Below are positions 1 through 61,265 of a stretch of 61,265 nucleotides of DNA, in pieces; position 1 is the first letter of the stretch, and every line of letters begins with the position of its first letter. The notes beneath the pieces are model-generated. The model did no database searches, had not been told where the DNA came from, and was given only the letters and a program-made list of their open reading frames with translations. The stretch comes from Cyanobium sp. FGCU6 (GTDB lineage: Bacteria; Cyanobacteriota; Cyanobacteriia; PCC-6307; Cyanobiaceae), in the NCBI GenBank assembly GCA_024958655.1, contig JANWUR010000022.1:1-61265 (forward strand), given 5' to 3'. The translations under genes were made by a program, and so were the position numbers.

Positions 1-829
1 TGCTGGAATCAACTGTGGCGCAACGGTTCTGGGTTTCTCAGCAGGCCCTATGTAGCCGGTTGAACAAATCCATAGCGAACCCGCATAAGGCCATGGCTGC
101 AACCCTGCGACCCTCGCGCCAGCTGTTCCAGCAGGGCTTTTGAAGGAGCGGTCGATGAACGGGCCGGATCCAATGCCTACAGGTTGCTGGGCTAAAGCTT
201 CTTGGGCTGATCCGCCCATATTGCGTTCAAAGAATCGGAGATTCCAAACTGAACCAAGGCGCTTTTCGCGCATTGATTTATTGTTCTCGCCGATAATCCT
301 TTTCCAATCGCCTGAAAGTACTTGCTCTCCTGAATATACCAAGTATTAATTTGCGAACCATCTTATCGCTGCATCGCAAAGATCAGGAAAACCGAAGGGC
401 AATCAAGATGATAGCAAAGCACTCAGGGCTGTGGTTTATGCTTTCTAAGCATGTTTGCTCACGCAGAATGAACTGTGAGCATTTTGATTCACGGACCAAT
501 AAAGATTATCATTCTGCCAGGCTTCATGTAGAGTATTGGCAGAAAGCCGCTGGCGATACCGGGTCCGCATAAGATCTCCACCTGCCCACTGTACAATACG
601 CCAATCACACTACCATACTTGCGCTTTGGAGAAATCTGCTGGTTTGCCATCGGCTGGATATGCCGACAACGGCACCCGCCGCAAAGCGGATACCGGACCC
701 GCCCATACAGCGTTCGAAGGTTCGCGCCTATACTTATATGCCAACAAAGCAGATACACGATCGTCAATAAGCTAGAACTTCGAATAAGCGGAAATTAAAT
801 AGCTTAACGCAAATAGGTTAATCTAATTA
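1..829. other. Decayed cassette material, no convincing gene
   Basis: No reading frame here looks like a protein I recognise. Two segments resemble the right halves of attC sites: 209-231, ending GTTCAAA, and 695-718, ending GTTCGAA. Both share the layout CCGCCCATA(n)GCGTTC. The interval between them would be an old cassette that has lost its gene. The stretch ends at the seven-base target CTAATTA (823-829) into which the IS at 830 inserted. Confidence 0.4.
536..718 (+). other. Degenerate attC site (left boundary of cassette 1)
   Basis: The right side is well formed: CGGACCCG stem, spacer, then R' GTTCGAA at 712-718. A left stem CGGGTCCG near 559-566 can pair with CGGACCCG, but the R'' box before it does not read AAC, so the left half has decayed. 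The cut point G^TTCGAA (712/713) is supported independently, because the next attC (5650-5740) has R'' TTCGAAC, the exact complement of G plus the cassette start. Confidence 0.5.
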
Positions 830-1634
830 GGGACTCCTGAAAAACCCAGATCCACTGCGGGGGAGCTGGTTTCAGCGATCGAAAGCCGATAAACTGGCTG
901 TGAACAGGACAATTGACAATTCCTGTAACTGCTGAACGCTGCAGATGTACCGAAAACACCATAACGGGCAGCTCTCAATCGAGGAGTTCCATGTCCCGTT
1001 TGGTGGCACGTTGGACCCGGAGAACCGCTGGGTGGTCTTCTCCTCTCTGATGCCATGGGAAGAGCTGGAAGAAACATATGCCCCTCAGTTCAACCCTACC
1101 ACTGGCGCTCCTGCAAAGCCTGTACGGCTGGCGTTTGGAGCGCTGTTCATCAAGCAGCGGCTCTCCCTGACCGACGAGGAAACCGTCGAGCAGATCAGAG
1201 AAAACGCTTACATGCAGTTTTTCCTTGGCTTTGCCGGCTATTCCAGCAAGGCGCCATTCGACCCATCGATGATGGTTCATTTCCGCAAGCGATTCTCAGA
1301 AGAAGCCCTCAGTCGGGTCAACGAACTGATCGCTGAACGCGGTAAAGCCATGGTGATTGAGGCCTTGTCGAGTCTTCCAGATGACGAAGACTCTGACGAT
1401 CCAGATGACGATGCTGGCAACCAGCTCTCACTCGACGACTTCGTGAAGCCTGCAGATTGGCCAGAGGGCAAGAACTGGGGGACGCTCACCATTGATGCCT
1501 CTTGCACGCCAGCAGACATCACCTATCCGACTGATCTGAAGTTGCTGAACGAGGCGAGGGAGTCGACCGAACGGATCATTGATGATCTCTGCGACCAGCG
1601 CTCAGACCTTCGTAAGCACCGGCCACGATATGAC

Positions 1635-1644
1635 CGTGGTAGGG
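1635..1644. repeat. Target-site duplication of the nested IS, left copy
   Basis: CGTGGTAGGG, repeated exactly at 2887-2896 on the other side of the nested element. Confidence 0.9.
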
Positions 1645-2886
1645 CAGGGCTGATTCAAAGTGTGTCATAGGCCCCCTGGCCGGGGCTGTCAGCATGGGGT
1701 GAGGTCGGCGGAACAGCCTCCTCCTTGTGCTCGAAACCGCTTCTGCTGCAACCGATCTCGACCTGATCAGCTACCTGAAGGCGATCCCTGATACCCGCAT
1801 GCGACGGGGGGTGCGCATCCCGGCCTGGTATCTGCTCCTGGTGGCGGTGCTGGGGATCCTCAGCCGTTGCCATAGCCTGCGGGATCTGGAGCGGTTCGCG
1901 ATCCGCCACCACAGTGTGCTCACCGAGGCGCTTGGGCTGGAGTTGCGGCGTCCACCGTCGGATTCGGCTTTCCGCTATTTCTTCCGGCTTGTCGATGTCG
2001 CCGCCCTCTGCGCCGCCATCCGCGACTAGACGCTCGCTCAGATTCCTGGTGGTGCAGGCGATCTCGACCAGCTGGTCTGTGACGGCAAGACGCTGAGGGG
2101 CTCGATCGAGCCCACTGCTGGCGGCGGCTCGGCATTCATCGCCCAGGTGACGATCTACTCGGCCGCCTTGGGCGTGGCGATCAGCCAGGCTTGCTACGCC
2201 ACCGGCGAAAACCACGAGCGGGCGGTGCTGCGGCAGCTGCTCGGTGAGCTTGATCTGGACGGAGTGCTGATCCAGGCGGATGCGCTCCATACGCAGCGTC
2301 CGTTTTTTGGCAGCTCCAGGAGCAGGGGGCCGACTTCCTCTTGACAGTCAAGGCCAACCAGAAGACGCTCCACCGCCAGATCCGCAGCCAGTTCCAGGGA
2401 ACACGCAAGATCCCATTCGTGGCAACGGATCACGAGGAAAGTCACGGTCGCGAGATCACCTGGACGCTGCGAGCGAAACAGGCACCCGATCACATCGCCG
2501 AGGCCTGGATCGGCACCAGCTGGATCGTGGAGGTGAACGCCAGCGGCAGCCGCGACGGCACGCCGTTCTAGGCAACCCACCTGTTTCTCACCAGCCTGCG
2601 CATCACCCCAGAAGCCTTGCTGCAACTGGTGCGAGACCGCTGGAGCATTGAGGGCTGGCACTGGATCCGCGATACCCAGCTCCATGAGGACGCCCACCGC
2701 TACCGGGGCAATGGTGCTGGCGCGATGGCGACGCTGCGAACGGCAGCCCTGAACTTGCTGCGGCTGACGGGATTTCAATCGATCCGCGCTGGCATGCAGG
2801 CGGTGATGCACGACATCAGGGCCCTGCTGGCGATGGCGCTGCGGCAGCCAACCCCGAGACCAGACTGAAACTTTGAATCAGCCCTG
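1645..2886 (+). mobile_element. ISAs1-family insertion sequence nested in the outer IS
   Basis: The ends are a perfect 17-bp inverted repeat, CAGGGCTGATTCAAAGT at 1645-1661 and its complement at 2870-2886. The element is 1242 bp and is flanked by the 10-bp direct repeat CGTGGTAGGG (1635-1644 and 2887-2896). Family members make target duplications of about this size. The inserted gene is degenerate, yet ends and target repeats are exact. Confidence 0.88.
1727..2868 (+). pseudogene. ISAs1-family transposase, two in-frame stops and a frameshift
   Basis: The gene starts with GTG at 1727. The translation has the ISAs1 hallmarks: IPDTRMRRGVRIPAWYLL near the start, then CDGKTLRGS, ADALHTQRPF and, near the end, RDRWSIEGWHWIRDTQLHEDA. 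It is broken by TAG at 2027-2029 and TAG at 2569-2571, both where family members tend to have an aromatic residue, and by a frameshift at the T6 run near 2305, after which the reading continues one frame over (QLQEQGADFLLTVKANQKTL). About 380 codons in all. A decayed relative lies at 49553-49810 on the other strand. Confidence 0.85.
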
Positions 2887-3923
2887 CGTGGTAGGGCACG
2901 TGCCAACTTCCTCCGTGTTGCCAGGCAGAAGAAGCCACGCCGCCGCAAGATAAAAGCCACGATACGGCGCCAGCTCGACTACCTGCAGCGAAATCTTGAT
3001 GCCATCGATGCTCTGATCGCCTCTGGGGCAAGGCTTTCGGGACTGAAGACGCACTGGTGGCATAAGCTCTTAGTGATCAGCGAGCTGCACCGCCAACAAA
3101 GCATCCTGCTTTACGCCAAAACGCGTAGCATCCCCGACCGCATCGTCAACTTGGTTCAGAGACAGGTTCGTCCCATTGTTCGTGGCAAGGCAAGAGCTGC
3201 TGTTGAGTTCGGTGCCAAGATCAGTGTTGCCGTGCGTAATGGCTTTGCCTTCCTGCACAGGATCAGCTGGGATCCATACAATGAAGCGGAGGATCTGATT
3301 CCACAAGCCAAGAAATACAAGCAAGAATACCGATGTTATCCTGAACGAATCTGCGCCGATCGCATCTACATCAATACCAAGAACCGGAACTTCTGTGCTA
3401 GAAACAATATACGGCTGTCTGGTAAGCGATTAGGAAGACCACCAAAGGATCCAGAGATCAATGCTGCTCACAAGCAGCAGCTCAGCGCAGACCAGCGGAG
3501 GCGAAACGAGGTGGAAGGATGCTTTGGATCAGGGAAGAGGAAGTATTCACTTGATTTGATTATGGCTCGGCTGGCCAAAGTTGCAGAGACATCGATCTCC
3601 ATGGCATTTCTGGTGATGTGCGCAGAGAAGATTAGGAGGCTCCTCCGCCTCTTTTTTGTCATTATCTTTGCCTGCTTCTACGCCTGGCAATGGCCAGGCT
3701 GTCTCTGGATGCTGCTCAGGAGCATTTGGCTGCTTGAGACAGCTGAATCGCTGGTCACTGGATAACCGTGCCTGCGAGCTGTCTCCGCCCTGCTCCCTGG
3801 CCGAAATCGGAACCAGCTCACGATTTGTTTTTTCAGGGATCACTAATTAATAGGTCAGAATTAATTGCTCACCCTTTTGAGGCAGAAAATCTCAAGTTCA
3901 ACATTGCATGGCTGCCGACCTAC

Positions 3924-5417
3924 CTAACCCACGCCTCCGACAAGACCAATTCGCCCAGAAGCAGCCGATTTAACTTGGCAATAAAAGCGTTTGCGTGTGT
4001 CATCAGAAAGAGTTGCAAAGAAAAGGAGCTCTTCGAAGGTTCCAGGTGTCTGCTTGCCGCAAAAAGATATATGTTGAATCTGAGTAAAATGATTTGACTT
4101 AAGTCCATCTTCGGGATACATGCTTGTCGGTGCCTTGAGCCCGACCTCTAAAATGTAGGACTGCTGCTCATCACTTGAATAACCTTCGACAGTCATCCAA
4201 TGCTTCATCTCAGTGAAACATTCTTCATCGAAGAGTGATGTTAAAAGTGGCAAGTCATGCGCCTCTAAAGCTTGAATAATCTGTGATATAAATAAGTTAA
4301 GTAGAGGCTCGTCGGTATACCTCGTTTCCTTTCTCTCCGGCATGTAGTATCCACTTGGAAGCCTCATGGGGAAAACAGGGCATTCTGAAGGATTGTTACA
4401 GCATTGGGAGGCCTGGCTAATAAGGGTGTCGATCTCTTGTGCAACCTCCTGCTGCCATTGATTTAACTGAGTTATGGTAGGCGGATCATTGAAATAGCGC
4501 GTATGTGACTGGACAAATTCAATATCGTTTCTTATGGTTAGTAGCTTTAAGTGCAAACGTTCATAATCGGATAACCTACTGCCTTGAGTGGTTATGTCGA
4601 CTAGATTTGGGCCGACCGGCAAGTTTAGAGTTCGATAATCGGAAACTAGTACCTCATAGGGAACTGGTTGATTAAGCACAATTGAAGGGAATGCGCACAG
4701 CCGCTGCATTACCTCCTCAATGTCATCAGCTAGTCTCTGCTCTTCACCAGTTCCAGCACGTTGATAAGTTGAGATATTTACTTGGCTTTGGGAGATCATT
4801 TCCTTGGTGGTGTTATTGAGCCTCATATCAGCACTCGCTGAAGCAAGAGCACCACCATATTTAGCCTGTAATGATGCTGCAATTTTCTGCTGCATCTCTT
4901 CGGTACTAGATGAAATAGAAATGATTGCAAAGAACTCGCCCCCCATTTGCATGCCACGAACAAACCCATCTCCATATCTCTGCTGGAAAATATCTTGCTT
5001 TCCTGAACTAATTAGCGTAGCTGCTTCTGGCAACAAATTGACATTCTCACAGAGCTTAAATGCATTTTCGACGACACACCTCGCCAAGAGAAAAATTGAT
5101 TGGGATGTAAATCGGGATTCATTAACATACTTAAACTTTCCTGAAGCGGAGAATAAATTGTACTGCCCCGAGGCTCGCGCTGAAACACCAACAGATTCAT
5201 ACAGGTCCTCTAAGGATCGAATTTGCGTTATATTATATGTGACATTTTGACCCGGGGCTCCGGTTGGACCCGATGGCTCACCTGGATTTACACCCTTGCC
5301 AGCTATTGCCCCATTCAGGAGGTTGATCCCCATACCAAAGTTCATTCCTTTTGACCAAGGGATGATCCTCGACTGCTCCACGGTGGGCTCTGAATTAGTC
5401 TCGCCAGATATTAGCAT
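3924..5417 (-). CDS. MACPF-like putative pore-forming protein (cassette 1)
   Basis: The product has 497 residues. Residues 76-110 (SVGVSARASGQYNLFSASGK) and 147-168 (RYGDGFVRGMQMGGEF) resemble the strand and Y-G-x(n)-G-G signature of membrane attack complex/perforin (MACPF) folds. I infer a secreted or self-targeting pore-former, but there is no clear signal peptide. Residues 46-56 have a short Gly-Pro-rich collagen-like stretch (GEPSGPTGAPG). The gene faces left, opposite to the other cassette genes, and fills cassette 1 up to its attC, so it must have its own promoter in the AT-rich DNA at 5418-5500. Base composition is much lower in GC than the chromosome. The family call rests on motif resemblance only. 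Confidence 0.55.
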   Translation of the reverse strand: MLISGETNSEPTVEQSRIIPWSKGMNFGMGINLLNGAIAGKGVNPGEPSGPTGAPGQNVTYNITQIRSLEDLYESVGVSARASGQYNLFSASGKFKYVNESRFTSQSIFLLARCVVENAFKLCENVNLLPEAATLISSGKQDIFQQRYGDGFVRGMQMGGEFFAIISISSSTEEMQQKIAASLQAKYGGALASASADMRLNNTTKEMISQSQVNISTYQRAGTGEEQRLADDIEEVMQRLCAFPSIVLNQPVPYEVLVSDYRTLNLPVGPNLVDITTQGSRLSDYERLHLKLLTIRNDIEFVQSHTRYFNDPPTITQLNQWQQEVAQEIDTLISQASQCCNNPSECPVFPMRLPSGYYMPERKETRYTDEPLLNLFISQIIQALEAHDLPLLTSLFDEECFTEMKHWMTVEGYSSDEQQSYILEVGLKAPTSMYPEDGLKSNHFTQIQHISFCGKQTPGTFEELLFFATLSDDTRKRFYCQVKSAASGRIGLVGGVG

Positions 5418-5649
5418 GAGATCCTTGCGGATTCAATTAATGTCTCTTTTCTTTGTACAAGTCTGCCGCCCCTTGAGAGTATACTATAATTTAGGCAGAT
5501 ATTCCTGGGTAGCCGCAAAAGAAAGATGGTGAGATGACTTATTTGTATCGTCGGATTGGCAATCCCACAAAATCAAGCGAAGAAGCTCGCGTCGAAGAAG
5601 ATATTCAATTCATTTGACAGGCCTAGCGAGATATCGAAAGGACCCACTC

Positions 5650-5740
5650 TTCGAACAAGCCCCTCGAGTGGTCAGGCCACCATCATCTCTCTGCTCCGCC
5701 CCCCAAGCTCCTTGCCTGCCACTCAGGGGCAGCGTTAGCC
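5650..5740 (+). other. attC site 1 (end of cassette 1)
   Basis: R'' TTCGAAC (5650-5656), L'' CCCCTCGAGTGG (5660-5671), L' CCACTCAGGGGC (5719-5730), R' GTTAGCC (5734-5740). L'' pairs with L' apart from one extra C, the unpaired base expected of attC. The AAG and CAGC spacers form the open central region. Length 91 bp. Nearly the same sequence recurs at 7674-7765 and 11370-11461. Confidence 0.92.
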
Positions 5741-5753
5741 CGACAGTAATCAC

Positions 5754-6524
5754 ATGGGTTTTCTAAACGACCATTTTACCAGAATTCGCACCTCTCTACT
5801 CGCGAAAGCTGAAGAGGCAGGAATCCTTCGCCATTCAACCTCCAAGGGTACTGCGCGAGAATTGATCGTTGCTGACTTTCTGGAAAGCTCACTGCCCCGA
5901 GAGTTTGACTTTGTGACCGGAGAGATAACGTCTCCGACTGGCCGCAGATCAGGTCAGCTCGACATAATGTTACTTCCGCAGAGTGCCCCAAGATTTCTTT
6001 TGGCCCCAGGTGTCTCACTCGGTCTCCTTCATGCGGTTACGGCTGTAATCGAAGTAAAATCGGTTCTTTCGACTGCACCTCTATGGAATCCATCGGAACT
6101 TCGGAACGCCATTGAAACTGTGAGGTCTGTTCGTCAGCTAGAGATCAGTCCTAGGCTTGATCCTTGGCCGTGGAGTGCTGCACGCGCGTTAACTTGCGAG
6201 CATATTAAACTCGATCATATCCCAGTATGTGTCGTCGCATTCAAAGGACCCACAATAGAGACGCTACTGGTTTACCTCTCCCAAATTGCCGCTTCCAATA
6301 GGGCTGATCTTCCTAACGTGATCACCTGTCTTGAGCGTGACTACACGCTGATTCTGAATGACGGATGGATTTATAATCCAGCCAAGCTCTCGGAGGATTC
6401 ACGTCAAATGCTTTACTTGAAGGGCGACTGCTCCTCCCTTGTTGACCTTTTCGATTTCCTCATGAAAGTGACTCAAGCATGGACCTACGCGAGTCCACGA
6501 ACTCCCTTTTCACATTATCTGTGA
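5754..6524 (+). CDS. DUF6602 / PD-(D/E)XK nuclease-like protein (cassette 2)
   Basis: The product has 256 residues. The pattern E36, then G-E-I near 57, SGQLD with D70, and V-I-E100-V-K102 matches the PD-(D/E)XK nuclease-like core seen in DUF6602 proteins, which often sit in defence regions. I infer a nucleic-acid cleaving or binding effector. It is the only gene of its cassette: the start codon lies 14 bp after the preceding attC and the stop 20 bp before the next one, a packing typical of integron cassettes. Substrate and trigger cannot be seen. The adjacent cyclase cassette could make a signal for it, but that is speculation. Confidence 0.65.
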   Translation: MGFLNDHFTRIRTSLLAKAEEAGILRHSTSKGTARELIVADFLESSLPREFDFVTGEITSPTGRRSGQLDIMLLPQSAPRFLLAPGVSLGLLHAVTAVIEVKSVLSTAPLWNPSELRNAIETVRSVRQLEISPRLDPWPWSAARALTCEHIKLDHIPVCVVAFKGPTIETLLVYLSQIAASNRADLPNVITCLERDYTLILNDGWIYNPAKLSEDSRQMLYLKGDCSSLVDLFDFLMKVTQAWTYASPRTPFSHYL

Positions 6525-6543
6525 TGAACATCCTCATGTCGCA

Positions 6544-6628
6544 GGCTAACATCCAGATGCAGAAGTCGGGTACAAATGTTGGTTTCTATGCCTAGATCAT
6601 TGCCCGCTTCTGATCTGGAGAGTTAGCC
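6544..6628 (+). other. attC site 2 (end of cassette 2)
   Basis: R'' GGCTAAC (6544-6550), L'' CCAGATGCAGAAG, L' CTTCTGATCTGG, R' GTTAGCC (6622-6628). The stem pairs fully except for one extra G in L''. R'' is the exact complement of the cassette's own start (G|TTAGCC at 5734). A variant of this type recurs at 10402-10485. Confidence 0.92.
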
Positions 6629-6650
6629 TGTCGACCATGGAGTCAATGTG

Positions 6651-7679
6651 ATGGCTGAAACCGCTCGAGTTCATTACGTCTTCTTGGATGTAGTAGGTTT
6701 TACTAAAGATCGGAGTGTCGAGGCACAGTCCGACGTTGTAGCGACCCTAAACACCGTCATCAAAAGTTCGCTGGCGACCGTGAATGCTCCGCAGAATAAA
6801 ACCATCCTTCTCCCGACAGGCGACGGCGTTGCCATCGCTCTCATAAATGCAGTCGGCATAGATACCCATCTCCTACTTGCTCTTCAGGTTCTTCGTATGA
6901 TTGCAGAACAGAACGACACCGCACCAGAGCCATCTAGACGCTTCGAGGTTAGAGTAGGTATAAATGAGAATATCGATAACCTGGTGAAAGATGTCAACGG
7001 CAGACGTAATGTTGCTGGTGCGGGCGTATCCATGGCTCAACGAATCATGGATGTTGCAGATGGCGGACAAATTCTTGTCGGCCCTACTGTTTTCGATAGC
7101 TTGCGACAAAGAGAGCGCTATATGTCGTGCTTTAGGGCCTTCACGGCACGTGGAAAGCACGGCATGACATTCCCTGTTTATCAGTTCGTATCTAAAGAAC
7201 CTGGACTGAACGTTGACATCCCGTCAGTGTTTGCCGTCAAGAAGCGAGCGCCAGAGAAGCTCACAATGTATGCCGCCTATTACTTTGGACACGCTATTGC
7301 GAATCGCGACTTCCTCCTTTCCCGCAAAAGCGACTCCACGAGGGACTATGCAGCTGCCATATTGCTTTCTTTCCTCGCAGAGGATTCCGTGAATGCATCT
7401 GAAACACCTAGTCACGAAGAAGCGACGACGCTTACTTGGAAGTCAGGGATAGCCACGTTTGAAGAGCAGTATAAGCATTATGATGGTCTCGAGTTTGGGG
7501 TTTTGGCTCGTTTCTCAAAGCTACTAACCGACACGCTATCTTCTTATGCGGAGCACTTTGAAGGGGCCCAATGGAGTAAGTCGACTTGGCTGGTAAAGGC
7601 TTCGGGCGTACAGAAACTGATGTCAGAGTGGCCTCAAGTCGCGAGTGAGTTAGGCATCACTGCTGAGGAAGCAGGCTAA
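6651..7679 (+). CDS. Class III nucleotidyl cyclase, Pycsar-like (cassette 3)
   Basis: The product has 342 residues from ATG 6651; a GTG three bases earlier is also possible. The N-terminal 180 residues form a class III cyclase domain: metal-binding D13 (FLDVVGFT) and D58 (LPTGDG), and the late motif NVAGAGVSMAQR (120-131) with R131 kept. By position, the lysine and aspartate that select adenine in adenylate cyclases are replaced (L54 and N120), and the usual transition-state Asn is S127. This agrees with a cyclase using another base, as in the Pycsar anti-phage system, whose cyclases make cCMP or cUMP. The C-terminal 150 residues are helical and unrecognised. It occupies a cassette alone. Product and defence role are inferred. 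Confidence 0.75.
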   Translation: MAETARVHYVFLDVVGFTKDRSVEAQSDVVATLNTVIKSSLATVNAPQNKTILLPTGDGVAIALINAVGIDTHLLLALQVLRMIAEQNDTAPEPSRRFEVRVGINENIDNLVKDVNGRRNVAGAGVSMAQRIMDVADGGQILVGPTVFDSLRQRERYMSCFRAFTARGKHGMTFPVYQFVSKEPGLNVDIPSVFAVKKRAPEKLTMYAAYYFGHAIANRDFLLSRKSDSTRDYAAAILLSFLAEDSVNASETPSHEEATTLTWKSGIATFEEQYKHYDGLEFGVLARFSKLLTDTLSSYAEHFEGAQWSKSTWLVKASGVQKLMSEWPQVASELGITAEEAG

Positions 7680-7765
7680 CAAGCCCCTCGAGTGGACAGG
7701 CCACCAAGAGCACTTTGCTCCGCCAGCCAAAGCTCCTTGCCTGCCACTCAGGGGCAGCGTTATCC
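7674..7765 (+). other. attC site 3 (end of cassette 3)
   Basis: R'' GGCTAAC (7674-7680, overlapping the cyclase stop codon), L'' CCCCTCGAGTGG with the extra C, L' CCACTCAGGGGC (7744-7755), R' GTTATCC (7759-7765). R'' complements the cassette start G|TTAGCC exactly. Close copy of attC site 1, with a changed loop. Confidence 0.92.
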
Positions 7766-7826
7766 GTATCCAGCAAGCCGTCGAGAGGTAGCCGCATCTG
7801 GTACCGGTAGGGAGTACCATGAAGGA

Positions 7827-8081
7827 ATGAAGCGGAAGTACCAGCGCGCCCTTGAGCTGATCTTCTCCCGACCTGTAAGCGGCAGCTTGCCGTGGAGGGA
7901 CATCGAAGCCCTGTTTCAGGAGCTTGGTGGAGAGGTCAGCGAGAGGGCGGGCAGCCGAGTCGCGGTCGTTCTGTTTGGCGAAGTCAGGGTCTTCCACAGG
8001 CCCCACCCATCGCCCAATACAGATAAGGGTGCTGTTGCTTCAATCCGCAAATGGTTCGAAGAACACGGAGTGACACCATGA
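7827..8081 (+). CDS. hicA: HicA-type mRNA interferase toxin (cassette 4)
   Basis: An 84-residue protein with the HicA double-stranded RNA-binding-like fold signature: LPWRDIEALFQELGGEV, then AGSRVAVVLFGEVRVFHRPHP, which contains the position of the catalytic histidine, and RKWFEEHGVTP at the end. HicA toxins cleave mRNA and are held in check by HicB. The start at ATG 7827 is chosen over ATG 7819, which hits a stop after three codons. The stop overlaps the start of the next gene (ATGA, 8078-8081), so the pair is translationally coupled. Confidence 0.85.
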   Translation: MKRKYQRALELIFSRPVSGSLPWRDIEALFQELGGEVSERAGSRVAVVLFGEVRVFHRPHPSPNTDKGAVASIRKWFEEHGVTP

Positions 8082-8410
8082 ATTTGATGAAAGTGGACGG
8101 CTACCAAGCCAAGATTGAGTATGACGAGGAAACGGATCTTTTTCGCGGGGAGATTCTCGGGATTTCTGGTGGAGCAGACTTCTATGGCTCAACCCCAGAT
8201 GAACTTCGTCATGAGTTTAAGAAATCGCTGGAGGTGTTTCTTGAGGTCTGCAAGGAACAAGGAATTGAGCCGCGTAAACAGTATTCAGGTAAGTTCAATT
8301 TGCGAATTCCACCTGAGCTGCATGAGAAGTTGGCGATGACTGCGGAGGTGCAGGGGAAGAGTCTCAACACGCTTGCCCAGGAAGCGCTGCAGAGAAGTGT
8401 TGCTGCATAG
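8078..8410 (+). CDS. hicB: HicB-type antitoxin (cassette 4)
   Basis: A 110-residue protein with a HicB-like N-terminal domain (YQAKIEYDEETDLFRGEILGI, then STPDELRHEFKKSLEVFLEVC) and a C-terminal ribbon-helix-helix DNA-binding part (GKFNLRIPPELHEKLAMTAE, LNTLAQEALQRS). It should neutralise the preceding HicA and repress the pair. The order toxin-antitoxin, with a four-base overlap, fills one integron cassette. TA pairs are common in cassette arrays, where they help keep the array from being lost. Confidence 0.88.
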   Translation: MNLMKVDGYQAKIEYDEETDLFRGEILGISGGADFYGSTPDELRHEFKKSLEVFLEVCKEQGIEPRKQYSGKFNLRIPPELHEKLAMTAEVQGKSLNTLAQEALQRSVAA

Positions 8411-8416
8411 AGGAAA

Positions 8417-8504
8417 GTATAACTTGCCATACACCTGAGCCGCAACCGAAAGGCTATATTCTTTGCCGATCACACCTCGCAACCTCGTGATGGCAGCGTT
8501 CTGC
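8417..8504 (+). other. attC site 4 (end of cassette 4)
   Basis: R'' GTATAAC (8417-8423), L'' GCCATACAC (8426-8434), L' GTGATGGC (8487-8494), R' GTTCTGC (8498-8504). L'' and L' pair except for one extra A. R'' complements the cassette start G|TTATCC at six of seven positions. This type recurs at 9013-9099. R' has C where the consensus has a purine. Confidence 0.82.
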
Positions 8505-8611
8505 GGCACAGAGACCTTGAGTTGCTTGGCGCGTGGCACTGGCCGGATCATGGGCGACCTGAGTAGACTGTTATGAATACCCCAGTGCATCAGTAACCGG
8601 AGGAGCATTCA

Positions 8612-8803
8612 ATGCAAACGATCAAGTACGTTCATTGGCAGGTGGACGATTCCTGGATTGGCTACCTTGAAGAATATCCTGATTACTGGACGCAAGGCGA
8701 AAACCTGGCTGATTTAGTTGAACATTTGAAGGATCTATACCTTGACCTATCAGGTGGCCATATTCAGGGTGCTCGCAAGCTCGGTGAATTAGTCATGCCA
8801 TGA
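8612..8803 (+). CDS. hicB: Short HicB-type antitoxin (cassette 5)
   Basis: A 63-residue protein (IKYVHWQVDDSWIGYLEEYP, then TQGENLADLVEHLKDLYLDL) matching the single-domain HicB antitoxins without a DNA-binding tail. The TGA stop (8801-8803) overlaps the ATG of the next reading frame (8803), a broken hicA. The order antitoxin-toxin is opposite to that in cassette 4, and the two pairs are not close relatives. Confidence 0.8.
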   Translation: MQTIKYVHWQVDDSWIGYLEEYPDYWTQGENLADLVEHLKDLYLDLSGGHIQGARKLGELVMP

Positions 8804-9006
8804 TGCGGGCTGATCTGATCAGGTCGATCGAGCAGGGTGGATGCGTCCTAGTACGCCATGGAGGTAGACATGATTGGTATTGAAATCCAGCTACAGGTGT
8901 CTCGCAGCCAGTGCCCAGGCATCGTGAGATCAAGGAACCGCTTGCTCGCCGCATTATCCGTCTTCTGCTGGATAGCTCGATAGATCCTTCCAGCGGTGAT
9001 AACTGA
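8803..9006 (+). pseudogene. hicA: hicA toxin with one in-frame TGA (cassette 5)
   Basis: Reading from ATG 8803 gives MRADLIRSIEQGGCVLVRHG and GRHDWY, then TGA at 8881-8883, then NPATGVSQPVPRHREIKEPL and RRIIRLLL to a stop at 9004. The whole is a normal 67-codon HicA with its HGGRHDWY catalytic region. The stop sits where relatives often have an arginine or similar residue, so a CGA to TGA change is likely. The antitoxin upstream is intact, which is the expected outcome when the toxin is lost first. Programmed readthrough cannot be excluded. Confidence 0.82.
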
Positions 9007-9012
9007 CTGTCC

Positions 9013-9099
9013 GCAGAACAATGCCATTCACCAGACCCGCCACCATGATGAGCTGGTCTCACCATTGCCTCTTGCAGCCAGGTGATGGCAGCGTTCGGC
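9013..9099 (+). other. attC site 5 (end of cassette 5)
   Basis: R'' GCAGAAC (9013-9019), L'' GCCATTCACC, L' GGTGATGGC (9081-9089), R' GTTCGGC (9093-9099). One extra T in L''. R'' is the exact complement of the cassette start G|TTCTGC at 8498, which confirms both this site and site 4. Confidence 0.88.
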
Positions 9100-9298
9100 C
9101 CACTGCAGTCTGCTTGTTCAACGAGTTTGACTGGGGTGATTTTATAGCTAGAAAGAGAAGTGGAATTTGATGTCGCCACAGAAAGAAACGCGAACAGCCT
9201 GGGTATTCCGTCACTCCTTGACGGGTGCAGCCCAGCTCAGGTGGGATGTGCCAGCAGCCTGGATTAGCGACCCACTTCTAACTTAAACCATCTTACCA

Positions 9299-10207
9299 AT
9301 GAATGTCTTCCTATCACATGCCTCAGAAGACAAAGAAATGGCCGAGCAGATACAGCTGGCATTGGTAGGCGCGGGAATAGATGTGTTTTTCGATTCGGAG
9401 AGTCTTCCCGTTGGTGGTGACTATCATGCGCGCATTCGAAAAGCGGTAGATGACTCCGATCTTTTTATCTTCCTCATTAGCCATCATTCGATTGCCAAGG
9501 GCAGTTACTGCCTCAGCGAACTTGCCCTTGCTCGCGAGAGGTGGCCCCACCCCAAAGGAAGGGTCATTCCTGTTCGAATAAGTGCGGTGTCATTTGATCT
9601 AATTCCCAATTACCTTCGTGCTGTTACCATCCTGGAACCCGATGGAAGCATCCCTGCAGATGTCCTTTCTGTCGTTACCCAAACTAGACCGACAATAGTC
9701 CCCGCATCCACGGTGAAATGGCTACCGCTCCTCGCACTCCTCCTCCTAGCGGGTACAGTTTGGTGGAATGGGCAACGCCTAAAGCCCACCCAAGGAATTC
9801 CGCAGAAACCAGTTGTACAAGGGGAGATCAAGACAGAACAAGCCGTAATGGGCCTGCGGGAACAGTTGGAGAGGATCGCGACGGATCTAAACCGCCGAAG
9901 GAGCGGCACCATGGTTGATGGTCTGATCGTCAACGGAGACATCGTGCCACTCACGGACTTTCTCACTCGTCTGGAGGCAAGTAAACATCTCATCCCCCGT
10001 GATATCCACGACACAATGCAGGAGCAGGGCCTGCTGCTGCTGGAGTTTGCCAATGCACGTGATGATGCCTCTGCCAGTAAAATCATGGACCGCTATGTGA
10101 AACTACGCGAACAGTTTTATCATCAGTTTCAAGAGGCTTACCAGAGCCCTTCCTCACCCACTCCGGCAACCCCACGGCTTTATCCGGAAAGGGGTTTGGT
10201 GGAATAG
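9299..10207 (+). CDS. TIR-domain protein with transmembrane segment (cassette 6)
   Basis: A 302-residue protein. Residues 1-125 form a TIR domain (MNVFLSHASEDKEMAEQI, DVFFDSESLPVGG, SDLFIFLISHHS, SYCLSELALAR). E74 in C-L-S-E-L is the expected catalytic glutamate of NAD-cleaving TIR domains. Residues 144-160 are a membrane segment, and the rest (about 185-280) looks helical and cytosolic or periplasmic. It is alone in its cassette. TIR-membrane proteins act in several bacterial defence systems by draining NAD after a signal. I see no cyclic-nucleotide-binding domain, so the trigger is unknown. Confidence 0.82.
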   Translation: MNVFLSHASEDKEMAEQIQLALVGAGIDVFFDSESLPVGGDYHARIRKAVDDSDLFIFLISHHSIAKGSYCLSELALARERWPHPKGRVIPVRISAVSFDLIPNYLRAVTILEPDGSIPADVLSVVTQTRPTIVPASTVKWLPLLALLLLAGTVWWNGQRLKPTQGIPQKPVVQGEIKTEQAVMGLREQLERIATDLNRRRSGTMVDGLIVNGDIVPLTDFLTRLEASKHLIPRDIHDTMQEQGLLLLEFANARDDASASKIMDRYVKLREQFYHQFQEAYQSPSSPTPATPRLYPERGLVE

Positions 10208-10401
10208 GACAAGGGCGCAAGCATAAGGAATGCACGGCAAAATGGGCCAGCCGCACAGGCGCATCCACGGCCCATACGGCTGGTGCAAGTATCCTCAGAT
10301 GTTATCGATAACCTTAAGGTTGCTGGAGCTGGCTGGCAAGCTCGTATGGATCCTGTTATAAAGGAATGTTTGCACAATCACTCCACTGGAGTTGCGAAGG
10401 G

Positions 10402-10485
10402 GTCTAGCTTCATGATTCAGAAGACGGGAGCGGAGGTAATCGGTACTTCCAAAATCTCGGCCGCTTCTGATCTTGAGCGTTAGAA
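10402..10485 (+). other. attC site 6 (end of cassette 6), degenerate R''
   Basis: L'' TCATGATTCAGAAG (10410-10423) pairs with L' CTTCTGATCTTGA (10464-10476) apart from one extra T and a mismatch, and R' is GTTAGAA (10479-10485). The R'' box reads GTCTAGC (10402-10408) where AAC is expected at the end, and matches the cassette start poorly (4/7), so this half has drifted or an attC has been lost within the cassette. Same type as site 2. Confidence 0.72.
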
Positions 10486-10641
10486 GCATCGGCAAGAGCG
10501 AGCAGAAATGTCCCTTGGGGGAAGCTGGTGCTGATGGCATAAGCAGACCCTGCAGCCCAGCTCCGAGCACCGTGCGACACCCTTGATGATAATACCGTAT
10601 GGCAGCTGGTAGGATGATGGGGTAACGGCGGGGTGCTTGCC

Positions 10642-10899
10642 ATGGCGGTGATCTCACTCAAGTTGCCCGAAGCCCTTGATGCTCAGCTCACAGAGCAGGC
10701 TCATCGTCGTCGGCTGAGCAAGTCTGAGTTGGTTCGACGAGCATTGACGGCGTTCCTCCAGTCCTCAGAGCAGGGAGTGGGAGGCTCTGCACCGCAATCC
10801 GCCGCTGATCTGTTGGCCGATTTGGTAGGTTGTTGTGCTGATGGACCAGCAGATTTATCATCCAACCCTGCTTACATGTCTGACTTTGGTGCAAACTGA
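10642..10899 (+). CDS. Ribbon-helix-helix antitoxin (cassette 7)
   Basis: An 85-residue protein. Residues 1-45 form a CopG-like ribbon-helix-helix: VISLKLPEALDAQLTEQAHR, then LSKSELVRRALTAFL. Such proteins repress their own operon and mask the toxin with their C-terminal tail. The PIN-domain gene begins two bases after its stop codon. Start chosen at ATG 10642 because the ribbon strand begins immediately after. Confidence 0.83.
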   Translation: MAVISLKLPEALDAQLTEQAHRRRLSKSELVRRALTAFLQSSEQGVGGSAPQSAADLLADLVGCCADGPADLSSNPAYMSDFGAN

Positions 10900-10901
10900 T
10901 T

Positions 10902-11309
10902 ATGGTGCTGCTGCTGGATACAGGCCCTTGGGTTGCCCTGTTGAATCGCAACGACACTCATCATAGATGGGCAGTTGAACAGTTTCGATTTTTTCAGCCT
11001 CCATTGCTGAGCTGTGAGGCTGTCGTTGCGGAGACTTGTTTCCTGCTGAAGCGCGCCAGTTTTGATCCCTCGCTGGCTTTGCAGTTCATAGAGCGAGGGG
11101 TAGTTCAATTGCCGTTCGTTCTACAAGAGCAGATCGGCTCTGTGAGTTCACTCTTCAAGCGTTATGAGAATGTTCCTGCCTCTCTTGCTGATGCTGCTTT
11201 GATTCGGCTGGCGGAGATGAACGACTCACCGTTGCTTCTCACTACCGACAGCGACTTCCATATCTACCGTCGCCATGGAAGACAAACGATTCCTTTGGTC
11301 AGTCCGTGA
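10902..11309 (+). CDS. PIN-domain ribonuclease toxin, VapC-type (cassette 7)
   Basis: A 135-residue PIN domain: acidic residue D6 in LLLDTGPWVALL, E near 44 in AVVAETCFLL, D in SLADAALIRLAE and the late acidic pair in LTTDSDFHIYRR. These residues bind the metal ion used to cut RNA. Paired with the ribbon-helix-helix gene just upstream. Together they fill the last cassette of the array. Confidence 0.87.
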   Translation: MVLLLDTGPWVALLNRNDTHHRWAVEQFRFFQPPLLSCEAVVAETCFLLKRASFDPSLALQFIERGVVQLPFVLQEQIGSVSSLFKRYENVPASLADAALIRLAEMNDSPLLLTTDSDFHIYRRHGRQTIPLVSP

Positions 11310-11369
11310 TTGTAGGGATCGTACAGTCGATGCGAAGGTCTGCTGGCGTTGCCTGTGGAGAAGCGACAC

Positions 11370-11461
11370 TTCGAACACACTCCTCGTGTGGACAGGCCTA
11401 CACCTAATCACTGCTCCGCCAACAAAGGCGCCCTGCCTGATACTCAGGGGCAGCGCTCGAG
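11370..11461 (+). other. attC site 7 (end of cassette 7), altered R'
   Basis: R'' TTCGAAC (11370-11376), L'' CTCCTCGTGTGG, L' ACTCAGGGGC (11442-11451), R' GCTCGAG (11455-11461). R'' matches the cassette start G|TTAGAA at six of seven positions. The R' box has GCT instead of GTT at the cut, so the site may be inactive. It is the last attC; chromosomal sequence leading to rpsD follows. Confidence 0.78.
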
Positions 11462-11640
11462 TGATTTTCATGTTTTTTGCCAGCCCAGGGCGTCAACATC
11501 GGCAGATGACGTGAGTGGTTCCTTGCTGCTTGTCTTTCGAACTGAGCCTGCTCCGAGGAATTCTGGGCACTGGGCTTGTGCCGCTCCTTGCTCACCACCG
11601 CGCTGCCACCGAATCGCGCCGCTGCTTGCCTGCCCACCAG

Positions 11641-11664
11641 AAAGCCCCCGCCATCGGCAGGGGC
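11641..11664 (-). terminator. Probable terminator of rpsD
   Basis: On the minus strand the stem GCCCCTGCC pairs with GGCGGGGGC around a GAT loop and is followed by TTTCT, about 50 bases after the rpsD stop. Confidence 0.7.
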
Positions 11665-11714
11665 CTGAAGTGCGGCAGGCCCCTGGGCGCTGCCGCGGAA
11701 GCGGTGGACCGGCC

Positions 11715-12323
11715 TCAGACCTTACGGCTGTAGAACTCGACCACCAGCAGTTCGTTGATCTCCAGGGCCACCCACTCCCGCTCGCATCTACCCACCACCT
11801 TGGCGGTGAGCTTGGGCTTGTCGAGTTCGAGGTGCGGGGGGATGTTGGCCAGGCCGGGGAACTCCAGGTTGCCTTCGGCCAGCTTCTTGCTGCACTTGCG
11901 CTCGCGCACGGCGACCACATCGCCGGGGCGGCACTGGTAGCTGGGGATGTCGACCAGCCGCCCGTTCACGGTGACGTGCCCGTGGTTCACGAACTGGCGG
12001 GCGCCCGGCACGGTGGGGCCGAAGCCCAGGCGGAAACAGACGTTATCGAGACGGTTCTCGAGCAGCTTGAGCAGGTTGGTTCCGGTGGAACCCTCCTGGG
12101 CACGGGCTTTCTTCACGTAGCGGACGAGCTGACGTTCGGAAATGCCGTAGTTGAAGCGAAGCTTCTGCTTCTCTTCCAGACGGATCGCGTATTCGGAGCG
12201 CTTGCGACGGGCTTGGCCGTGCTGACCGGGGGGATAAGCCCGCTTGGCGGACTTACGGGTGAGACCGGGAAGGTCCCCCAAGCGCCGCGTGATCCTCAGG
12301 CGAGGGCCGCGGTAGCGAGACAT
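11715..12323 (-). CDS. rpsD: 30S ribosomal protein S4
   Basis: A 202-residue protein, normal for bacterial S4. It begins [20 protein letters not shown], and the S4 RNA-binding domain at about 92-155 includes [20 protein letters not shown] and [12 protein letters not shown]4 binds 16S rRNA early in small-subunit assembly. It is transcribed leftward toward the end of the cassette array, as a single gene with its own terminator; yidD is divergent on the other side. Confidence 0.98.
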
Positions 12324-12370
12324 AACAGATGGGCAGGGTGGAAGGGCGCCGCTGAGGCGGGGCGGGCGTC

Positions 12371-12646
12371 ATGCTGGAATGCATCCCGCCGGCCGGAACC
12401 GTGCAACGCCGATTGGCGATCTTAAACCGAGGCCTGGCCGCCCTTCTTCTGGCCTTGATCGAGGCCTATCGACGCTGGATCTCGCCCCTGCTGGGGCCGC
12501 ACTGCCGCTTCGTGCCCAGCTGCAGTGCCTACGGTCTGGAGGCGATCCAGCGCCACGGACCCTGGCGCGGCGGCTGGCTCACCGTCCGCCGCCTGTGCCG
12601 CTGCCACCCCTTCACGCCCTGCGGCTGCGATCCCGTTCCCGACTGA
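12371..12646 (+). CDS. yidD: Membrane protein insertion efficiency factor YidD
   Basis: A 91-residue protein with the YidD core: [20 protein letters not shown], then [15 protein letters not shown] and [15 protein letters not shown]. It associates with the inner membrane and assists YidC-dependent insertion. The N-terminal 20 residues are a less conserved extension. Short gap to the glutaredoxin-like gene, same strand, followed by murE. Confidence 0.94.
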
Positions 12647-12655
12647 ATCCTTCCC

Positions 12656-13006
12656 ATGCCGCATCTGCCCTCCCTGCTGCTGTTCAGCCGCCAGGGCTGC
12701 TGCCTGTGCGAGGGGCTGGAGGAACGGCTCCGCGCCCTGCCCCAGCCCCCGCCTCTCCGGGTGGTGGACGTGGACCTCGATCCGGCCCTGCGCGCCCGCT
12801 ACGACCTGAGTGTGCCGGTGCTGGCCCTGGAGGGGGCGGAGGGCGAGGGCTGGCAGGAGCTGCCCCGGGTGCCGCCCCGCCTCGGTGGTGAGCGGTTGGC
12901 CGACTGGCTGGTTCGCCATGGTGCTCCGGCGCCTCAGGCCGGCGAAGGAGCCGCCTGCGGAGAGAGCCGGCACAGCACCGGCGGGCAGCCCGGCCATTCG
13001 CCCTAG
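12656..13006 (+). CDS. Glutaredoxin-like (DUF836) thiol protein
   Basis: A 116-residue protein with a thioredoxin-fold start: LLLFSRQGCCLCEGLEERL, then RVVDVDLDPALRARYDLSVP, the cis-proline of the fold. The C-C-L-C motif gives a CxxC-like redox pair. The tail after residue 95 is low complexity. Likely a disulphide reductase or scaffold of unknown partner; 9 bp after yidD and 30 bp before murE suggests an operon. Confidence 0.8.
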   Translation: MPHLPSLLLFSRQGCCLCEGLEERLRALPQPPPLRVVDVDLDPALRARYDLSVPVLALEGAEGEGWQELPRVPPRLGGERLADWLVRHGAPAPQAGEGAACGESRHSTGGQPGHSP

Positions 13007-13036
13007 AAAGGGCCCCTCACGGCCCTCCGCCACTCC

Positions 13037-14536
13037 ATGACCCAGCTGCTTCATCCGCTGCTCCACGAGGTGGGTCTGCCGCTGTCTGCCGCCCTTCCGA
13101 ACGCGGAGCTGGACAGCATCAGCTGTGACTCCCGGCGGGTCGGGCCTGGCACCCTGTTCATCGGCCTGCCGGGCGGCAAAGTGGATGGCGGCAGCTTCTG
13201 GCGCCAGGTGCTGACCGCCGGTGCGCCCGCGGCCATCATCGGCGCGGCCGCCGCAGCCGCAGATCCCCCCTCCCCGGAGGACCCGGTGCTGGTGGCCCCC
13301 GATCCTGTGGCCTTCTGGGCCGGCGAGCTGGCGTCGGCCTTCTGGCAGAACCCCAGCCAGCGCTTCCAGCTCATCGGCGTCACCGGCACCAACGGCAAGA
13401 CCACCACCACCTACCTGATCGAGCACCTCGCGGCCCGGGCCGGCCATCCGGCGGCCCTGTTCGGCACGCTGGTGAACCGCTGGCCCGGCCACTGCGTGAC
13501 GGCCCAGCACACCACCGCCTTCGCCGACACCCTGCAGACCCAGCTGGCCCAGGCGCTGGAGGCCGGCGCCCGGATCGGTGCCATGGAAGTGAGCTCCCAT
13601 GCCCTCGACCAGCAGCGGGTGGCCGGCTGCCGCTACGCCGGCGTGGTGTTCACCAACCTCACCCAGGACCACCTCGACTACCACCCCAGCATGGACGACT
13701 ACTTCGCCGCCAAGGCGAAGCTGTTCGCCCCGCCCCTGCTCAGCGGCGGCGCCGTGGTGAACATCGATGACCCCTGGGGGCGGCGTCTGGCGGAGCGGCT
13801 GCAACAGGAGAACAGGCTCTGCTGGCGCAGTTCGCTGGAGGATCCGGCCGCCGAGCTGCGGATCGTCGATCTCGAGATGGCGGCGGGCGGGGTGGCGGGC
13901 ACCCTCGTGAGTCCGGTGGGGGAGGGGACCTTCCGCTCGCCGCTGGTGGGCCGCTTCAACCTGATGAATCTCCTGCAGGCCGTGGGTGTGCTCGCCCAGC
14001 TGGAGATTCCCCTGCCCCGGTTGCTGGAGGGGCTGGAGAGCTTCCGCGGCGTGCCCGGCCGGATGGAACGGGTGGCGGGGCCGGGCACCCGTCCCGTCCC
14101 TTCCGTGCTGGTGGACTACGCCCACACCCCCGATGGCCTGGAGAACGCCCTGGCGGCCTGCCGGCCCTTCACCCGCGGACGCCTGATCTGCGTGTTCGGC
14201 TGCGGCGGTGATCGCGACCGCAGCAAGCGGCCCCAGATGGGGGCGATCGCGGCCCGGCTCGCCGATGCGGTGGTGGTCACCTCCGACAACCCCCGCACGG
14301 AGGATCCCCGCCGGATCCTCGACGATGTGGTGGCCGGCATCCCGGCCGGCACGGAGCTGCAGGTGGAGGCGGATCGGGCGGCGGCGATCGCCGCCTCGAT
14401 CGCTGCCGCCGGGCCCGACGATCTGGTGCTGATCGCCGGCAAGGGCCATGAGGATTACCAGATCCTCGGCACCACCAAGATCCATTTCGACGACCGGGAG
14501 GAGGCCGAGCGGGCCCTGCGGGCCCGCTGCCATTGA
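13037..14536 (+). CDS. murE: UDP-MurNAc-tripeptide synthetase (meso-DAP adding)
   Basis: A 499-residue Mur ligase. It adds meso-diaminopimelate to UDP-MurNAc-L-Ala-D-Glu in peptidoglycan precursor synthesis in the cytoplasm. Visible: ATP loop [14 protein letters not shown] (about 115-128), EVSSHALDQ, the central-domain signature [11 protein letters not shown], and DNPRTEDP, the motif that selects meso-DAP rather than lysine. Length and domain order are normal. Confidence 0.97.
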
Positions 14537-14564
14537 TCCTCAGCCGCCGCCGGACGCCCGCCCG

Positions 14565-15290
14565 TCAGCGGAACACCACGCCGGCGCGGTCGTAGCGCAC
14601 GTCGAACTCGCGCACCCAGCCTCCCTGGCTCACCTCCAGCCAGTCGCCGCGCCGCAGGCCGGTGAGGTGCACGCTGTCGCCGTTGCGCACCCGGTGCAGC
14701 ACCGCCGAGGCACCGTCGGCGTGCTCACGCACCTCCAGCAGGCCGTCACGCGCGGCCGCTTCCGCCAGCCACAGGCCGTCACCCACGCCCCGCACGGCGC
14801 CGGCAGCGGTGCCGAAACCGGAGGCGGCTGCGGGCACGTAGGCAGCGCCGTCCTTGGCGCGCAGGGCAGCCCAGGAAAGCAGGCCGAGACCGATCGGCAG
14901 CAGCAGCCACCAGGCTTTGGTGCGGTCCACCGGCACGCTGAGATCCGGTGCGGCAGCCGGTTCGAGCACACCGGCGGCGGCTTCTCCGAGGGTGCCCATC
15001 ACCCCTTTGCTGATGCTGTAAGGGCAAGTGAGACGGGCCTTGCTGCTGCCATCGCGGGTGAGGTTGAAGATCACCTCCACCCGGTCGGAATCCAGCGAGC
15101 GGGCGGAGATCACCTCGGCCATCTCAGTGTTCCAGCCGTTCTTGCCGGCACTCTCAAGGCAGGCCACCTTCGCGGTCTCGATCATCTCCTGCGGCTCGAG
15201 GGCCCGGGCCGGAGCGACCAGCACCGCCAGGCTCACCATGGTGGTGGTGCCGAGCACAAGAGCGTGGAGCGGGGATCGGGGATGGGGCAT
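14565..15290 (-). CDS. Exported membrane-anchored protein with SH3-like tail
   Basis: A 241-residue protein that I do not recognise by name. A signal peptide or signal anchor covers residues 1-30 (VLGTTTMVSLAVLVAPARA). A domain with two cysteines follows (KVACLESAGKN and LTCPYSI), then a membrane segment near 128-145 (WWLLLPIGLGLLSWAALR). The C-terminal 50 residues (VRNGDSVHLTGLRRGDWLEV, GGWVREFD) look like a bacterial SH3 fold. It points toward murE on the opposite strand and is divergent from aqpZ. Confidence 0.7.
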   Translation of the reverse strand: MPHPRSPLHALVLGTTTMVSLAVLVAPARALEPQEMIETAKVACLESAGKNGWNTEMAEVISARSLDSDRVEVIFNLTRDGSSKARLTCPYSISKGVMGTLGEAAAGVLEPAAAPDLSVPVDRTKAWWLLLPIGLGLLSWAALRAKDGAAYVPAAASGFGTAAGAVRGVGDGLWLAEAAARDGLLEVREHADGASAVLHRVRNGDSVHLTGLRRGDWLEVSQGGWVREFDVRYDRAGVVFR

Positions 15291-15614
15291 GGCAGTGACC
15301 CTCCGGAGCGGAGGGAGGCGTGGGGAACCGCTGGCAACCTATTCACGCCCACAGTTTCAGGCCAACGGGTTCACGCCGAAAGGTTCACATCTGCGGGATT
15401 GACCAGGGTGAAATCCTCAAGAAAGGACCGAATTCGTCAAGCGGCAACGCGCTTCCCCCAGGAATCTTCGCGTTTCCTTTGGCAGGTTGCTGCATTTTGT
15501 TGCGGGAGCAGAGGATTGAGTCTCTGGAGTCCTGCTCATTTCCTTGCAGAGGGTTGCGGGTTTCGGTAAGCCTGTCAGTATATTTTTGTCTTCACGCTCT
15601 TCGTCAATTTCCGC
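15291..15614. other. Intergenic region between divergent genes
   Basis: No gene is visible. It must hold the promoters of aqpZ and of the leftward exported-protein gene. A short palindrome CCTCCGGAGCGGAGG lies at about 15300. An A/T-rich tract TATATTTTTGTCTTC at about 15578-15593 precedes the aqpZ start by about 22 bp. Confidence 0.5.
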
Positions 15615-16388
15615 ATGGCAGCGATTCCCCTGTCCAGGAAGTTCCTTGCCGAATTGATCGGCACCTTCTGGCTCGTCCTCGGAGGCTGCGGCAGTGCCGT
15701 TCTGGCCGCCGTCTTCCCGTACAACAGCCCCGCCACGGAGAATCCTCTCGGCCTCGGCTTCCTCGGGGTTGCCCTGGCCTTCGGTCTCACCCTGCTCACG
15801 ATGGTGTACGCCATCGGCCACATCTCAGGCTGCCACATCAATCCGGCGGTCAGCTTCGGTCTCTGGGCCTCCGGTAAGTTCCCCGGTTCCCAGATGGTCG
15901 CCTACATCGTGGCCCAGGTGCTGGGGGCGATCATCGCCGGCGGCGTGATCCTCCTGGTGGCCAGCGGCCGTGAGGGCTTCTCCCTCTCCGGCAGCAATCC
16001 GCTCGCCACCAACGGCTTCGCTGCCCATTCCCCCGGTGGTTACGGCTTCTGGGCGGCCCTGATCATCGAAGTGCTGCTCACCTTCATCTTCCTGATCGTC
16101 ATCCTCGGCGCCACCGACCGCCTGGCGCCCACCGGTTTCGCCGGCGTGCCGATCGGCCTCGCGCTCACCCTGATCCACCTGATCAGCATCCCGGTCACCA
16201 ACACCTCGGTCAATCCCGCCCGCAGCACCGGCGTGGCGGTATGGGCCGGCGCCGAGGCGATGGGTCAGCTCTGGCTGTTCTGGGTGGCCCCGATCGTGGG
16301 GGCTCTGCTGGCGGGCTGGGTGTATCGCAACTTCCTCGACTCCTACCGCGCCCCCGATTTCGAGCCTTCGGCCAGCGGCGGCCGTTGA
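15615..16388 (+). CDS. aqpZ: Aquaporin Z water channel
   Basis: A 257-residue membrane protein with the two half-helix motifs of the aquaporin family: HINPAVS in the first half and SVNPARS in the second. Six membrane segments in two repeats are visible. The N-terminus [20 protein letters not shown] is typical of AqpZ. It moves water across the plasma membrane in response to osmotic change. A clear hairpin terminator follows. Confidence 0.96.
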
Positions 16389-16411
16389 GCATCGGATCAC
16401 GGCTGTGTGTT

Positions 16412-16434
16412 GGGGGGCCGTGAGGCCCCCTTTC
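16412..16434 (+). terminator. Terminator after aqpZ
   Basis: GGGGGCC stem, GTGA loop, GGCCCCC stem, then TTTCT. It lies between the ends of aqpZ and the convergent C-DES gene. Confidence 0.8.
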
Positions 16435-16452
16435 TGCTGAACGCCTTCCGCC

Positions 16453-17658
16453 TCAGCCTGCGGCGATCAGCTCGGCCAGGGCGGCCAGCAGCCGGTCCAC
16501 CTCCTCGTCGGTGGTGGTCACGTGGGTGCAGGCCCGCAGGCAGAGCGGATCCTCGAGCTTCCGCAGCCAGATGCCCCTCTCGCCGAGCCGCTTCACCACC
16601 AGCGCCGGCTCCAGCGATGCCAGGGTGAAGCTCACCAGTCCCGCCGGCGGCGGCACCTCCAGCAGGGTCCGTACGCCCGGCAGCTGCTGCAGGCCGTGCC
16701 AGAGGCGGCCGCTGCTGTGCTTGATCCGGGTCAGTCGCTCCTCGGCCGCTCCCTCCGCCGCCAGCAGCGCGAGGGAGCGATCCAGGCCCGCAAACAGGGG
16801 TGTGCAGGAGGTGGCCACCTCGAAGCGGCGGGCATCGCCATGGAAGCGGCTTTCGCTGATGGATTCGTCGGCCAGGCTGCGCCAGCCGATCAGGGTCGGC
16901 CGGGCTTCCGCCAGGGTGCGCTCCGAAAGCAGCACCGCTCCCAGACCCTCCGGCCCGCAGCACCACTTGTGGCCCGTGCCGGCATAGATGTCGGCGGCGC
17001 GGGCCGCCCCCTCCAGCGGCAGGCTGCCCAGCGACTGGGCCGCATCCACCAGCAGCCAGGGGTGGGCGGGATGCTCCCGCAGTCGGGCGGCCACGGCGGC
17101 GATCGGCATCACCTGGCCGGTGTTCCAGAGCAGGTGGGAGAGCACCACCAACCGGGTGCGGTTGCCGAGGGCCCGCTCCAGGGCTGCCAGCACCGCGGCA
17201 TCGGTGGCGGCGGCATCGCCGCGCAGGCGCGTCACGGAGAACGTGGCCAGGCTCAGGTGCTCGCGCCGGGCCAGTTCATGGCAGGCGGCCACCACGCCCG
17301 GGTGCTCGGCGTCCGCCAGCAGGATCTCATCCCCCGGACGCCAGGGCAGGCCCCACAGGGGCAGCACGCAACCCGAGGTGACGTTCTCGGTGAAGGCGAT
17401 CCGGTGGGGCCCCGCTCCGAAGATCTCCGCAAGGCGCAGGCGCAGTTGGCTGGTGGTGCGGGTCACCAGCGGCCAGACGGCCTCGCTGAAGGGGCCCAAC
17501 TGCTGGATCTCCCTCCAGCAGGCCACGATCGCCTCAAGGGAGGGGGTGGGCAGGGGGCCCTGACCGCCGTAGTTGAAGTAGGTCTTGTTGGCGAGGGCGG
17601 GCATCAGGGCCCGCAGGGAGCTTCCCGCCGCTGGTGATTGGCTGCTGCTGCTGATCAT
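16453..17658 (-). CDS. L-cysteine/cystine lyase (C-DES type), PLP enzyme
   Basis: A 401-residue class V aminotransferase-fold protein. The PLP-binding lysine is K231 in AGTGHKWCCGPEGLG, and the cofactor-binding stretch includes LLVDAAQSLGSLPL. The CCGPEGLG context after the lysine is characteristic of the cyanobacterial cystine lyase that releases sulphur for iron-sulphur clusters. It could instead be an isopenicillin-epimerase-like family member, but the motif favours C-DES. Convergent with aqpZ. Confidence 0.85.
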   Translation of the reverse strand: MISSSSQSPAAGSSLRALMPALANKTYFNYGGQGPLPTPSLEAIVACWREIQQLGPFSEAVWPLVTRTTSQLRLRLAEIFGAGPHRIAFTENVTSGCVLPLWGLPWRPGDEILLADAEHPGVVAACHELARREHLSLATFSVTRLRGDAAATDAAVLAALERALGNRTRLVVLSHLLWNTGQVMPIAAVAARLREHPAHPWLLVDAAQSLGSLPLEGAARAADIYAGTGHKWCCGPEGLGAVLLSERTLAEARPTLIGWRSLADESISESRFHGDARRFEVATSCTPLFAGLDRSLALLAAEGAAEERLTRIKHSSGRLWHGLQQLPGVRTLLEVPPPAGLVSFTLASLEPALVVKRLGERGIWLRKLEDPLCLRACTHVTTTDEEVDRLLAALAELIAAG

Positions 17659-17707
17659 CGGCGCCGCCTGCCGCCGGTTGGGCCGGGGTGCCGGCCACCG
17701 CCGAAGT

Positions 17708-17923
17708 TCAGAGAACCTGGCCCACGGCTACGGCGGCCACCGCGGAGAACAGGGTGATCCCGAGCGCCGTGAAGGGGTTCTGTCCCTGGGCCACGGCCAC
17801 GCTGGTGATCACGCCGGCGCCGAGGCAGGCCACAGCCAGCTGGGTGGCCAGTTCACCGCGGGAACGGGGGGTGGGGCTTGGGATCACGGGGGACACAGGT
17901 GCTCGGCTGACGCTAGGGAGCAC
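17708..17923 (-). CDS. Small membrane protein, unknown function
   Basis: A 71-residue protein with one or two membrane segments (LATQLAVACLGAGVITSVAV, ALGITLFSAVAAVAVGQVL). A small protein of this design is common next to genes of this neighbourhood in picocyanobacteria, but I cannot assign a role. It is 49 bp upstream of the C-DES gene on the same strand. Confidence 0.6.
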   Translation of the reverse strand: MLPSVSRAPVSPVIPSPTPRSRGELATQLAVACLGAGVITSVAVAQGQNPFTALGITLFSAVAAVAVGQVL

Positions 17924-17986
17924 GGGCGGACCGGTCCCGCCGGCAGCGGTGGGTCGTTACCAGACGTGGGAGTTCTTCAACCGGCG

Positions 17987-19492
17987 TTACACGCCCGGGC
18001 TGGCGATCCGCGGGGCGGAGGCGGGCCGGGCCCGGCCGCTGCTGGCCCACTGCCGCAGGGCCTCCAACTGTTCACGGGCCGTGCGCGACAGCGGCACCAC
18101 CTGGCTGGCCGCGGCGATCAGGTCGGCCTCCGCCAGATCGCGGCCTTCGCCGAACGCCAGATGCATCGCCTCGATCACCGTCTGCTCCAGCTCCGCGCCG
18201 GAGAAACCTTCGGTGCGTCCCACGAGCACCTCCAGGGGCAGGGTGTGCTGCGGCCGGCGCCGGCGCAGCTGCAGATCGAGGATCGTGCGCCGTTCCTCGG
18301 CGTCGGGGAGTTCGAGCAGGAAAATCTCGTCGAAGCGGCCCTTGCGCAGCAGTTCCGCCGGCAGGCGCTCCACCGCGTTGGCGGTAGCCACCACGAACAC
18401 CGCGCTCGTCTTCTCCGCCATCCAGGTCAGCACGCTCGCCAGCACCCGTTGGCTGGTGCCACCGTCGCTGCGGCTGTCGCCGCTCCCCAGCCCGAAGCCC
18501 TTGTCGATCTCGTCGATCCACAGCACGCAGGGGGCCATGGCCTCGGCGCGCTGGATCATCTCGCGGGTGCGGGCCTCGCTGGCCCCCACCAGGCCTGCGA
18601 ACAGCCGGCCCACATCAAGGCGCAGCAGCGGCATGCCCCAGCTGTGGGCGATCGCCTTGGCGGTCAGCGACTTGCCCGTGCCCTGGGGCCCCACCAGCAG
18701 CACGCCGCGGGGCAGGGGCAGCCCGTAGGCGCGCGCCTCCTCCCCGAAGGCCCGGTGGCGCTGCTCCAGCCAGTGCTTCAGCCGCTCAAGGCCGCCGATG
18801 TCGGCCGGGGTGGCCTCGCTGGGGCAGTACTCCAGAAGCTCGCTGCGGGCGATCGCCTGGCGCTTCTCCTCCAGCACCTCCGCCAGATCCTCCTCCCCGA
18901 GCCCGCCGCGGCGGGCCAGAGCCCGCGCCGCCAGCTGCCGCACCCGCTGGGCACTCAGGCCATGGCAGGCGGCCGTGAGCGAGGCGAGCACGTCGGACGG
19001 CATCGGCCTGCCGGTGGCCTCGGCGATCGCCCGCAGCAGGGCCCCGATCTCCTCCGCGTCGGGCAGGGGCAGCTCCAGCAGGGTCACCGTGTCTTCCAGC
19101 TCCCGCGGCAGCATCCATTCGGGCGCACTGATCACCAGCGTGTGGGGGAGGCGGCGGAGCTCGATCGCCAGGTTGCGCAAACGCCGGCAGATGCCCGCGT
19201 CATCGCCGTAGCGGTGGAAGTCTTTGAGCAGAAGGATCGCCCCCGGCTCCGGAGGCAGGGCCGTGAGGAGGTCGAGGGCCGCCATCGGCTGACGCGCCGC
19301 TTCCCCGTCGCGGTTCGGCGCGCCGCGCAGGCCGGCGACGAAGTCCCAGCGCAGCAGGGGGCGGCTGCCCAGGCGCTGGGCCACCTGCTCCAGCAGGGTT
19401 TCCACCCGATCCTCCTCAAGGCTGCGGATCCAGAGGATCGGCGTGCGGGCGCGGATCAGCAGATCCAGCTGGTCGGCAAGGGAGGCGCTCAT
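17987..19492 (-). CDS. ycf46: AAA ATPase, Ycf46 family
   Basis: A 501-residue protein. The N-terminal half is a degenerate AAA-like domain (LLKDFHRYGDDAG, TLVISAPEW). The second half is an active AAA module: Walker A GPQGTGKS, Walker B CVLWIDEIDKGFG, sensor region VVATANAVERLP and arginine finger in LLRKGRFDEIFLLELP. Ycf46 is conserved in cyanobacteria and red-algal plastids, with reported links to carbon supply and photosynthesis regulation. Start at ATG 19492; a longer open frame upstream overlaps the DUF177 gene and is not real. Last gene of the yidC operon. Confidence 0.93.
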   Translation of the reverse strand: MSASLADQLDLLIRARTPILWIRSLEEDRVETLLEQVAQRLGSRPLLRWDFVAGLRGAPNRDGEAARQPMAALDLLTALPPEPGAILLLKDFHRYGDDAGICRRLRNLAIELRRLPHTLVISAPEWMLPRELEDTVTLLELPLPDAEEIGALLRAIAEATGRPMPSDVLASLTAACHGLSAQRVRQLAARALARRGGLGEEDLAEVLEEKRQAIARSELLEYCPSEATPADIGGLERLKHWLEQRHRAFGEEARAYGLPLPRGVLLVGPQGTGKSLTAKAIAHSWGMPLLRLDVGRLFAGLVGASEARTREMIQRAEAMAPCVLWIDEIDKGFGLGSGDSRSDGGTSQRVLASVLTWMAEKTSAVFVVATANAVERLPAELLRKGRFDEIFLLELPDAEERRTILDLQLRRRRPQHTLPLEVLVGRTEGFSGAELEQTVIEAMHLAFGEGRDLAEADLIAAASQVVPLSRTAREQLEALRQWASSGRARPASAPRIASPGV

Positions 19493-19512
19493 GGCGGAAC
19501 CCGTCAGGGCCG

Positions 19513-20037
19513 TCAGGACTTGAGGCGTTGCAGGGTGGCCCAGCGGGGGTCGCCGCCCGCGGGCTCGCTGCTCCAGGTGGCCGGCCCCGGGCAGTCGGGC
19601 CCGCAGCGGTTCACCAGGGGCAGCTGAAGGCTGAGCTGCTCGAACAGCCAGCGCTCCGGGTCGAAGCGGCCCTCGGCGTCGAGGCGATCGTCGAGATCGT
19701 CGCCAGCGGGAGCCAGGTCGTCGACAGCGGCCCGGAACGGATCGGGATCGTTGGGGGTGCGGATCTCCACCAGCTCCTCCACCTCGGCACGCAGGGGGTG
19801 GTTGAAATGCTGCAGGCAGCGGTCGCAGCAGAGGGTGACGATCGTGGTCACCCGGGCCTTGAGCTCGAGGGCCGTGCCGTGATGACGGGCCTCCAGCGAT
19901 CCCCTCACCGGGGTGAGGCTGGCCAGGCCCTCCACGGGCTGATCCACCTCCCAGCACCTGCCTGTGGCCTGCAACCGCAGCTCCGGCAGCGACACCGGCC
20001 GCAGCGGCTCCGTGGTGGGACCACCGCCTTCGCTCAC
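19513..20037 (-). CDS. DUF177 (YceD-like) protein
   Basis: A 174-residue protein with the DUF177 metal-binding pair CDRC ([11 protein letters not shown]) and the downstream cysteines CGPDC. DUF177 proteins are linked to 23S rRNA or L32 handling in other organisms. The start is GTG 20037, whose GTGA overlaps the yidC stop, so translation is coupled to yidC. It sits between yidC and ycf46, the usual cyanobacterial order. Confidence 0.88.
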
Positions 20038-21173
20038 TTGCGGCCCTTGGGTTCGAAGGGAAGGCGGCCGCTGGCGGGGGCGTTGCCTGCCGTGGCGGCC
20101 ACGGTCTGCTGGGCAAGCTGCTTGTCGAGGATCTTCTGAAGGTTGTCGGGCAGAGCCTCGCGGCTCAGGAGCCACGTCTGCACCCCCTGGAAGATGTTGG
20201 CCACCACCATGTAGAGCAACACACCGGCGGGCAGGGGGAAGAACAGGAACATCGCCGTGATCATGACCGGCGTGATCTTGTTGGCGGTGGCCTGCTGCGG
20301 GTTGGCGGGCATGCCCATGCCCGAGAGCAGCTGCGACACGAACAGGGTGGCGCCGAAGGAGGCCACCAGGATCGCCACATCCCAGTTCACGGCCCCGTCG
20401 GTGAGGAAGCCCACCTGACCGAGGGCCTTGATGAACAGGAAGCCGCTGCGAGCGGCCAGGCCGGGGATCTTGCCCTCCACCACGGCGTCGCCGGGGGCCA
20501 GGGCGTGGATGGTGCCGTCGGAATCCACGCTCACGATGCCCTCGCCCTTGGTCACACTCCAGGTGGGGTTGAAGGCGTCTCCGTTCTCCACGCCGTCGAG
20601 AACGGAGGCGAAGCTGCCGCCTTCACGGGTGTGCAGATCCACCTTGCCGGTTTCACCCACCCCAAGCTTGAGACCCTTCTCCAGGCTGCCGATCACCGGC
20701 ACGTGCTGGGTGGCGGTGACGAAGATCGAATGGCTGGGGGTGTTGAACGGCCGGGGTTCGACGGTGGCGATCTGGTCGGCCGGCAGCACCTTCAGGTTGA
20801 AGGTGTAGGGCACATCCGCGAACGGGCTGCCGCGCAGGGTGGCGAACAGGGCGAACAGGATCGGCATCTGCACCAACAGGGGCAGACAGCCCGAGAGGGG
20901 GCTGCCGAACTCCTTCATCAGCTTGCCCAGCTCCTCCTGCTGCTTCTGGGGCTCATTGGCGTACTTGCTGCGGATCTCAGCCTGGCGCTGCTGCATCACC
21001 GGCTGGGCGATGCGCATCCGCCGGGCGCTGCGGATCGAGCCGGCGCTCAGCGGAAAGAGGGCGAGCCGGATGACCACCGTGAGAGCGACGATCGCGAGGC
21101 CATAGCTGGGAACCAATCCATAGAAGAAATCCAGGATCGGGATCAGCAGGTTGTCGGAGATGTAGCCGATCAC
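20034..21173 (-). CDS. yidC: Membrane protein insertase YidC/Alb3
   Basis: A 379-residue insertase. It has no large N-terminal periplasmic domain, as in cyanobacteria and plastids. Membrane segments run from [22 protein letters not shown] (about 18-39), then [13 protein letters not shown], and three more near the end. The hydrophilic groove region carries R36 in [11 protein letters not shown], the arginine needed for function. Residues 120-230 form a loop longer than in the shortest family members. It inserts thylakoid and plasma membrane proteins. Follows the PH-domain gene, rnpA and rpmH. Confidence 0.96.
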
Positions 21174-21228
21174 GGCGGGGGAGTTCGGGGTGGGGGGATC
21201 CGGGGGACAGTGTGCCCGACCGGGAGGC

Positions 21229-21699
21229 TCAGGCGGCGGTCTCGTCGGTGGATCCGAAGCCGGTGCTCGCTCGGCCGGCGGCTCCTGTCTTGCCGCGCCG
21301 GCTGCGGCGCTGTTCCTCGATGTAGGCCTCGAGTTCGCGGAAGCGGGGCACCGAGCGCATCTCGAGCTTGAAGCCGTCGTCGAGCACCAGCACCATGTCG
21401 CCCCAGGCGCCGAAGCCGCGCGGAACGGCGCGCACCTCGCGGATCTGGGAATAGACCACCTGGGTGCGATCGCGGCCGAGCCAGCCGCCGTTCACCTCGA
21501 TCCGCCGGCTGGTGATGCGGTAGCGCAGCCACAGCGCGCGCACGATCGCTCCCACGGCGAAGGGCAGACCGATCAGGGTGAGGCCGAACAGCAGGTTCAC
21601 GATCAGGTCGCCGCGGGCGGGACCGCCCTCGTAGAAGGTCGTTTCGGCAGGGGCAGGGCTCGCCGCGCCGGCGGGTGCGGCCGTGGGGGTACCGGTCAT
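21229..21699 (-). CDS. Small PH-domain membrane protein
   Basis: A 156-residue protein with a membrane hairpin ([20 protein letters not shown]) followed by a bacterial PH domain: [20 protein letters not shown], then [20 protein letters not shown]. The start ATG 21699 overlaps the rnpA stop (ATGA). This gene always follows rnpA in this cyanobacterial cluster. Function unknown; membrane-bound, possibly linked to YidC. Confidence 0.85.
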
Positions 21700-22076
21700 G
21701 GGGTGAGTCCTGCCTTGTGCAACAGATGGCGGCATTCTCCCAGCAGCTGCTCCGGCGGGAGGTCGGGAGAACCGGGCTTCAGACTGATCAGCAACCAGAT
21801 CGGCTGCGCTGAGACGATCGGCTGCTCAAGAAGGTGGGCGTGGAGGAGGCGGCGCAGACGGTTGCGCTGAACCGCGAGCTTGCTCACCTTGGCGCTCACC
21901 ACAACGGCGCAGCGCCAGGGACTGCAGGGATGGTTGCGCTCCTGAGGCGGCAGCAACCGGGCTTCGGATGGCCAGACCCTCAGCACCATCGCGGTGCCGT
22001 GAAGGCGCGGGGCCTTGCGGTAGATCCTCTCGAACACCCGGTGGCCCCGGAGGCGGTGCCGCTGGGGCAGGGCCAC
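21696..22076 (-). CDS. rnpA: Ribonuclease P protein component
   Basis: A 126-residue basic protein with the RnpA signature: LPQRHRLRGHRVFERIYRKA at the start and the RNR box VSAKVSKLAVQRNRLRRLLH. It binds the RNase P RNA and helps process the 5' ends of tRNAs. It follows rpmH directly, as in nearly all bacteria. Confidence 0.96.
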   Translation of the reverse strand: MALPQRHRLRGHRVFERIYRKAPRLHGTAMVLRVWPSEARLLPPQERNHPCSPWRCAVVVSAKVSKLAVQRNRLRRLLHAHLLEQPIVSAQPIWLLISLKPGSPDLPPEQLLGECRHLLHKAGLTP

Positions 22077-22092
22077 GACGGCGGTGCCGGGC

Positions 22093-22230
22093 TCAGACCG
22101 CCAGACGGGTGCGACCGCGGCGACGACGGGCGCGGATCACGCGGCGGCCGGTATGGGTGCGCATGCGCACGCGGAAACCAGACACGCGCTTGCGCTTGCG
22201 GCTGGTTCCTTCCAAGGTGCGTTTGGTCAT
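22093..22230 (-). CDS. rpmH: 50S ribosomal protein L34
   Basis: A 45-residue, very basic protein: [20 protein letters not shown], then [19 protein letters not shown]. This is the usual L34. It leads the cluster rpmH-rnpA-PH-yidC-DUF177-ycf46, 16 bp before rnpA. Confidence 0.98.
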
Positions 22231-22316
22231 GGCAGCCTCCCGGCGTCTCGATTCCTGTCAGCCGGACACCCTACCAGCCGGTCTGGCCGGATCCTGAGCG
22301 GAGCCCGGCCTCTCGA

Positions 22317-22940
22317 TCAGTTGGGCTCGATCTGGATCATCCAGCTGCCCAGGTAGCCCGAAACCGGGATGTCCCCCGGGGCCTGGGCCATGGCGTTGAG
22401 CTGGTACATCGTGGCGGTGAAGGGATTGAACAGGGTCATGTGCACGCCGATCGTTCCCTTGTCCGAAACGGGTGTGTTGGGGAAGATCTCGATGGCGCGC
22501 CCGTTCGGAGCCACCTCCACGGTGGCGGGAATCACCTTCTCGCAGCGGGTGCGGCTGAGCATGCCGCCGTCGCTCATCTCGCACAGGCGGATGCGCTTCG
22601 GGTCGAGCTTCACGTCGAAGTTCTCCGGCAGGCTGATGCTGAGCTTGAGGATGGCGGTCTTGCGGTCCTTCGGTCTCAGCTTGAGGAAATACTCCGAGCG
22701 CCGCAGCCGGGTGGTCTCGGTTATGAAACAGGTGAGATTGCGGAAGTCCTTGCTGCCCTCCCAGCGGTAGGACATCAACGACTCGCAGGTGCCGCTGCCC
22801 GCCTGGGCCGGCTGCAGGCCGAACAAGGAAGCGGTGGTGCGATCCAGGGGAAGCAGAGCCGCGGCTGCGCCGACAGCCAGAGAGGCACCGGCGAGGCCGG
22901 CGGCCGACCACAGGCGATCGGTTCGCAGGAAGGGGGCCAT
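22317..22940 (-). CDS. DUF2808 exported protein
   Basis: A 207-residue protein with an N-terminal signal or anchor (residues 12-35) and the DUF2808 pattern: FRNLTCFITETTRLRRSEYF, LKLSISLPENFDV and TLFNPFTATMYQLNAMAQAP near the C-terminus. This family is cyanobacterial, exported, of unknown function. It lies just upstream of rpmH and downstream of aroH on the same strand. Confidence 0.85.
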   Translation of the reverse strand: MAPFLRTDRLWSAAGLAGASLAVGAAAALLPLDRTTASLFGLQPAQAGSGTCESLMSYRWEGSKDFRNLTCFITETTRLRRSEYFLKLRPKDRKTAILKLSISLPENFDVKLDPKRIRLCEMSDGGMLSRTRCEKVIPATVEVAPNGRAIEIFPNTPVSDKGTIGVHMTLFNPFTATMYQLNAMAQAPGDIPVSGYLGSWMIQIEPN

Positions 22941-22980
22941 GGGAAGCCGGAGCGGAAATGAAAATCCTCAGAACGCCGCC

Positions 22981-23400
22981 TCACCCCTCGGGCGTGCAGT
23001 GGTCGGAAGGGGAGGTGGCTGAGGCGGGATGGGCCCTGTCCGGCCGCAGCCGCGAGGCCTCCCGCAGGTAGGGGTGGTCGGGAATCCGCTCGGGTTCGAG
23101 CCAGGCATGCGCCAGCAGCCGGATGCAGCGCGGCAGATCCCCGGCCACCGCCATCTGCTGGCAGTCGAGCAGCGCCACAGCGTCCCATCCCTGCCGCCGC
23201 CGGGCCACTGCGGCCGGGAAACAGGCATCGAGGTCGGCGGTCACAGAGAAGGTGACCGAGAGCAGCCGAGAGCCGTCGAGCCGGTTGCGGAGCATCAGGG
23301 CATCCACCAGCTCGGCCACCGCCGAGGCGATCGCCTCGGCGGTGTTGGCCTCGGCGGTGGTGGCGCCGCGCAGGGCCCGAAGCTGGAGGGAAGGCGTCAT
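22981..23400 (-). CDS. aroH: Chorismate mutase, AroH class
   Basis: A 139-residue protein of the small trimeric AroH class: RALRGATTAEANTAEAIASA at the start (arginine in RALRGATT lines the active site), then LLSVTFSVTADLDACFPA and GWDAVALLDCQQMAVAGDL. It turns chorismate into prephenate in phenylalanine and tyrosine synthesis. It lies 8 bp after sppA on the same strand. Confidence 0.95.
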   Translation of the reverse strand: MTPSLQLRALRGATTAEANTAEAIASAVAELVDALMLRNRLDGSRLLSVTFSVTADLDACFPAAVARRRQGWDAVALLDCQQMAVAGDLPRCIRLLAHAWLEPERIPDHPYLREASRLRPDRAHPASATSPSDHCTPEG

Positions 23401-23408
23401 GGCGGAGC

Positions 23409-24221
23409 TCAGGGGCGGTGCAGCCAGAGCGGCTGCCCGCTCCAGGCGAGTTCGAGGCTCAGCGCCTCACCCACGGCCCGCAGGGCGCCGCGGCCGGGAA
23501 TCAGACCGGCGAAGCGCTTCGGCGGCCTGCCGAAGGTGACCGGACGGCACTTCTCCGGATCCAGGCCCGCCAGGTCCGCCGCCAGCCGCCGGGCCGCCTC
23601 CTCGTCGCCCAGGGCGTCCACCAGGCCGAGGTCGCGGGCCTGCTCGCCGGTGAACACCCGGCCGTCGGCGAAGCTGCGCACCGCCTCCTCGCTCAGGCCC
23701 CGCCCTTCGGCCACCGCGGCCACGAACTGGCCATAGCTGGCGTCGATCAGACCCTGCAGCAGGGCCCGTTCGTCCTCGCTGAGGGCCCGGTCGGGGGAGA
23801 GGATGTCTTTGTAGAGGCCGCTTTTCACGGTGTCGAAGCGGATGCCGATCCGCTCCAGCAGCCGGGAGAGATCGTTGCCACGCAGGATCACGCCGATCGA
23901 GCCGGTGATCGTGCCGGGATTGGCGACGATGCGCTCCGCCGCCACTCCCACATACACGCCGCCGGAAGCCGAGATGTTGCCGAAGCTGGCGACTACCCGG
24001 CAGCCCTTCTGCCGCAGGCGCTGAATGGCGGCATGGATCTCCTGGCTGTCGCCCACGGTGCCGCCGGGGCTGTCGATGCGCAGGAGCAGGGCAGGGCATT
24101 CGCGTCGCCCCACGGCGTCGAGAGCCTGGATCACCCGCTCGCGGGTGGGGCCGGCGATCGGCCCCTCGATCGCGATTCTTGCCAGGGTGCGACGGGTCTT
24201 GCGGCGCCAGGGCCAGGCCAT
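23409..24221 (-). CDS. sppA: Signal peptide peptidase SppA
   Basis: A 270-residue serine protease of the short SppA type (the open frame extends further upstream but ATG 24221 gives the family length). The catalytic serine is in SFGNISASGGVYVG, and the lysine in DTVKSGLYKDILSPDRALS. It degrades leftover signal peptides in the plasma membrane. Divergent from the EamA transporter gene. Confidence 0.94.
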   Translation of the reverse strand: MAWPWRRKTRRTLARIAIEGPIAGPTRERVIQALDAVGRRECPALLLRIDSPGGTVGDSQEIHAAIQRLRQKGCRVVASFGNISASGGVYVGVAAERIVANPGTITGSIGVILRGNDLSRLLERIGIRFDTVKSGLYKDILSPDRALSEDERALLQGLIDASYGQFVAAVAEGRGLSEEAVRSFADGRVFTGEQARDLGLVDALGDEEAARRLAADLAGLDPEKCRPVTFGRPPKRFAGLIPGRGALRAVGEALSLELAWSGQPLWLHRP

Positions 24222-24291
24222 CGGGTCGGTCGGTGTTGAGGGGATCTTAAAAAGAGGGCCGAGGACGGCCCGCCGGGCCCGGAGCCAGCCC

Positions 24292-25281
24292 ATGCCCCAG
24301 CCCCTGCGCTGGCTGTCGATGCTTCTGCCCTTTGCCCTGTGGGGCACGGCGATGGCGGCGATGCGCCCCCTGCTCGAGGGAGCCTCCCCCCAGCTGGTGG
24401 CCGCCTTGCGAATCCTGCCGGCGGGGCTGGCGTTGCTGCTGGTGGCCGCCCTGACGGGGCGCGATCTGCTGGTGGCCAGGGAGGATCGGCCCTGGCTGCT
24501 GCTGTTCACCCTTGTGGATGCCACCCTGTTCCAGGGACTGCTGACCCGGGGCCTGTCCGAGACCGGTGCCGGCCTGGGCTCGGTGCTGATCGACTCCCAG
24601 CCCCTGCTGGTGGCGCTGCTGGCCCGTGTGCTGTTCGCGGAGGCCATCAACCCCGTGGGTTGGCTGGGTCTGCTGATCGGGCTGCTGGGCATTCTCTGCC
24701 TGGGTCTGCCGCCTTCCCTGCTGCGGCACTGGTGGCTCGAAGGCCCCCGGGTGCTGGGCCAGCCGGCCTGGAGCCACGGGGAGCTGTGGATGCTCGGGGC
24801 CTCCGCCGCGATGGCGGTGGGCACGGTGCTCAGCCGCTATGCCTGCCGGCGCAGCGACCCGCTGGTGGTCACGGGCTGGCATCTGCTGCTCGGTGGTCTT
24901 CCCCTGCTGGCACTCTCGGGGCTCGGTCCAGCTGGTGCCGGCGGCCTGATCCCCCACTGGAGCCCGCTCGACTGGGGGCTGCTGGCCTACGCCTCCCTGC
25001 TCGGCAGTGCCCTGGCCTACGGCCTGTTCTTCTGGTTCGCCACCCAGGGTGACCTCACCGGCTTCTCCGCCCTCACCTTCCTGACCCCGGTGTTCGCTCT
25101 GTTCACGGGGATGGTGCTGCTGGGCGAGCGGCTGCGGCCGCTGCAGTGGCTTGGTGCCGCCCTGGCCCTGGTGTCGGTGGTGTTGATCCATCGCCGGCAG
25201 GTGTTCTGGCGCCAGCCGGAGCCGGCGGCGGGGCCAGCGGCGCCCCTGCCGCTGGAGGAGAACCGCGTGGGGGTGGGGTGA
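24292..25281 (+). CDS. EamA-type transporter (DMT superfamily)
   Basis: A 329-residue membrane protein with about ten membrane segments in two EamA halves. The first begins at LPFALWGTAMAAMRPLLEGA and the second near WMLGASAAMAVGTVLSRYA. Start at ATG 24292 gives the normal length. The substrate is unknown; family members export amino acids or other small metabolites. The stop overlaps the next start (TGATG, 25279-25283). Confidence 0.88.
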   Translation: MPQPLRWLSMLLPFALWGTAMAAMRPLLEGASPQLVAALRILPAGLALLLVAALTGRDLLVAREDRPWLLLFTLVDATLFQGLLTRGLSETGAGLGSVLIDSQPLLVALLARVLFAEAINPVGWLGLLIGLLGILCLGLPPSLLRHWWLEGPRVLGQPAWSHGELWMLGASAAMAVGTVLSRYACRRSDPLVVTGWHLLLGGLPLLALSGLGPAGAGGLIPHWSPLDWGLLAYASLLGSALAYGLFFWFATQGDLTGFSALTFLTPVFALFTGMVLLGERLRPLQWLGAALALVSVVLIHRRQVFWRQPEPAAGPAAPLPLEENRVGVG

Positions 25282-27128
25282 TGGCCAACCCTGTGCAACC
25301 GGTGGCCCCGCGCTCCAGACGCCTGGCTCTGCTGGCCGTTCTGGCCCTCGGTCTGATGCTGTTCGTCTGGCGGCTCGGCAGCACCGGCCTGGTCGACGAG
25401 ACGCCCCCGCTGTTCGCGGCCTCGGCGCGGGCCATGGCCGAAAGCGGCGATTGGTTGATCCCCCAGGTGAATGGCCTGCCGCGTTACGACAAGCCGCCGC
25501 TGGTGTACTGGCTGATGGCTGCCCTGTATGCCCTGCCGGACCAGGCCCGCTGGAACCCGCTGGGCACCTGGGCCTCCTCGCTGCCGTCGGCCCTGGCCTG
25601 CGTGGCCCTGATGCTGCTGCTCTGCGACACGCTGCTGCGCCACCCCCAGCCGGGGAGCCGCCCCCCGGCGGTGGTGGCCGTCACAGCCGCTCTTGGTTTC
25701 GCCCTCTCGCCCCTCGTCCTGCTCTGGGGTCGCATCGGCGTCAGCGACGCCGTGTTCAGTGCTCTGGTGGCCGCGACCCTGCTGCTGGCCTGGCGCACCT
25801 ACGCGGCTGGGGTCGGTCCCTGGTGGCCGGCCTGGCCCGTTCTGGGCCTGGCGGTCCTCACCAAGGGGCCCGTGGCCGTGGTTCTGTTCGCCCTCACCCT
25901 GCTGTCGTTCGGCTGGCTCCAGGCCGACCTCGCCGGACTGCGGCGAAGGCTGCGCCCGCTCACCGGATTGGCGCTCACCGCCCTGGTGGCCCTGCCCTGG
26001 TACGGCCTGGCGCTCCTGCGCGAAGGACGGCCCTACTGGGACAGCTTCTTCGGCTACCACAACCTCCAGCGCTTCACCGCCGTCGTCAATCACCACCTCC
26101 AGCCCTGGTGGTTCTTCGTTCCGGTGCTGGTGGTGGCCAGCCTGCCCGCCACCCCGCTGCTGCTGCTGGGTCTCACCCGGGCGATCGGCCCGCTGGCCCT
26201 CTCCTGGCGCCGCCCCGCTCAGCCGAGGCCCGCCGCCGCTTCGCTGGATCGCTTCGCCGCCTGCTGGCTGCTGGCGGTGCTGCTGTTCTTCACCCTCGCC
26301 GCCACCAAGCTGCCCAGCTACTGGCTGCCGGCCACTCCCGCGGCCGGGGTGTTGATCGCCCTGGCCTGCCGCAGCCGCTTCGGCAGCGATGACGCCGCCG
26401 AGCCGCCCGATCCTGCGGGCCGCCTGGCCTGGAGCTTCAGCCTGCTGCTCGCCCTGCTGCTCGCCGCTGTCTTTGCCCTGGCTCCCCTGTGGGTCCCCCT
26501 GATCCAGGATCCCGAGATGCCCACCCTGCCGGCCGAGCTGCTGGCCAGAGCTCTGCTCGTGCCCGCGGCCCTCTGCCTGACGGCCGCCGCCCTGGCAGGC
26601 TGGATGCTGCGCCGTCGTCCGGTTCCGATCGCTCTGCTGGCGCTGCAGATCCCCTTCGCCCTGTTCGTCCCCACGGCTCTGCTTCCCTGCTGGTCTCTGG
26701 GGGATCAGGTGCGGGGACTGCCCGTGCGGACGATTGCCGCGGCGGCCGGCACGCTTGCGAAACCTGGAGAGCCGCTGGCGATGGTGGGCATCCTCAAACC
26801 CTCTCTCCACTACTACAGCCGGCGGTTGGTGATCTACGAAGGGCGCTGGGCCGGCGGGCTGATCAATCTGGCTGAACGGTTGCGTCGGGAGCGGCGGGAG
26901 GGTCAGAAGCCCTCCGCCGCCGCCCTCCAGCCCACGGTGCTGGTAGTGATTGATGCCACCACCGCGGACGAGCCCTACTGGCAGGGCCTGGCTCCGCAGG
27001 AACTGGCCCGGGAGGGCCTCTACCGTCTCTGGCGCGTGGATCGGCGGCGTCTGGAAGCCCGGGAGGCTTCCCTGCGGGCCGCCGGCAAACGGCCGGACTG
27101 GCACCTGCCGGTCCCGGAGCGCTACTGA
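25281..27128 (+). CDS. ArnT/PMT-like membrane glycosyltransferase
   Basis: A 615-residue protein with 10-12 membrane segments. The early D-E pair in GSTGLVDETPPLFAASAR and LPRYDKPPLVYWLMA are the marks of the ArnT/PMT fold, which moves sugars from lipid-linked donors. The C-terminal 120 residues are soluble. Start ATG 25281 is chosen since it overlaps the EamA stop. The 3' end overlaps the histidine kinase gene on the other strand by 7 bp. Confidence 0.88.
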   Translation: MANPVQPVAPRSRRLALLAVLALGLMLFVWRLGSTGLVDETPPLFAASARAMAESGDWLIPQVNGLPRYDKPPLVYWLMAALYALPDQARWNPLGTWASSLPSALACVALMLLLCDTLLRHPQPGSRPPAVVAVTAALGFALSPLVLLWGRIGVSDAVFSALVAATLLLAWRTYAAGVGPWWPAWPVLGLAVLTKGPVAVVLFALTLLSFGWLQADLAGLRRRLRPLTGLALTALVALPWYGLALLREGRPYWDSFFGYHNLQRFTAVVNHHLQPWWFFVPVLVVASLPATPLLLLGLTRAIGPLALSWRRPAQPRPAAASLDRFAACWLLAVLLFFTLAATKLPSYWLPATPAAGVLIALACRSRFGSDDAAEPPDPAGRLAWSFSLLLALLLAAVFALAPLWVPLIQDPEMPTLPAELLARALLVPAALCLTAAALAGWMLRRRPVPIALLALQIPFALFVPTALLPCWSLGDQVRGLPVRTIAAAAGTLAKPGEPLAMVGILKPSLHYYSRRLVIYEGRWAGGLINLAERLRRERREGQKPSAAALQPTVLVVIDATTADEPYWQGLAPQELAREGLYRLWRVDRRRLEAREASLRAAGKRPDWHLPVPERY

Positions 27129-28600
27129 GCCGACGGTCCCTCGCGCGATCCACAGGCCAGCCCCTGGGCTTCGGCTGCCTGCAGGTGCAGGCGGAAGCAG
27201 CTCCCCTGGCCCGGCTGGCTCTCCACCGTGATGGTGCCGCCCATCGCATCCACCAGCAGCTGCACGATCGAGAGGCCCAGCCCCGAACCGCGGGCCTGGT
27301 CGAGGGCGTTGGCGGCGCGATGGAACCGCTCGAAGATCCGCGGCAGATCCTCAGGTGGGATGCCGATGCCGCGGTCGCGCACGCTGATCACCAGCCCAGG
27401 CTGGCCGGCTGGTCCGTGGCCCCGCAGGAGCTCCACCTCGATCGCGGAGTTGTCCGGGGTGTATTTGTCGGCGTTCTCGATCAGGTTCAGCACGACCTGC
27501 TGCAGACGGTCGGCCTCAGCGATCGCCATCACCGGCTGTTCGCTGGAATTCTCCGGCAGCCGCAGCTCCAACCGCCGGGCCAGCTGGCTGCGTGCCAGGT
27601 CGCAGGCCATCAGCAGGATCTCGTCCACCGCCACCGGGCCCGGCCGCAGCTCCAGCCGACCCGACTCGCTGCGGGACAGGTCGAGCAGGTCGTTGAGCAG
27701 ACGCGTGATGCGGTGGGTTTCGGCCTCGGCGGTGGCAAGGGCCCGCAGCTGTTCTGGCTGGAGGCTGCCCCCCCGTCGCTGCAGACGGCGCAGATAGCCG
27801 CTGATGATCGTCAGGGGGTTGCGCAGTTCGTGGCTCACCGCACTCACGAAGCTGCGCTGGTGGTCCCAGGTGCGCGCCAGCCGCTCGAGCAGGCTGTTGA
27901 AGGCCTCGGCGAGATCCTTCACTTCCTGGGGTGCCCCGGCCACCGGCAGCCTGCTGGTGGCCAGCGTGTCGGTGGTGATGGCCGCCGCCATGCGGTTGAG
28001 TTCCCGCAGGGGCCGGATGATCCGGCGGGTGAACAGGGTGAGGGCCAGCAGGGTGAGGGCCAGGCAGCCGAGCCAGATCAACAGCATGTTGATCAGCAGG
28101 CGCACCAGGGCCCGCCAGTGTTCATTCACGTCCTCCGCCACCCAGAGATCGGTGCCATCGCGGCTGCGGTGATGGCGCTGCATCAGATAGCGGTGGTTGC
28201 CGATGGTGCGGGCTGCCACAGGTCCAGGCCCGCTGCCCGTCCCGCCTGGCACGTTGAACAGCGCCGCTGTGTCGATCCCTCGCAGCGGCCGTGAGAGCAG
28301 CAGGCGCCCATCGCTCAGGCGGATCCAGAAGAAGCGACCGCGGCGGGACTGGCGATCGAGGTCCTGGCGCAGCCGGCTGAGGTCCACCGGCTGGGGACTG
28401 GCGGCCACCGCGTCGAGGCGGGCCACCAGCTGTTCAGCCGCGGCTTCCACCCGCTGCCGGTGGTCGCGGATCAGGTGCTGGCGGTTGAGCTGGATCGTGG
28501 CCAGTGCAGCGGCCGTGAAGCCGAGGGCGGCGGTGCCCAGCACCGCCAGACGCAGCTGCACCAGGAGGCTGTCGAACCGTGGGGGCCGCCCCATCGCCAC
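27122..28600 (-). CDS. HAMP-domain sensor histidine kinase
   Basis: A 492-residue kinase: membrane segment near 13-35, an extracytoplasmic sensor region to about 165, second membrane segment (LLINMLLIWLGCLALTLLAL), HAMP domain, then H-box SAVSHELRNPLTI, N-box LNLIENADKY, and G-boxes RDRGIGIP and GSGLGLSI. It should phosphorylate a response regulator, but no regulator gene is adjacent, so it is an orphan kinase. Signal unknown. Upstream of a glycosyltransferase on the same strand. Confidence 0.95.
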   Translation of the reverse strand: MAMGRPPRFDSLLVQLRLAVLGTAALGFTAAALATIQLNRQHLIRDHRQRVEAAAEQLVARLDAVAASPQPVDLSRLRQDLDRQSRRGRFFWIRLSDGRLLLSRPLRGIDTAALFNVPGGTGSGPGPVAARTIGNHRYLMQRHHRSRDGTDLWVAEDVNEHWRALVRLLINMLLIWLGCLALTLLALTLFTRRIIRPLRELNRMAAAITTDTLATSRLPVAGAPQEVKDLAEAFNSLLERLARTWDHQRSFVSAVSHELRNPLTIISGYLRRLQRRGGSLQPEQLRALATAEAETHRITRLLNDLLDLSRSESGRLELRPGPVAVDEILLMACDLARSQLARRLELRLPENSSEQPVMAIAEADRLQQVVLNLIENADKYTPDNSAIEVELLRGHGPAGQPGLVISVRDRGIGIPPEDLPRIFERFHRAANALDQARGSGLGLSIVQLLVDAMGGTITVESQPGQGSCFRLHLQAAEAQGLACGSREGPSAQ

Positions 28601-28606
28601 CGCGGC

Positions 28607-29809
28607 TCAGGCGGCCATCGGGGTGCGGATCAGACCCTTGTAGAGGCGCTCGAGGGCATCGATGTTGCTGGTGAGGGTGTAGCGCTCCAGCACCCGCTCC
28701 CGCGCCCGGCGCCCGAGTTCGGCCGTGAGCACGGGCTGATCGCGCAGCACCGGCAACAGCGTGCGCAGCTGGGTGGTCACCCCCTGGGTGCGGATGACGA
28801 TGCCCGCTCCCCCCTCCAGCACTTCGCCATCGGCTCCGGCGTCGGTGGCCACACAGGCTGTGCCGCTGGCCATCGCCTCCAGCAGAGCCAGGGACAGACC
28901 TTCCACCAACGACGGCAGCAGGAACACCTCCGCCAGCTGCAGCAGGGCGATCCGCCGCTGCTGGCTGGCCTCGTAGCCCCACCAGACCACGTCGTCCTCG
29001 AGGCCGTTCTGCAGGGAGCTGAGCAGGGGCCCATCCCCCACCACCACCAGCACGCAGCCCTCGGGCCGAACGAGTCGCCACGCCCGCAGCAGGGCCTCCA
29101 CGTTCTTCTCCGTCGACACCCGCCCCATGTAGAGGAACACGCGCCGTCCGGCGAACTGCCGGCGCAGCGCCTCCAGTTCCGCGGCTGGTCCGTCCGGAGG
29201 AGGGCACCAGAGGCAGGGATCCACGCCATTGGGGATCACCGCCAGCCGTTCCCGCCGAACTCCCAGGCGCTCCAGCAGCTCGGCCTGGAGGTCGGAGAAC
29301 ACGATCACCCGGTCGAAGCGGGCCAGCGACGGGGCGTAGAGCTGGTAGGTGAGCTGCTGGGTGCCGGCGGCCAGGTTGCGCAGACCGGCATCGAAGGCCG
29401 GATGGAAGGTGGCCACCAGGGGAAGCCCCAGCTGCTGGCACAGATCCGGCAGGCGGAAGTCGAGGGGGGAGAGGGTGAGGCTGGCGTGCACCAGATCCGG
29501 CCGCAGTCGCTCCAACGATTCCCGCAGCTCGCGCTGGGCCCCTGGCGAGGGGATGGTGTACACCTGCGACTTCACCAGGTACGGAAGGGCAACCTCCCTG
29601 CTGTCGCCTGAGGAGTGGTCGCCGATGGGGAGGGGAGGGTTGTCCTCCTGACGGCTCAGCGGCGCCGTCGGGGTGTCGAAGTGGATGAAGCTGACCCGAT
29701 GGCCCCGTTCCCGCAGGGCCGCCGTGGTGCTCAGTCCGTAGGTGACGTTGCCGCAGAACGGGGACTTTTTGCCCAGCCAGGCAACGTGAAGCACCGGGAG
29801 CGGTTGCAT
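28607..29809 (-). CDS. Glycosyltransferase family 4
   Basis: A 400-residue GT-B enzyme: N-terminal Rossmann half, then the donor-binding half with AVIPNGVDPCLW, VFLYMGRVSTEKNVEALLRA and the E-x7-E motif in LPSLVEGLSLALLEAMASG. Retaining sugar transfer from a nucleotide sugar, probably to a lipid or polysaccharide. Six bp before the histidine kinase gene. Confidence 0.93.
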   Translation of the reverse strand: MQPLPVLHVAWLGKKSPFCGNVTYGLSTTAALRERGHRVSFIHFDTPTAPLSRQEDNPPLPIGDHSSGDSREVALPYLVKSQVYTIPSPGAQRELRESLERLRPDLVHASLTLSPLDFRLPDLCQQLGLPLVATFHPAFDAGLRNLAAGTQQLTYQLYAPSLARFDRVIVFSDLQAELLERLGVRRERLAVIPNGVDPCLWCPPPDGPAAELEALRRQFAGRRVFLYMGRVSTEKNVEALLRAWRLVRPEGCVLVVVGDGPLLSSLQNGLEDDVVWWGYEASQQRRIALLQLAEVFLLPSLVEGLSLALLEAMASGTACVATDAGADGEVLEGGAGIVIRTQGVTTQLRTLLPVLRDQPVLTAELGRRARERVLERYTLTSNIDALERLYKGLIRTPMAA

Positions 29810-29875
29810 CCGACACTGAAAACTAGCAGTGCTGCCAGCGGCTCCGTTGTGGCAACCCCCGGCGCATCCGCCGCG

Positions 29876-31225
29876 TCAGGGGCGCCAGGGTTGCTCCAAC
29901 AGGACGGCGGCGGCGGCGATCGAGGCCAGGGCCCAGAGCACCGGCAGCAACCCGTAACGGCTCACCACCGCACCGGCCAGGGCGAGGGGCAGGCTGAGGG
30001 CGATGTTGATCAGGTTGTTCTGCAGGCCGAAGACCTTGCCCCTCTGGTCTTCCGGGGTGTCCTCCTGGATGGTGGTCTGGGCCGGGATGGCCACCAGGGC
30101 GGAGCCGAAGCCCAGCAGGGCGCAGAAGGAGAGCGTGAGGGGCAGATTTCCCCGGATCTGGCCCAGCAGCACCAGGGAGCCGGCGATCAGACCCAGCCCC
30201 ACCGCCGCCAGCAGCCTGCGGCGGAAACGGTCCCCGAGCTGGGCCATCACCAGCGCTCCCACCGCCAGCCCCACACCGCTCATCGCCAGCAGGGTGCCGA
30301 AGCCGGTGGGGCCCAGCTCTCCGATCGCGGCCGCCAGGCTGATCGCCAGCACATAGAGGGCGGCCAGGATGCTGTACAGCAGCACCAGCTGGATCATGGC
30401 TCCACGCACGCTGGCCCGTTCCTTCAGCACCTGCAGCCCCTCCCCCACTTCCTGCCACACCGAGACGTTGCGGTTGGAGCGGGCGGGTTCGTCGATCGTG
30501 ATCCCGGCGATCGCCAGCGCAGCCAGGCCGTAGCAGAGCGGCAGCAGCAGCACCTCGCCGTCGCGCAGGCCGGTGGGCTCCAGCAGCATCCGCAGCAGGC
30601 GCAGGATCGGATCGCCGAGGGCGAAGCCCACGATCGTGGCCGCCATGCTCGTGGCCTGGTAGGCCGAATTGGCGGCCAGCAGCTGGTGGGAGGGCACCAG
30701 CAGCGGGATCGCCGCCTGCTCCGCCGGGGCGAAGAACTGGGTCAGCACCGATTCCAGGAAGGTCATCAGCACGAGGGCCCAGTAGCCCCAGCTGAGACCC
30801 ATCCAGCTGGGCCCCGGGATCAGGCAGAGCGGGATGAGCAGCACGAGCAGGGCCCGCAGGCCATTGGAGGCCACCATCACGGTGCGTTTCGGCCAGCGGT
30901 CGGCCCACACGCCGGCGACCGTGCCCAGCAGCATCGCCGGGATGGTGTTGGCCACGTAGATCCCGGTGGCCAGCAGGGTGATCATCTGGGCCCTGTTCTC
31001 CAGGCTCATGCGCATCGCGGCGGCAGCCTCGGCGAGCACCTCATTGCTCTGGGGGGTGTCGCTGACCCAGTGCTGGGCGATCAGAAACACCATCAGCACG
31101 ATGTAGAACTTGTCGGCCAGCTGGGAGAAGATCTGGCCGATCCACAGGCGCCGGAATCCAGGCAGGGCGAGCACCGCCCCCAGTCCGCGTTCGCCCAGCC
31201 CGCTCCGCACCCCGTTCTGACTCAT
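29876..31225 (-). CDS. Major facilitator superfamily transporter
   Basis: A 449-residue protein with about twelve membrane segments. The motif GVWADRWPKRTVMVASNGLR after segment 2 is the MFS motif A. It resembles the macrolide-efflux-like branch (MFS_3). Start ATG 31225 overlaps the recO stop (ATGA), so the two are coupled. Substrate unknown. Confidence 0.9.
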   Translation of the reverse strand: MSQNGVRSGLGERGLGAVLALPGFRRLWIGQIFSQLADKFYIVLMVFLIAQHWVSDTPQSNEVLAEAAAAMRMSLENRAQMITLLATGIYVANTIPAMLLGTVAGVWADRWPKRTVMVASNGLRALLVLLIPLCLIPGPSWMGLSWGYWALVLMTFLESVLTQFFAPAEQAAIPLLVPSHQLLAANSAYQATSMAATIVGFALGDPILRLLRMLLEPTGLRDGEVLLLPLCYGLAALAIAGITIDEPARSNRNVSVWQEVGEGLQVLKERASVRGAMIQLVLLYSILAALYVLAISLAAAIGELGPTGFGTLLAMSGVGLAVGALVMAQLGDRFRRRLLAAVGLGLIAGSLVLLGQIRGNLPLTLSFCALLGFGSALVAIPAQTTIQEDTPEDQRGKVFGLQNNLINIALSLPLALAGAVVSRYGLLPVLWALASIAAAAVLLEQPWRP

Positions 31226-32019
31226 CGTCCGCTCGTGCTCACCGGTTCGACAGCGGTTCGCAGCAGTCTGAAGGCACGGGGTGTCCGGCCCAGGTGCTCG
31301 CCGCACCAGACCTCGACGACCGCAAGCAGATGCAGCCACACGGATGGCGGCCCGAGCAGGGCGCCATCACGGCGGCGGGGCGGCGCCGGCCGCGGCAGCC
31401 TCTGCAGCAGGGCCAGTTCCGAGGCGTTCAGCACCACCCGCGCTCCCGGCAGTGCACCGATCGCCAGCCCCTCCCCCGGCAGCAGGCTGCAGCGCCAGTC
31501 CCAGTTCCCCAGGGGAGGTTCAAGGCGGGTGCCCGTGCGGCAGCAACGGGCCAGGGGGAGGGCGAAGCCGCCGAGCGCCAGCAGATGCACGCTGCCCTGA
31601 ACGGCCGTGGCCAGGGCCTCGATCCGATCGGAGCGTTCCAGCACCACCTCCTCCAGACGCCCGTACTGCAGCAACAGATCGGCCAGTATCCCCGGTGCCG
31701 GGTCGTTCGCCGGAACCAGTCGCAGCGCCAGCTCCGCCAGGGCCTGGGCAGCCGCCAGGGTCTCCAGCCGCTGGCCGAGTTCGCTGAAACTGCGCAGCAC
31801 GGTGAGCTGGCGCACCCGCCGCAGCCCTCCCCGGCCACCCACCTGCAGCCGCAGGAGGGTGAGCGGCTGGGCTGCCGCCAGGCTGCTGCGAGGCCGACGG
31901 GCGCCGGGCACCGCCAACCGCAGCAGCCCCGCCTCCGCGCTCAGCAGGGAGAGCAGCCGGTCGCTCTCGCCGAGGGGGCCGCAGGCGAGGGCCAGCCCTT
32001 CGAGCACCGTCTCGGGCAT
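31222..32019 (-). CDS. recO: DNA repair protein RecO
   Basis: A 265-residue protein: N-terminal OB-fold (LEGLALACGPLGESDRLLSL, LLRLAVPGARRPRSSLAAAQ) and the helical C-terminal half. RecO loads RecA on single-stranded DNA with RecR in the RecFOR pathway. It lies 13 bp after deoC. Confidence 0.93.
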   Translation of the reverse strand: MPETVLEGLALACGPLGESDRLLSLLSAEAGLLRLAVPGARRPRSSLAAAQPLTLLRLQVGGRGGLRRVRQLTVLRSFSELGQRLETLAAAQALAELALRLVPANDPAPGILADLLLQYGRLEEVVLERSDRIEALATAVQGSVHLLALGGFALPLARCCRTGTRLEPPLGNWDWRCSLLPGEGLAIGALPGARVVLNASELALLQRLPRPAPPRRRDGALLGPPSVWLHLLAVVEVWCGEHLGRTPRAFRLLRTAVEPVSTSGR

Positions 32020-32032
32020 GGTTCCGGCCGCT

Positions 32033-32725
32033 TCAGGGCGAGGGTGGGTGGCGAAGAGCCTCCATCAGGGCGACGCCCCGGCTGGTGCCCAGCCGGCCGG
32101 CCCCGGCCTCCAGCAGGGCGTAGGCCTGCTCCAGGTCGGCGATCCCGCCGGCGGCCTTGATCGCCGCCCGCCCCCGCGCCAGCTCCCGAAGACGGGTCAC
32201 CTCGGCTGGGGTGACCTTCGGTCCGAAGCCACTGCCGGTCTTGAGGAAGCGGGCGCCGGCGTCGACGCTCACCTCCACCAGCAGGGAAAGGGCCGAGGGC
32301 TCGAGCCGGCCGCTTTCCACGATCACCTTCACCGGCAGACCCAGATCGGTGATCGCCGCCAGGTCGTCGAGCACAGCATTGCCATCGCCGTCGGCGAGGG
32401 CGCCGAAATCCGGCACCACATCGAGTTCGTCGGCACCGGCAGCGGCCGCGGCCTCCGCCTCGGCCCGCTTGATCGCCGTCGGCACGGCCCCGAAAGGAAA
32501 TCCCACCACCGACACCAGCCGCACCGGCCCCTCCAGGGGCAGCCGCTCCCTGGCGATCGCCACCCAGCGGGAGGCCAGGCACACCGCTGCAAAGCCGAAG
32601 TGGCGTGCCTCCTCGCAGCAGGCCAGAACCGCCTCCCTGCCCCGGTGCGGATCGAGCAGGGCGTGCTCGATCCGCGGTGCCAGATCGGGACGGTCGTCGG
32701 AGCGCCGCCCTCGATCAGGACTCAC
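32033..32725 (-). CDS. deoC: Deoxyribose-phosphate aldolase
   Basis: A 230-residue TIM-barrel aldolase splitting 2-deoxyribose-5-phosphate into glyceraldehyde-3-phosphate and acetaldehyde. The Schiff-base lysine lies in ARFLKTGSGFG. VSVVGFPFG, ADELDVVPDFG and VKVIVESGRLE mark the active site. The GTG start (32725) overlaps the end of the hpf gene by 11 bp. Confidence 0.93.
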   Translation of the reverse strand: MSPDRGRRSDDRPDLAPRIEHALLDPHRGREAVLACCEEARHFGFAAVCLASRWVAIARERLPLEGPVRLVSVVGFPFGAVPTAIKRAEAEAAAAAGADELDVVPDFGALADGDGNAVLDDLAAITDLGLPVKVIVESGRLEPSALSLLVEVSVDAGARFLKTGSGFGPKVTPAEVTRLRELARGRAAIKAAGGIADLEQAYALLEAGAGRLGTSRGVALMEALRHPPSP

Positions 32726-33302
32726 GAGGCTGGATCACCCCGAAGCCGCCGTGGTTGCGCCGGTACACCACCTGGATCTGGTTGGTGTCGGCGTCGCGGA
32801 AGACGTAGAAGTCGTGGTCGATCACATCCAGTTGATGCAGGGCATCGTCGAGGCTCATCGGCGGCATCGCGAAATACTTGCGGCGCACTCCCCGGCTGGG
32901 GGTGACGGGTTCCTTGCCGTCGGTGAGGCTGGCTCCCGGCAGCGGCAGGGTGGCGGCGCCGGCCTCCTCATCGCGCGCTGAGCGGTGCACCGGTCCCTGC
33001 TGGCGCTCCAGCAGCCGATCCTTGTAGCGGGTGAGCTGGCGGCTGAGCTTGCTGGCCACCAGGTCGATGCTGGCGTACAGGTTGTCACTGCGCTCCTGGG
33101 CCCGGATCACGGTGCCGTTGGCGAACATCGTGACTTCGGCGATCTGCTGAGGAACGCGGGGATTGCGGGCCACCGACAGGTGGACGTCCGCTTCCTTGAC
33201 AATGCCTTCGAAGTGATTGATCGCGCGGGTGAGCTTGGTCTCGGTGTAGTCCCGGATCGCCGGGGTCACATCGAGGTTGCGGCCGTGAATGAGCAGTTTC
33301 AT
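32715..33302 (-). CDS. hpf: Ribosome hibernation factor, long HPF (LrtA)
   Basis: A 195-residue protein: N-terminal ribosome-binding domain (MKLLIHGRNLDVTPAIRDYT, then VRNPRVPQ-like RNPRVPQQIAEVT) and the C-terminal dimerisation domain of long HPF (KYFAMPPMSLDDALHQLDVI, FYVFRDADTNQIQVVYRR). It stalls ribosomes as 100S dimers in darkness or starvation. The cyanobacterial homologue is the light-repressed transcript LrtA. Confidence 0.96.
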   Translation of the reverse strand: MKLLIHGRNLDVTPAIRDYTETKLTRAINHFEGIVKEADVHLSVARNPRVPQQIAEVTMFANGTVIRAQERSDNLYASIDLVASKLSRQLTRYKDRLLERQQGPVHRSARDEEAGAATLPLPGASLTDGKEPVTPSRGVRRKYFAMPPMSLDDALHQLDVIDHDFYVFRDADTNQIQVVYRRNHGGFGVIQPRES

Positions 33303-33386
33303 CGGGTGCCGGTTGCCGGAGGGGTTGGGCCGGATCTCGTCCGGTCTCCGGGGTTCCGGTTGCATCCACGCTAGGAAGTCCGGATC

Positions 33387-34067
33387 ATGCGCCCCACAGC
33401 CGACGCAATCCTTTTCGAAGTGGCGCGCCCGGTGCCCTTCCTGCAGGCCTGGGGGTGGCAGCGCCAGCTGCAGGCCCGCCTGCTTCAGGATCCCTGCGGG
33501 CCGGAGGCGCTGCTGGTGCTGCAGCACGAGCCCTGCTACACCCTGGGCCGCGGCGGTGACGTCGCTCACCTGCGCTTCGATCCGGCCGATCCGCCCCTGC
33601 CGCTCCACCGCATCGATCGGGGCGGTGAGGTGACCCACCACCTGCCCGGTCAGCTGGTGCTCTATCCGGTGCTCAACCTGCAGCGCCATGGGGGCGACCT
33701 GCACCTCTACCTGCGCGGGTTGGAGCAGGTGGTGATCGATCTGCTGGCCGAGCTGGGTCTGACGGCCGGGCGGCTGCCGGGGCTCACCGGCGTGTGGCTG
33801 GAGGGCCACAAGCTGGCTTCGATCGGGGTGGGGGCCCGGCGCTGGATCAGCCAGCACGGCCTGGCGCTCAACGTGGACTGTTCCCTGGAAGGCTTTGCGG
33901 CCATCACCCCCTGCGGCATCGTCGATCGGCCGGTGGGGCGACTGGCGGAGTGGCGGCCGGAGCTGACCGCCGCGGCGTTGCAGCCCCGGCTGCTGGCGGC
34001 CTTCGCCCGGCGGTTCAGGCTGCGTCTGCGGCCGCCGACCCCACCGGAAGCGCTCCAGGGGTGGTAA
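33387..34067 (+). CDS. lipB: Lipoyl(octanoyl)transferase
   Basis: A 226-residue enzyme moving octanoyl groups from ACP to lipoyl domains. It has [13 protein letters not shown], the [17 protein letters not shown] core, the lysine in [13 protein letters not shown] and the acyl-accepting cysteine in [10 protein letters not shown]. The pyruvate dehydrogenase E2 further right (38168) is a target. Upstream of the acyl-ACP synthetase. Confidence 0.96.
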
Positions 34068-34097
34068 CCATTGGGCGCTGATCCGCCCCTTCCCCCC

Positions 34098-36065
34098 ATG
34101 TCGCTGGCCGCCGGAGCCCCCCGGTCTGAGGTCGCCTGGACCGCTGACGCGGACGACACCAGGGCCCTGGCCCGGCGCAGCGACTGGAGTTCCCTCACCG
34201 GCCTCGAGCAGCTCTGGCCTGTGCTGGCCGACCGCCATGGCGAGCGGCTCGCCCTCGATGCTCCCCACGCCCAGTCGCCCGAGCAGATCAGCTATGCGGA
34301 GCTGAACAGGCGGATCGCGCAGGCTGCCGCAGGCTTCGCTGCCCTCGCTGTCGGTCCCGGCGACGTGGTGGCCCTGTTCGCCGAGAACGGTCCCCGCTGG
34401 TTCGTGGCCGATCAGGGGCTGATGCGCGCCGGTGCCGCCGATGCGGTGCGGGGCAGCAGCGCGCCGGTGGAGGAACTGCGTTACATCCTTGCCGACTGCG
34501 GGGCTGTGGGGCTGGTGGTCGAGAGCGCTGACCTGCTGGCCCAACTGGCGCTGGAGCCGGGCCTGGCGGAACGTCTGCGTTTCGTGGTGGTGCTCGAAGG
34601 GGAGGCCGGCCCCGGCCTGGCCGCCGGCCGGGGCCCCTGCCGCAGCTGGGAGGAGCTGCTGGCGTTGGGCCAGGCCGGGCCCTTGCCGCCGTCACCGCCG
34701 GCCGATCCGCAGCGCCTGGCCACGATCCTCTACACCTCCGGCACCACCGGCCAGCCCAAGGGGGTTCCCCTCACCCACGCCAACCTGTTGCACCAGCTGC
34801 GCCATCTCGGGGTGGCGGTGGCGCCCCTGCCCGGAGACCGGGTGTTGAGCGTGCTGCCGATCTGGCATTCCTACGAACGCAGCGCCGAATACTTCCTGCT
34901 CTCCTGTGGCTGCGCGCAGACCTACACCAATCTCCGCCACCTGCGCACCGACCTGCAGAAGGTGCGCCCCCAGTACCTGATCAGCGTGCCGCGTCTGTGG
35001 GAGGCGCTGCTTTCAGGTTTCGAGGACGCGATGGGCTCGATGCCGGCCGGCCGTCGCCGCCTGATCGAGGCGGCCCTGGCCAACAGCCGTGCCTATGGCC
35101 TGGGCCGGCGCATCGCGGCCGATCTCACCCTGGAACCGGAACCAGCCCTGCGACGGGGGCTGGCGGGGCTGAAGGCGGCCTTGCGCTGGCCCCTGCATCG
35201 CCTGGCCTCGGCACTGCTCTGGCCGAAGGTGCGCACCCAGCTGGTGGGTGGCGAGCTGCGTACGGCCATCAGCGGCGGCGGCGCCCTGCCGCTGCACGTG
35301 GATGCTTTCTTCGAAGCGATCGGCATCGAACTGCTGGTGGGCTACGGGCTCACCGAGACCAGTCCGGTGCTCACCTGCCGGCGCCCCTGGGCGAACCGGC
35401 GGGGCAGCGCCGGCCGGCCCCTGCCGGCCACGGCCCTGCGCATCGTCGATCCCGAGAGCGGCCGGCCCGTGGAGCCGGGGGGCCGGGGAGTCGTGCTGGC
35501 CAAGGGTCCCCAGGTGATGGGGGGCTACTTCGGCAAACCCGAGGCCACCGCCAGGGTGCTCGATGCCGAGGGCTGGTTCGACACCGGCGATCTCGGGCGG
35601 CTGCTGCCCGATGGCTCGCTGGTGCTCACCGGCCGGGCCAAGGACACGATCGTGCTCAGCAGCGGCGAGAACATCGAACCCGGCCCCCTTGAGGAGGCTC
35701 TGGCCGCCAGTCCGCTGGTGGAGCAGGTGATGCTGGTGGGCCAGGACCGCAAGCAGCTGGGCGCCCTGCTGGTGCCCCGGGCCGAGGCCCTGGAAGGCTT
35801 CGCGGCCGCCGCCGGCACCGCCGTGCCCGACCATGAACGGCCGCAGGACGTGGATCCGGCCCTGCTGCGGGCCCTGACCCGTGAGTTCAACAGGCTGTTG
35901 GCGGAGCGCCCGGGTTCGCGGCCCGACGAGCGTCTCGGAGGGGTTGCCCTGGTGGCCCCGTTCACGATCGAGAACGGCCTGCTCACCCAGACCCTCAAGC
36001 AGCGCCGCGACCGGATCACGGAGCGGGACCGGAGCGGGATCGCCGGGATCTATGGAGGAAGCTGA
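34098..36065 (+). CDS. aas: Long-chain acyl-ACP/CoA synthetase
   Basis: A 655-residue AMP-forming enzyme. ATP loop YTSGTTGQPKGVPLTH (about 215-230), then GYGLTETSPVL, WFDTGDLG and the lysine-bearing LTGRAKDTIVLSSGENIEP. In cyanobacteria the single such enzyme re-activates free fatty acids as acyl-ACP. Start ATG 34098 lies about 30 bp after lipB. Substrate range is inferred from the family. Confidence 0.9.
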   Translation: MSLAAGAPRSEVAWTADADDTRALARRSDWSSLTGLEQLWPVLADRHGERLALDAPHAQSPEQISYAELNRRIAQAAAGFAALAVGPGDVVALFAENGPRWFVADQGLMRAGAADAVRGSSAPVEELRYILADCGAVGLVVESADLLAQLALEPGLAERLRFVVVLEGEAGPGLAAGRGPCRSWEELLALGQAGPLPPSPPADPQRLATILYTSGTTGQPKGVPLTHANLLHQLRHLGVAVAPLPGDRVLSVLPIWHSYERSAEYFLLSCGCAQTYTNLRHLRTDLQKVRPQYLISVPRLWEALLSGFEDAMGSMPAGRRRLIEAALANSRAYGLGRRIAADLTLEPEPALRRGLAGLKAALRWPLHRLASALLWPKVRTQLVGGELRTAISGGGALPLHVDAFFEAIGIELLVGYGLTETSPVLTCRRPWANRRGSAGRPLPATALRIVDPESGRPVEPGGRGVVLAKGPQVMGGYFGKPEATARVLDAEGWFDTGDLGRLLPDGSLVLTGRAKDTIVLSSGENIEPGPLEEALAASPLVEQVMLVGQDRKQLGALLVPRAEALEGFAAAAGTAVPDHERPQDVDPALLRALTREFNRLLAERPGSRPDERLGGVALVAPFTIENGLLTQTLKQRRDRITERDRSGIAGIYGGS

Positions 36066-36156
36066 GCGATACGTTGGCCTCTGTTAACAGTTCAAGACGT
36101 TTCTCCCCTTCCCGGCCGCTTGCGGATAGTGATGAGGGATAATCCCCTAACTTAGC

Positions 36157-36714
36157 ATGGAATTGCAGTTCATGTGTACCAGAAGGAACGCTCCACTTGT
36201 CGGTTTTGTCAGTGCTGCCGTCGCACTTGTCTCCTCGGTGATTGCCGGATCCCCTGCTGGGGCCGTGACCATCAACGTGGGCGGATCTGACTGGAACGTC
36301 ACCGCCACTGACGTTCCAGGCTCCATCAATGTTGATACATTCAGGTCAACCTACATCTCATCCCAGCCCTGGAATGGGAATGAGAACACAGCGCGTGAGT
36401 TCGCCACGGCACTGGCTGGGCAGCTTGGCTATCCCAACCCACCGGCGTACAGCCCCTTGTTTGTGTATTCTGAACTCGCTCCTCCCCCCGGCAGTGGGCA
36501 GACCCTTTTCAATGCCGCAGGAAGTATATCTACTGGGGGAGTTTCTACTAATTTTCAACTCACTTATCCCACGACCACCACTTATAATATCGCCACAGCC
36601 ACTCAGGTCAACGCGGATCCCGTACCGGGTCCTCTTCCTGTGATCGGAGGTGTGGCGGCCTTCGGTTGGAGCCGTCGCCTGCGGCGTCGGATTTCTCTTG
36701 CTCCGAGGCCCTGA
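36157..36714 (+). CDS. Exported protein with PEP-CTERM-like C-terminal anchor
   Basis: A 185-residue protein with a signal peptide (about 15-38, LVGFVSAAVALVSSVIAGSP) and a beta-rich, Thr/Ser-rich body. The end, DPVPGPLPVIGGVAAFGWSR followed by RLRRRI, is the cyanobacterial form of the PEP-CTERM sorting tail: P-x-P-L-P, one membrane segment, basic cluster. It is probably processed by an exosortase and surface-attached. The next gene, HpsJ-like, begins 8 bp later. Confidence 0.78.
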   Translation: MELQFMCTRRNAPLVGFVSAAVALVSSVIAGSPAGAVTINVGGSDWNVTATDVPGSINVDTFRSTYISSQPWNGNENTAREFATALAGQLGYPNPPAYSPLFVYSELAPPPGSGQTLFNAAGSISTGGVSTNFQLTYPTTTTYNIATATQVNADPVPGPLPVIGGVAAFGWSRRLRRRISLAPRP

Positions 36715-36722
36715 GGGCCGGC

Positions 36723-37595
36723 GTGGGTTCCACGATCCGGCCCTCTTCCCCCGCGGGCGTTTCCGCAGCGCGCTTTCTCGCTCGTGCCTCGCAGGCCACA
36801 GGCATCATCTTTGCCGTTTCGGCGGCCTCGATGGTTCTGCCGTTGAGCCTGCTTGCCCCGGGCTGGCAACATCAGCAGATCGCCACCTTGGTGAACAATG
36901 GCGTCATTGCCCTGCTGTCGCTGGTGCTGATGGCCGTGGCCCACGCCCTCGATCCACGCAACTCCGGTGTGAAGCTGCTCCTGGGTCGTTTTCGTCGCTG
37001 GGCCGCCGCCGCCGCTCTTGGATATCTGCTGCTGGTTCCGCTGGCGATCTATTCCCTTGGCGGACAGATCGAGATCGAACAGCGCCAGGTGCTGCGCCAG
37101 CGGGAGCAGGTGAGCCGTCGCTACGACGCCATGGGCGACCTGATCGCCCGGGCTCCCACCGTGGAGGCCCTCCGGCTGGGACTGATCCAGATGGACGGCC
37201 CGGTGCTTGGAGCCGCCGACCTCGCCGAGCCTCTGCCCGCGCTGCGCCGCAGGCTCAGGGTTCTGCTCAAGCAGGGGCGGAGCCAGGTACTCGAACAGGT
37301 GAAACCAGTGGATCCAGCTCGGCGGATGCTCATGGTCCGCGAAACTGTGCGCCTGGCTGTCTCCTCGTTGGTGTTCGCAGCGGCATTTGCCGCTGGAGCC
37401 AGTCATGGCGAGTCTTCCGGCTCATTGCTCGGGGTGGTGCTGCGGCGTGCTGCCGCGATCGGCTACCGGTTCCGTGCCGCCACTGCCAAGCCTTCCCCCT
37501 CCACCCCCGACAAGCCGGTTCTCGACGACGCCACTTCCTCCGCCGGGAAAGTGCCGGTACGCACCCGCCGTCGCCGCAGGGTCAGACCTTCCTGA
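36723..37595 (+). CDS. HpsJ-like membrane protein
   Basis: A protein of about 290 residues from GTG 36723; an upstream TTG at 36666 is possible but would overlap the previous gene. Four membrane segments are visible (ATGIIFAVSAASMVLPLSLL, IALLSLVLMAVAHAL, AAAALGYLLLVPLAIYSLGG, VRLAVSSLVFAAAFAAGA), with a coiled segment in the middle. HpsJ proteins belong to polysaccharide and surface functions of cyanobacteria. Translation is probably coupled to the sorted protein upstream. Confidence 0.75.
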   Translation: MGSTIRPSSPAGVSAARFLARASQATGIIFAVSAASMVLPLSLLAPGWQHQQIATLVNNGVIALLSLVLMAVAHALDPRNSGVKLLLGRFRRWAAAAALGYLLLVPLAIYSLGGQIEIEQRQVLRQREQVSRRYDAMGDLIARAPTVEALRLGLIQMDGPVLGAADLAEPLPALRRRLRVLLKQGRSQVLEQVKPVDPARRMLMVRETVRLAVSSLVFAAAFAAGASHGESSGSLLGVVLRRAAAIGYRFRAATAKPSPSTPDKPVLDDATSSAGKVPVRTRRRRRVRPS

Positions 37596-37664
37596 GCCCA
37601 TCGGGCCTGTCCGTTGACCGTCCGGCCGTCGGCCTGACAACCTCATCCCAGTTCCTCCCTTCCC

Positions 37665-38108
37665 ATGGCCGACGCCACAACCTTGAGCATCAAGCGTTCG
37701 ATCACCGTGCGGGCCGTGGTCACTCCTCGCTGGAAGGAGGATGCCGAGCGGGAGCTGAGCAATGCCATCAGCGGTGTGGATCAGCAGCTGGCCCAGCTCG
37801 AGCAGGAGGGTCAGAGCCTGATCGAGGAGATCCGGCGCCAGAGTGCCAATCCGCTCGACCCTCGGGTGCAGGAGCAGGTGGGCTCGGTGCAGCAGCAGGT
37901 GGCGGCCAAACGGGCTGAGCTGGAGGAACAGAAGCGCCAGATGCTCGAGCAGCAGCGTCAGGTGCGCGAGCTGGAGCTCGAGCAGATCGTGGAACAGGGG
38001 CAGCTCGAGAGCTTCTGTGACGTGACGGTGGGCGACAACCTGGTGCAGAAGCTGCAGGTGGCGGTGCTGGTGCGCGATGGCGTGATCCAGGCGATCGAAG
38101 GCGCCTGA
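37665..38108 (+). CDS. YlqD-family coiled-coil protein
   Basis: A 147-residue protein. A beta-rich start (SIKRSITVRAVVTPRWKEDA) is followed by a long coiled coil (about 30-110, rich in Q, E and L) and a short globular end (DVTVGDNLVQKLQVAVLVRDG). This is the YlqD layout, of unknown function. Immediately upstream of the pyruvate dehydrogenase E2 gene. Confidence 0.82.
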   Translation: MADATTLSIKRSITVRAVVTPRWKEDAERELSNAISGVDQQLAQLEQEGQSLIEEIRRQSANPLDPRVQEQVGSVQQQVAAKRAELEEQKRQMLEQQRQVRELELEQIVEQGQLESFCDVTVGDNLVQKLQVAVLVRDGVIQAIEGA

Positions 38109-38167
38109 GCGCAAGGGGAGCGCCCCTGTCGCCGCTTAAAATCCCCCGAACCGCGCGGGCTCCTCCG

Positions 38168-39517
38168 TTGGCCACCCACGAAATCTTCATGCCCGCCCTC
38201 TCCTCCACGATGACGGAGGGCAAGATCGTGGAATGGCTCAAGAAACCCGGCGACCGCGTGGAGCGCGGTGAGTCGGTGCTCGTGGTGGAGTCGGACAAGG
38301 CCGACATGGATGTGGAATCCTTCAACGAAGGCTTTCTGGCGGCCGTGCTGATGCCCGCCGGCGGCACCGCTCCGGTGGGCGAGACCATCGGCCTGATCGT
38401 CGAGAGCGAGGCGGAGATCGCCGAGGTGCAGGCCAACGCCCCCGCTGCTCCTGCCGCCGCCGCTCCTGTTGCGGCTCCGCCCGCTCCTGCCCCCCCGGCT
38501 CCGGCCGTCGCCCCCGCACCAGTGGCCCCGGCCCCGCTTGCTGCCGCCCCTGCACCCACCCCGGTTGCCGCTCCTGTGGCGGTGGCCCGCGCTGATGGTC
38601 GTCTGGTGGCCACGCCCCGGGCCCGCAAACTGGCGGCTCAGCTCGGTGTCGATCTGGCCGGAGTCCGGGGCAGCGGTCCCCATGGCCGGATCCAGGCGGA
38701 GGACGTGGAGCGGGCGGGTGGTCAGCCGGTGAGCCTGCCGCGGGTGGCGGAGGGCAGTGGCCCGGCTGTTCTCGCGGCGTCCGGCAACGGCAGCGGGGCC
38801 GCCGCTGCGCCTGTCGCCCCAGCCGGCCAGGCGTTCGGTGCAGCCGGGGAGACGGTGCCGTTCAACACCCTGCAGCAGGCGGTCAACCGCAACATGGCGG
38901 CCAGCCTGCAGGTGCCCTGCTTCCGGGTGGGCTACACGATCACCACCGACAAACTCGATGCCTTCTACAAATCGGTGAAGGCCAAGGGCGTCACCATGAC
39001 CGCCCTGCTGGCCAAGGCCGTGGGCGTGGTGCTGGCCCGCCACCCGCAGGTGAATGCGGCCACCACCGAGGCCGGCATGGCCTATCCGGCTGCGGTGAAC
39101 GTGGCCGTGGCCGTGGCCATGGAAGACGGCGGCCTGATCACGCCGGTGCTGGCCGCCGCCGACCGCACCGACATCTACGCGCTGGCGCGCAACTGGGCCG
39201 ACCTGGTGGAGCGGGCCCGGGCCAAGCAGCTCAAGCCCGAGGAGTACAGCACCGGCACCTTCACCCTCTCCAACCTGGGGATGTTCGGGGTGGATCGCTT
39301 CGACGCCATCCTCCCCCCCGGAACGGGCGCGATCCTGGCGGTGGCCGCCTCCCGACCCACGGTTGTGGCGGGCAAGGATGGCTCGATCGCCGTGAAGCGC
39401 CAGATGCAGGTGAATCTCACCTGCGACCACCGGGTGGTGTATGGCTCCCATGCCGCCGCCTTCCTCAAGGACCTGGCGGAGCTGATCGAGACGGCGCCCG
39501 AGAGCCTTGCCTTCTGA
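38168..39517 (+). CDS. pdhC: Pyruvate dehydrogenase E2 (dihydrolipoamide acetyltransferase)
   Basis: A 449-residue protein from a TTG start. A lipoyl domain covers residues 1-76, with the lysine in [12 protein letters not shown]. An Ala-Pro linker runs from about 90 to 140, then a peripheral subunit-binding domain ([19 protein letters not shown]), and the catalytic domain from about 215, ending [19 protein letters not shown]. The Y in DHRVVYG, where most E2s have D, is normal for the cyanobacterial and plastid branch. It makes acetyl-CoA with E1 and E3. Confidence 0.95.
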
Positions 39518-40655
39518 GACCGGAGGGGTCGATCCCTCCGACTCCGACCTGCGCCTCTCCAGCTACGACTTCGCCCTGCCGCCGGAGCGGATTGCCCAGC
39601 GGCCGGTGGAGCCCCGCCATGCCGCCCGGCTGCTGGTGGTGGATCCCCCGGATGCGGGGCCTCCGCCCCAGGCCCGTCATCTCAGCGCCTGGGATCTGCA
39701 GCACGAACTCCGGCCCGGTGATCTGCTGGTGGTGAATGACACCCGGGTGCTGAGGGCCCGGCTGGAGGCGCGGCGGCCCGCAGGTGGTGCGGTGGAGCTG
39801 CTGGTGCTGGAGCCCTGGCCGGGCGGGCAGGGCCAGTGGCTCTGTCTGGCCAGGCCCGCCAAGAAGCTGCGGCACGGAGACAGTCTGGAGGTGGTGGCCG
39901 ACGGCCAGCCGCCACTGACGGTGCAGGTGGTGGGCAGCGATCCCGCCACCGGCGGCCGCATCGTGCAGTTCCCGGTGCAGTTCGGCGATGCGGCTGCCCT
40001 CGAACCCCTGCTGCTGCGCTACGGCGCGATCCCTCTGCCGCCTTACATCCACGAGCACGACGCCAGCGACAACGAGCGCTACCAGACCCGCTACGCCGCC
40101 CGTCCCGGGGCCGTGGCCGCCCCCACCGCCGGCCTGCACCTCAGCGATGAGCTGCTGGCGGCGATCCAGGCGCGTGGGGTGAAGCTGGCCACCACCACCC
40201 TGCACGTGGGTCTGGGCACGTTCCGGCCGATCGAAACCGAAGATCTGAGCGCTCTGGAGCTCCACAGCGAGTGGGTGGAGGTGAGCCCGGCGCTGGTGGA
40301 GGCGGTGGCGGCCTGCCGGGCGCGCGGAGGCCGGGTGATCGCCATCGGCACCACCTCGGTGCGCAGCCTGGAGGCGGTGGCCCAGCTGCACGGCGGCGAG
40401 CTCTGCCCCCACACCGGTCCTGTGAATCTGGTGATCCAGCCGGGCTATCGCTTCGCCGTGGTGCAGGGCCTGCTCACCAACTTCCACCTGCCGAAGAGCT
40501 CGCTGCTGCTGCTGGTGAGCGCCCTGATCGGCCGCGAGCGTCTGCTGGCCCTCTACGCCGAGGCGATCGAGCGCCGGTACCGCTTCTTCTCCTATGGCGA
40601 TGCCATGTGGATCGCGCCGGAGGCGGTGCTGGCGGCAGCGCGGCCGGGGCCATGA
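39507..40655 (+). CDS. queA: tRNA preQ1(34) S-adenosylmethionine ribosyltransferase-isomerase
   Basis: A 382-residue enzyme of queuosine synthesis. Key stretches are [56 protein letters not shown] and [17 protein letters not shown]. The TTG start (39507) overlaps the E2 gene by 11 bp; the exact start is uncertain. The gene ends at a hairpin shared with sodB. Confidence 0.94.
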
Positions 40656-40682
40656 AAAAGCCCCCGGGGATCCCAGGGGCTG
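40655..40682 (-). terminator. Terminator of sodB (bidirectional hairpin)
   Basis: On the minus strand AGCCCC, a 10-base middle, then GGGGGCT followed by TTTTTC. It lies between the converging queA and sodB genes. Confidence 0.8.
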
Positions 40683-40704
40683 ATGGTTGCTGCGGCAGCG
40701 CCGA

Positions 40705-41304
40705 TCAGGCCGCGGCCAGGTTGGCGGCCACGAAGTCCCAGTTCACCAGTTTGTCGAGGAAGGTGGTGATGTAGTCGGGACGGCGGTTCTGGTAGTCGAG
40801 ATAGTAGGCGTGCTCCCACACATCCATGGTGAGCAGGGCCTTCTGGCCGTGGGCCAGGGGCAGATCGGCGTTGCCGGTCTTGGTGACCTTGAGGGTGCCG
40901 CCATCGAGCACCAGCCAGGCCCAGCCGCTGCCGAACTGGGTGGCGCCGGCCGCCTTGAACGCTTCAACGAACTTCTCGAAGCTGCCGAAGTCGGCGTTGA
41001 TCTTCTCGAGCAGGGCGCCGCTGGGGGTGCCGCCGCCGCCTGGCTTCATGCACTGCCAGTAGAAGCTGTGGTTCCACACCTGGGCGGCGTTGTTGAACAC
41101 GCCGGCTTTGGCGGCATCACCGGCAACGGCGGTGATGGTGTCTTCCAGGCTCTTGGTTTCCAGGTCGGTGCCGGCCACCAGGTTGTTCAGGTTGGTGACG
41201 TAGGCGTTGTGGTGCTTGCCGTGGTGGAACTCCAGCGTCTGGCGGGAGATGTTGGGCTCGAGCGCATCGAGGCCGTAGGGCAGTTCGGGCAGCGTGTGAG
41301 CCAT
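40705..41304 (-). CDS. sodB: Iron superoxide dismutase
   Basis: A 199-residue enzyme. Metal ligands are in [20 protein letters not shown] and [33 protein letters not shown] is typical of the iron rather than manganese type. It removes superoxide in the cytosol. Start at ATG 41304. Confidence 0.96.
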
Positions 41305-41395
41305 GGAACGGGGAGGAGTGCTGGATGAAACCCGGCCAGGTGCCGGAGGCGCGCGCATCCTAACGAGCGCCTCCCGGGGCGAGGCTCAGCGGCCC

Positions 41396-42040
41396 TCAGC
41401 CGCCGATGCGCAGCAGCTCCACCTCAAAGACCAGGGTGGCGTTGGGGGGAATCACGCCGCCGGCGCCGCGTTCGCCATAGGCCAGGTCGGGGGGGATCAC
41501 CAGCCGGCGCTTGCCGCCGACCCGCATGCCGGCCACGCCTTCATCCCAGCCCTTGATCACCCGGCCACCGCCGAGGGGGAAGCTGAAGGGGCCGCGGCCG
41601 TAGCTGGCGTCGAACTCACGGCCATCGGTGAGGGTGCCGCGGTAATGCACCTGCACGGTCTGCCCCGGCTGGGCCTCTGCGCCGGTGCCGACCACCAGAT
41701 CGGTGATGCGCAGGCCGCTGGGGGTGACGGTTTCCCTGGGAGCCTCCATCGATCCTCCGAGGGCACCGGCCTGGGCGAGGTCGGCGGCGTCGCCTGTGGG
41801 GGAAGTGGGGGCCATGGTGAACAGGGTGGGGTTGCGGTCGTCGGGGTCGAGCTCGAGCGGCGAGCTGATCGCCGCCGGGGCGGCAGGCGTGCGGGCCGCG
41901 GCGGGCTCGGCCCTCGTGATCGCCGCCTCGGCGATGGGCGGGGCGGCGGCGGCCATCGGTGTGGGAGACACCAGCTGGCTGACGAGGGCCACCAGGAGGC
42001 AGGCCACGCAGACCGCCGAACTGATCAGAATGTCGCGCAT
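41396..42040 (-). CDS. FKBP-type peptidyl-prolyl isomerase, exported
   Basis: A 214-residue protein with an N-terminal membrane anchor or signal peptide (residues 1-25), an Ala-rich linker to about 100, and one FKBP domain: [59 protein letters not shown]. It speeds proline isomerisation in extracytoplasmic proteins. Confidence 0.94.
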
Positions 42041-42109
42041 GCCGGCTCCCGGCGAGGTCGGAGGGATTCTGCCAGCCCTCCCCCGCCGGAGGGGCGTGCC
42101 GCCGCCGCC

Positions 42110-42475
42110 TCAGTCGGGCGGGAAGTCGGTGTCCTGCAGCGGCGCCACATCGGCGGTGCCGCGCTGGCGCATCATCCGCTCCAGCCGGTCGATGCGGCCG
42201 CGCAGCTCGTCGAGCTCCCGCTGGCGCGCCAGTCCCAGGTCGTGCAGCAGCTGGTCGCGGTTGCGCTCCAGCTGGCGTTCGGCCTGCTGTTCCACCTCCG
42301 GCGATTCGCCCCGCAGGGCCCTCAGCACGTCGTCAACCAGGGCCGGCGCCTGGTTCGGATCGACGCGGCCGCTGCGCACCCAGTCCTGGCTGACGCTGCG
42401 CAGTCGGTCGGCCACCAGCGTGGTGGTGCCGAGGCCGCGGAGCAGCAGCATCTGCAGCAGATTGCCCTGGTCCAT
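42110..42475 (-). CDS. Phasin-like coiled-coil protein
   Basis: A 121-residue protein, start ATG 42475. It begins MDQGNLLQMLLLRGLGTTTL and ends in a coiled coil (RELDELRGRIDRLERMMRQR). The pattern resembles PhaF-like phasins or regulators, but no polyhydroxyalkanoate genes are near. Function unproven. Confidence 0.65.
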   Translation of the reverse strand: MDQGNLLQMLLLRGLGTTTLVADRLRSVSQDWVRSGRVDPNQAPALVDDVLRALRGESPEVEQQAERQLERNRDQLLHDLGLARQRELDELRGRIDRLERMMRQRGTADVAPLQDTDFPPD

Positions 42476-42590
42476 GGTCGTGGGGTCCTCGTGGGGGAAG
42501 CGATGGGAGGAGCGGTGCCGGGGCAGATGCCGTCGACCTCCACCCTGTAGGGTTGCCCTCCGAGATTGGCCGTTTCCCGGCGGGGGGGCC

Positions 42591-44072
42591 ATGGGCGATG
42601 ACCGGCGTCTGCGCTGGACGGTCGCCCTGGCCGCCGGCGCCGTGGCGGGCCTGGCCCTGCCGCCGATCGGCCTGCCGCCGCTGCTCTGGCCGGCCCTGGC
42701 GGTGCTCTGGAGCCTGGCCGGTTCTCCCTCCCGTGCCGTCTGTGGCGGCAGCGGGTTTCTCTGGGGTCTGGCGGCGGTGCTGGCGAGCCATCACTGGCTG
42801 CTCTGGCTCCATCCCCTCGACTGGGTCGGGGTGCCAGGGCCCCTGAGCCTGCCCCTGTGCCTGCTGATCTGGCTGCTCTGCGGCCTGGCCGGTGGGCTGT
42901 TGGTGGCTCTCTGGGCCCTGGGGGTGCGACGGTTGGATCCGCGCCGCCCTGCCAGCGTTGTGATCGGCGTCACGGTCTGGGGTCTGATGGAGGTGTTGCT
43001 GGCTCGCGGCCCTCTGTTCTGGATCGGTCTGGGGAGTTCCCCCCTGCCCGGCGACCCCTCCCTGGCCCAGCTGGCCAGGCTCACGGGGGCGGGGGGCATC
43101 GCCGCTCTGCAGCTGGCCATCGGCTGGTGTCTCTGGCGCCTGGTGGTGGCCCGGCCCCGGGGGCCGGTGGCGGCCGCGGGCCTGGCGCTGCTGCTGGCGG
43201 GCCATGCTCCCGCCCTGGCGGCGGTGATCGAGGAACGGCCCGGCGAAGCGGGGCCAGCCGAACGGGTGCTGCTGGTGCAGCCGGCGATTCCCACCCGCCG
43301 CAAGTTCGAGGCCCCGGAGCAGCGCCGCTGGCGGATGCAGCTGGAGGAGGCCCAGCGCCGCCACCGCGCACCGGAGGTGGATGTCCTGGTGCTGCCCGAA
43401 GGGTCGCTGCTGCAGGGGGAGCCGCTGCCGCTCCTGGCCGGAGCGGAGGTGCTGGCCGGTGGATTCCGCCGGCAGGGGGAGGAACTGCGCAGCAGCCTGC
43501 TGCGCTTCGAGCCGGGCGAGCGGGATCCGGATGGGGCCGTCGACAAGCACCGGTTGGTGCCGCTGGGGGAGTGGGTGCCGCTGACGGGCCTGCTGCGCTG
43601 GAGCGGCCTTTCGGCGGTGGGGGGGATTTCCCCCGGCGGGCCGTCGCGGCTGCTGCCGCGGCCGAGCGGCGCCGTGGCCGCCGCCATCTGCTACGAGATC
43701 GCCGACGGCCACGGTTTGGCGGCTGCCAGCCGGGAGGGGGCCCGCTGGCTGGTGGCCAGCGCCAACCTCGATCCTTATCCGCTGCTGCTGCAGCGGCAGT
43801 ACGAGGCCCTGGCCAGGCTGCGGGCGATCGAGACCGGCCGCTGGCTGGTGAGCGCCGCCAACACCGGCCCGAGCCTGCTGGTGGATGCGGAGGGCGGGGT
43901 ACGCCGGCGCCTGGCCGCCGGCATTCCCACCAGTGCCGTGGTGACGGTGCGTCAGCGCACCGCCCTCACCCCTTACAGCCACTGGGGCGAGGCGCCGCTG
44001 TGGCTGCTGTTGGTCGGTTCCCTGTCGGTGCGGTTCCGTCCGGGCTCGCCGGCCTCATCGGCAGGCCCGTAG
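42591..44072 (+). CDS. lnt: Apolipoprotein N-acyltransferase
   Basis: A 493-residue enzyme: about six N-terminal membrane segments, then a nitrilase-like domain. The catalytic triad is E (VLPEGSLLQG), K (AVDKHRLVPLGEW) and C (AAAICYEIADG). It adds the third acyl chain to lipoproteins in the plasma membrane. The open frame runs far upstream, but ATG 42591 fits the family length. Confidence 0.95.
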   Translation: MGDDRRLRWTVALAAGAVAGLALPPIGLPPLLWPALAVLWSLAGSPSRAVCGGSGFLWGLAAVLASHHWLLWLHPLDWVGVPGPLSLPLCLLIWLLCGLAGGLLVALWALGVRRLDPRRPASVVIGVTVWGLMEVLLARGPLFWIGLGSSPLPGDPSLAQLARLTGAGGIAALQLAIGWCLWRLVVARPRGPVAAAGLALLLAGHAPALAAVIEERPGEAGPAERVLLVQPAIPTRRKFEAPEQRRWRMQLEEAQRRHRAPEVDVLVLPEGSLLQGEPLPLLAGAEVLAGGFRRQGEELRSSLLRFEPGERDPDGAVDKHRLVPLGEWVPLTGLLRWSGLSAVGGISPGGPSRLLPRPSGAVAAAICYEIADGHGLAAASREGARWLVASANLDPYPLLLQRQYEALARLRAIETGRWLVSAANTGPSLLVDAEGGVRRRLAAGIPTSAVVTVRQRTALTPYSHWGEAPLWLLLVGSLSVRFRPGSPASSAGP

Positions 44073-44936
44073 GCCACCTGGCAGGCGGCGTTGAGCAGCT
44101 GGGCCTGGGCGGCGCTGGCCGGCTCGCCGCCGTTGAGCCAGCCCCGGCGGCAGTCGGCGGTCAGCTCCCAGGTGGTCTGGCCGTTGCCGGCGCTGAAGCT
44201 GATCGTGTCGCTGCCGGTGGGGGTGATGCTGTTGTAGTTGAGGGTGTAGCCGCTGTCCGGCACCACGATGGTGGTGCGGCTGGCGGCCAGGGACTGATCC
44301 ACGGCGGCGTTGATCACCGAGGCCGTGGCGAGGGTGCCGATGCCCCAGGCCACCGACCGGGTCCCCCACCAGCCCCATGGGGGTGCCCCCCAGGTGCCGT
44401 ACCAGCCCCAGCTCCAGGGCCGGACCAGGACCCACCCGGGGCGCACCCGTCGCGCACGTCGTCGCGCAGTCGCCTCGCACGTCGTTCCAGTCGTTGCGCC
44501 AGCGATCCCGGGCGTTGTCCAGGCGGTCGTCGTAGCGGTCACGCATCCGGTTCCGGTCGCGTTGATCGAGCCGATCCACCCGGTCGCGGATGCGGTTGAG
44601 GTCGTAGGGATTCACCACGCACAGGGCGATGCCGTCGAAGCACAGCAGGTTCTCGCCCAACAGGGCGGCCGCCGAGCGTGTCGTGCGCCAGTGGCGTGTG
44701 GCTTCGTCCCACAGCTCGATCCGCACCACCGGCTGCTCGCGGATCCACACCAGCCGTTCCAGCGCGCCGATCCGGTGGCGGTAGATCGTGGCCTCCCCTT
44801 CATCGATCGCCTCCAGGCGGCAGGCCACGGGCTTGGTGCCGTCGAGGCTGCACCAGGTGTCGAGGCTGTAGAGCAGCTCAGCGCGGGCAGGGGGATGGAC
44901 GGCCTGCCCCATCAGCAGCCCTGCGAGCAGGGGCAC
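43973..44936 (-). pseudogene. Frameshifted exported protein of unknown function
   Basis: The first part (ATG 44936) has a signal peptide and a conserved body (WCSLDGTKPVACRLEAIDEG, DRLDNARDRWRNDWNDVRGD). Near 44445-44490 the conserved reading shifts frame twice and continues as RVRPGWVLVRPWSWGWYGTW, then VAWGIGTLATASVINAAVDQ and TTIVVPDSGYTLNYNSITPT. This Gly/Trp-rich then TTIVVPDS design is one I associate with a cyanobacterial secreted protein family. It is either a real pseudogene or a base error in the GC-rich CGACGTGCGCGAC repeat. Confidence 0.6.
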
Positions 44937-44966
44937 AGCAGCGGAATGGGCGCTGTCATCCTGCCC

Positions 44967-45296
44967 TCAGCCCTGTTGGGCCAAGGGAGCGGGCTTGCGC
45001 CGGATCCTGCCGCCGCCGATCCCGCCGGCCCGGGCCGCGCGGGTGCGGCGGGGGCCACCATGGCCGCTGGCCTGCAGTTGCCGGTACAGCCAGTCGGGTT
45101 CCGGGTACTTCCCGGGCAGGCCCTGATGGAGGTGCTGGAGGCGGATCCAGCAGAGGCTGCGCTGAACCTTGAGCAGGCTGTAGCCCTGCTTCACCAGCAG
45201 CCTCAGGGTGCGGAGGTAGGTGCCGTAGTTCGCCTCGAGCGCTGCCACACTCAGCTCCGCGAAGCGGGGGAGCGGTTCGGAGCGATCACGGGGCAT
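44967..45296 (-). CDS. Small conserved protein, unknown function
   Basis: A 109-residue basic protein: LEANYGTYLRTLRLLVKQGY, RSLCWIRLQHLHQGLPGKYP and a Gly/Arg-rich tail. No known domain. A protein of this shape is likely cyanobacterial. It is 30 bp upstream of the frameshifted gene on the same strand. Confidence 0.55.
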   Translation of the reverse strand: MPRDRSEPLPRFAELSVAALEANYGTYLRTLRLLVKQGYSLLKVQRSLCWIRLQHLHQGLPGKYPEPDWLYRQLQASGHGGPRRTRAARAGGIGGGRIRRKPAPLAQQG

Positions 45297-45433
45297 GGTC
45301 TCCTTCGGCTGAAGGCCCGCGGATCCACGACGATCCTAGTCGCGGGCTGCAAGGCCGGCAGCGTTGACGCCCCTGGGCTGACGGCACAGGGTGCGGGTGA
45401 CGACAATGGGCCTGTGCCCTGGAGGTGCGGATC

Positions 45434-46165
45434 ATGCCCGCCTCGATCACCACCCCGCCTTCAACCTGGCCGGCCGACCGCTTCCTGCTGCTGCCCGGCG
45501 ATGGTCTGCTGCTCGTGCGCTCCAGCGGTGAGATCTGCCATTTCGACAGCACCGCCCGGGAGTGGATGGGTCCGCGCACGGCCGATTGCACCGGCGAGGC
45601 CCTCGAGGCGGCCTGGCCGGAGCTGGCGGAGCGGATCGAACGACTGGGTACCGCCCTTGCCGGCAGCGGCCCCCTGGATCTGACGGTGCCGCGGGCTGGT
45701 CATCCGGTGGCCGTGCGCCTGTTCGCCACCGACGACGGCGTGGGGGTGGGACTGCTGGCGCCGAGGGGCTCCCGTTCGGAGGAGGACCCCCGCCTGCTGC
45801 TGCTTGAGGCGGTGCTGCGCGAGGTGCGGGATGCGGTGTTCGTGACCAGCGCCGAGCCGATCGATGTGCCCGGCCCCCTGATCCTGTTCGCCAATCCCGC
45901 CGCCCTCGCACAGACGGGCTACGCCCTGCCCGAGGTGCTGGGGCGAAGTCCACGTCTGTTCCAGTGCGACGCCACCGATCCGAAGGCCCGGCGGGTGCTG
46001 CGCGAGGCGATGCGCCACTGGCAGCCTGTGCGCCAGAAGATCCTCAACCAGCGCCGCAACGGCCGTCGCTTCTGGGTCGAGATCGATATCGCGCCGATCG
46101 CCGATGCCCATGGCTGGATCTCCCACTGGGTGTCGGTGCAGCGCGATTGCGAGCCGCCGCTCTGA
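45434..46165 (+). CDS. PAS-domain protein, LOV-like without the photoactive cysteine
   Basis: A 243-residue protein. The C-terminal 115 residues form a PAS domain of the LOV shape (ILFANPAALAQTGYALPEVL, then GRSPRLFQ and NGRRFWVEIDIAPIADAHGW). In LOV photoreceptors the second motif is GRNCRFLQ with a flavin-bonding cysteine; here the position is proline, so the usual light reaction is not possible. The N-terminal half may be a diverged second PAS. No output domain. Confidence 0.75.
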   Translation: MPASITTPPSTWPADRFLLLPGDGLLLVRSSGEICHFDSTAREWMGPRTADCTGEALEAAWPELAERIERLGTALAGSGPLDLTVPRAGHPVAVRLFATDDGVGVGLLAPRGSRSEEDPRLLLLEAVLREVRDAVFVTSAEPIDVPGPLILFANPAALAQTGYALPEVLGRSPRLFQCDATDPKARRVLREAMRHWQPVRQKILNQRRNGRRFWVEIDIAPIADAHGWISHWVSVQRDCEPPL

Positions 46166-46199
46166 AGCCCCTACGCTGCGGTGCGCAGCAGGGTGACCG

Positions 46200-46715
46200 G
46201 TGGTGAAGCATGGGCTGCGGCAGCTCCTGCTCCGGGAACTGAAAGAGGCCCTGCCGGCCTTTCTGTTCTTTCTGGTTCTGTTTCATCTGATCGCCCTCAC
46301 CAAGGCGGTGACCGAGGCCCATGGCGGCCTGACGCCGCTGCGGGCCACGGTCGCCACCGCCGGCGCCCTGATCGTGGCCAAGACGATCGTGCTGCTGGAG
46401 GCGCTGCCGATCGCCTGGCTGTTTCCCGCTCGACGGATTCTGCAGATCCTCTGGCAGGCCGTTCTGTTCACGCTCGCGGCCGTGCTGTTCCGGTTCGTGG
46501 AGGAGTTCATCCCACGGCTGGTGCGCACCGGAAACCTGCCCGAAGCCCTGCAGGCGATGGGCTCCGAGATCACCTGGCCCCTGTTCGCCGTGCTGGCGCT
46601 GTGGATCTTCGCAGGGGTGTTGCTCTACTGCCTGGTGGTCGAACTGGCCCGGGCGGCAGGCCGGGAGAAGGTGCGCGCGCTGTTGCTCGGCCCTGGACGC
46701 CGTTTCCGCTCCTGA
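46200..46715 (+). CDS. Four-helix membrane protein, unknown function
   Basis: A 171-residue protein from GTG 46200, with four membrane segments (ALPAFLFFLVLFHLIALTKA, TVATAGALIVAKTIVLLEAL, QAVLFTLAAVLFRFVEEFIP, PLFAVLALWIFAGVLLYCLV). Unknown function. It starts 35 bp after the PAS gene. Confidence 0.65.
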   Translation: MVKHGLRQLLLRELKEALPAFLFFLVLFHLIALTKAVTEAHGGLTPLRATVATAGALIVAKTIVLLEALPIAWLFPARRILQILWQAVLFTLAAVLFRFVEEFIPRLVRTGNLPEALQAMGSEITWPLFAVLALWIFAGVLLYCLVVELARAAGREKVRALLLGPGRRFRS

Positions 46716-46768
46716 ACCGGAGCGCGCGGGGTCGTGACCGCCAGACTGGGATCAGTCGCCTGCCTTCC

Positions 46769-47350
46769 ATGATCGCGTTGCACTCCTTACCGGCACGCGT
46801 GCTTCGGCTTGCGGTTGCGGCGGCGGTGATCGGCCTCGCAGGCGTGGCCCTGGCGGCACCCTTCAGCCGGACCCTCTCGCTGCAGGGTGTCACCTACACC
46901 GTGGAGGCGAAGGGGGAGGGATCGATGCAGCAGCTCACGGTGCAGGCCCGCCGCAACGGCAAACCGTTCGCCGCGGTGAGGGAGGAGATCGAGGGGCGGG
47001 TGATCGGCGCCGAGATCGAGGATCTCAACAGTGACGGCCAGCCCGATCTGTTCGTCTATGTGCAGAGCGCCGGCAGTGGCAGCTTCGGCTCGGTGAGGGC
47101 CTGGACCAGCACCGGGGCCGGCAGCCTCCTGCCGATTCGCATGCAGGAGATGGGTGCCAGGGAGGCCAGTGGTTACATGGGCCACGACCAGTACGCCGTG
47201 GTGGAAACCCGGCTGGTGCGCCGGTTCCCCGTGTACCGGCCCGGCGACAGCAACAGCCGTCCTACCGGCGGTACGCGGCAGTTGAGCTACAAGCTGGTGC
47301 CCGGCGAGGCGATGTGGCAGCTCAGGCCGGTGGATTCCACCACCTACTGA
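46769..47350 (+). CDS. PliI-like lysozyme inhibitor, exported
   Basis: A 193-residue protein with a signal peptide (about 1-29, ending ALA), then a PliI-like fold: SRTLSLQGVTYTVEAKGEGS, EDLNSDGQPDLFVYVQSAGS, and TRQLSYKLVPGEAMWQLRPV at the end. PliI proteins bind invertebrate-type lysozyme in the periplasm. In a cyanobacterium this could protect cells eaten by grazers. Start at ATG 46769. Confidence 0.8.
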   Translation: MIALHSLPARVLRLAVAAAVIGLAGVALAAPFSRTLSLQGVTYTVEAKGEGSMQQLTVQARRNGKPFAAVREEIEGRVIGAEIEDLNSDGQPDLFVYVQSAGSGSFGSVRAWTSTGAGSLLPIRMQEMGAREASGYMGHDQYAVVETRLVRRFPVYRPGDSNSRPTGGTRQLSYKLVPGEAMWQLRPVDSTTY

Positions 47351-47530
47351 TCCAGCTGTTCCGTCCCGGCGCCGGCGGTGGCAGCCGTGATTGTGTCGTT
47401 CTGGTTGTGAGCCTCACTCAGGAGCGGAATTGTCCTGGCTCCAGCTGGTGCCGTGACTTTCCATTGCGGTGTTTGGGCGGGTGAGGAAGCTCCTCCATGC
47501 CCCAAGGTGGGAAGGCCCTTCGGCATCACC

Positions 47531-47872
47531 ATGAGCGACGCCTACGACGCATCCACCCTCGAGGAGGGCACCACTCCCGCGATCCAGCAGGTTCTCGACG
47601 CCATGGAGGCGGCCGAGCTCACGCCCGAGGATGCGCTGCAGATCAGCCTGGTGCTGCTGAATTTCGTCGAGGAGGTTCACCTCGACAACCTCGAGGAGCT
47701 GTTGGAGCAGGAGCAGCCGGATGGGATCAGCATCGCCGTGTGGGCGGCCGACAGCGCCCGCCTCAAGACCGCCCGGGAACTCCTGGAGGAGGTGCTGGGT
47801 GAGGACGACGAGGATGGAGACGAGGACGCCATCGACAGCGAGGCGGCAGACGGGGAGGCGGAAGAAGGCTGA
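47531..47872 (+). CDS. Small acidic protein, unknown function
   Basis: A 113-residue, very acidic protein: TPAIQQVLDAMEAAELTPED, LVLLNFVEEVHLDNLEELLE, ending in a run of Asp and Glu. No known domain. Start at ATG 47531. Similar small acidic proteins exist in picocyanobacteria, but I cannot name a function. Confidence 0.6.
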   Translation: MSDAYDASTLEEGTTPAIQQVLDAMEAAELTPEDALQISLVLLNFVEEVHLDNLEELLEQEQPDGISIAVWAADSARLKTARELLEEVLGEDDEDGDEDAIDSEAADGEAEEG

Positions 47873-48071
47873 GGGGTGCAGGCTCTTGCCATGCGCGCGG
47901 GCCTGCTGTAGTTCCGTGGGTTCGTGATCCCAGGGCAGAACACCTGCAGGGGCAATCGGCACACTGGCGTCAGCACGGCTGATCAGACCGACGACCCTTC
48001 GATGAAGCGGCCGTAGGGATCCTCTGGCGATGGCTCGAGAAGAGCTGGCTGCCGTTACGATGCACATCGAT

Positions 48072-49442
48072 TCAACTCTCGAGCACCCGCAGCCGCACCG
48101 GTCGCGACGGTCCCAGGAGGAAGCCGCGACGGCGTGGTGGCAGGGGGCGGTCGCAGGCTGGGGTGAGCGCGAGGCGGTGCTGCCTCAGCAGGGTGGCGAG
48201 GATCAGCTTGATCTCGTAGAGGGCGAGAGCGGCTCCAAGGCAGCGGCGCGCGCCACCGCCGAAGGGCAGAAATTCGCCGGGGCCATAACTCCGCTCCAGA
48301 AAGCGCTGCGGATTGAAGCTGAGCGGCTCCGGGAAGAGATCGGCGCGCTCGTGCACGGCCTGGATGCAGCCGAGCAGCACATCACCCGGCTCAAAGGCCC
48401 AGCCCGCCATCTCCAGGGGTTCCTCCACCAAACGGGGGAACAGCAGCATCGCCACCGGATGAATGCGCAGCACCTCGTTCACCACCGCGTTGAGGTAGGG
48501 AAGCCGCTGGATCAGCTCGGGGTCGTCGGGGTTTTCGCACGTGGCCAGTTCAGCGAGCAGTCCCTGGCGCACCTCGTCCTGGTGATGGATCCAGTGCAGG
48601 GCCCAGGTGAGCACAGTGGCGCTGGTTTCGTGGCCGGCGAGCAGCAGGGTGATCAGTTCATCGTGGAGTTCAGCGTCGCTGAGGCCCTCTCCCTGTTCAT
48701 CCCGGCAGGCGAGCAAAAGGCTGAGCACATCCACCCTTGCTTCACCATCACCAGCCTCAAGACTGCGGCGCCGCTCGGCAATCTCCCGCATCAGCAGCAG
48801 CCGGGTTTCGCTCTCCAGGCGCAGCACCCTGCCTCCTGGGCTCCAGGACCCGAGATCGCGGCGCAACGCAGGCACAAACAGCATCACGGTGCCGAGGCGT
48901 CCGGTGCGCAGGTTGAGATTGCGCTGCAACAATCCCTCCAGGTGCCGATAGCGCTCTCCTTCATGCAGGCCAAACACGGCCGAGAGGATCACGCGCATGG
49001 TGATCCGCTGCATCTGCGTGCGGGCATTCCATTCCTTGCCGGGCTGCAGCTCAGCGAACACCTGCCTGGCGATGGACTGGATCAGGGCTCCATACGCTCT
49101 GAGCCGCTCGCCATGGAACGGGGGTGTGAGCAGACGTCGCCGCGCCCGGTGGGGAGCGGGTTCGAGCAGCATCAGTGAGTGTTGTCCCACCACCTGCGCC
49201 ATCAGCTCGTTGAGGTGGCCGGGCGCGCTGATCCCACGGCCGTTGTCACGCCCCATCAGCTCCTGGAGAACCGCCGGATCGTTGATCAACACCTGCTGGG
49301 CAGACAGGCCGGGCACCATCTGCACCCGCACCACGCCGTTGTGCGCGCGGAAGCAGCGACGGTAGTAGCCGATCGGATCGACGACCGCCTGCAACAACTG
49401 GCGCCCGGGACGATCTGCCAGAGCGGGAATCGCGGCGACCAT
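48072..49442 (-). CDS. Cytochrome P450
   Basis: A 456-residue P450. I-helix LLLAGHETSATVL, K-helix ExxR in VNEVLRIHPVAM, and the heme loop FGGGARRCLGAALALYEIKL with its cysteine. A monooxygenase of the CYP110/CYP120-like bacterial group by its pattern; substrate unknown. It lies at the edge of the accessory zone. Confidence 0.95.
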   Translation of the reverse strand: MVAAIPALADRPGRQLLQAVVDPIGYYRRCFRAHNGVVRVQMVPGLSAQQVLINDPAVLQELMGRDNGRGISAPGHLNELMAQVVGQHSLMLLEPAPHRARRRLLTPPFHGERLRAYGALIQSIARQVFAELQPGKEWNARTQMQRITMRVILSAVFGLHEGERYRHLEGLLQRNLNLRTGRLGTVMLFVPALRRDLGSWSPGGRVLRLESETRLLLMREIAERRRSLEAGDGEARVDVLSLLLACRDEQGEGLSDAELHDELITLLLAGHETSATVLTWALHWIHHQDEVRQGLLAELATCENPDDPELIQRLPYLNAVVNEVLRIHPVAMLLFPRLVEEPLEMAGWAFEPGDVLLGCIQAVHERADLFPEPLSFNPQRFLERSYGPGEFLPFGGGARRCLGAALALYEIKLILATLLRQHRLALTPACDRPLPPRRRGFLLGPSRPVRLRVLES

Positions 49443-49552
49443 GCCATAGATGATGTTCTTGCAGTCAGCTTAGGGACAGCAGGGCTGAGACAGGCCCACC
49501 TCCGCTCTGACATGACGCGCTGGCTGGTGGCATGATCATCGAATACATCACC

Positions 49553-49810
49553 GTGCGCGGCGATGGCTGAGCTCGTGATCGGCTGCCACGAAAGGGATCT
49601 TGCGCTTGGCCTGGAACTGGCTGTAGATCAGGCGGCGCAGCGATCGCTGCGTGGCCCATTCCTTCGGAAATTCCTAGCACCCTCAAGATCCTGCTTGCCA
49701 AGCAGCTGTATGCGTACTTCCCTGACGTGGGTTTCAGCGTCTTGCCGTCACAGATCAGATGGTCGAGATTGGGTGCCCTGCCTGGGATCTGTGCCGGTGA
49801 GCACAGCATG
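49553..49810 (-). pseudogene. Remnant of an ISAs1-family transposase
   Basis: On the minus strand, AQIPGRAPNLDHLICDGKTL matches the intact-family stretch QIPGGAGDLDQLVCDGKTLR of the element at 1645-2886, and LRRLIYSQFQAKRKIPFVAA matches its LHRQIRSQFQGTRKIPFVAT. About 65 codons between are missing or rearranged. Confidence 0.8.
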
Positions 49811-49923
49811 CTGATGGCGGCAAGGGCAAAAGCATGCTCTCCAGCCCATCTACATCCTTGAATGTTGTCTTTGACGAGCGATCATCCCACGCTAAGCTAG
49901 AGCAGGTGGTCAAGTGCTCCACA

Positions 49924-50718
49924 ATGGATGATGTTGTCAGCAAATTTTTGGCCAAATTCAGCCAAGCGCCCCATCGCGTTGGAACGATAGAGCATCAAGT
50001 TTGGGCAGGCGGCACTGGGCCGTCTATTATCCTGATGCATGAACTAGATGGATTTAGCCTACCGTTTATCCAGTTGGCGCTGCGGCTTAGTGATAACTTT
50101 AAGGTGCATGCTCCAGTATTCTACGGCCAAGTGGGTGCAAACTTCTCGGGCCTTATTGGGGTAGGGCGCGCATTCTTCTGTATGCGAAAGGAGTTTGAGG
50201 TGTTTCGCCTGGGAAAAACAAGCCCTGTTGCTTCATGGATACGACATTTGGCCGGTGAGATTCAAGCTAGTGATCCCGAAAGAAGAAGAATAGGCATCAT
50301 TGGAATGTGTATGACAGGAGGGATTGTTCTTGCCACCATCTCGCAGGAATCCATTGCCGCTGGAGTGGCTGCCCAACCGAGTTTGCCCTTTAAGTCTCCC
50401 CTGGCTTCTCAGAAGCTCTTGGAAGATCTCGGCATGGACCCCAAAGACGTTAAATCCGCAAGCAACTCATCCACTCCAGTTCTCACGCTGAGATACGGCA
50501 AGGACAAGATCTGCCCAGCGGAGCGAATAAATTTCATCATGACGCACCTTCCTTCAGCGGTTTTCCCCTCTGAACAGCTACAGGGAAGATTAGAGCGGTT
50601 CGACAGTCATGCCACGCTTACAGATCATTATCGCCAAGAGAAAAGCCACGAGGTGCGGAGTATTTCAGATGAGGTGATCAAGTATGTAACGCATTTCCTT
50701 CTCGAGCATCTTGGTTAA
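49924..50718 (+). CDS. Dienelactone hydrolase-family protein
   Basis: A 264-residue alpha/beta hydrolase (the open frame begins at 49834, ATG 49924 fits better). The nucleophile is the cysteine in GIIGMCMTGGIVLATI. The acid is the aspartate in TLRYGKDKICP and the base the histidine in FDSHATLTDHYR, which is the dienelactone hydrolase triad. Substrate unknown. Base composition is lower in GC than the core genes, and IS remnants lie on both sides, which suggests gene transfer. Confidence 0.8.
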   Translation: MDDVVSKFLAKFSQAPHRVGTIEHQVWAGGTGPSIILMHELDGFSLPFIQLALRLSDNFKVHAPVFYGQVGANFSGLIGVGRAFFCMRKEFEVFRLGKTSPVASWIRHLAGEIQASDPERRRIGIIGMCMTGGIVLATISQESIAAGVAAQPSLPFKSPLASQKLLEDLGMDPKDVKSASNSSTPVLTLRYGKDKICPAERINFIMTHLPSAVFPSEQLQGRLERFDSHATLTDHYRQEKSHEVRSISDEVIKYVTHFLLEHLG

Positions 50719-50739
50719 TAGGCTTATGTCATTGCAACT

Positions 50740-50960
50740 ACTGCTGCGTGAACGACCTCTTTCTTTCTTGATCCTCAGGATCCTTCCGCGCTGATTCGTT
50801 CGGGAAAGAGTTCTATTATTGCTTGTATTCATTGGCTTAAAGAGTCGGTTCCTTGGCCTCATTGCGTGGATTCCGGCTGATCCTGTGCCGGAAGGTAAAG
50901 ATGTTCCACATGGAAATACTTGCCTTGGTGTCAAAGGACTGCGGTTCCGTCAGTTTCCGC
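50740..50960 (-). pseudogene. Remnant of an IS5/IS1182-type transposase
   Basis: The opposite-strand reading VFIGLKSRFLGLIAWIPADP closely matches the opposite-strand reading of the outer IS at 3230-3324 (VFLGLWNQILRFIVWIPADP). In sense, the fragment gives a decayed form of FAFLHRISWDPYNEAEDLIP. Stops interrupt it. Confidence 0.7.
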
Positions 50961-51733
50961 CGCGAATGATCCGGCTAATTCGGTGGGTAGCGGATCACCC
51001 ATTCACCTGGCAGCGGCAGGGCAGCGCGACCTCGCCGGTCTTGCGCTGGCTTCCCTCCCCCTGGCTCTGGCAACGCTGACCCTGATCATCCTGGGGTCGA
51101 TGGTCTCTTCCCCTGCCGTCTGTAGCCCCACCAGCTACAGCGGCTGGGCCAGATGTTGGTCCCCATCGTCACCTCCGGCGAGCGGGTGAGGGTCGCCTCA
51201 AGGGCCGGCAGGCAGGATGGGCGCGTGATCATGCGACCTCGGTCGTGGCTTGCCTTGAAACTTCTGTGACAGATGCAGGATTTTCAAGGCATCAGCCCCC
51301 GCCTCAAGCCATCAACAGCCCCCGCATGCATGGCGATGGGAAGCTGCCGACGCAGGGCGAGTTCCAGGTAGGCAGAGTCGGTGCCGGTGGCCGGGGTAGC
51401 CTCTGGGCGCGGCGAAAACGAGGCGTTGTCATGGCAGCAGCAGCCATTCGGAAGCGCTGGTGCGAGATGCTATCCAGAGCTCTACGAGTGGAACAAAGCC
51501 TGCTGTCGCTCGCGTGTCGCGCCCTCCCGGCCACAGGCTGCGATCACGATCGCGTTGCGGTGATCCGGATCCAGGCCCCGCTTCAGCGGCAGCGGCAGCG
51601 GCCTGCTGGCGGGCGAGGTTGTGGTGGGTGACGGCGAACTGCCGCTGGGCCTCGCTCATGCGGGGCCGCGGGGGGCACCTGCCCGCTCTTCTCTCTGGAG
51701 CAGCATTCGCTTGACGCATCAGAGGGAGGGGCC
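50961..51733. other. Gene-poor stretch
   Basis: No convincing coding region. A few short frames on both strands lack any recognisable domain. It probably contains worn-down gene fragments between the IS remnant and the lipoprotein gene. Confidence 0.5.
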
Positions 51734-52324
51734 ATGAAGCCTCCGGCTGCCGCAGGACTGAGCTGCCTCGTCATGCTCATGGGCTGCTCAGCCCGTCAGA
51801 TGGATGAGAGCGTTATTCGCCGCCAGTTCGTCCTTCCACAGAGTGCCAGGACTCTTGTGTATGTGGCGACACCAGCGGAGTCGGGATGGTTTGGCCGGGA
51901 AGGCCTCAAGATCACGATGATTTTTGGCCTTAGTGCAACCACCTTCAAGGCCTGGACGGATGTGGCGCTCGCCTCAGGCAGGTGGCAGCCTCTCCCGATT
52001 TCAGAGGCTGTCCTGAAGCATCTCGCGGGAGTCCGATCCGCGAGAGAAGTCAGGCTCAGACTCGCCCAGGAGATCGGAAAGCCGTTGCCACCGGAGGGAT
52101 CCATCTACAATCCCAGCGGTGCTCAGCAGATGCAGCGATTCAGAGAGGCCCTTCCAGTATTACCTCAGAGCGGTTGGTATCAGATCAGAACCGCAGGCAC
52201 CGATATCATGCGTGCCCCAACGATCATTCGCACCAATCTGGACGAAGATGTGAACGACTTCATGCTTGCCATCCTTGATCCGAAAACCCATACCGTCATG
52301 GTCAGGGTGAGCACCAACTACTGA
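51734..52324 (+). CDS. Putative lipoprotein, unknown function
   Basis: A 196-residue protein with a lipoprotein signal (residues 1-18, LSCLVMLMGC; cysteine 18 would carry the lipid). The mature part is a mixed globular domain (FVLPQSARTLVYVATPAESG, EVRLRLAQEIGKPLPPEG). I do not recognise it. It stands alone. Confidence 0.65.
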   Translation: MKPPAAAGLSCLVMLMGCSARQMDESVIRRQFVLPQSARTLVYVATPAESGWFGREGLKITMIFGLSATTFKAWTDVALASGRWQPLPISEAVLKHLAGVRSAREVRLRLAQEIGKPLPPEGSIYNPSGAQQMQRFREALPVLPQSGWYQIRTAGTDIMRAPTIIRTNLDEDVNDFMLAILDPKTHTVMVRVSTNY

Positions 52325-52410
52325 ATGGGGCTCACCCTGACCACCCTAAGTTTGCCGATCCCCTCCCGCTCCATCTGCTCCTGGATCTGGCGGTCCAGCC
52401 CCATCACCCG

Positions 52411-52703
52411 TTGGATCTGGCGGGGCGAGAGCGGATGCTTGCGCAGGCAGCTCCAGCAGAGCAGTCGGCGTTCAGTGGGATCGACCAGGCTGAGCACTTC
52501 CGGCAGTTCCTGCAGGCCCTGCCGGCACTTGGGCTGCTATTACACTTGCAGTTGCAGCCCAGCCCACGCTATTTCGCCAGCCTGTCGAGTTTCTGCGAGG
52601 CCGATGTGCTGCAGAGCGCTCTGCTCGCGGATGTGCACATCGCCGCCCTGGCGATCGACAACCTGGCGGTGGTGCACTCCAACGACAGTGATTTCAGCCA
52701 CGC
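52411..52703 (+). pseudogene. PIN-domain toxin fragment
   Basis: The end of a PIN domain is readable: ADVLQSALLADVHIAALAID, then NLAVVHSNDSDFSHA, where acidic residues of VapC toxins lie. The N-terminal part with the D-T-N motif is missing, and the last motif runs out of family sequence. Confidence 0.6.
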
Positions 52704-52705
52704 TA

Positions 52706-52719
52706 ATGTACGAGTACAT
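52706..52719. promoter_or_regulatory. Palindromic operator candidate before vapB
   Basis: ATGTAC-GA-GTACAT, a perfect 6+6 inverted repeat 11 bp before the vapB start. VapBC complexes bind such palindromes to repress their own operon. Confidence 0.55.
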
Positions 52720-52730
52720 CCAGGGACGCC

Positions 52731-52967
52731 ATGGCGCTCACCCGCCAGTTTCGCAACGGCAACTCCCAGGCGGTGCGCATCCCCGCCGATCTGGCCTATG
52801 GGCGCTCGGATCTGGACGCCGCTGATCGAGCGGGTGGGGGATGAACTGCGCATTCGCCCGGTAGGCCGGCCGATCCGCGGCGCCCTGAAGCCCCTTGCCT
52901 CGTTTGCGCCGGGGTTTATGGCTGAGGGCAGGGGGATCAGGAGCAGGCCGATCGCGAAGCCCTCTGA
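52731..52967 (+). pseudogene. vapB: vapB-type antitoxin with compensating frameshifts
   Basis: It begins MALTRQFRNGNSQAVRIPAD, the swapped-hairpin DNA-binding start of VapB (SpoVT/AbrB type). The frame breaks near 52805 and resumes one frame over (LIERVGDELRIRPVGRPIRG), then returns to the first frame near 52925 to end ADREAL before a TGA at 52965. Either two compensating indels or base errors; the antitoxin as read would be truncated to 37 residues. Confidence 0.65.
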
Positions 52968-52969
52968 CG

Positions 52970-53380
52970 ATGCGCCCCCTGTTTCTGCTCGACACCAACA
53001 TCTGCATCTACCTGATGCGATATCAACCGTCGCAGCTCGCCCGGCGGCTCGGATGTTGCCGGGTGGGGGAAGTGCTGATCTCCGCCATCACGGCCGCTGA
53101 ACTGGAATTCGGGATTCTGGCTTCCGGATCGGATGCGGAGCGGAATCGCCGTGCGTTGGATCGTTGTGTCGCTGAGGTTCCGGTGGCAGCGTTTGATCAC
53201 AAGGCGGCTTGCGCCTATGGGCCCGTGCGGCTGGCCAGTCGTGAACGCCGCCGCGATGCCCTCGACAAGCTGATCGCCGCCCATGCCATCGCCCTGGACG
53301 TGATCCTGGTGACCAACAATCCCAGAGATTTCAGCGCTTTTCCTGGACTGAGGGCAGACAACTGGGTGGCTGAGGCCTGA
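52970..53380 (+). CDS. vapC: VapC-type PIN-domain ribonuclease toxin
   Basis: A 136-residue PIN protein: FLLDTNICIYLMR at the start, E in ITAAELEFGIL, D in RRRDALDKLIAAHAIAL and the end VTNNPRDFSAFPGLRADNW. This is the complete set of acidic residues. It starts 2 bp after the antitoxin's TGA. Confidence 0.88.
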   Translation: MRPLFLLDTNICIYLMRYQPSQLARRLGCCRVGEVLISAITAAELEFGILASGSDAERNRRALDRCVAEVPVAAFDHKAACAYGPVRLASRERRRDALDKLIAAHAIALDVILVTNNPRDFSAFPGLRADNWVAEA

Positions 53381-53429
53381 GGCCGTGCGTTGCTGCAGCG
53401 ATCAAAGCTTGATCGTGTCAAGCCTGGGC

Positions 53430-53643
53430 AGCATTGTGGTCGCCATGCCGTCGAGCTACGTCATCGGGGAGCATTTCGAGCAGCTCCTAGCGGGTCTGGC
53501 GAGGGAGGTCGTAGCCGCGCAGCACCCAGGCCACCGGCAGCGATGGCTTCCAGGAAGGCTCTCTCGGCGCTCGGTGTCTGCCTGGGGTCGTCACCGATCA
53601 ACAGGCGCACGACGACGTTGGTGTCAAGCGTCGTCAAGGTCAT
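53430..53643 (-). pseudogene. vapC: VapC-type PIN toxin, truncated and frameshifted
   Basis: It reads MTLTTLDTNVVVRLLIGDDP normally, then changes frame near 53530, after which WVLRGYDLPRQTR and ELLEMLPDDVA appear with a stop between them. The rest of the PIN domain is missing. It overlaps the antitoxin gene by 20 bp. Confidence 0.7.
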
Positions 53644-53881
53644 CGGGTCTGCCGGCGGCGGCGGCAATGGCCTGCTCCATCTGCTCGAGGCTCAGGCAGC
53701 AGTCCACCTTGGGGCGGTGGAGAAACAGCTCCTCCGGCTCGTACTTCGACGGCACCAGAACAAGGCGTCCCTGTCGGTCGATGCTGGCCTGCAGCCGGGC
53801 TCCAGGTGCCAGTCCGAGGGCATCCCGCAGGGGTCTGGGCAGGGTCAGCTGCCCCTTGGAGGTGAGTGTGACGGTGGTCAT
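53624..53881 (-). CDS. vapB: AbrB-family antitoxin
   Basis: An 85-residue protein starting MTTVTLTSKGQLTLPRPLRD, the looped-hinge AbrB DNA-binding domain, followed by ARLQASIDRQGRLVLVPSKY. Its partner toxin is broken, so this is an orphan antitoxin. Confidence 0.85.
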   Translation of the reverse strand: MTTVTLTSKGQLTLPRPLRDALGLAPGARLQASIDRQGRLVLVPSKYEPEELFLHRPKVDCCLSLEQMEQAIAAAAGRPDDLDDA

Positions 53882-53913
53882 GACATCCCCGTTAGGAGGT
53901 TTGCCTTACCTGC

Positions 53914-54093
53914 TCAGGCTCTGGCGGACCCACTCCGCTGCCAGGTCCGCTCCAGCTCCGCACGGAAGCGCTCCATCCCCCAGGCGCTGCTGAGCACCTG
54001 GCGGCGGATCAGGCGGGTGAGCGTCCAGCACTTGAACCCGACCCCGCCGGCGAACACCAGCCAGGGAATCAGGAGCCAGATCGGGTGGTCCAT
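53914..54093 (-). CDS. Small membrane protein
   Basis: A 59-residue protein: MDHPIWLLIPWLVFAGGVGF forms one membrane segment, followed by a basic amphipathic tail (LTRLIRRQVLSSAWGMERFR). The ATG overlaps the stop of the upstream zinc-finger gene (TGATG). Unknown function. Confidence 0.5.
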   Translation of the reverse strand: MDHPIWLLIPWLVFAGGVGFKCWTLTRLIRRQVLSSAWGMERFRAELERTWQRSGSARA

Positions 54094-54386
54094 CAGAGCG
54101 GCAGCTGCGTCCTGGCCTTTGTACAGCGCTTGCTCTGCTGGTGTTGGCGGACGGTCCACTGGTTGCCCTTGATCGCCAGGCCGCAGTGCTCGCAGATCGT
54201 CACCGGGCGGCTCCTGCACCATTGCTTGGGCCGTTCCCCCACCAGCTCCCTGCGGCTGGGGTCGATGCCACGGCCCTGCTGGTAGCGGGTGAGCGCTGGC
54301 GCCGTGGTCACGAAGCCGGTCTCCAGGCAGCGGAACAGCAGGCACTGGCCGCGCAGGTTCTGCAGGTTGAAGGTCGTCACAGCCAT
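54093..54386 (-). CDS. Small zinc-finger-like protein
   Basis: A 97-residue basic protein. CEHCGLAIKGNQWTVRQHQQ followed by SKRC has C-x2-C...H-x5-C spacing that suggests a zinc finger. N-terminus MAVTTFNLQNLRGQCLLFRC. It is coupled to the small membrane protein downstream. Not a family I can name. Confidence 0.5.
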   Translation of the reverse strand: MAVTTFNLQNLRGQCLLFRCLETGFVTTAPALTRYQQGRGIDPSRRELVGERPKQWCRSRPVTICEHCGLAIKGNQWTVRQHQQSKRCTKARTQLPL

Positions 54387-54514
54387 CAGCGCACCCCCCA
54401 TGGACTCCACCCATGGTGGCATCAGGCGGCCAGAAGCACTACAGGTGGAGCCTGTGCGTCACTGTGGGGCCGGAGCTTGGTGCTCCGGAGACAAGACTGC
54501 TGCAGGGAGGGGCC

Positions 54515-54694
54515 ATGGCGAAGTCTCGGGCCAGGGCGCGAGGATCGAACAGCCAGTGTGGAGAGCAGCTGCGGCAGGCGATGGCGGTTGATCCACAGCC
54601 GGAATGGATGGCGGTGCTGGACGTGCCGGAGCTGGTGGGCGTGGGCGCTGCAGGGCTGGCGGGATTGGCGTTACAGGTCGGAGTTGAAGGATGA
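54515..54694 (+). CDS. Possible small ORF
   Basis: A 59-residue frame (MAKSRARARGSNSQCGEQLR, then AVDPQPEWMAVLDVPELVGV). No domain and no clear ribosome site. Kept only because the adjoining 400 bases hold nothing better. Confidence 0.25.
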   Translation: MAKSRARARGSNSQCGEQLRQAMAVDPQPEWMAVLDVPELVGVGAAGLAGLALQVGVEG

Positions 54695-54799
54695 ACTCTT
54701 TTGCTGCAAGGGATCTGGCCCACAGCCAGCAGGCTGATCTGATCGGCCTGCGCCAGTGGCCTCAGGCTGGTCTTTACTGGGATTCGCGATACACCAGCC

Positions 54800-55294
54800 A
54801 TGCCCGAGCAACAGGAGCTCCCCCTCCACCTGGCGGTCAGCAGCCCTACGCCCGAACCCTCGCTGGTGGAGTGCAAGGGCATTCGATCCACCAGCGACTT
54901 CCCGCGGGATCTCGATGGCCTGAGCTCGGAACAAATCGCACACCACTACAGCGCCATGCGCAACAGCCATGCCTCGTTGGTGCGATCCCGTGGTCAGTTG
55001 CAAAGGCGATCCAAGGAGCTGCGCGAAGCCCGTGACCTCTTCCTCAGCACATTGCGCAGCTATGAGGAGCGGCTGGCTGTCATCGGACAGGAGAAGACCG
55101 AGGCCCTGGCCCTGGCTCAGGAACTGCATAGCGAACTGGAAATGTTCGAGGGCAAGCAGCAAGCCCTTGATCGCTTGCTGACTGATCTGGATGAAGCCAA
55201 AGAGCAGGCAGGGTTCTGGAGCATCCTGCGGATCACCGAGTTGATCGACAAGATGCGCACCTTGCTGCGTGGAGGGGCTCAGCCCAATGGGTGA
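54800..55294 (+). CDS. Coiled-coil protein, unknown function
   Basis: A 164-residue protein. Residues 55-150 form a coiled coil (SLVRSRGQLQRRSKELREAR, EEKTEALALAQELHSELEMF), ending in FWSILRITELIDKMRTLLRG, perhaps a membrane or partner-binding helix. The stop overlaps the next start by 8 bases (55287-55294). No family recognised. Confidence 0.65.
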   Translation: MPEQQELPLHLAVSSPTPEPSLVECKGIRSTSDFPRDLDGLSSEQIAHHYSAMRNSHASLVRSRGQLQRRSKELREARDLFLSTLRSYEERLAVIGQEKTEALALAQELHSELEMFEGKQQALDRLLTDLDEAKEQAGFWSILRITELIDKMRTLLRGGAQPNG

Positions 55295-55757
55295 GCTGAG
55301 CGACCGTTTCGGCGCCTTGATGGCCAGGATGGCCAAAACCGACGCTGAATTGTTTCGCACCCTGGGTGAGCAGAACAGCGCCGTTCGCTCCATGGTGGAG
55401 GACCTGACGACGGCGGAGGAGTCGAGATCGGCCACAGGTGCCCTTGCCCCCCAGAGCCTGTTGCCAGAAGAGGAATGTCAGCTCAAAGCCCTCAAGGCCC
55501 GCTTCCCCAGGGCAGCGGATGCTCAAGCCTGGGCCGAACAGCAGCTGGGCCCTGCGCCAAGGAAAGCCACGTGGGCCGTCCTGGAACAGACGTTTCGCAC
55601 TGGTGCCTGGCCCGTGAAGGCCAGCTCGTCTCGAGCGGCCAAGGCCACTGGTGTCACTAGTCAGGACTTGGATGATCGACTGGCCGCCCTGGAGCAGAGG
55701 TTGATGACTCGCCTAGATGCCCTTGAGATTCTCATCCAGGGACAAGGTGCGCCGTAA
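55287..55757 (+). CDS. Helical partner protein, unknown function
   Basis: A 156-residue protein: MGELSDRFGALMARMAKTDA (helix), a middle domain LKALKARFPRAADAQAWAEQ, then LDDRLAALEQRLMTRLDALE, a coiled-coil end. Overlap with the gene before suggests a two-protein complex. Confidence 0.65.
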   Translation: MGELSDRFGALMARMAKTDAELFRTLGEQNSAVRSMVEDLTTAEESRSATGALAPQSLLPEEECQLKALKARFPRAADAQAWAEQQLGPAPRKATWAVLEQTFRTGAWPVKASSSRAAKATGVTSQDLDDRLAALEQRLMTRLDALEILIQGQGAP

Positions 55758-55935
55758 TTCACTGATCAAAACGGCTGTCGGTGTCGGACGATCAATGTCT
55801 GCAATTGGTGCCGTATCTTCGCTGCCGCTTCAGTGGCTCAGGGTGGCGCAGATGTTGTCCATCTGGCGGAGTCTGGCCTGGCTCAGTAGCAGGGGCGGCG
55901 CATGGGTCGAGGTCGTGATCGGGGGGTGGGGCGGC

Positions 55936-56324
55936 TTATTCCTCGCCCCCGGCAGTGTCCTTCCACTCGATCCGGCCATTGGCGGTGCGGGCCAGGAGCG
56001 CCATGGCCGCCTGAGAGGGGGAGTTGAACTCATGGTCCTCGACGAGGGTGATGCCGGCAGAGGCTTCCATGCACACGGCCCTGGTTCACCATCTGGGCCC
56101 TTCAGGTGGAACAGGCGCCGGCAGGCGGCGGCCGGCTTGCCAGAGGGCTGCTCGAACGCACGGTGCCCGTGCACCGGGCTGCAGAGGAGCAGTTCTTCCA
56201 GGACACCGTCGGCTTTGGCGCGGTCCATCTCTGCCAGGGTGATCGAGCGCCCCTGCACTGCGTTCTCCAGCCGACAGCGTTTTGCAGGCCTGCACCGCTG
56301 TTGTGCTTCTCCAGGTGGCGACAC
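55936..56324 (-). pseudogene. Fragmented gene with DUF4357-like end
   Basis: The last 45 codons on the minus strand read MEASAGITLVEDHEFNSPSQ, then AAMALLARTANGRIEWKD to a TAA at 55936, which looks like the C-terminal DUF4357 motif (a segment found at the end of restriction and GIY-YIG nucleases). Upstream sequence (ITLAEMDRAKADGVLEELLL) is in another frame. Confidence 0.45.
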
Positions 56325-56487
56325 GGGAAGTGCTACCGCTGTGCCTCAGGCCCCGGCGCAGGAGGAGTCCAGCGGAGCCTCCTCCCCGGCGGGCTCCCCC
56401 TGAGCTGATGGATGGGTGCGCAGCGCACTGACAAAAGCTGCCGTCCTCTCACCTCCTGGTTCGTGATGGGGCCGAGGTGGTCATGCT

Positions 56488-56880
56488 TCACCAGAGCAGG
56501 CGGCAGGGGAAGCTGGCCAGGGCAGGGTCGAGGCTCACCAGTTGCAGGCCCTCCAGCTCGGCCTGGGCCGCCAGCAGCCGATCAAAGGGATCCCGGTGGG
56601 CCTGCCGATAGCCGCCGGCATGCACACCGTGATGCAGCTGCACGGCCAACGGCTGAAAACCCTGGTGTCGCAGCAGGGAAGGCAGGTCCTGCAGCAGCTG
56701 TTCGGCACCAGGCAGTTTGCCCAGGCGCACTTTGGTGGCGAGCTCCCAGCCGGTGGCGGCACTCACAAAGATCGATGCCGCCGGGTCGTTGACGGCCGAG
56801 TAAGCGAGGGAAGAGAGCTTCTCGGGTTCCACCAACCACCAGAGCAGGGCGTGGGTGTCCAGAAGAAGGGCAGGGGGCAT
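56488..56880 (-). CDS. PIN-domain toxin
   Basis: A 130-residue PIN protein: LLLDTHALLWWLVEPEKLSS, then SAATGWELATKVRLGKLPGA and the end HRDPFDRLLAAQAELEGLQL and VSLDPALASF. This is the VapC-type paired with Phd/YefM antitoxins. Its ATG overlaps the antitoxin stop (ATGA). Confidence 0.88.
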   Translation of the reverse strand: MPPALLLDTHALLWWLVEPEKLSSLAYSAVNDPAASIFVSAATGWELATKVRLGKLPGAEQLLQDLPSLLRHQGFQPLAVQLHHGVHAGGYRQAHRDPFDRLLAAQAELEGLQLVSLDPALASFPCRLLW

Positions 56881-57131
56881 CAGGAGGGCAACGGAGCGTC
56901 AAGGCCGTCGAACTCCTCGGGGGGCAGAGGGTCGAGCAGCACGTCGAGGGGGGGGAGCTGCAGCTGACCCCGCAGCAGGCCGGGCTGGCGGCGGGGGCGA
57001 TCGGTTTCCAGCGGCACCAGCCGTGCCCAGGGCTTGCCGTCCTTGGCCACCAGAATCGTTTCACCGGCATGGGCGGCGTCGATCAACCTGGAGAACTGGG
57101 TTTTGGCCTCGTGAACGTTGACGGTGCGCAT
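56880..57131 (-). CDS. Phd/YefM-family antitoxin
   Basis: An 83-residue protein: MRTVNVHEAKTQFSRLIDAA, then AGETILVAKDGKPWARLVPL, the Phd fold. The C-terminal tail (LPPLDVLLDPLPPEEFDGLD) would cover the PIN toxin. Complete pair. Confidence 0.9.
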   Translation of the reverse strand: MRTVNVHEAKTQFSRLIDAAHAGETILVAKDGKPWARLVPLETDRPRRQPGLLRGQLQLPPLDVLLDPLPPEEFDGLDAPLPS

Positions 57132-57379
57132 GGAGGCTCCCAGGCAGGGTGCAAGCTTAGTCCGGATGTGGGCCCATGATTGCCGCCAACGCGGCGGCTG
57201 GCGCTTCTGGTCCATGGCGTGCTCCACGGCCTCCGTGGGCCGGGCCGGTTTGGCCTGACCTGGCTGAAGGTGGCCGTGCTGTTCCAACCATGGCGTGAGC
57301 GTTCCTGGCTGCCAGCCGAGGGCCCGATCCACCTCGGCGGAGCCGGCAACAACCACCCTGAGATCGTCGCGGAATCTGG

Positions 57380-58464
57380 TCATCCCAGTACTCCTGACGC
57401 AAACAGCGCCAGCGATCGATCGAGCCCTGCCAGTCGCGCAGCACGTGCAGTCAACCAGGCGACAGATCGCCACTGGTCTGAGCAGAGCTGGCAGATCGTC
57501 TGCCGCAGCTTCTCCTTGCGAGGACGAGTGCCATGAGAGGCGAGCACCTGCTGGAGCTCAGGATCCAGCAGTCCCCCTCGATCCGCGGGGAGATCCCCCC
57601 GATCCGCTGCCAGCAAGCAGCGCCGGCCCAAGGGTGTAGTCGCTCTGCGAGCCAGCCCGGTGCAGCTCCAGCATGGAGCGATCCCGCAGGCGACGCAGGA
57701 CCTGACCGGCACCGAGGGTGTCGAGGTCGATCAGCTGCCGCAGGCTGGCGTTGTCCACCTGGATGGGGCGGTGAGCCTGAAGCAGGGCGCGGAATTCCTC
57801 CTGGGTGAGTTCTTCGGAGGCGAGGCGCTCCAAAAAGGCGCGATCAGCTTCGGTGAGGGTGGTGGTGTTGCCCAGCACCACAGAGACGTTTCAGGTGGTG
57901 GGCTCAATCCGGGGTGCCGGCAGGAAGGCGTCTTCCATCCCGGCAAACATGCGCGGGATCCCCTCGCCCTGGTCGCGGGTGAGGCCCAGATCCACCAGGG
58001 TTCGCATCAGCCGCGGATTGCGGCTGCAGTGCACGCGCCTGCGACTGAGCAGCTCCTGGAGATTGAGAACCGGCAGCAGCCCGCCGGGGATCACCACCTC
58101 CATGCGGTCGTCGAACAGCCACACCTCGATGCCGTTGCCCTGCACGCTGTAGTTGCGATGGGCGATGGCATTCAGCAGGGCCTCCTGCCAGGAGAAGCGG
58201 GGGTACTCGCTTACGGCTTGAAAGCGGTTGCCCACCAGGCGGGAGGCTGGCGCATCAGGCCACCGATCACGCTGACGGTGTCCTGCCACACCTCCGGCAG
58301 GTTCCCCTCGATGCGCGGGCGCTCCTCCACGTTGTGGGGGGGCAGTGGCCAGGTTGGGCAGGGAAGTGCTGCTCCAGCTGCTCGATCAGGCCGGGGATCC
58401 GCTCCCGATCTCCGCCGTCGCGCAGCAGGCAGAGGATCTCGGAACGGGGCGAGGTGGGGGCCAT
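57380..58464 (-). pseudogene. AlbA_2/ATPase-type regulator in fragments
   Basis: Pieces in several frames join to one protein: MAPTSPRSEILCLLRDGGDR, then NVEERPRIEGNLPEVWQDTV, PRFSWQEALLNAIAHRNYSV, GIEVWLFDDRMEVVIPGGLL, DQGEGIPRMFAGMEDAFLPA and, at the end, LASHGTRPRKEKLRQTICQL. This is the RecG-like/HATPase_c_4 type of regulator, often called an ATP-binding transcription factor. At least three frameshifts and a stop. Confidence 0.7.
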
Positions 58465-58473
58465 GGCGAGAAA

Positions 58474-59226
58474 TCAGGGGGTCGTTCCCTGAAGCCTGGC
58501 GCGACTGGCGGCCAGGGGTGTGAGATCGGCATCCACGCAGGAGCTGCCATCGTATTGGAAGGGGTTGTCGAGATCGCGGATCAGCAGGAGCAGGTAGGTG
58601 AAGGAGGTGAAGAGAAAGCACGACACCACCAACACCTCATTGAAGAGATCGGCTTTGATCAGTAGCAGGGCCACCACAGCCGCCACCAGAAAGATCTCCA
58701 ACATGGCGTAGGCGGGCCCGAGGAAGCTGGAGCTGCGATTGATGTGCATGCGGCTGATCAACAGACGCAGGCGGGCCAGCTCCGCCTGGCAATCGTTGGC
58801 TGCCGAGGCTTCCCCGGCCAGTTTCAGCCCAGCGAAGCTCAGATTGAGGGCATCCAGATTGCGTTGCAGCTGCTCCAGGCTGAGGGTATTGCGCAGCCAG
58901 CTTTCGGTGTCGCCCAGCAGCTCGGCCAGCTTTTGCTGCAGGGGGGCTCCGTCATAGGCGGGCTGGCTGGCGGCGCTGAGGCTGTTGAGATCGGCGATGG
59001 ATTCCACGGCGTTCACCACCTGCAGCACCATCTCCTCGCTGGCGTTGTATTCGCTCAGGGTGCCGCTCAGCACGAAGGCGATCACAAAGGTGGCGGCCCC
59101 GAACAGGGCACCGGTGAGGGAATCAAAGGCCCACAGTTCCCAGCCCAGCCGATGCATGCCCACCTTGGCCAGGGCAAACAGGGAGGTGAAGGGCAGCACG
59201 GTGAGAAAAAGCCGCCACTTGGCCAT
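58474..59226 (-). CDS. Membrane protein, unknown function
   Basis: A 250-residue protein with two membrane segments near the N-terminus (FLTVLPFTSLFALAKVGMHR, GALFGAATFVIAFVLSGTLS), a helical middle and two more near 170-215. The C-terminal end contains LLLLIRDLDNPFQYDG, a motif I associate with bestrophin- or DUF4239-like channels. Start at ATG 59226. Confidence 0.6.
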   Translation of the reverse strand: MAKWRLFLTVLPFTSLFALAKVGMHRLGWELWAFDSLTGALFGAATFVIAFVLSGTLSEYNASEEMVLQVVNAVESIADLNSLSAASQPAYDGAPLQQKLAELLGDTESWLRNTLSLEQLQRNLDALNLSFAGLKLAGEASAANDCQAELARLRLLISRMHINRSSSFLGPAYAMLEIFLVAAVVALLLIKADLFNEVLVVSCFLFTSFTYLLLLIRDLDNPFQYDGSSCVDADLTPLAASRARLQGTTP

Positions 59227-59278
59227 GATGCAGAGCACCAAACAAACCCGACCAACCTAACCGGGATTTCTCACAAGG

Positions 59279-60166
59279 TCATTCATCCCTCAGCAGTGCC
59301 TCCAGCAGCTGCTGAGGGATGAGGCCACCGAGAGCCATGTGATACCTGCGGCAATTATAGATCCCCAGATAGTGGGGTAGCCAACGATTGCGTCCCTCTG
59401 ATGTCTGGTAGGTGATGACGTAAGCCCATTCCGCCAGAAGGGTTTTGATGAAACGCCCTGCTTTGCCGTTGGTGCGTGGCGTGTAGGGCTTGGTGCGGAT
59501 GGGCTTGAGATCCAAGGCCCGGCAGACTTTTCGCCAGTCACTGGAGCGGTAGGCGGGACCGTTGTCCGAGGGAACCCGGCGGCAGATGGTCCCCTGCCCC
59601 GAGAACCAGCCGACGGCTCGGGCACGGAACCCAGCAGTCGTCACCCTTTGCTCGTCGGCGAGCACCTCGCCGTAGGCCAGGCGGGTGACGTCGTCGATTG
59701 CGACATGCACCTTCTCGTACCCGGCTCACCCGCGAGCAGCCATGACGACGATCCCCGGTGATCCGGTGGCCCACACGCTCGAAACGGACCAGCTGTTTGG
59801 TGGTGACGTGGATCATGTCGCCGGGGCGCTCCCACTGGTAGCGCTGCACTGGCTTTTGGGGCTCCAGGTTCCTGAGTCGGCCAAGCCCCAGGGCGTTCAT
59901 CACCCTCCCGACAGTGGCGAGGGGCGCCTTGAGGGCCTTGGCGATTCGGCGGAGCGTGCAGCGCTGGTGGCGTTGATCCATGGCCTGCTGCAGTTGCTGC
60001 GGATCGACGGAGCGTCCGCCAGTGCCGCTGAACCGCCTTGGCGAAACCGCGCCAGCCACTTGTAGGTGCTACTGAGGCTGATCCCGGCTTCTCCTGCAAG
60101 GGCGTTGAGCGGCTCACCTTCATCAAGGAGCCGACGAATCAGGCGCTCCCGACTGATCGGAGTCAT
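59279..60166 (-). pseudogene. IS481-type transposase, frameshifted
   Basis: Pieces in three frames join: MTPISRERLIRRLLDEGEPL (helix-turn-helix), RSVDPQQLQQAMDQRHQRCT, GDMIHVTTKQLVRFERVGHR (where the first D of the DDE triad lies) and MHVAIDDVTRLAYGEVLADE through DNGPAYRSSDWRKVCRALDL. The rve-type core ends RTNGKAGRFIKTLLAEWAY. Two frameshifts make it inactive. Confidence 0.82.
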
Positions 60167-60288
60167 TCGGGCATTGGGGGGGTGGCTATGCATGGGTGTG
60201 AGGTTCTGGGACGGGCGTTGACACCCCGACCCTGGCGATCCACACCCCCTTGTCAGCTGAACTACCTGGTGGGACTACACACTTAGGG

Positions 60289-60945
60289 AGACTCTGGAAA
60301 ACCCCGCCATCCTGCGCGAGAATGGCCCTGTAATCGCAGGTGGGGACTGGCTTCATGGGCGCCAAGCAGTTCGGCTACCGCTTCGCGCAAGGCTTCGCCT
60401 ACGGTGATTATGAGCAGTCGACGGCCAAAAAGCGCACCAGGCGCGAACGCTTCCTGGCTGAGATGGAGGCTGTTGTGCCCTGGAAAGCGCTGGTTGACCT
60501 GATCGAGCCCTCCTATCCAAAGACCAGCAGCAAGGGTGGTCGGCCTCCTTACCCGTTGGAGACGTAGCCCTTGGCTTCCGCGAAGCGGTTGCTGCGGATC
60601 CACCTGCTGCAGCAGTGGTACGACCTGAGCGATCCAGCGATGGAGGATGCGTTGATCGAGGTGGCGACGATGCGCCGCTTTGCCGGTATCGCCCTGATCA
60701 GTGACCGGATCCCGGATGAGGCCACGATCCTGGCGTTCCGGCACCTGCTGGAGCAGAACGATCTGGGTGAGCAGATTTTTGAAGCCGTGAAGGAGCATCC
60801 CAAGGCCAACGGGATGGCGATGAAGCAGGGCACGATCGTCGATGCCACCATCATCGCGGCACCCAGCTCCACCAAGAATGAGAAGCGGGAGCGGGATCCG
60901 GAGATGCACCAGACCTGCAAGGGCAAGCCATGGCACTTCTTGATT
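60289..60945 (+). mobile_element. IS5-type insertion sequence, 3' truncated
   Basis: The left end reads GGGAGACTCTGGAAAACCCC, typical of IS5-type elements. The transposase reading stops matching the family near 60945, so the right part is gone. An opposing IS5-type fragment begins after about 61080. Confidence 0.65.
60355..60945 (+). pseudogene. IS5-type transposase, stop codon and truncation
   Basis: It reads FLAEMEAVVPWKALVDLIEP, then PPYPLET, then TAG (60566-60568) and seven further codons not found in relatives, then LLRIHLLQQWYDLSDPAMED and GTIVDATIIAAPSSTKNE, the DDE start. The extra 24 bases between PLET and LLRIH (60566-60589) include the palindrome GCTTC-CGC-GAAGC. Family sequence ends after MHQTCKGKPWHF. 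Confidence 0.78.
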
Positions 60946-61094
60946 ACCCAGCTCACTCCGCGGTGGTCGCCCTGGGGCCCTAGGAGCGTGTTGCCCGTAG
61001 CGCCGTCGCCGACGCCATTTCTTGCCGCTGTGCACTTTTCTTGTGCCAGCTGCAGTCGATCTTACCGGATTTATTGTTTCTGGAATGCCTGAGC

Positions 61095-61121
61095 AACCCC
61101 GCCATGCACCTTGGCGGGGTT
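61095..61121. repeat. Strong hairpin between opposing IS fragments
   Basis: AACCCCGCCA, 7-base loop, TGGCGGGGTT: a perfect 10-bp stem. It shares AACCCCGCCAT with the IS5-type left end at 60304-60314. Confidence 0.7.
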
Positions 61122-61128
61122 GCACTCC

Positions 61129-61265
61129 TCACCCCATCGCTAACGCTTCCTGCAGCTTCTGTTTCTTGAGGTAGCGCCACAACTTGTTGAGGTTGTGCGT
61201 CGTGCCCCAAAGCAGCCATTCACCATTCACCTTCTCCAGCCCGCGCAGCAGAAAGCGCCGCAGCC
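61129..61265 (-). CDS. IS5-type transposase, C-terminal part (runs off window)
   Basis: The last 44 codons on the minus strand read LRRFLLRGLEKVNGEWLLWG, then TTHNLNKLWRYLKKQKLQEA to TGA at 61129, the usual end of a long IS1182/IS5-type transposase. The remainder lies to the right of the window. Confidence 0.72.
   Translation of the reverse strand, partial: LRRFLLRGLEKVNGEWLLWGTTHNLNKLWRYLKKQKLQEALAMG

What the first reader, a model, noticed from the sequence alone, without database searches (positions are those of the whole stretch)
536..11461. Integron gene-cassette array in a picocyanobacterium
Seven clear attC sites lie in one orientation and separate seven small cassettes over about 11 kb. 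Each has R''/R' boxes in inverted orientation, a paired L''/L' stem with a single unpaired extra base, and an 84-92 bp length. Integrons are known mostly from proteobacteria and a few other phyla; this array sits directly beside rpsD in a chromosome with cyanobacterial core genes.
Basis: partly seen in the sequence, partly recalled or inferred. Interest (0 to 1): 0.95.

Follow-up and report, generated by a model that had tools for sequence, protein, structure and literature searches.

The report
Picocyanobacterial integron that lost its integrase
A relative of the plankton bacteria Cyanobium and Synechococcus carries a row of seven gene cassettes behind an integron docking site (attI) with no integrase gene beside it in the sequence at hand; three intact integrase genes elsewhere in the same genome would likely still move the cassettes, so a gene-capture system best studied in other bacteria is probably also reshaping photosynthetic plankton.

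Summary
A covariance model trained on attC sites from outside the window matches exactly seven places in the 61 kb window at E<=10: the seven sites, all on the + strand between 5650 and 11461 (E 1e-19 to 2e-4). Window 523-720 aligns with the stretch that follows intI on two other contigs of the same genome (76% and 70%), so the array starts with an attI whose insertion point is G^TT at 712. Of its own intI at most the last codons remain. The genome holds three intact intI genes (450-461 bits, cut-off 265) and 63 attC matches on 20 contigs. intI lies upstream on the cassettes' strand, the 'inverted' layout known from Treponema. Cyanobacterial integrons are in print: a new member of a known kind. 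In 279 cassettes R'' complements the cassette's own start, not its neighbour's (195 against 27), as a circular intermediate predicts. Freshest observation: in 4 of 19 gene-body families (a fifth is doubtful), including HicAB here, the same gene carries unrelated attC sites, with the break at R''.

The parts
1..55 (.). multi-copy end sequence, probably an insertion-sequence end, at which the contig breaks
   Evidence: 98-100% matches on 7 other contigs of the genome, each within a few bases of a contig end, to judge from the locus lengths; arms 2-55 and 823-876 are 72% complementary
523..531 (+). possible relic of the last codons of intI, with stop TAG at 529-531
   Evidence: the alignment of window 523-720 with C17:95061-95258 starts inside the end of intI there; the reading frame itself is inferred from position
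532..712 (+). attI site; cassettes insert at G^TT, base 712
   Evidence: 76% over 198 nt to the stretch after intI on C17 (E 1.2e-33) and 70% on C36; attI profile without own-genome rows: E 2.5e-16, 555-722, next hit E 1.2; insertion point 180 nt after the stop, as in L039
713..5734 (+). cassette 1, interrupted by insertion sequences; 497-aa gene on the - strand (3924-5417), no Pfam or PADLOC match
   Evidence: starts GTTCGAA at 712, its R'' is TTCGAAC (sequence)
824..3850 (+). insertion sequence (DUF772 / DDE_Tnp_1_2 transposase pieces) interrupted at about 1675-2880 by an ISAs1-like element with broken reading frames (the ISAs1 name is recalled)
   Evidence: Pfam; similar copies elsewhere in the genome; inverted ends 824-844/3829-3849
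5650..5740 (+). attC 1 (type a)
   Evidence: R2 E 1.4e-19
5735..6622 (+). cassette 2: DUF6602, PD-(D/E)xK nuclease-like protein 5754-6524
   Evidence: Pfam E 7e-18, PADLOC PD_DExK E 3e-21 and NucC E 4e-8
6544..6628 (+). attC 2 (type b)
   Evidence: R2 E 7.2e-13
6623..7759 (+). cassette 3: class III nucleotidyl cyclase-like protein 6648-7679
   Evidence: Pfam Guanylate_cyc E 4e-8
7674..7765 (+). attC 3 (type a)
   Evidence: R2 E 1.3e-19
7760..8498 (+). cassette 4: HicA toxin (7827-8081) and HicB antitoxin (8051-8410)
   Evidence: Pfam; same body in L103, L088, L246, L255, L279, L310 at 85-90%
8417..8504 (+). attC 4 (type c, decayed; the other copies of this cassette that I found carry type a)
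   Evidence: R2 E 1.6e-4, R1 E 0.26
8499..9093 (+). cassette 5: small ORF of 63 aa (8612-8803), no family
   Evidence: body 90% to L246
9013..9099 (+). attC 5 (type c)
   Evidence: R2 E 7.7e-9
9094..10479 (+). cassette 6: TIR-domain protein 9299-10207
   Evidence: Pfam TIR_2 E 3e-21
10402..10485 (+). attC 6 (type b, R'' box changed)
   Evidence: R2 E 3e-8
10480..11455 (+). cassette 7: ribbon-helix-helix antitoxin (10633-10899) and PIN-domain toxin (10902-11309), VapBC-like
   Evidence: Pfam
11370..11461 (+). attC 7 (type a, R' core GTT lost): end of the array
   Evidence: R2 E 2.2e-7
11715..12323 (-). rpsD, the chromosomal flank
   Evidence: Pfam Ribosomal_S4; 36 of 42 genus genomes have it; of 30 rpsD loci (29 from other genomes, flanks up to 1.5 kb) only the window's own shows an attC

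Best explanation
This is the cassette end of a chromosomal integron: an attI site followed by seven gene cassettes, each ended by an attC site, whose own intI gene is missing from the contig and which is likely served in trans by one of three intact integrases encoded elsewhere in the genome. Shown: the attI, the seven attC sites, their single orientation, the three intact intI genes, and cassette bodies that recur in other genomes with ends at the recombination points. Inferred: one strand of each attC folds into a hairpin, an IntI cleaves it at the R' box, cassettes leave as circles and re-enter at attI or another attC, and here the C17 integrase (its attI is closest, 76%) would act on this array. 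The last cassettes look locked, because attC 6 lacks a clean R'' and attC 7 lacks the GTT core. The cargo (two toxin-antitoxin pairs, a TIR protein, a nuclease, a cyclase) suggests phage defence or array stabilisation; that is not tested.
For: Structural model trained outside the window: exactly seven hits, none elsewhere in 61 kb. attI homology to two intI-linked attI sites of the same genome and to a profile without own-genome rows (E 2.5e-16). Three IntI over the curated TIGR02249 cut-off; the C17 one matches the solved structure 2a3v (deposited as IntI4) at E 2.4e-90 over residues 15-322 of 325. In a strict scan of 80 IntI loci 32 have any attC; 46 of 48 attC lie on the intI strand, downstream of it, 2 on the other strand; one shuffled copy of each locus gave 0 hits. 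In 19 of 31 intI loci the complement of the first cassette's R'' stands 167-206 nt after the intI stop (dealt among loci: mean 2.4, maximum 6 of 200 deals). R'' complements the cassette's own start in 195 of 279 cassettes, the next cassette's in 27, a random one's in 16. In the window, of cassettes 2-7, R'' matches the own start at 4 of 4 outer bases in three, 3 of 4 in two and 2 of 4 in one; cassette 1 also matches (sequence). The HicAB body starts at the same G^TT after an attI (L103), after a type-b attC (L246) and after a type-a attC (window).
Against: No intI within reach on this contig, and the left flank is cut off by a repeat, so action in trans is inference. Four of seven attC are imperfect. 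Cassette 1 carries two nested insertion sequences, so that end has probably not been turned over lately. No recombination was observed. The covariance models rest on sites picked partly by their pairing, so the pair counts are biased upwards. In 12 of 31 intI loci the first cassette's R'' complement was not found at the expected place. Folding z-scores are modest for five of seven sites.
Confidence: 0.88

Rival explanations
1. A complete integron whose intI lies just left of the contig end, split off by an insertion sequence at window 1-55.
For: The contig breaks at a multi-copy end sequence. attI is otherwise normally placed behind an intI stop.
Against: Bases 56-520 separate the break from attI and encode no IntI (tblastn with 32 full-length IntI, best E 0.47). 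The three intact intI lie well inside other contigs.
Confidence: 0.1
2. A dead array: attC and attI are relics and no integrase acts on them any more, the genes being kept by toxin-antitoxin addiction.
For: Decayed attC 4, 6 and 7, nested insertion sequences in cassette 1, intI lost here and another intI copy broken on C47.
Against: attI and attC 1-3 are intact in sequence; three intact intI remain in the genome; other arrays of the genome have high-scoring attC.
Confidence: 0.25
3. Ordinary dispersed repeats with inverted ends (such as MITEs), not attC sites.
For: 63 matches across 20 contigs of the genome.
Against: In the window one orientation and one site per gene or gene pair; R boxes with AAC/GTT; the same stem geometry in three unrelated sequence types; linkage to intI and attI; R'' complementary to the cassette's own start.
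Confidence: 0.02

Closest known systems
Chromosomal integrons of Treponema ('inverted' IntI clade, which includes a Synechococcus IntI)
   Same: [quoted passage not shown] chromosomal arrays (passages of PMC3607928)
   Different: here three intact intI in one genome, at least one array whose intI is not beside it, and three attC sequence types mixed within single arrays
CALIN (cluster of attC sites lacking an integrase)
   Same: several attC less than 4 kb apart, no intI beside them (cluster definition as in a passage of PMC9668308)
   Different: this cluster still has its attI, so it is a broken integron rather than a bare cluster
Archaeal integrons (PMC9668308)
   Same: attI immediately downstream of intI; most are arrays without intI (passages)
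   Different: bacterial host; the IntI belong to a supported group made up almost wholly of picocyanobacteria
Cyanobacterial integrons listed in surveys (PMC2426708, PMC8352920, PMC8618304)
   Same: phylum; one survey built a covariance model from cyanobacterial attC sites (passages)
   Different: the passages I read name the phylum only; the listings of my searches showed no study of arrays in Cyanobium and its kin

Membership tests
Integron (general) | attC sites with R''/R' boxes, a paired stem and unpaired extra bases | tested here: met
   seven sites, R2 E 1e-19 to 2e-4; stem geometry shared with related loci
Integron (general) | attI recombination site | tested here: met
   window 532-712
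Integron (general) | intI gene of the IntI family, adjacent to attI | tested here: not met
   none in the window; three intact copies on other contigs. So this locus is not a complete integron; the genome has intI with attC arrays on C17, C36 and C45
Integron (general) | cassettes move as circles cut at G^TT | tested here: met
   sequence fingerprint only: R'' pairs with the own start in 195 of 279 cassettes, with the next start in 27; no circle was observed
Integron (general) | cassette promoter Pc | not tested
   no promoter search was run
Integron (general) | IntI-catalysed recombination | not testable with these tools
   needs an assay
CALIN | two or more attC less than 4 kb apart, no intI beside them | tested here: met
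   seven attC with gaps of at most 1.4 kb; no intI
Inverted-IntI integrons (Treponema type) | intI on the same strand as, and upstream of, attI and cassettes | tested here: met
   own loci on C17, C36, C45 and, in 80 fetched IntI loci, 46 of 48 attC; in the window itself intI is absent

The most novel reading that the evidence does not exclude
In picocyanobacterial integrons the gene body and the attC site of a cassette are two separable modules. The attC is replaced by cuts at the R'' box, the mirror image of the known cut at R', most likely by the integrase acting on the other (top) strand. This would give genes new attC sites and offers a concrete route for how cassettes are made.
Probability: 0.4. 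Interest if true: 0.82.

Novelty: new member of a known kind. Interest (0 to 1): 0.62.

Why it matters
Integrons are studied mostly in proteobacteria (recalled). Here a whole genus of phototrophs carries them: all 42 genomes searched of the genus have at least one attC match at E<=1e-5 (some gave training sites to the model), and 38 of 42 have an IntI match at E<=1e-20, many of these being fragments under the cut-off. That makes cassette traffic in picocyanobacteria directly testable in cultured strains. The attC-swapping pattern bears on an open question: one paper calls de novo cassette formation largely unknown and another lists the genesis of gene cassettes among the knowledge gaps (PMC5371416, PMC12901181; passages).

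Tried and rejected
Rfam search of the window: no family at gathering threshold. First model R1 held only 4 base pairs, because MAFFT gapped the shorter attC type; it was replaced by R2, built from N-padded, equal-length sites. A loose pairing scan produced many chance hits (threshold 11.5; 40 shuffles of window 1-12000, + strand, gave 10.5 hits each on average, maximum score 14.6) and was dropped in favour of a cut-off of 15-16.

A second, decayed attI at window 59-238 (as the 209-246 match to L026 suggested) was not upheld: E 0.0027 with own-genome rows in the profile, only the core at E 1.2 without them.

A conserved integron site beside rpsD was not upheld: of 30 rpsD loci of the genus searched with R2 only the window's own has an attC within 1.5 kb; one other genome, G348, has an attC some 12 kb away on the same contig.

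A simple deletion of an L246-like array to explain the HicAB attC was not upheld: the attC before cassette 5 in L246 is type b, the window's is type c.

Rows dropped or added before counts: six of 19 clusters were flagged mixed (38 of 206 pairs with attC arms under 60% alike). One cluster, flagged only through L302 (9 pairs), is a register error of my scan. Of the rest, 21 pairs have matches that reach R''; they fall in four families (4, 2, 6 and 9 pairs). The fifth (L088/L217/L242/L255/L266/L297, about 70% body identity) has no pair reaching R'', so it is counted as doubtful. An earlier, smaller run flagged 2 of 24 clusters, because its type labels left the window's HicAB unassigned. In some searches (and 59, which reuses 58) four weak window attC found by the covariance model were added by hand to the window's cassette list; scan hits left of base 5000 were removed. 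The 219 loci overlap in part; sites and cassettes were made distinct by sequence. The tree holds 73 rows: 70 of the 80 fetched loci gave an open frame, plus three own. The first tblastn for IntI used frames of which several were short wrong-strand ones; it was repeated with 32 full-length frames.

Limits: one search scored 150 of 3547 candidate places, missed window site 8417, and its weakest match has E 1e-3, so 63 is only an estimate; one search scored 10 candidates per genome; one search kept 80 of 308 loci.
Full report
The observation. I built a covariance model (R2) from 26 attC sites: seven from contigs C17 and C45 of the same genome and 19 from related loci, none from the window. On the whole window, both strands, up to E=10, it returns seven matches and no others: the seven sites. 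A first, mostly sequence-based model (R1) from 14 sites of C17, C36 and C45 found six of them at E<=1.2e-6, the seventh at 0.26, and nothing else better than 0.026. The sites share one geometry: R'' ending in AAC, two bases, six pairs, an unpaired base, six pairs, an unpaired base, four pairs, loop. Three unrelated sequence types (I call them a, b and c) fill it. On the 26 training sites 97.8% of cells pair, with changes on both sides at 12 of 19 pairs; partner columns slid by one to three give 32-42%. The sites were picked by pairing, so the percentage is biased upwards; the spread of pair types is not fully explained by that.

The attI. Window 523-720 aligns with the DNA that follows intI on C17 (76%, E 1.2e-33) and on C36 (70%, E 1.5e-16) of the same genome. 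A profile of attI stretches from other genomes finds window 555-722 at E 2.5e-16 and nothing else below E 1. It ends in ACCGGACCCGCCCATACAGC followed by GTT. Two tests locate the insertion point. In 31 intI loci with an attC within 6 kb downstream (own loci among them), the complement of the first cassette's R'' occurs 167-206 nt after the intI stop in 19; when the R'' boxes are dealt among the loci the mean is 2.4 and the maximum of 200 deals is 6. In the window the same place is base 712 (GTTCGAA), and the R'' of the first attC (5650) is TTCGAAC, its exact complement (sequence). So the array begins with attI and cassette 1 runs from 713 to 5734.

The missing integrase. tblastn of 32 full-length IntI frames finds nothing in window 1-900 (best E 0.47) or anywhere in the window (best E 0.043). 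The contig starts with a 55-base sequence found at 98-100% on seven other contigs, each time within a few bases of a contig end, to judge from the locus lengths. At most the last codons of intI survive at 523-531. The genome, however, has three intact intI genes over the curated TIGR02249 cut-off (461, 455 and 450 bits; cut-off 265) and one broken copy. The C17 protein matches the solved structure 2a3v, deposited as IntI4, at E 2.4e-90, with the arginine, histidine and tyrosine motifs of the family visible in the alignment (the motif assignment is recalled). That one of these enzymes acts on the window's array is inference.

Layout and kin. In the 80 fetched IntI loci a strict scan finds 48 attC in 32 loci; 46 lie downstream of intI on its own strand, and one shuffled copy of each locus gives none. 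This is the 'inverted' layout described for Treponema, whose IntI clusters with one from a Synechococcus (PMC3607928, passages). The IntI tree puts 31 of 34 labelled cyanobacterial rows into one supported group (100/98) with the three own copies and one contig of a MAG labelled Gammaproteobacteria; Pseudanabaena and Leptolyngbyaceae fall elsewhere. The host's genus includes, by exact contig lengths, records of Cyanobium sp. CACIAM 14 and Synechococcus sp. BO 8801 (61,937 and 164,516 bases). All 42 genomes of the genus that were searched have an attC match at E<=1e-5 and 38 of 42 an IntI match at E<=1e-20, many of them fragments; in the family sample the numbers are 101 and 92 of 400, with 68 of 400 over the IntI cut-off. 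In a class-wide sample 181 of 388 genomes have an IntI match and 124 pass the cut-off (a few are from this family).

The cassettes. They encode, in order: a 497-aa protein on the opposite strand (no family), a DUF6602 / PD-(D/E)xK nuclease with distant NucC resemblance, a class III nucleotidyl cyclase, HicA-HicB, a 63-aa ORF, a TIR-domain protein, and an RHH-PIN toxin-antitoxin pair. Cassette 1 is interrupted by an insertion sequence that is itself interrupted. rpsD follows the array; of 30 rpsD loci of the genus only the window's own has an attC within 1.5 kb, so the site is not a shared integron seat.

Evidence of movement. From 219 partly overlapping loci (2.67 Mb) I delimited 279 distinct cassettes with 440 distinct attC; one shuffled copy of all the DNA gave two hits. 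The four outer bases of R'' complement the cassette's own first bases in 195 of 279, the next cassette's in 27 and a random cassette's in 16; where the two starts differ, 174 against 6 of 251. A circular form, in which the end of a cassette meets its own start, predicts that. The HicAB body of the window recurs in other genomes at 85-90% identity, starting at the same G^TT behind an attI (L103), a type-b attC (L246) and other attC. L246 also holds cassette 5 at 90%, in another order.

attC swapping. Usually a gene keeps its attC type: 160 of 206 homologous pairs have attC arms at least 80% alike. But 38 of 206 pairs have arms under 60% alike, no more than random pairs (mean 59%). These pairs fall in six of 19 clusters. 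One of the six is a register error of mine (L302); in one the matches do not reach R'' and I call it doubtful; in the other four, 21 pairs have matching bodies right up to R''. In those 21 pairs identity is 73% in the last 60 bases before R'', 95% in R'' and 40% in the first 20 bases after it; in 135 unswapped pairs 86, 98 and 93%; in random pairs 49, 71 and 58%. The best swapped pair has 93% identical bodies (L221 against L297); a single family of six carries types a, b and c. The window's HicAB is one case: type c here, type a in the other copies found. Homologous recombination would have only the seven-base box to work with. Cleavage at R'' by an integrase on the top strand, which recombines about 1000 times less often than the bottom strand (PMC5371416, passage), would join one body to another's attC; the details of that route are my inference. 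A related proposal exists for attI-derived sites (L-box of attI1 with R''; PMC12901181, passages). The listings of my searches and the passages I read showed no report of whole attC replacement at R''; I read no whole paper, and subscription journals are mostly missing from the library.

Verdict. An integron array, real and typical in its parts, with its attI but without an integrase beside it, in a genome that has three. As a kind it is known. What is worth following is the scale of the system in picocyanobacteria and the separable attC.

Noticed in passing
window 7760-8504 with L246, L255, L279, L310, L103, L088; L039/L246/L270; L221/L257/L291/L297/L307/L311; L113/L196/L215/L242/L247/L254/L300: The same cassette gene body carries attC sites of unrelated type in different genomes, with the break at the R'' box; apart from HicAB (Pfam) the translated examples look by eye like small toxin-antitoxin pairs.
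   Followed up: partly
window 209-246: 38 bases resemble the right end of an attI (L026), perhaps a second decayed attI left of the first; not upheld by a profile without own-genome rows.
   Followed up: partly
window 824-3850: Insertion sequence with a second, ISAs1-like element nested in its transposase gene; related copies and fragments lie on several other contigs.
   Followed up: partly
L194 8181-8404 (genome G292): The relative with the most similar rpsD (98%) has a second partial copy of the rpsD 3' end 1.3 kb from the full gene, as an integrating element might leave.
   Followed up: no
L114 (record labelled Gammaproteobacteria bacterium MED690): Its integrase groups with an uncultured Synechococcus one and its attC are of the picocyanobacterial types; probably a misbinned contig.
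   Followed up: no
window 5754-6524, 6648-7679 and 9299-10207: A NucC-like nuclease, a class III nucleotidyl cyclase and a TIR protein sit in separate cassettes; they recall parts of cyclic-nucleotide defence systems (recalled), but PADLOC had no match for the cyclase.
   Followed up: no
G000 C47:238379-239117 and many genomes: Broken or partial intI copies are common beside intact ones, so integrases may be gained and lost often in this family.
   Followed up: no
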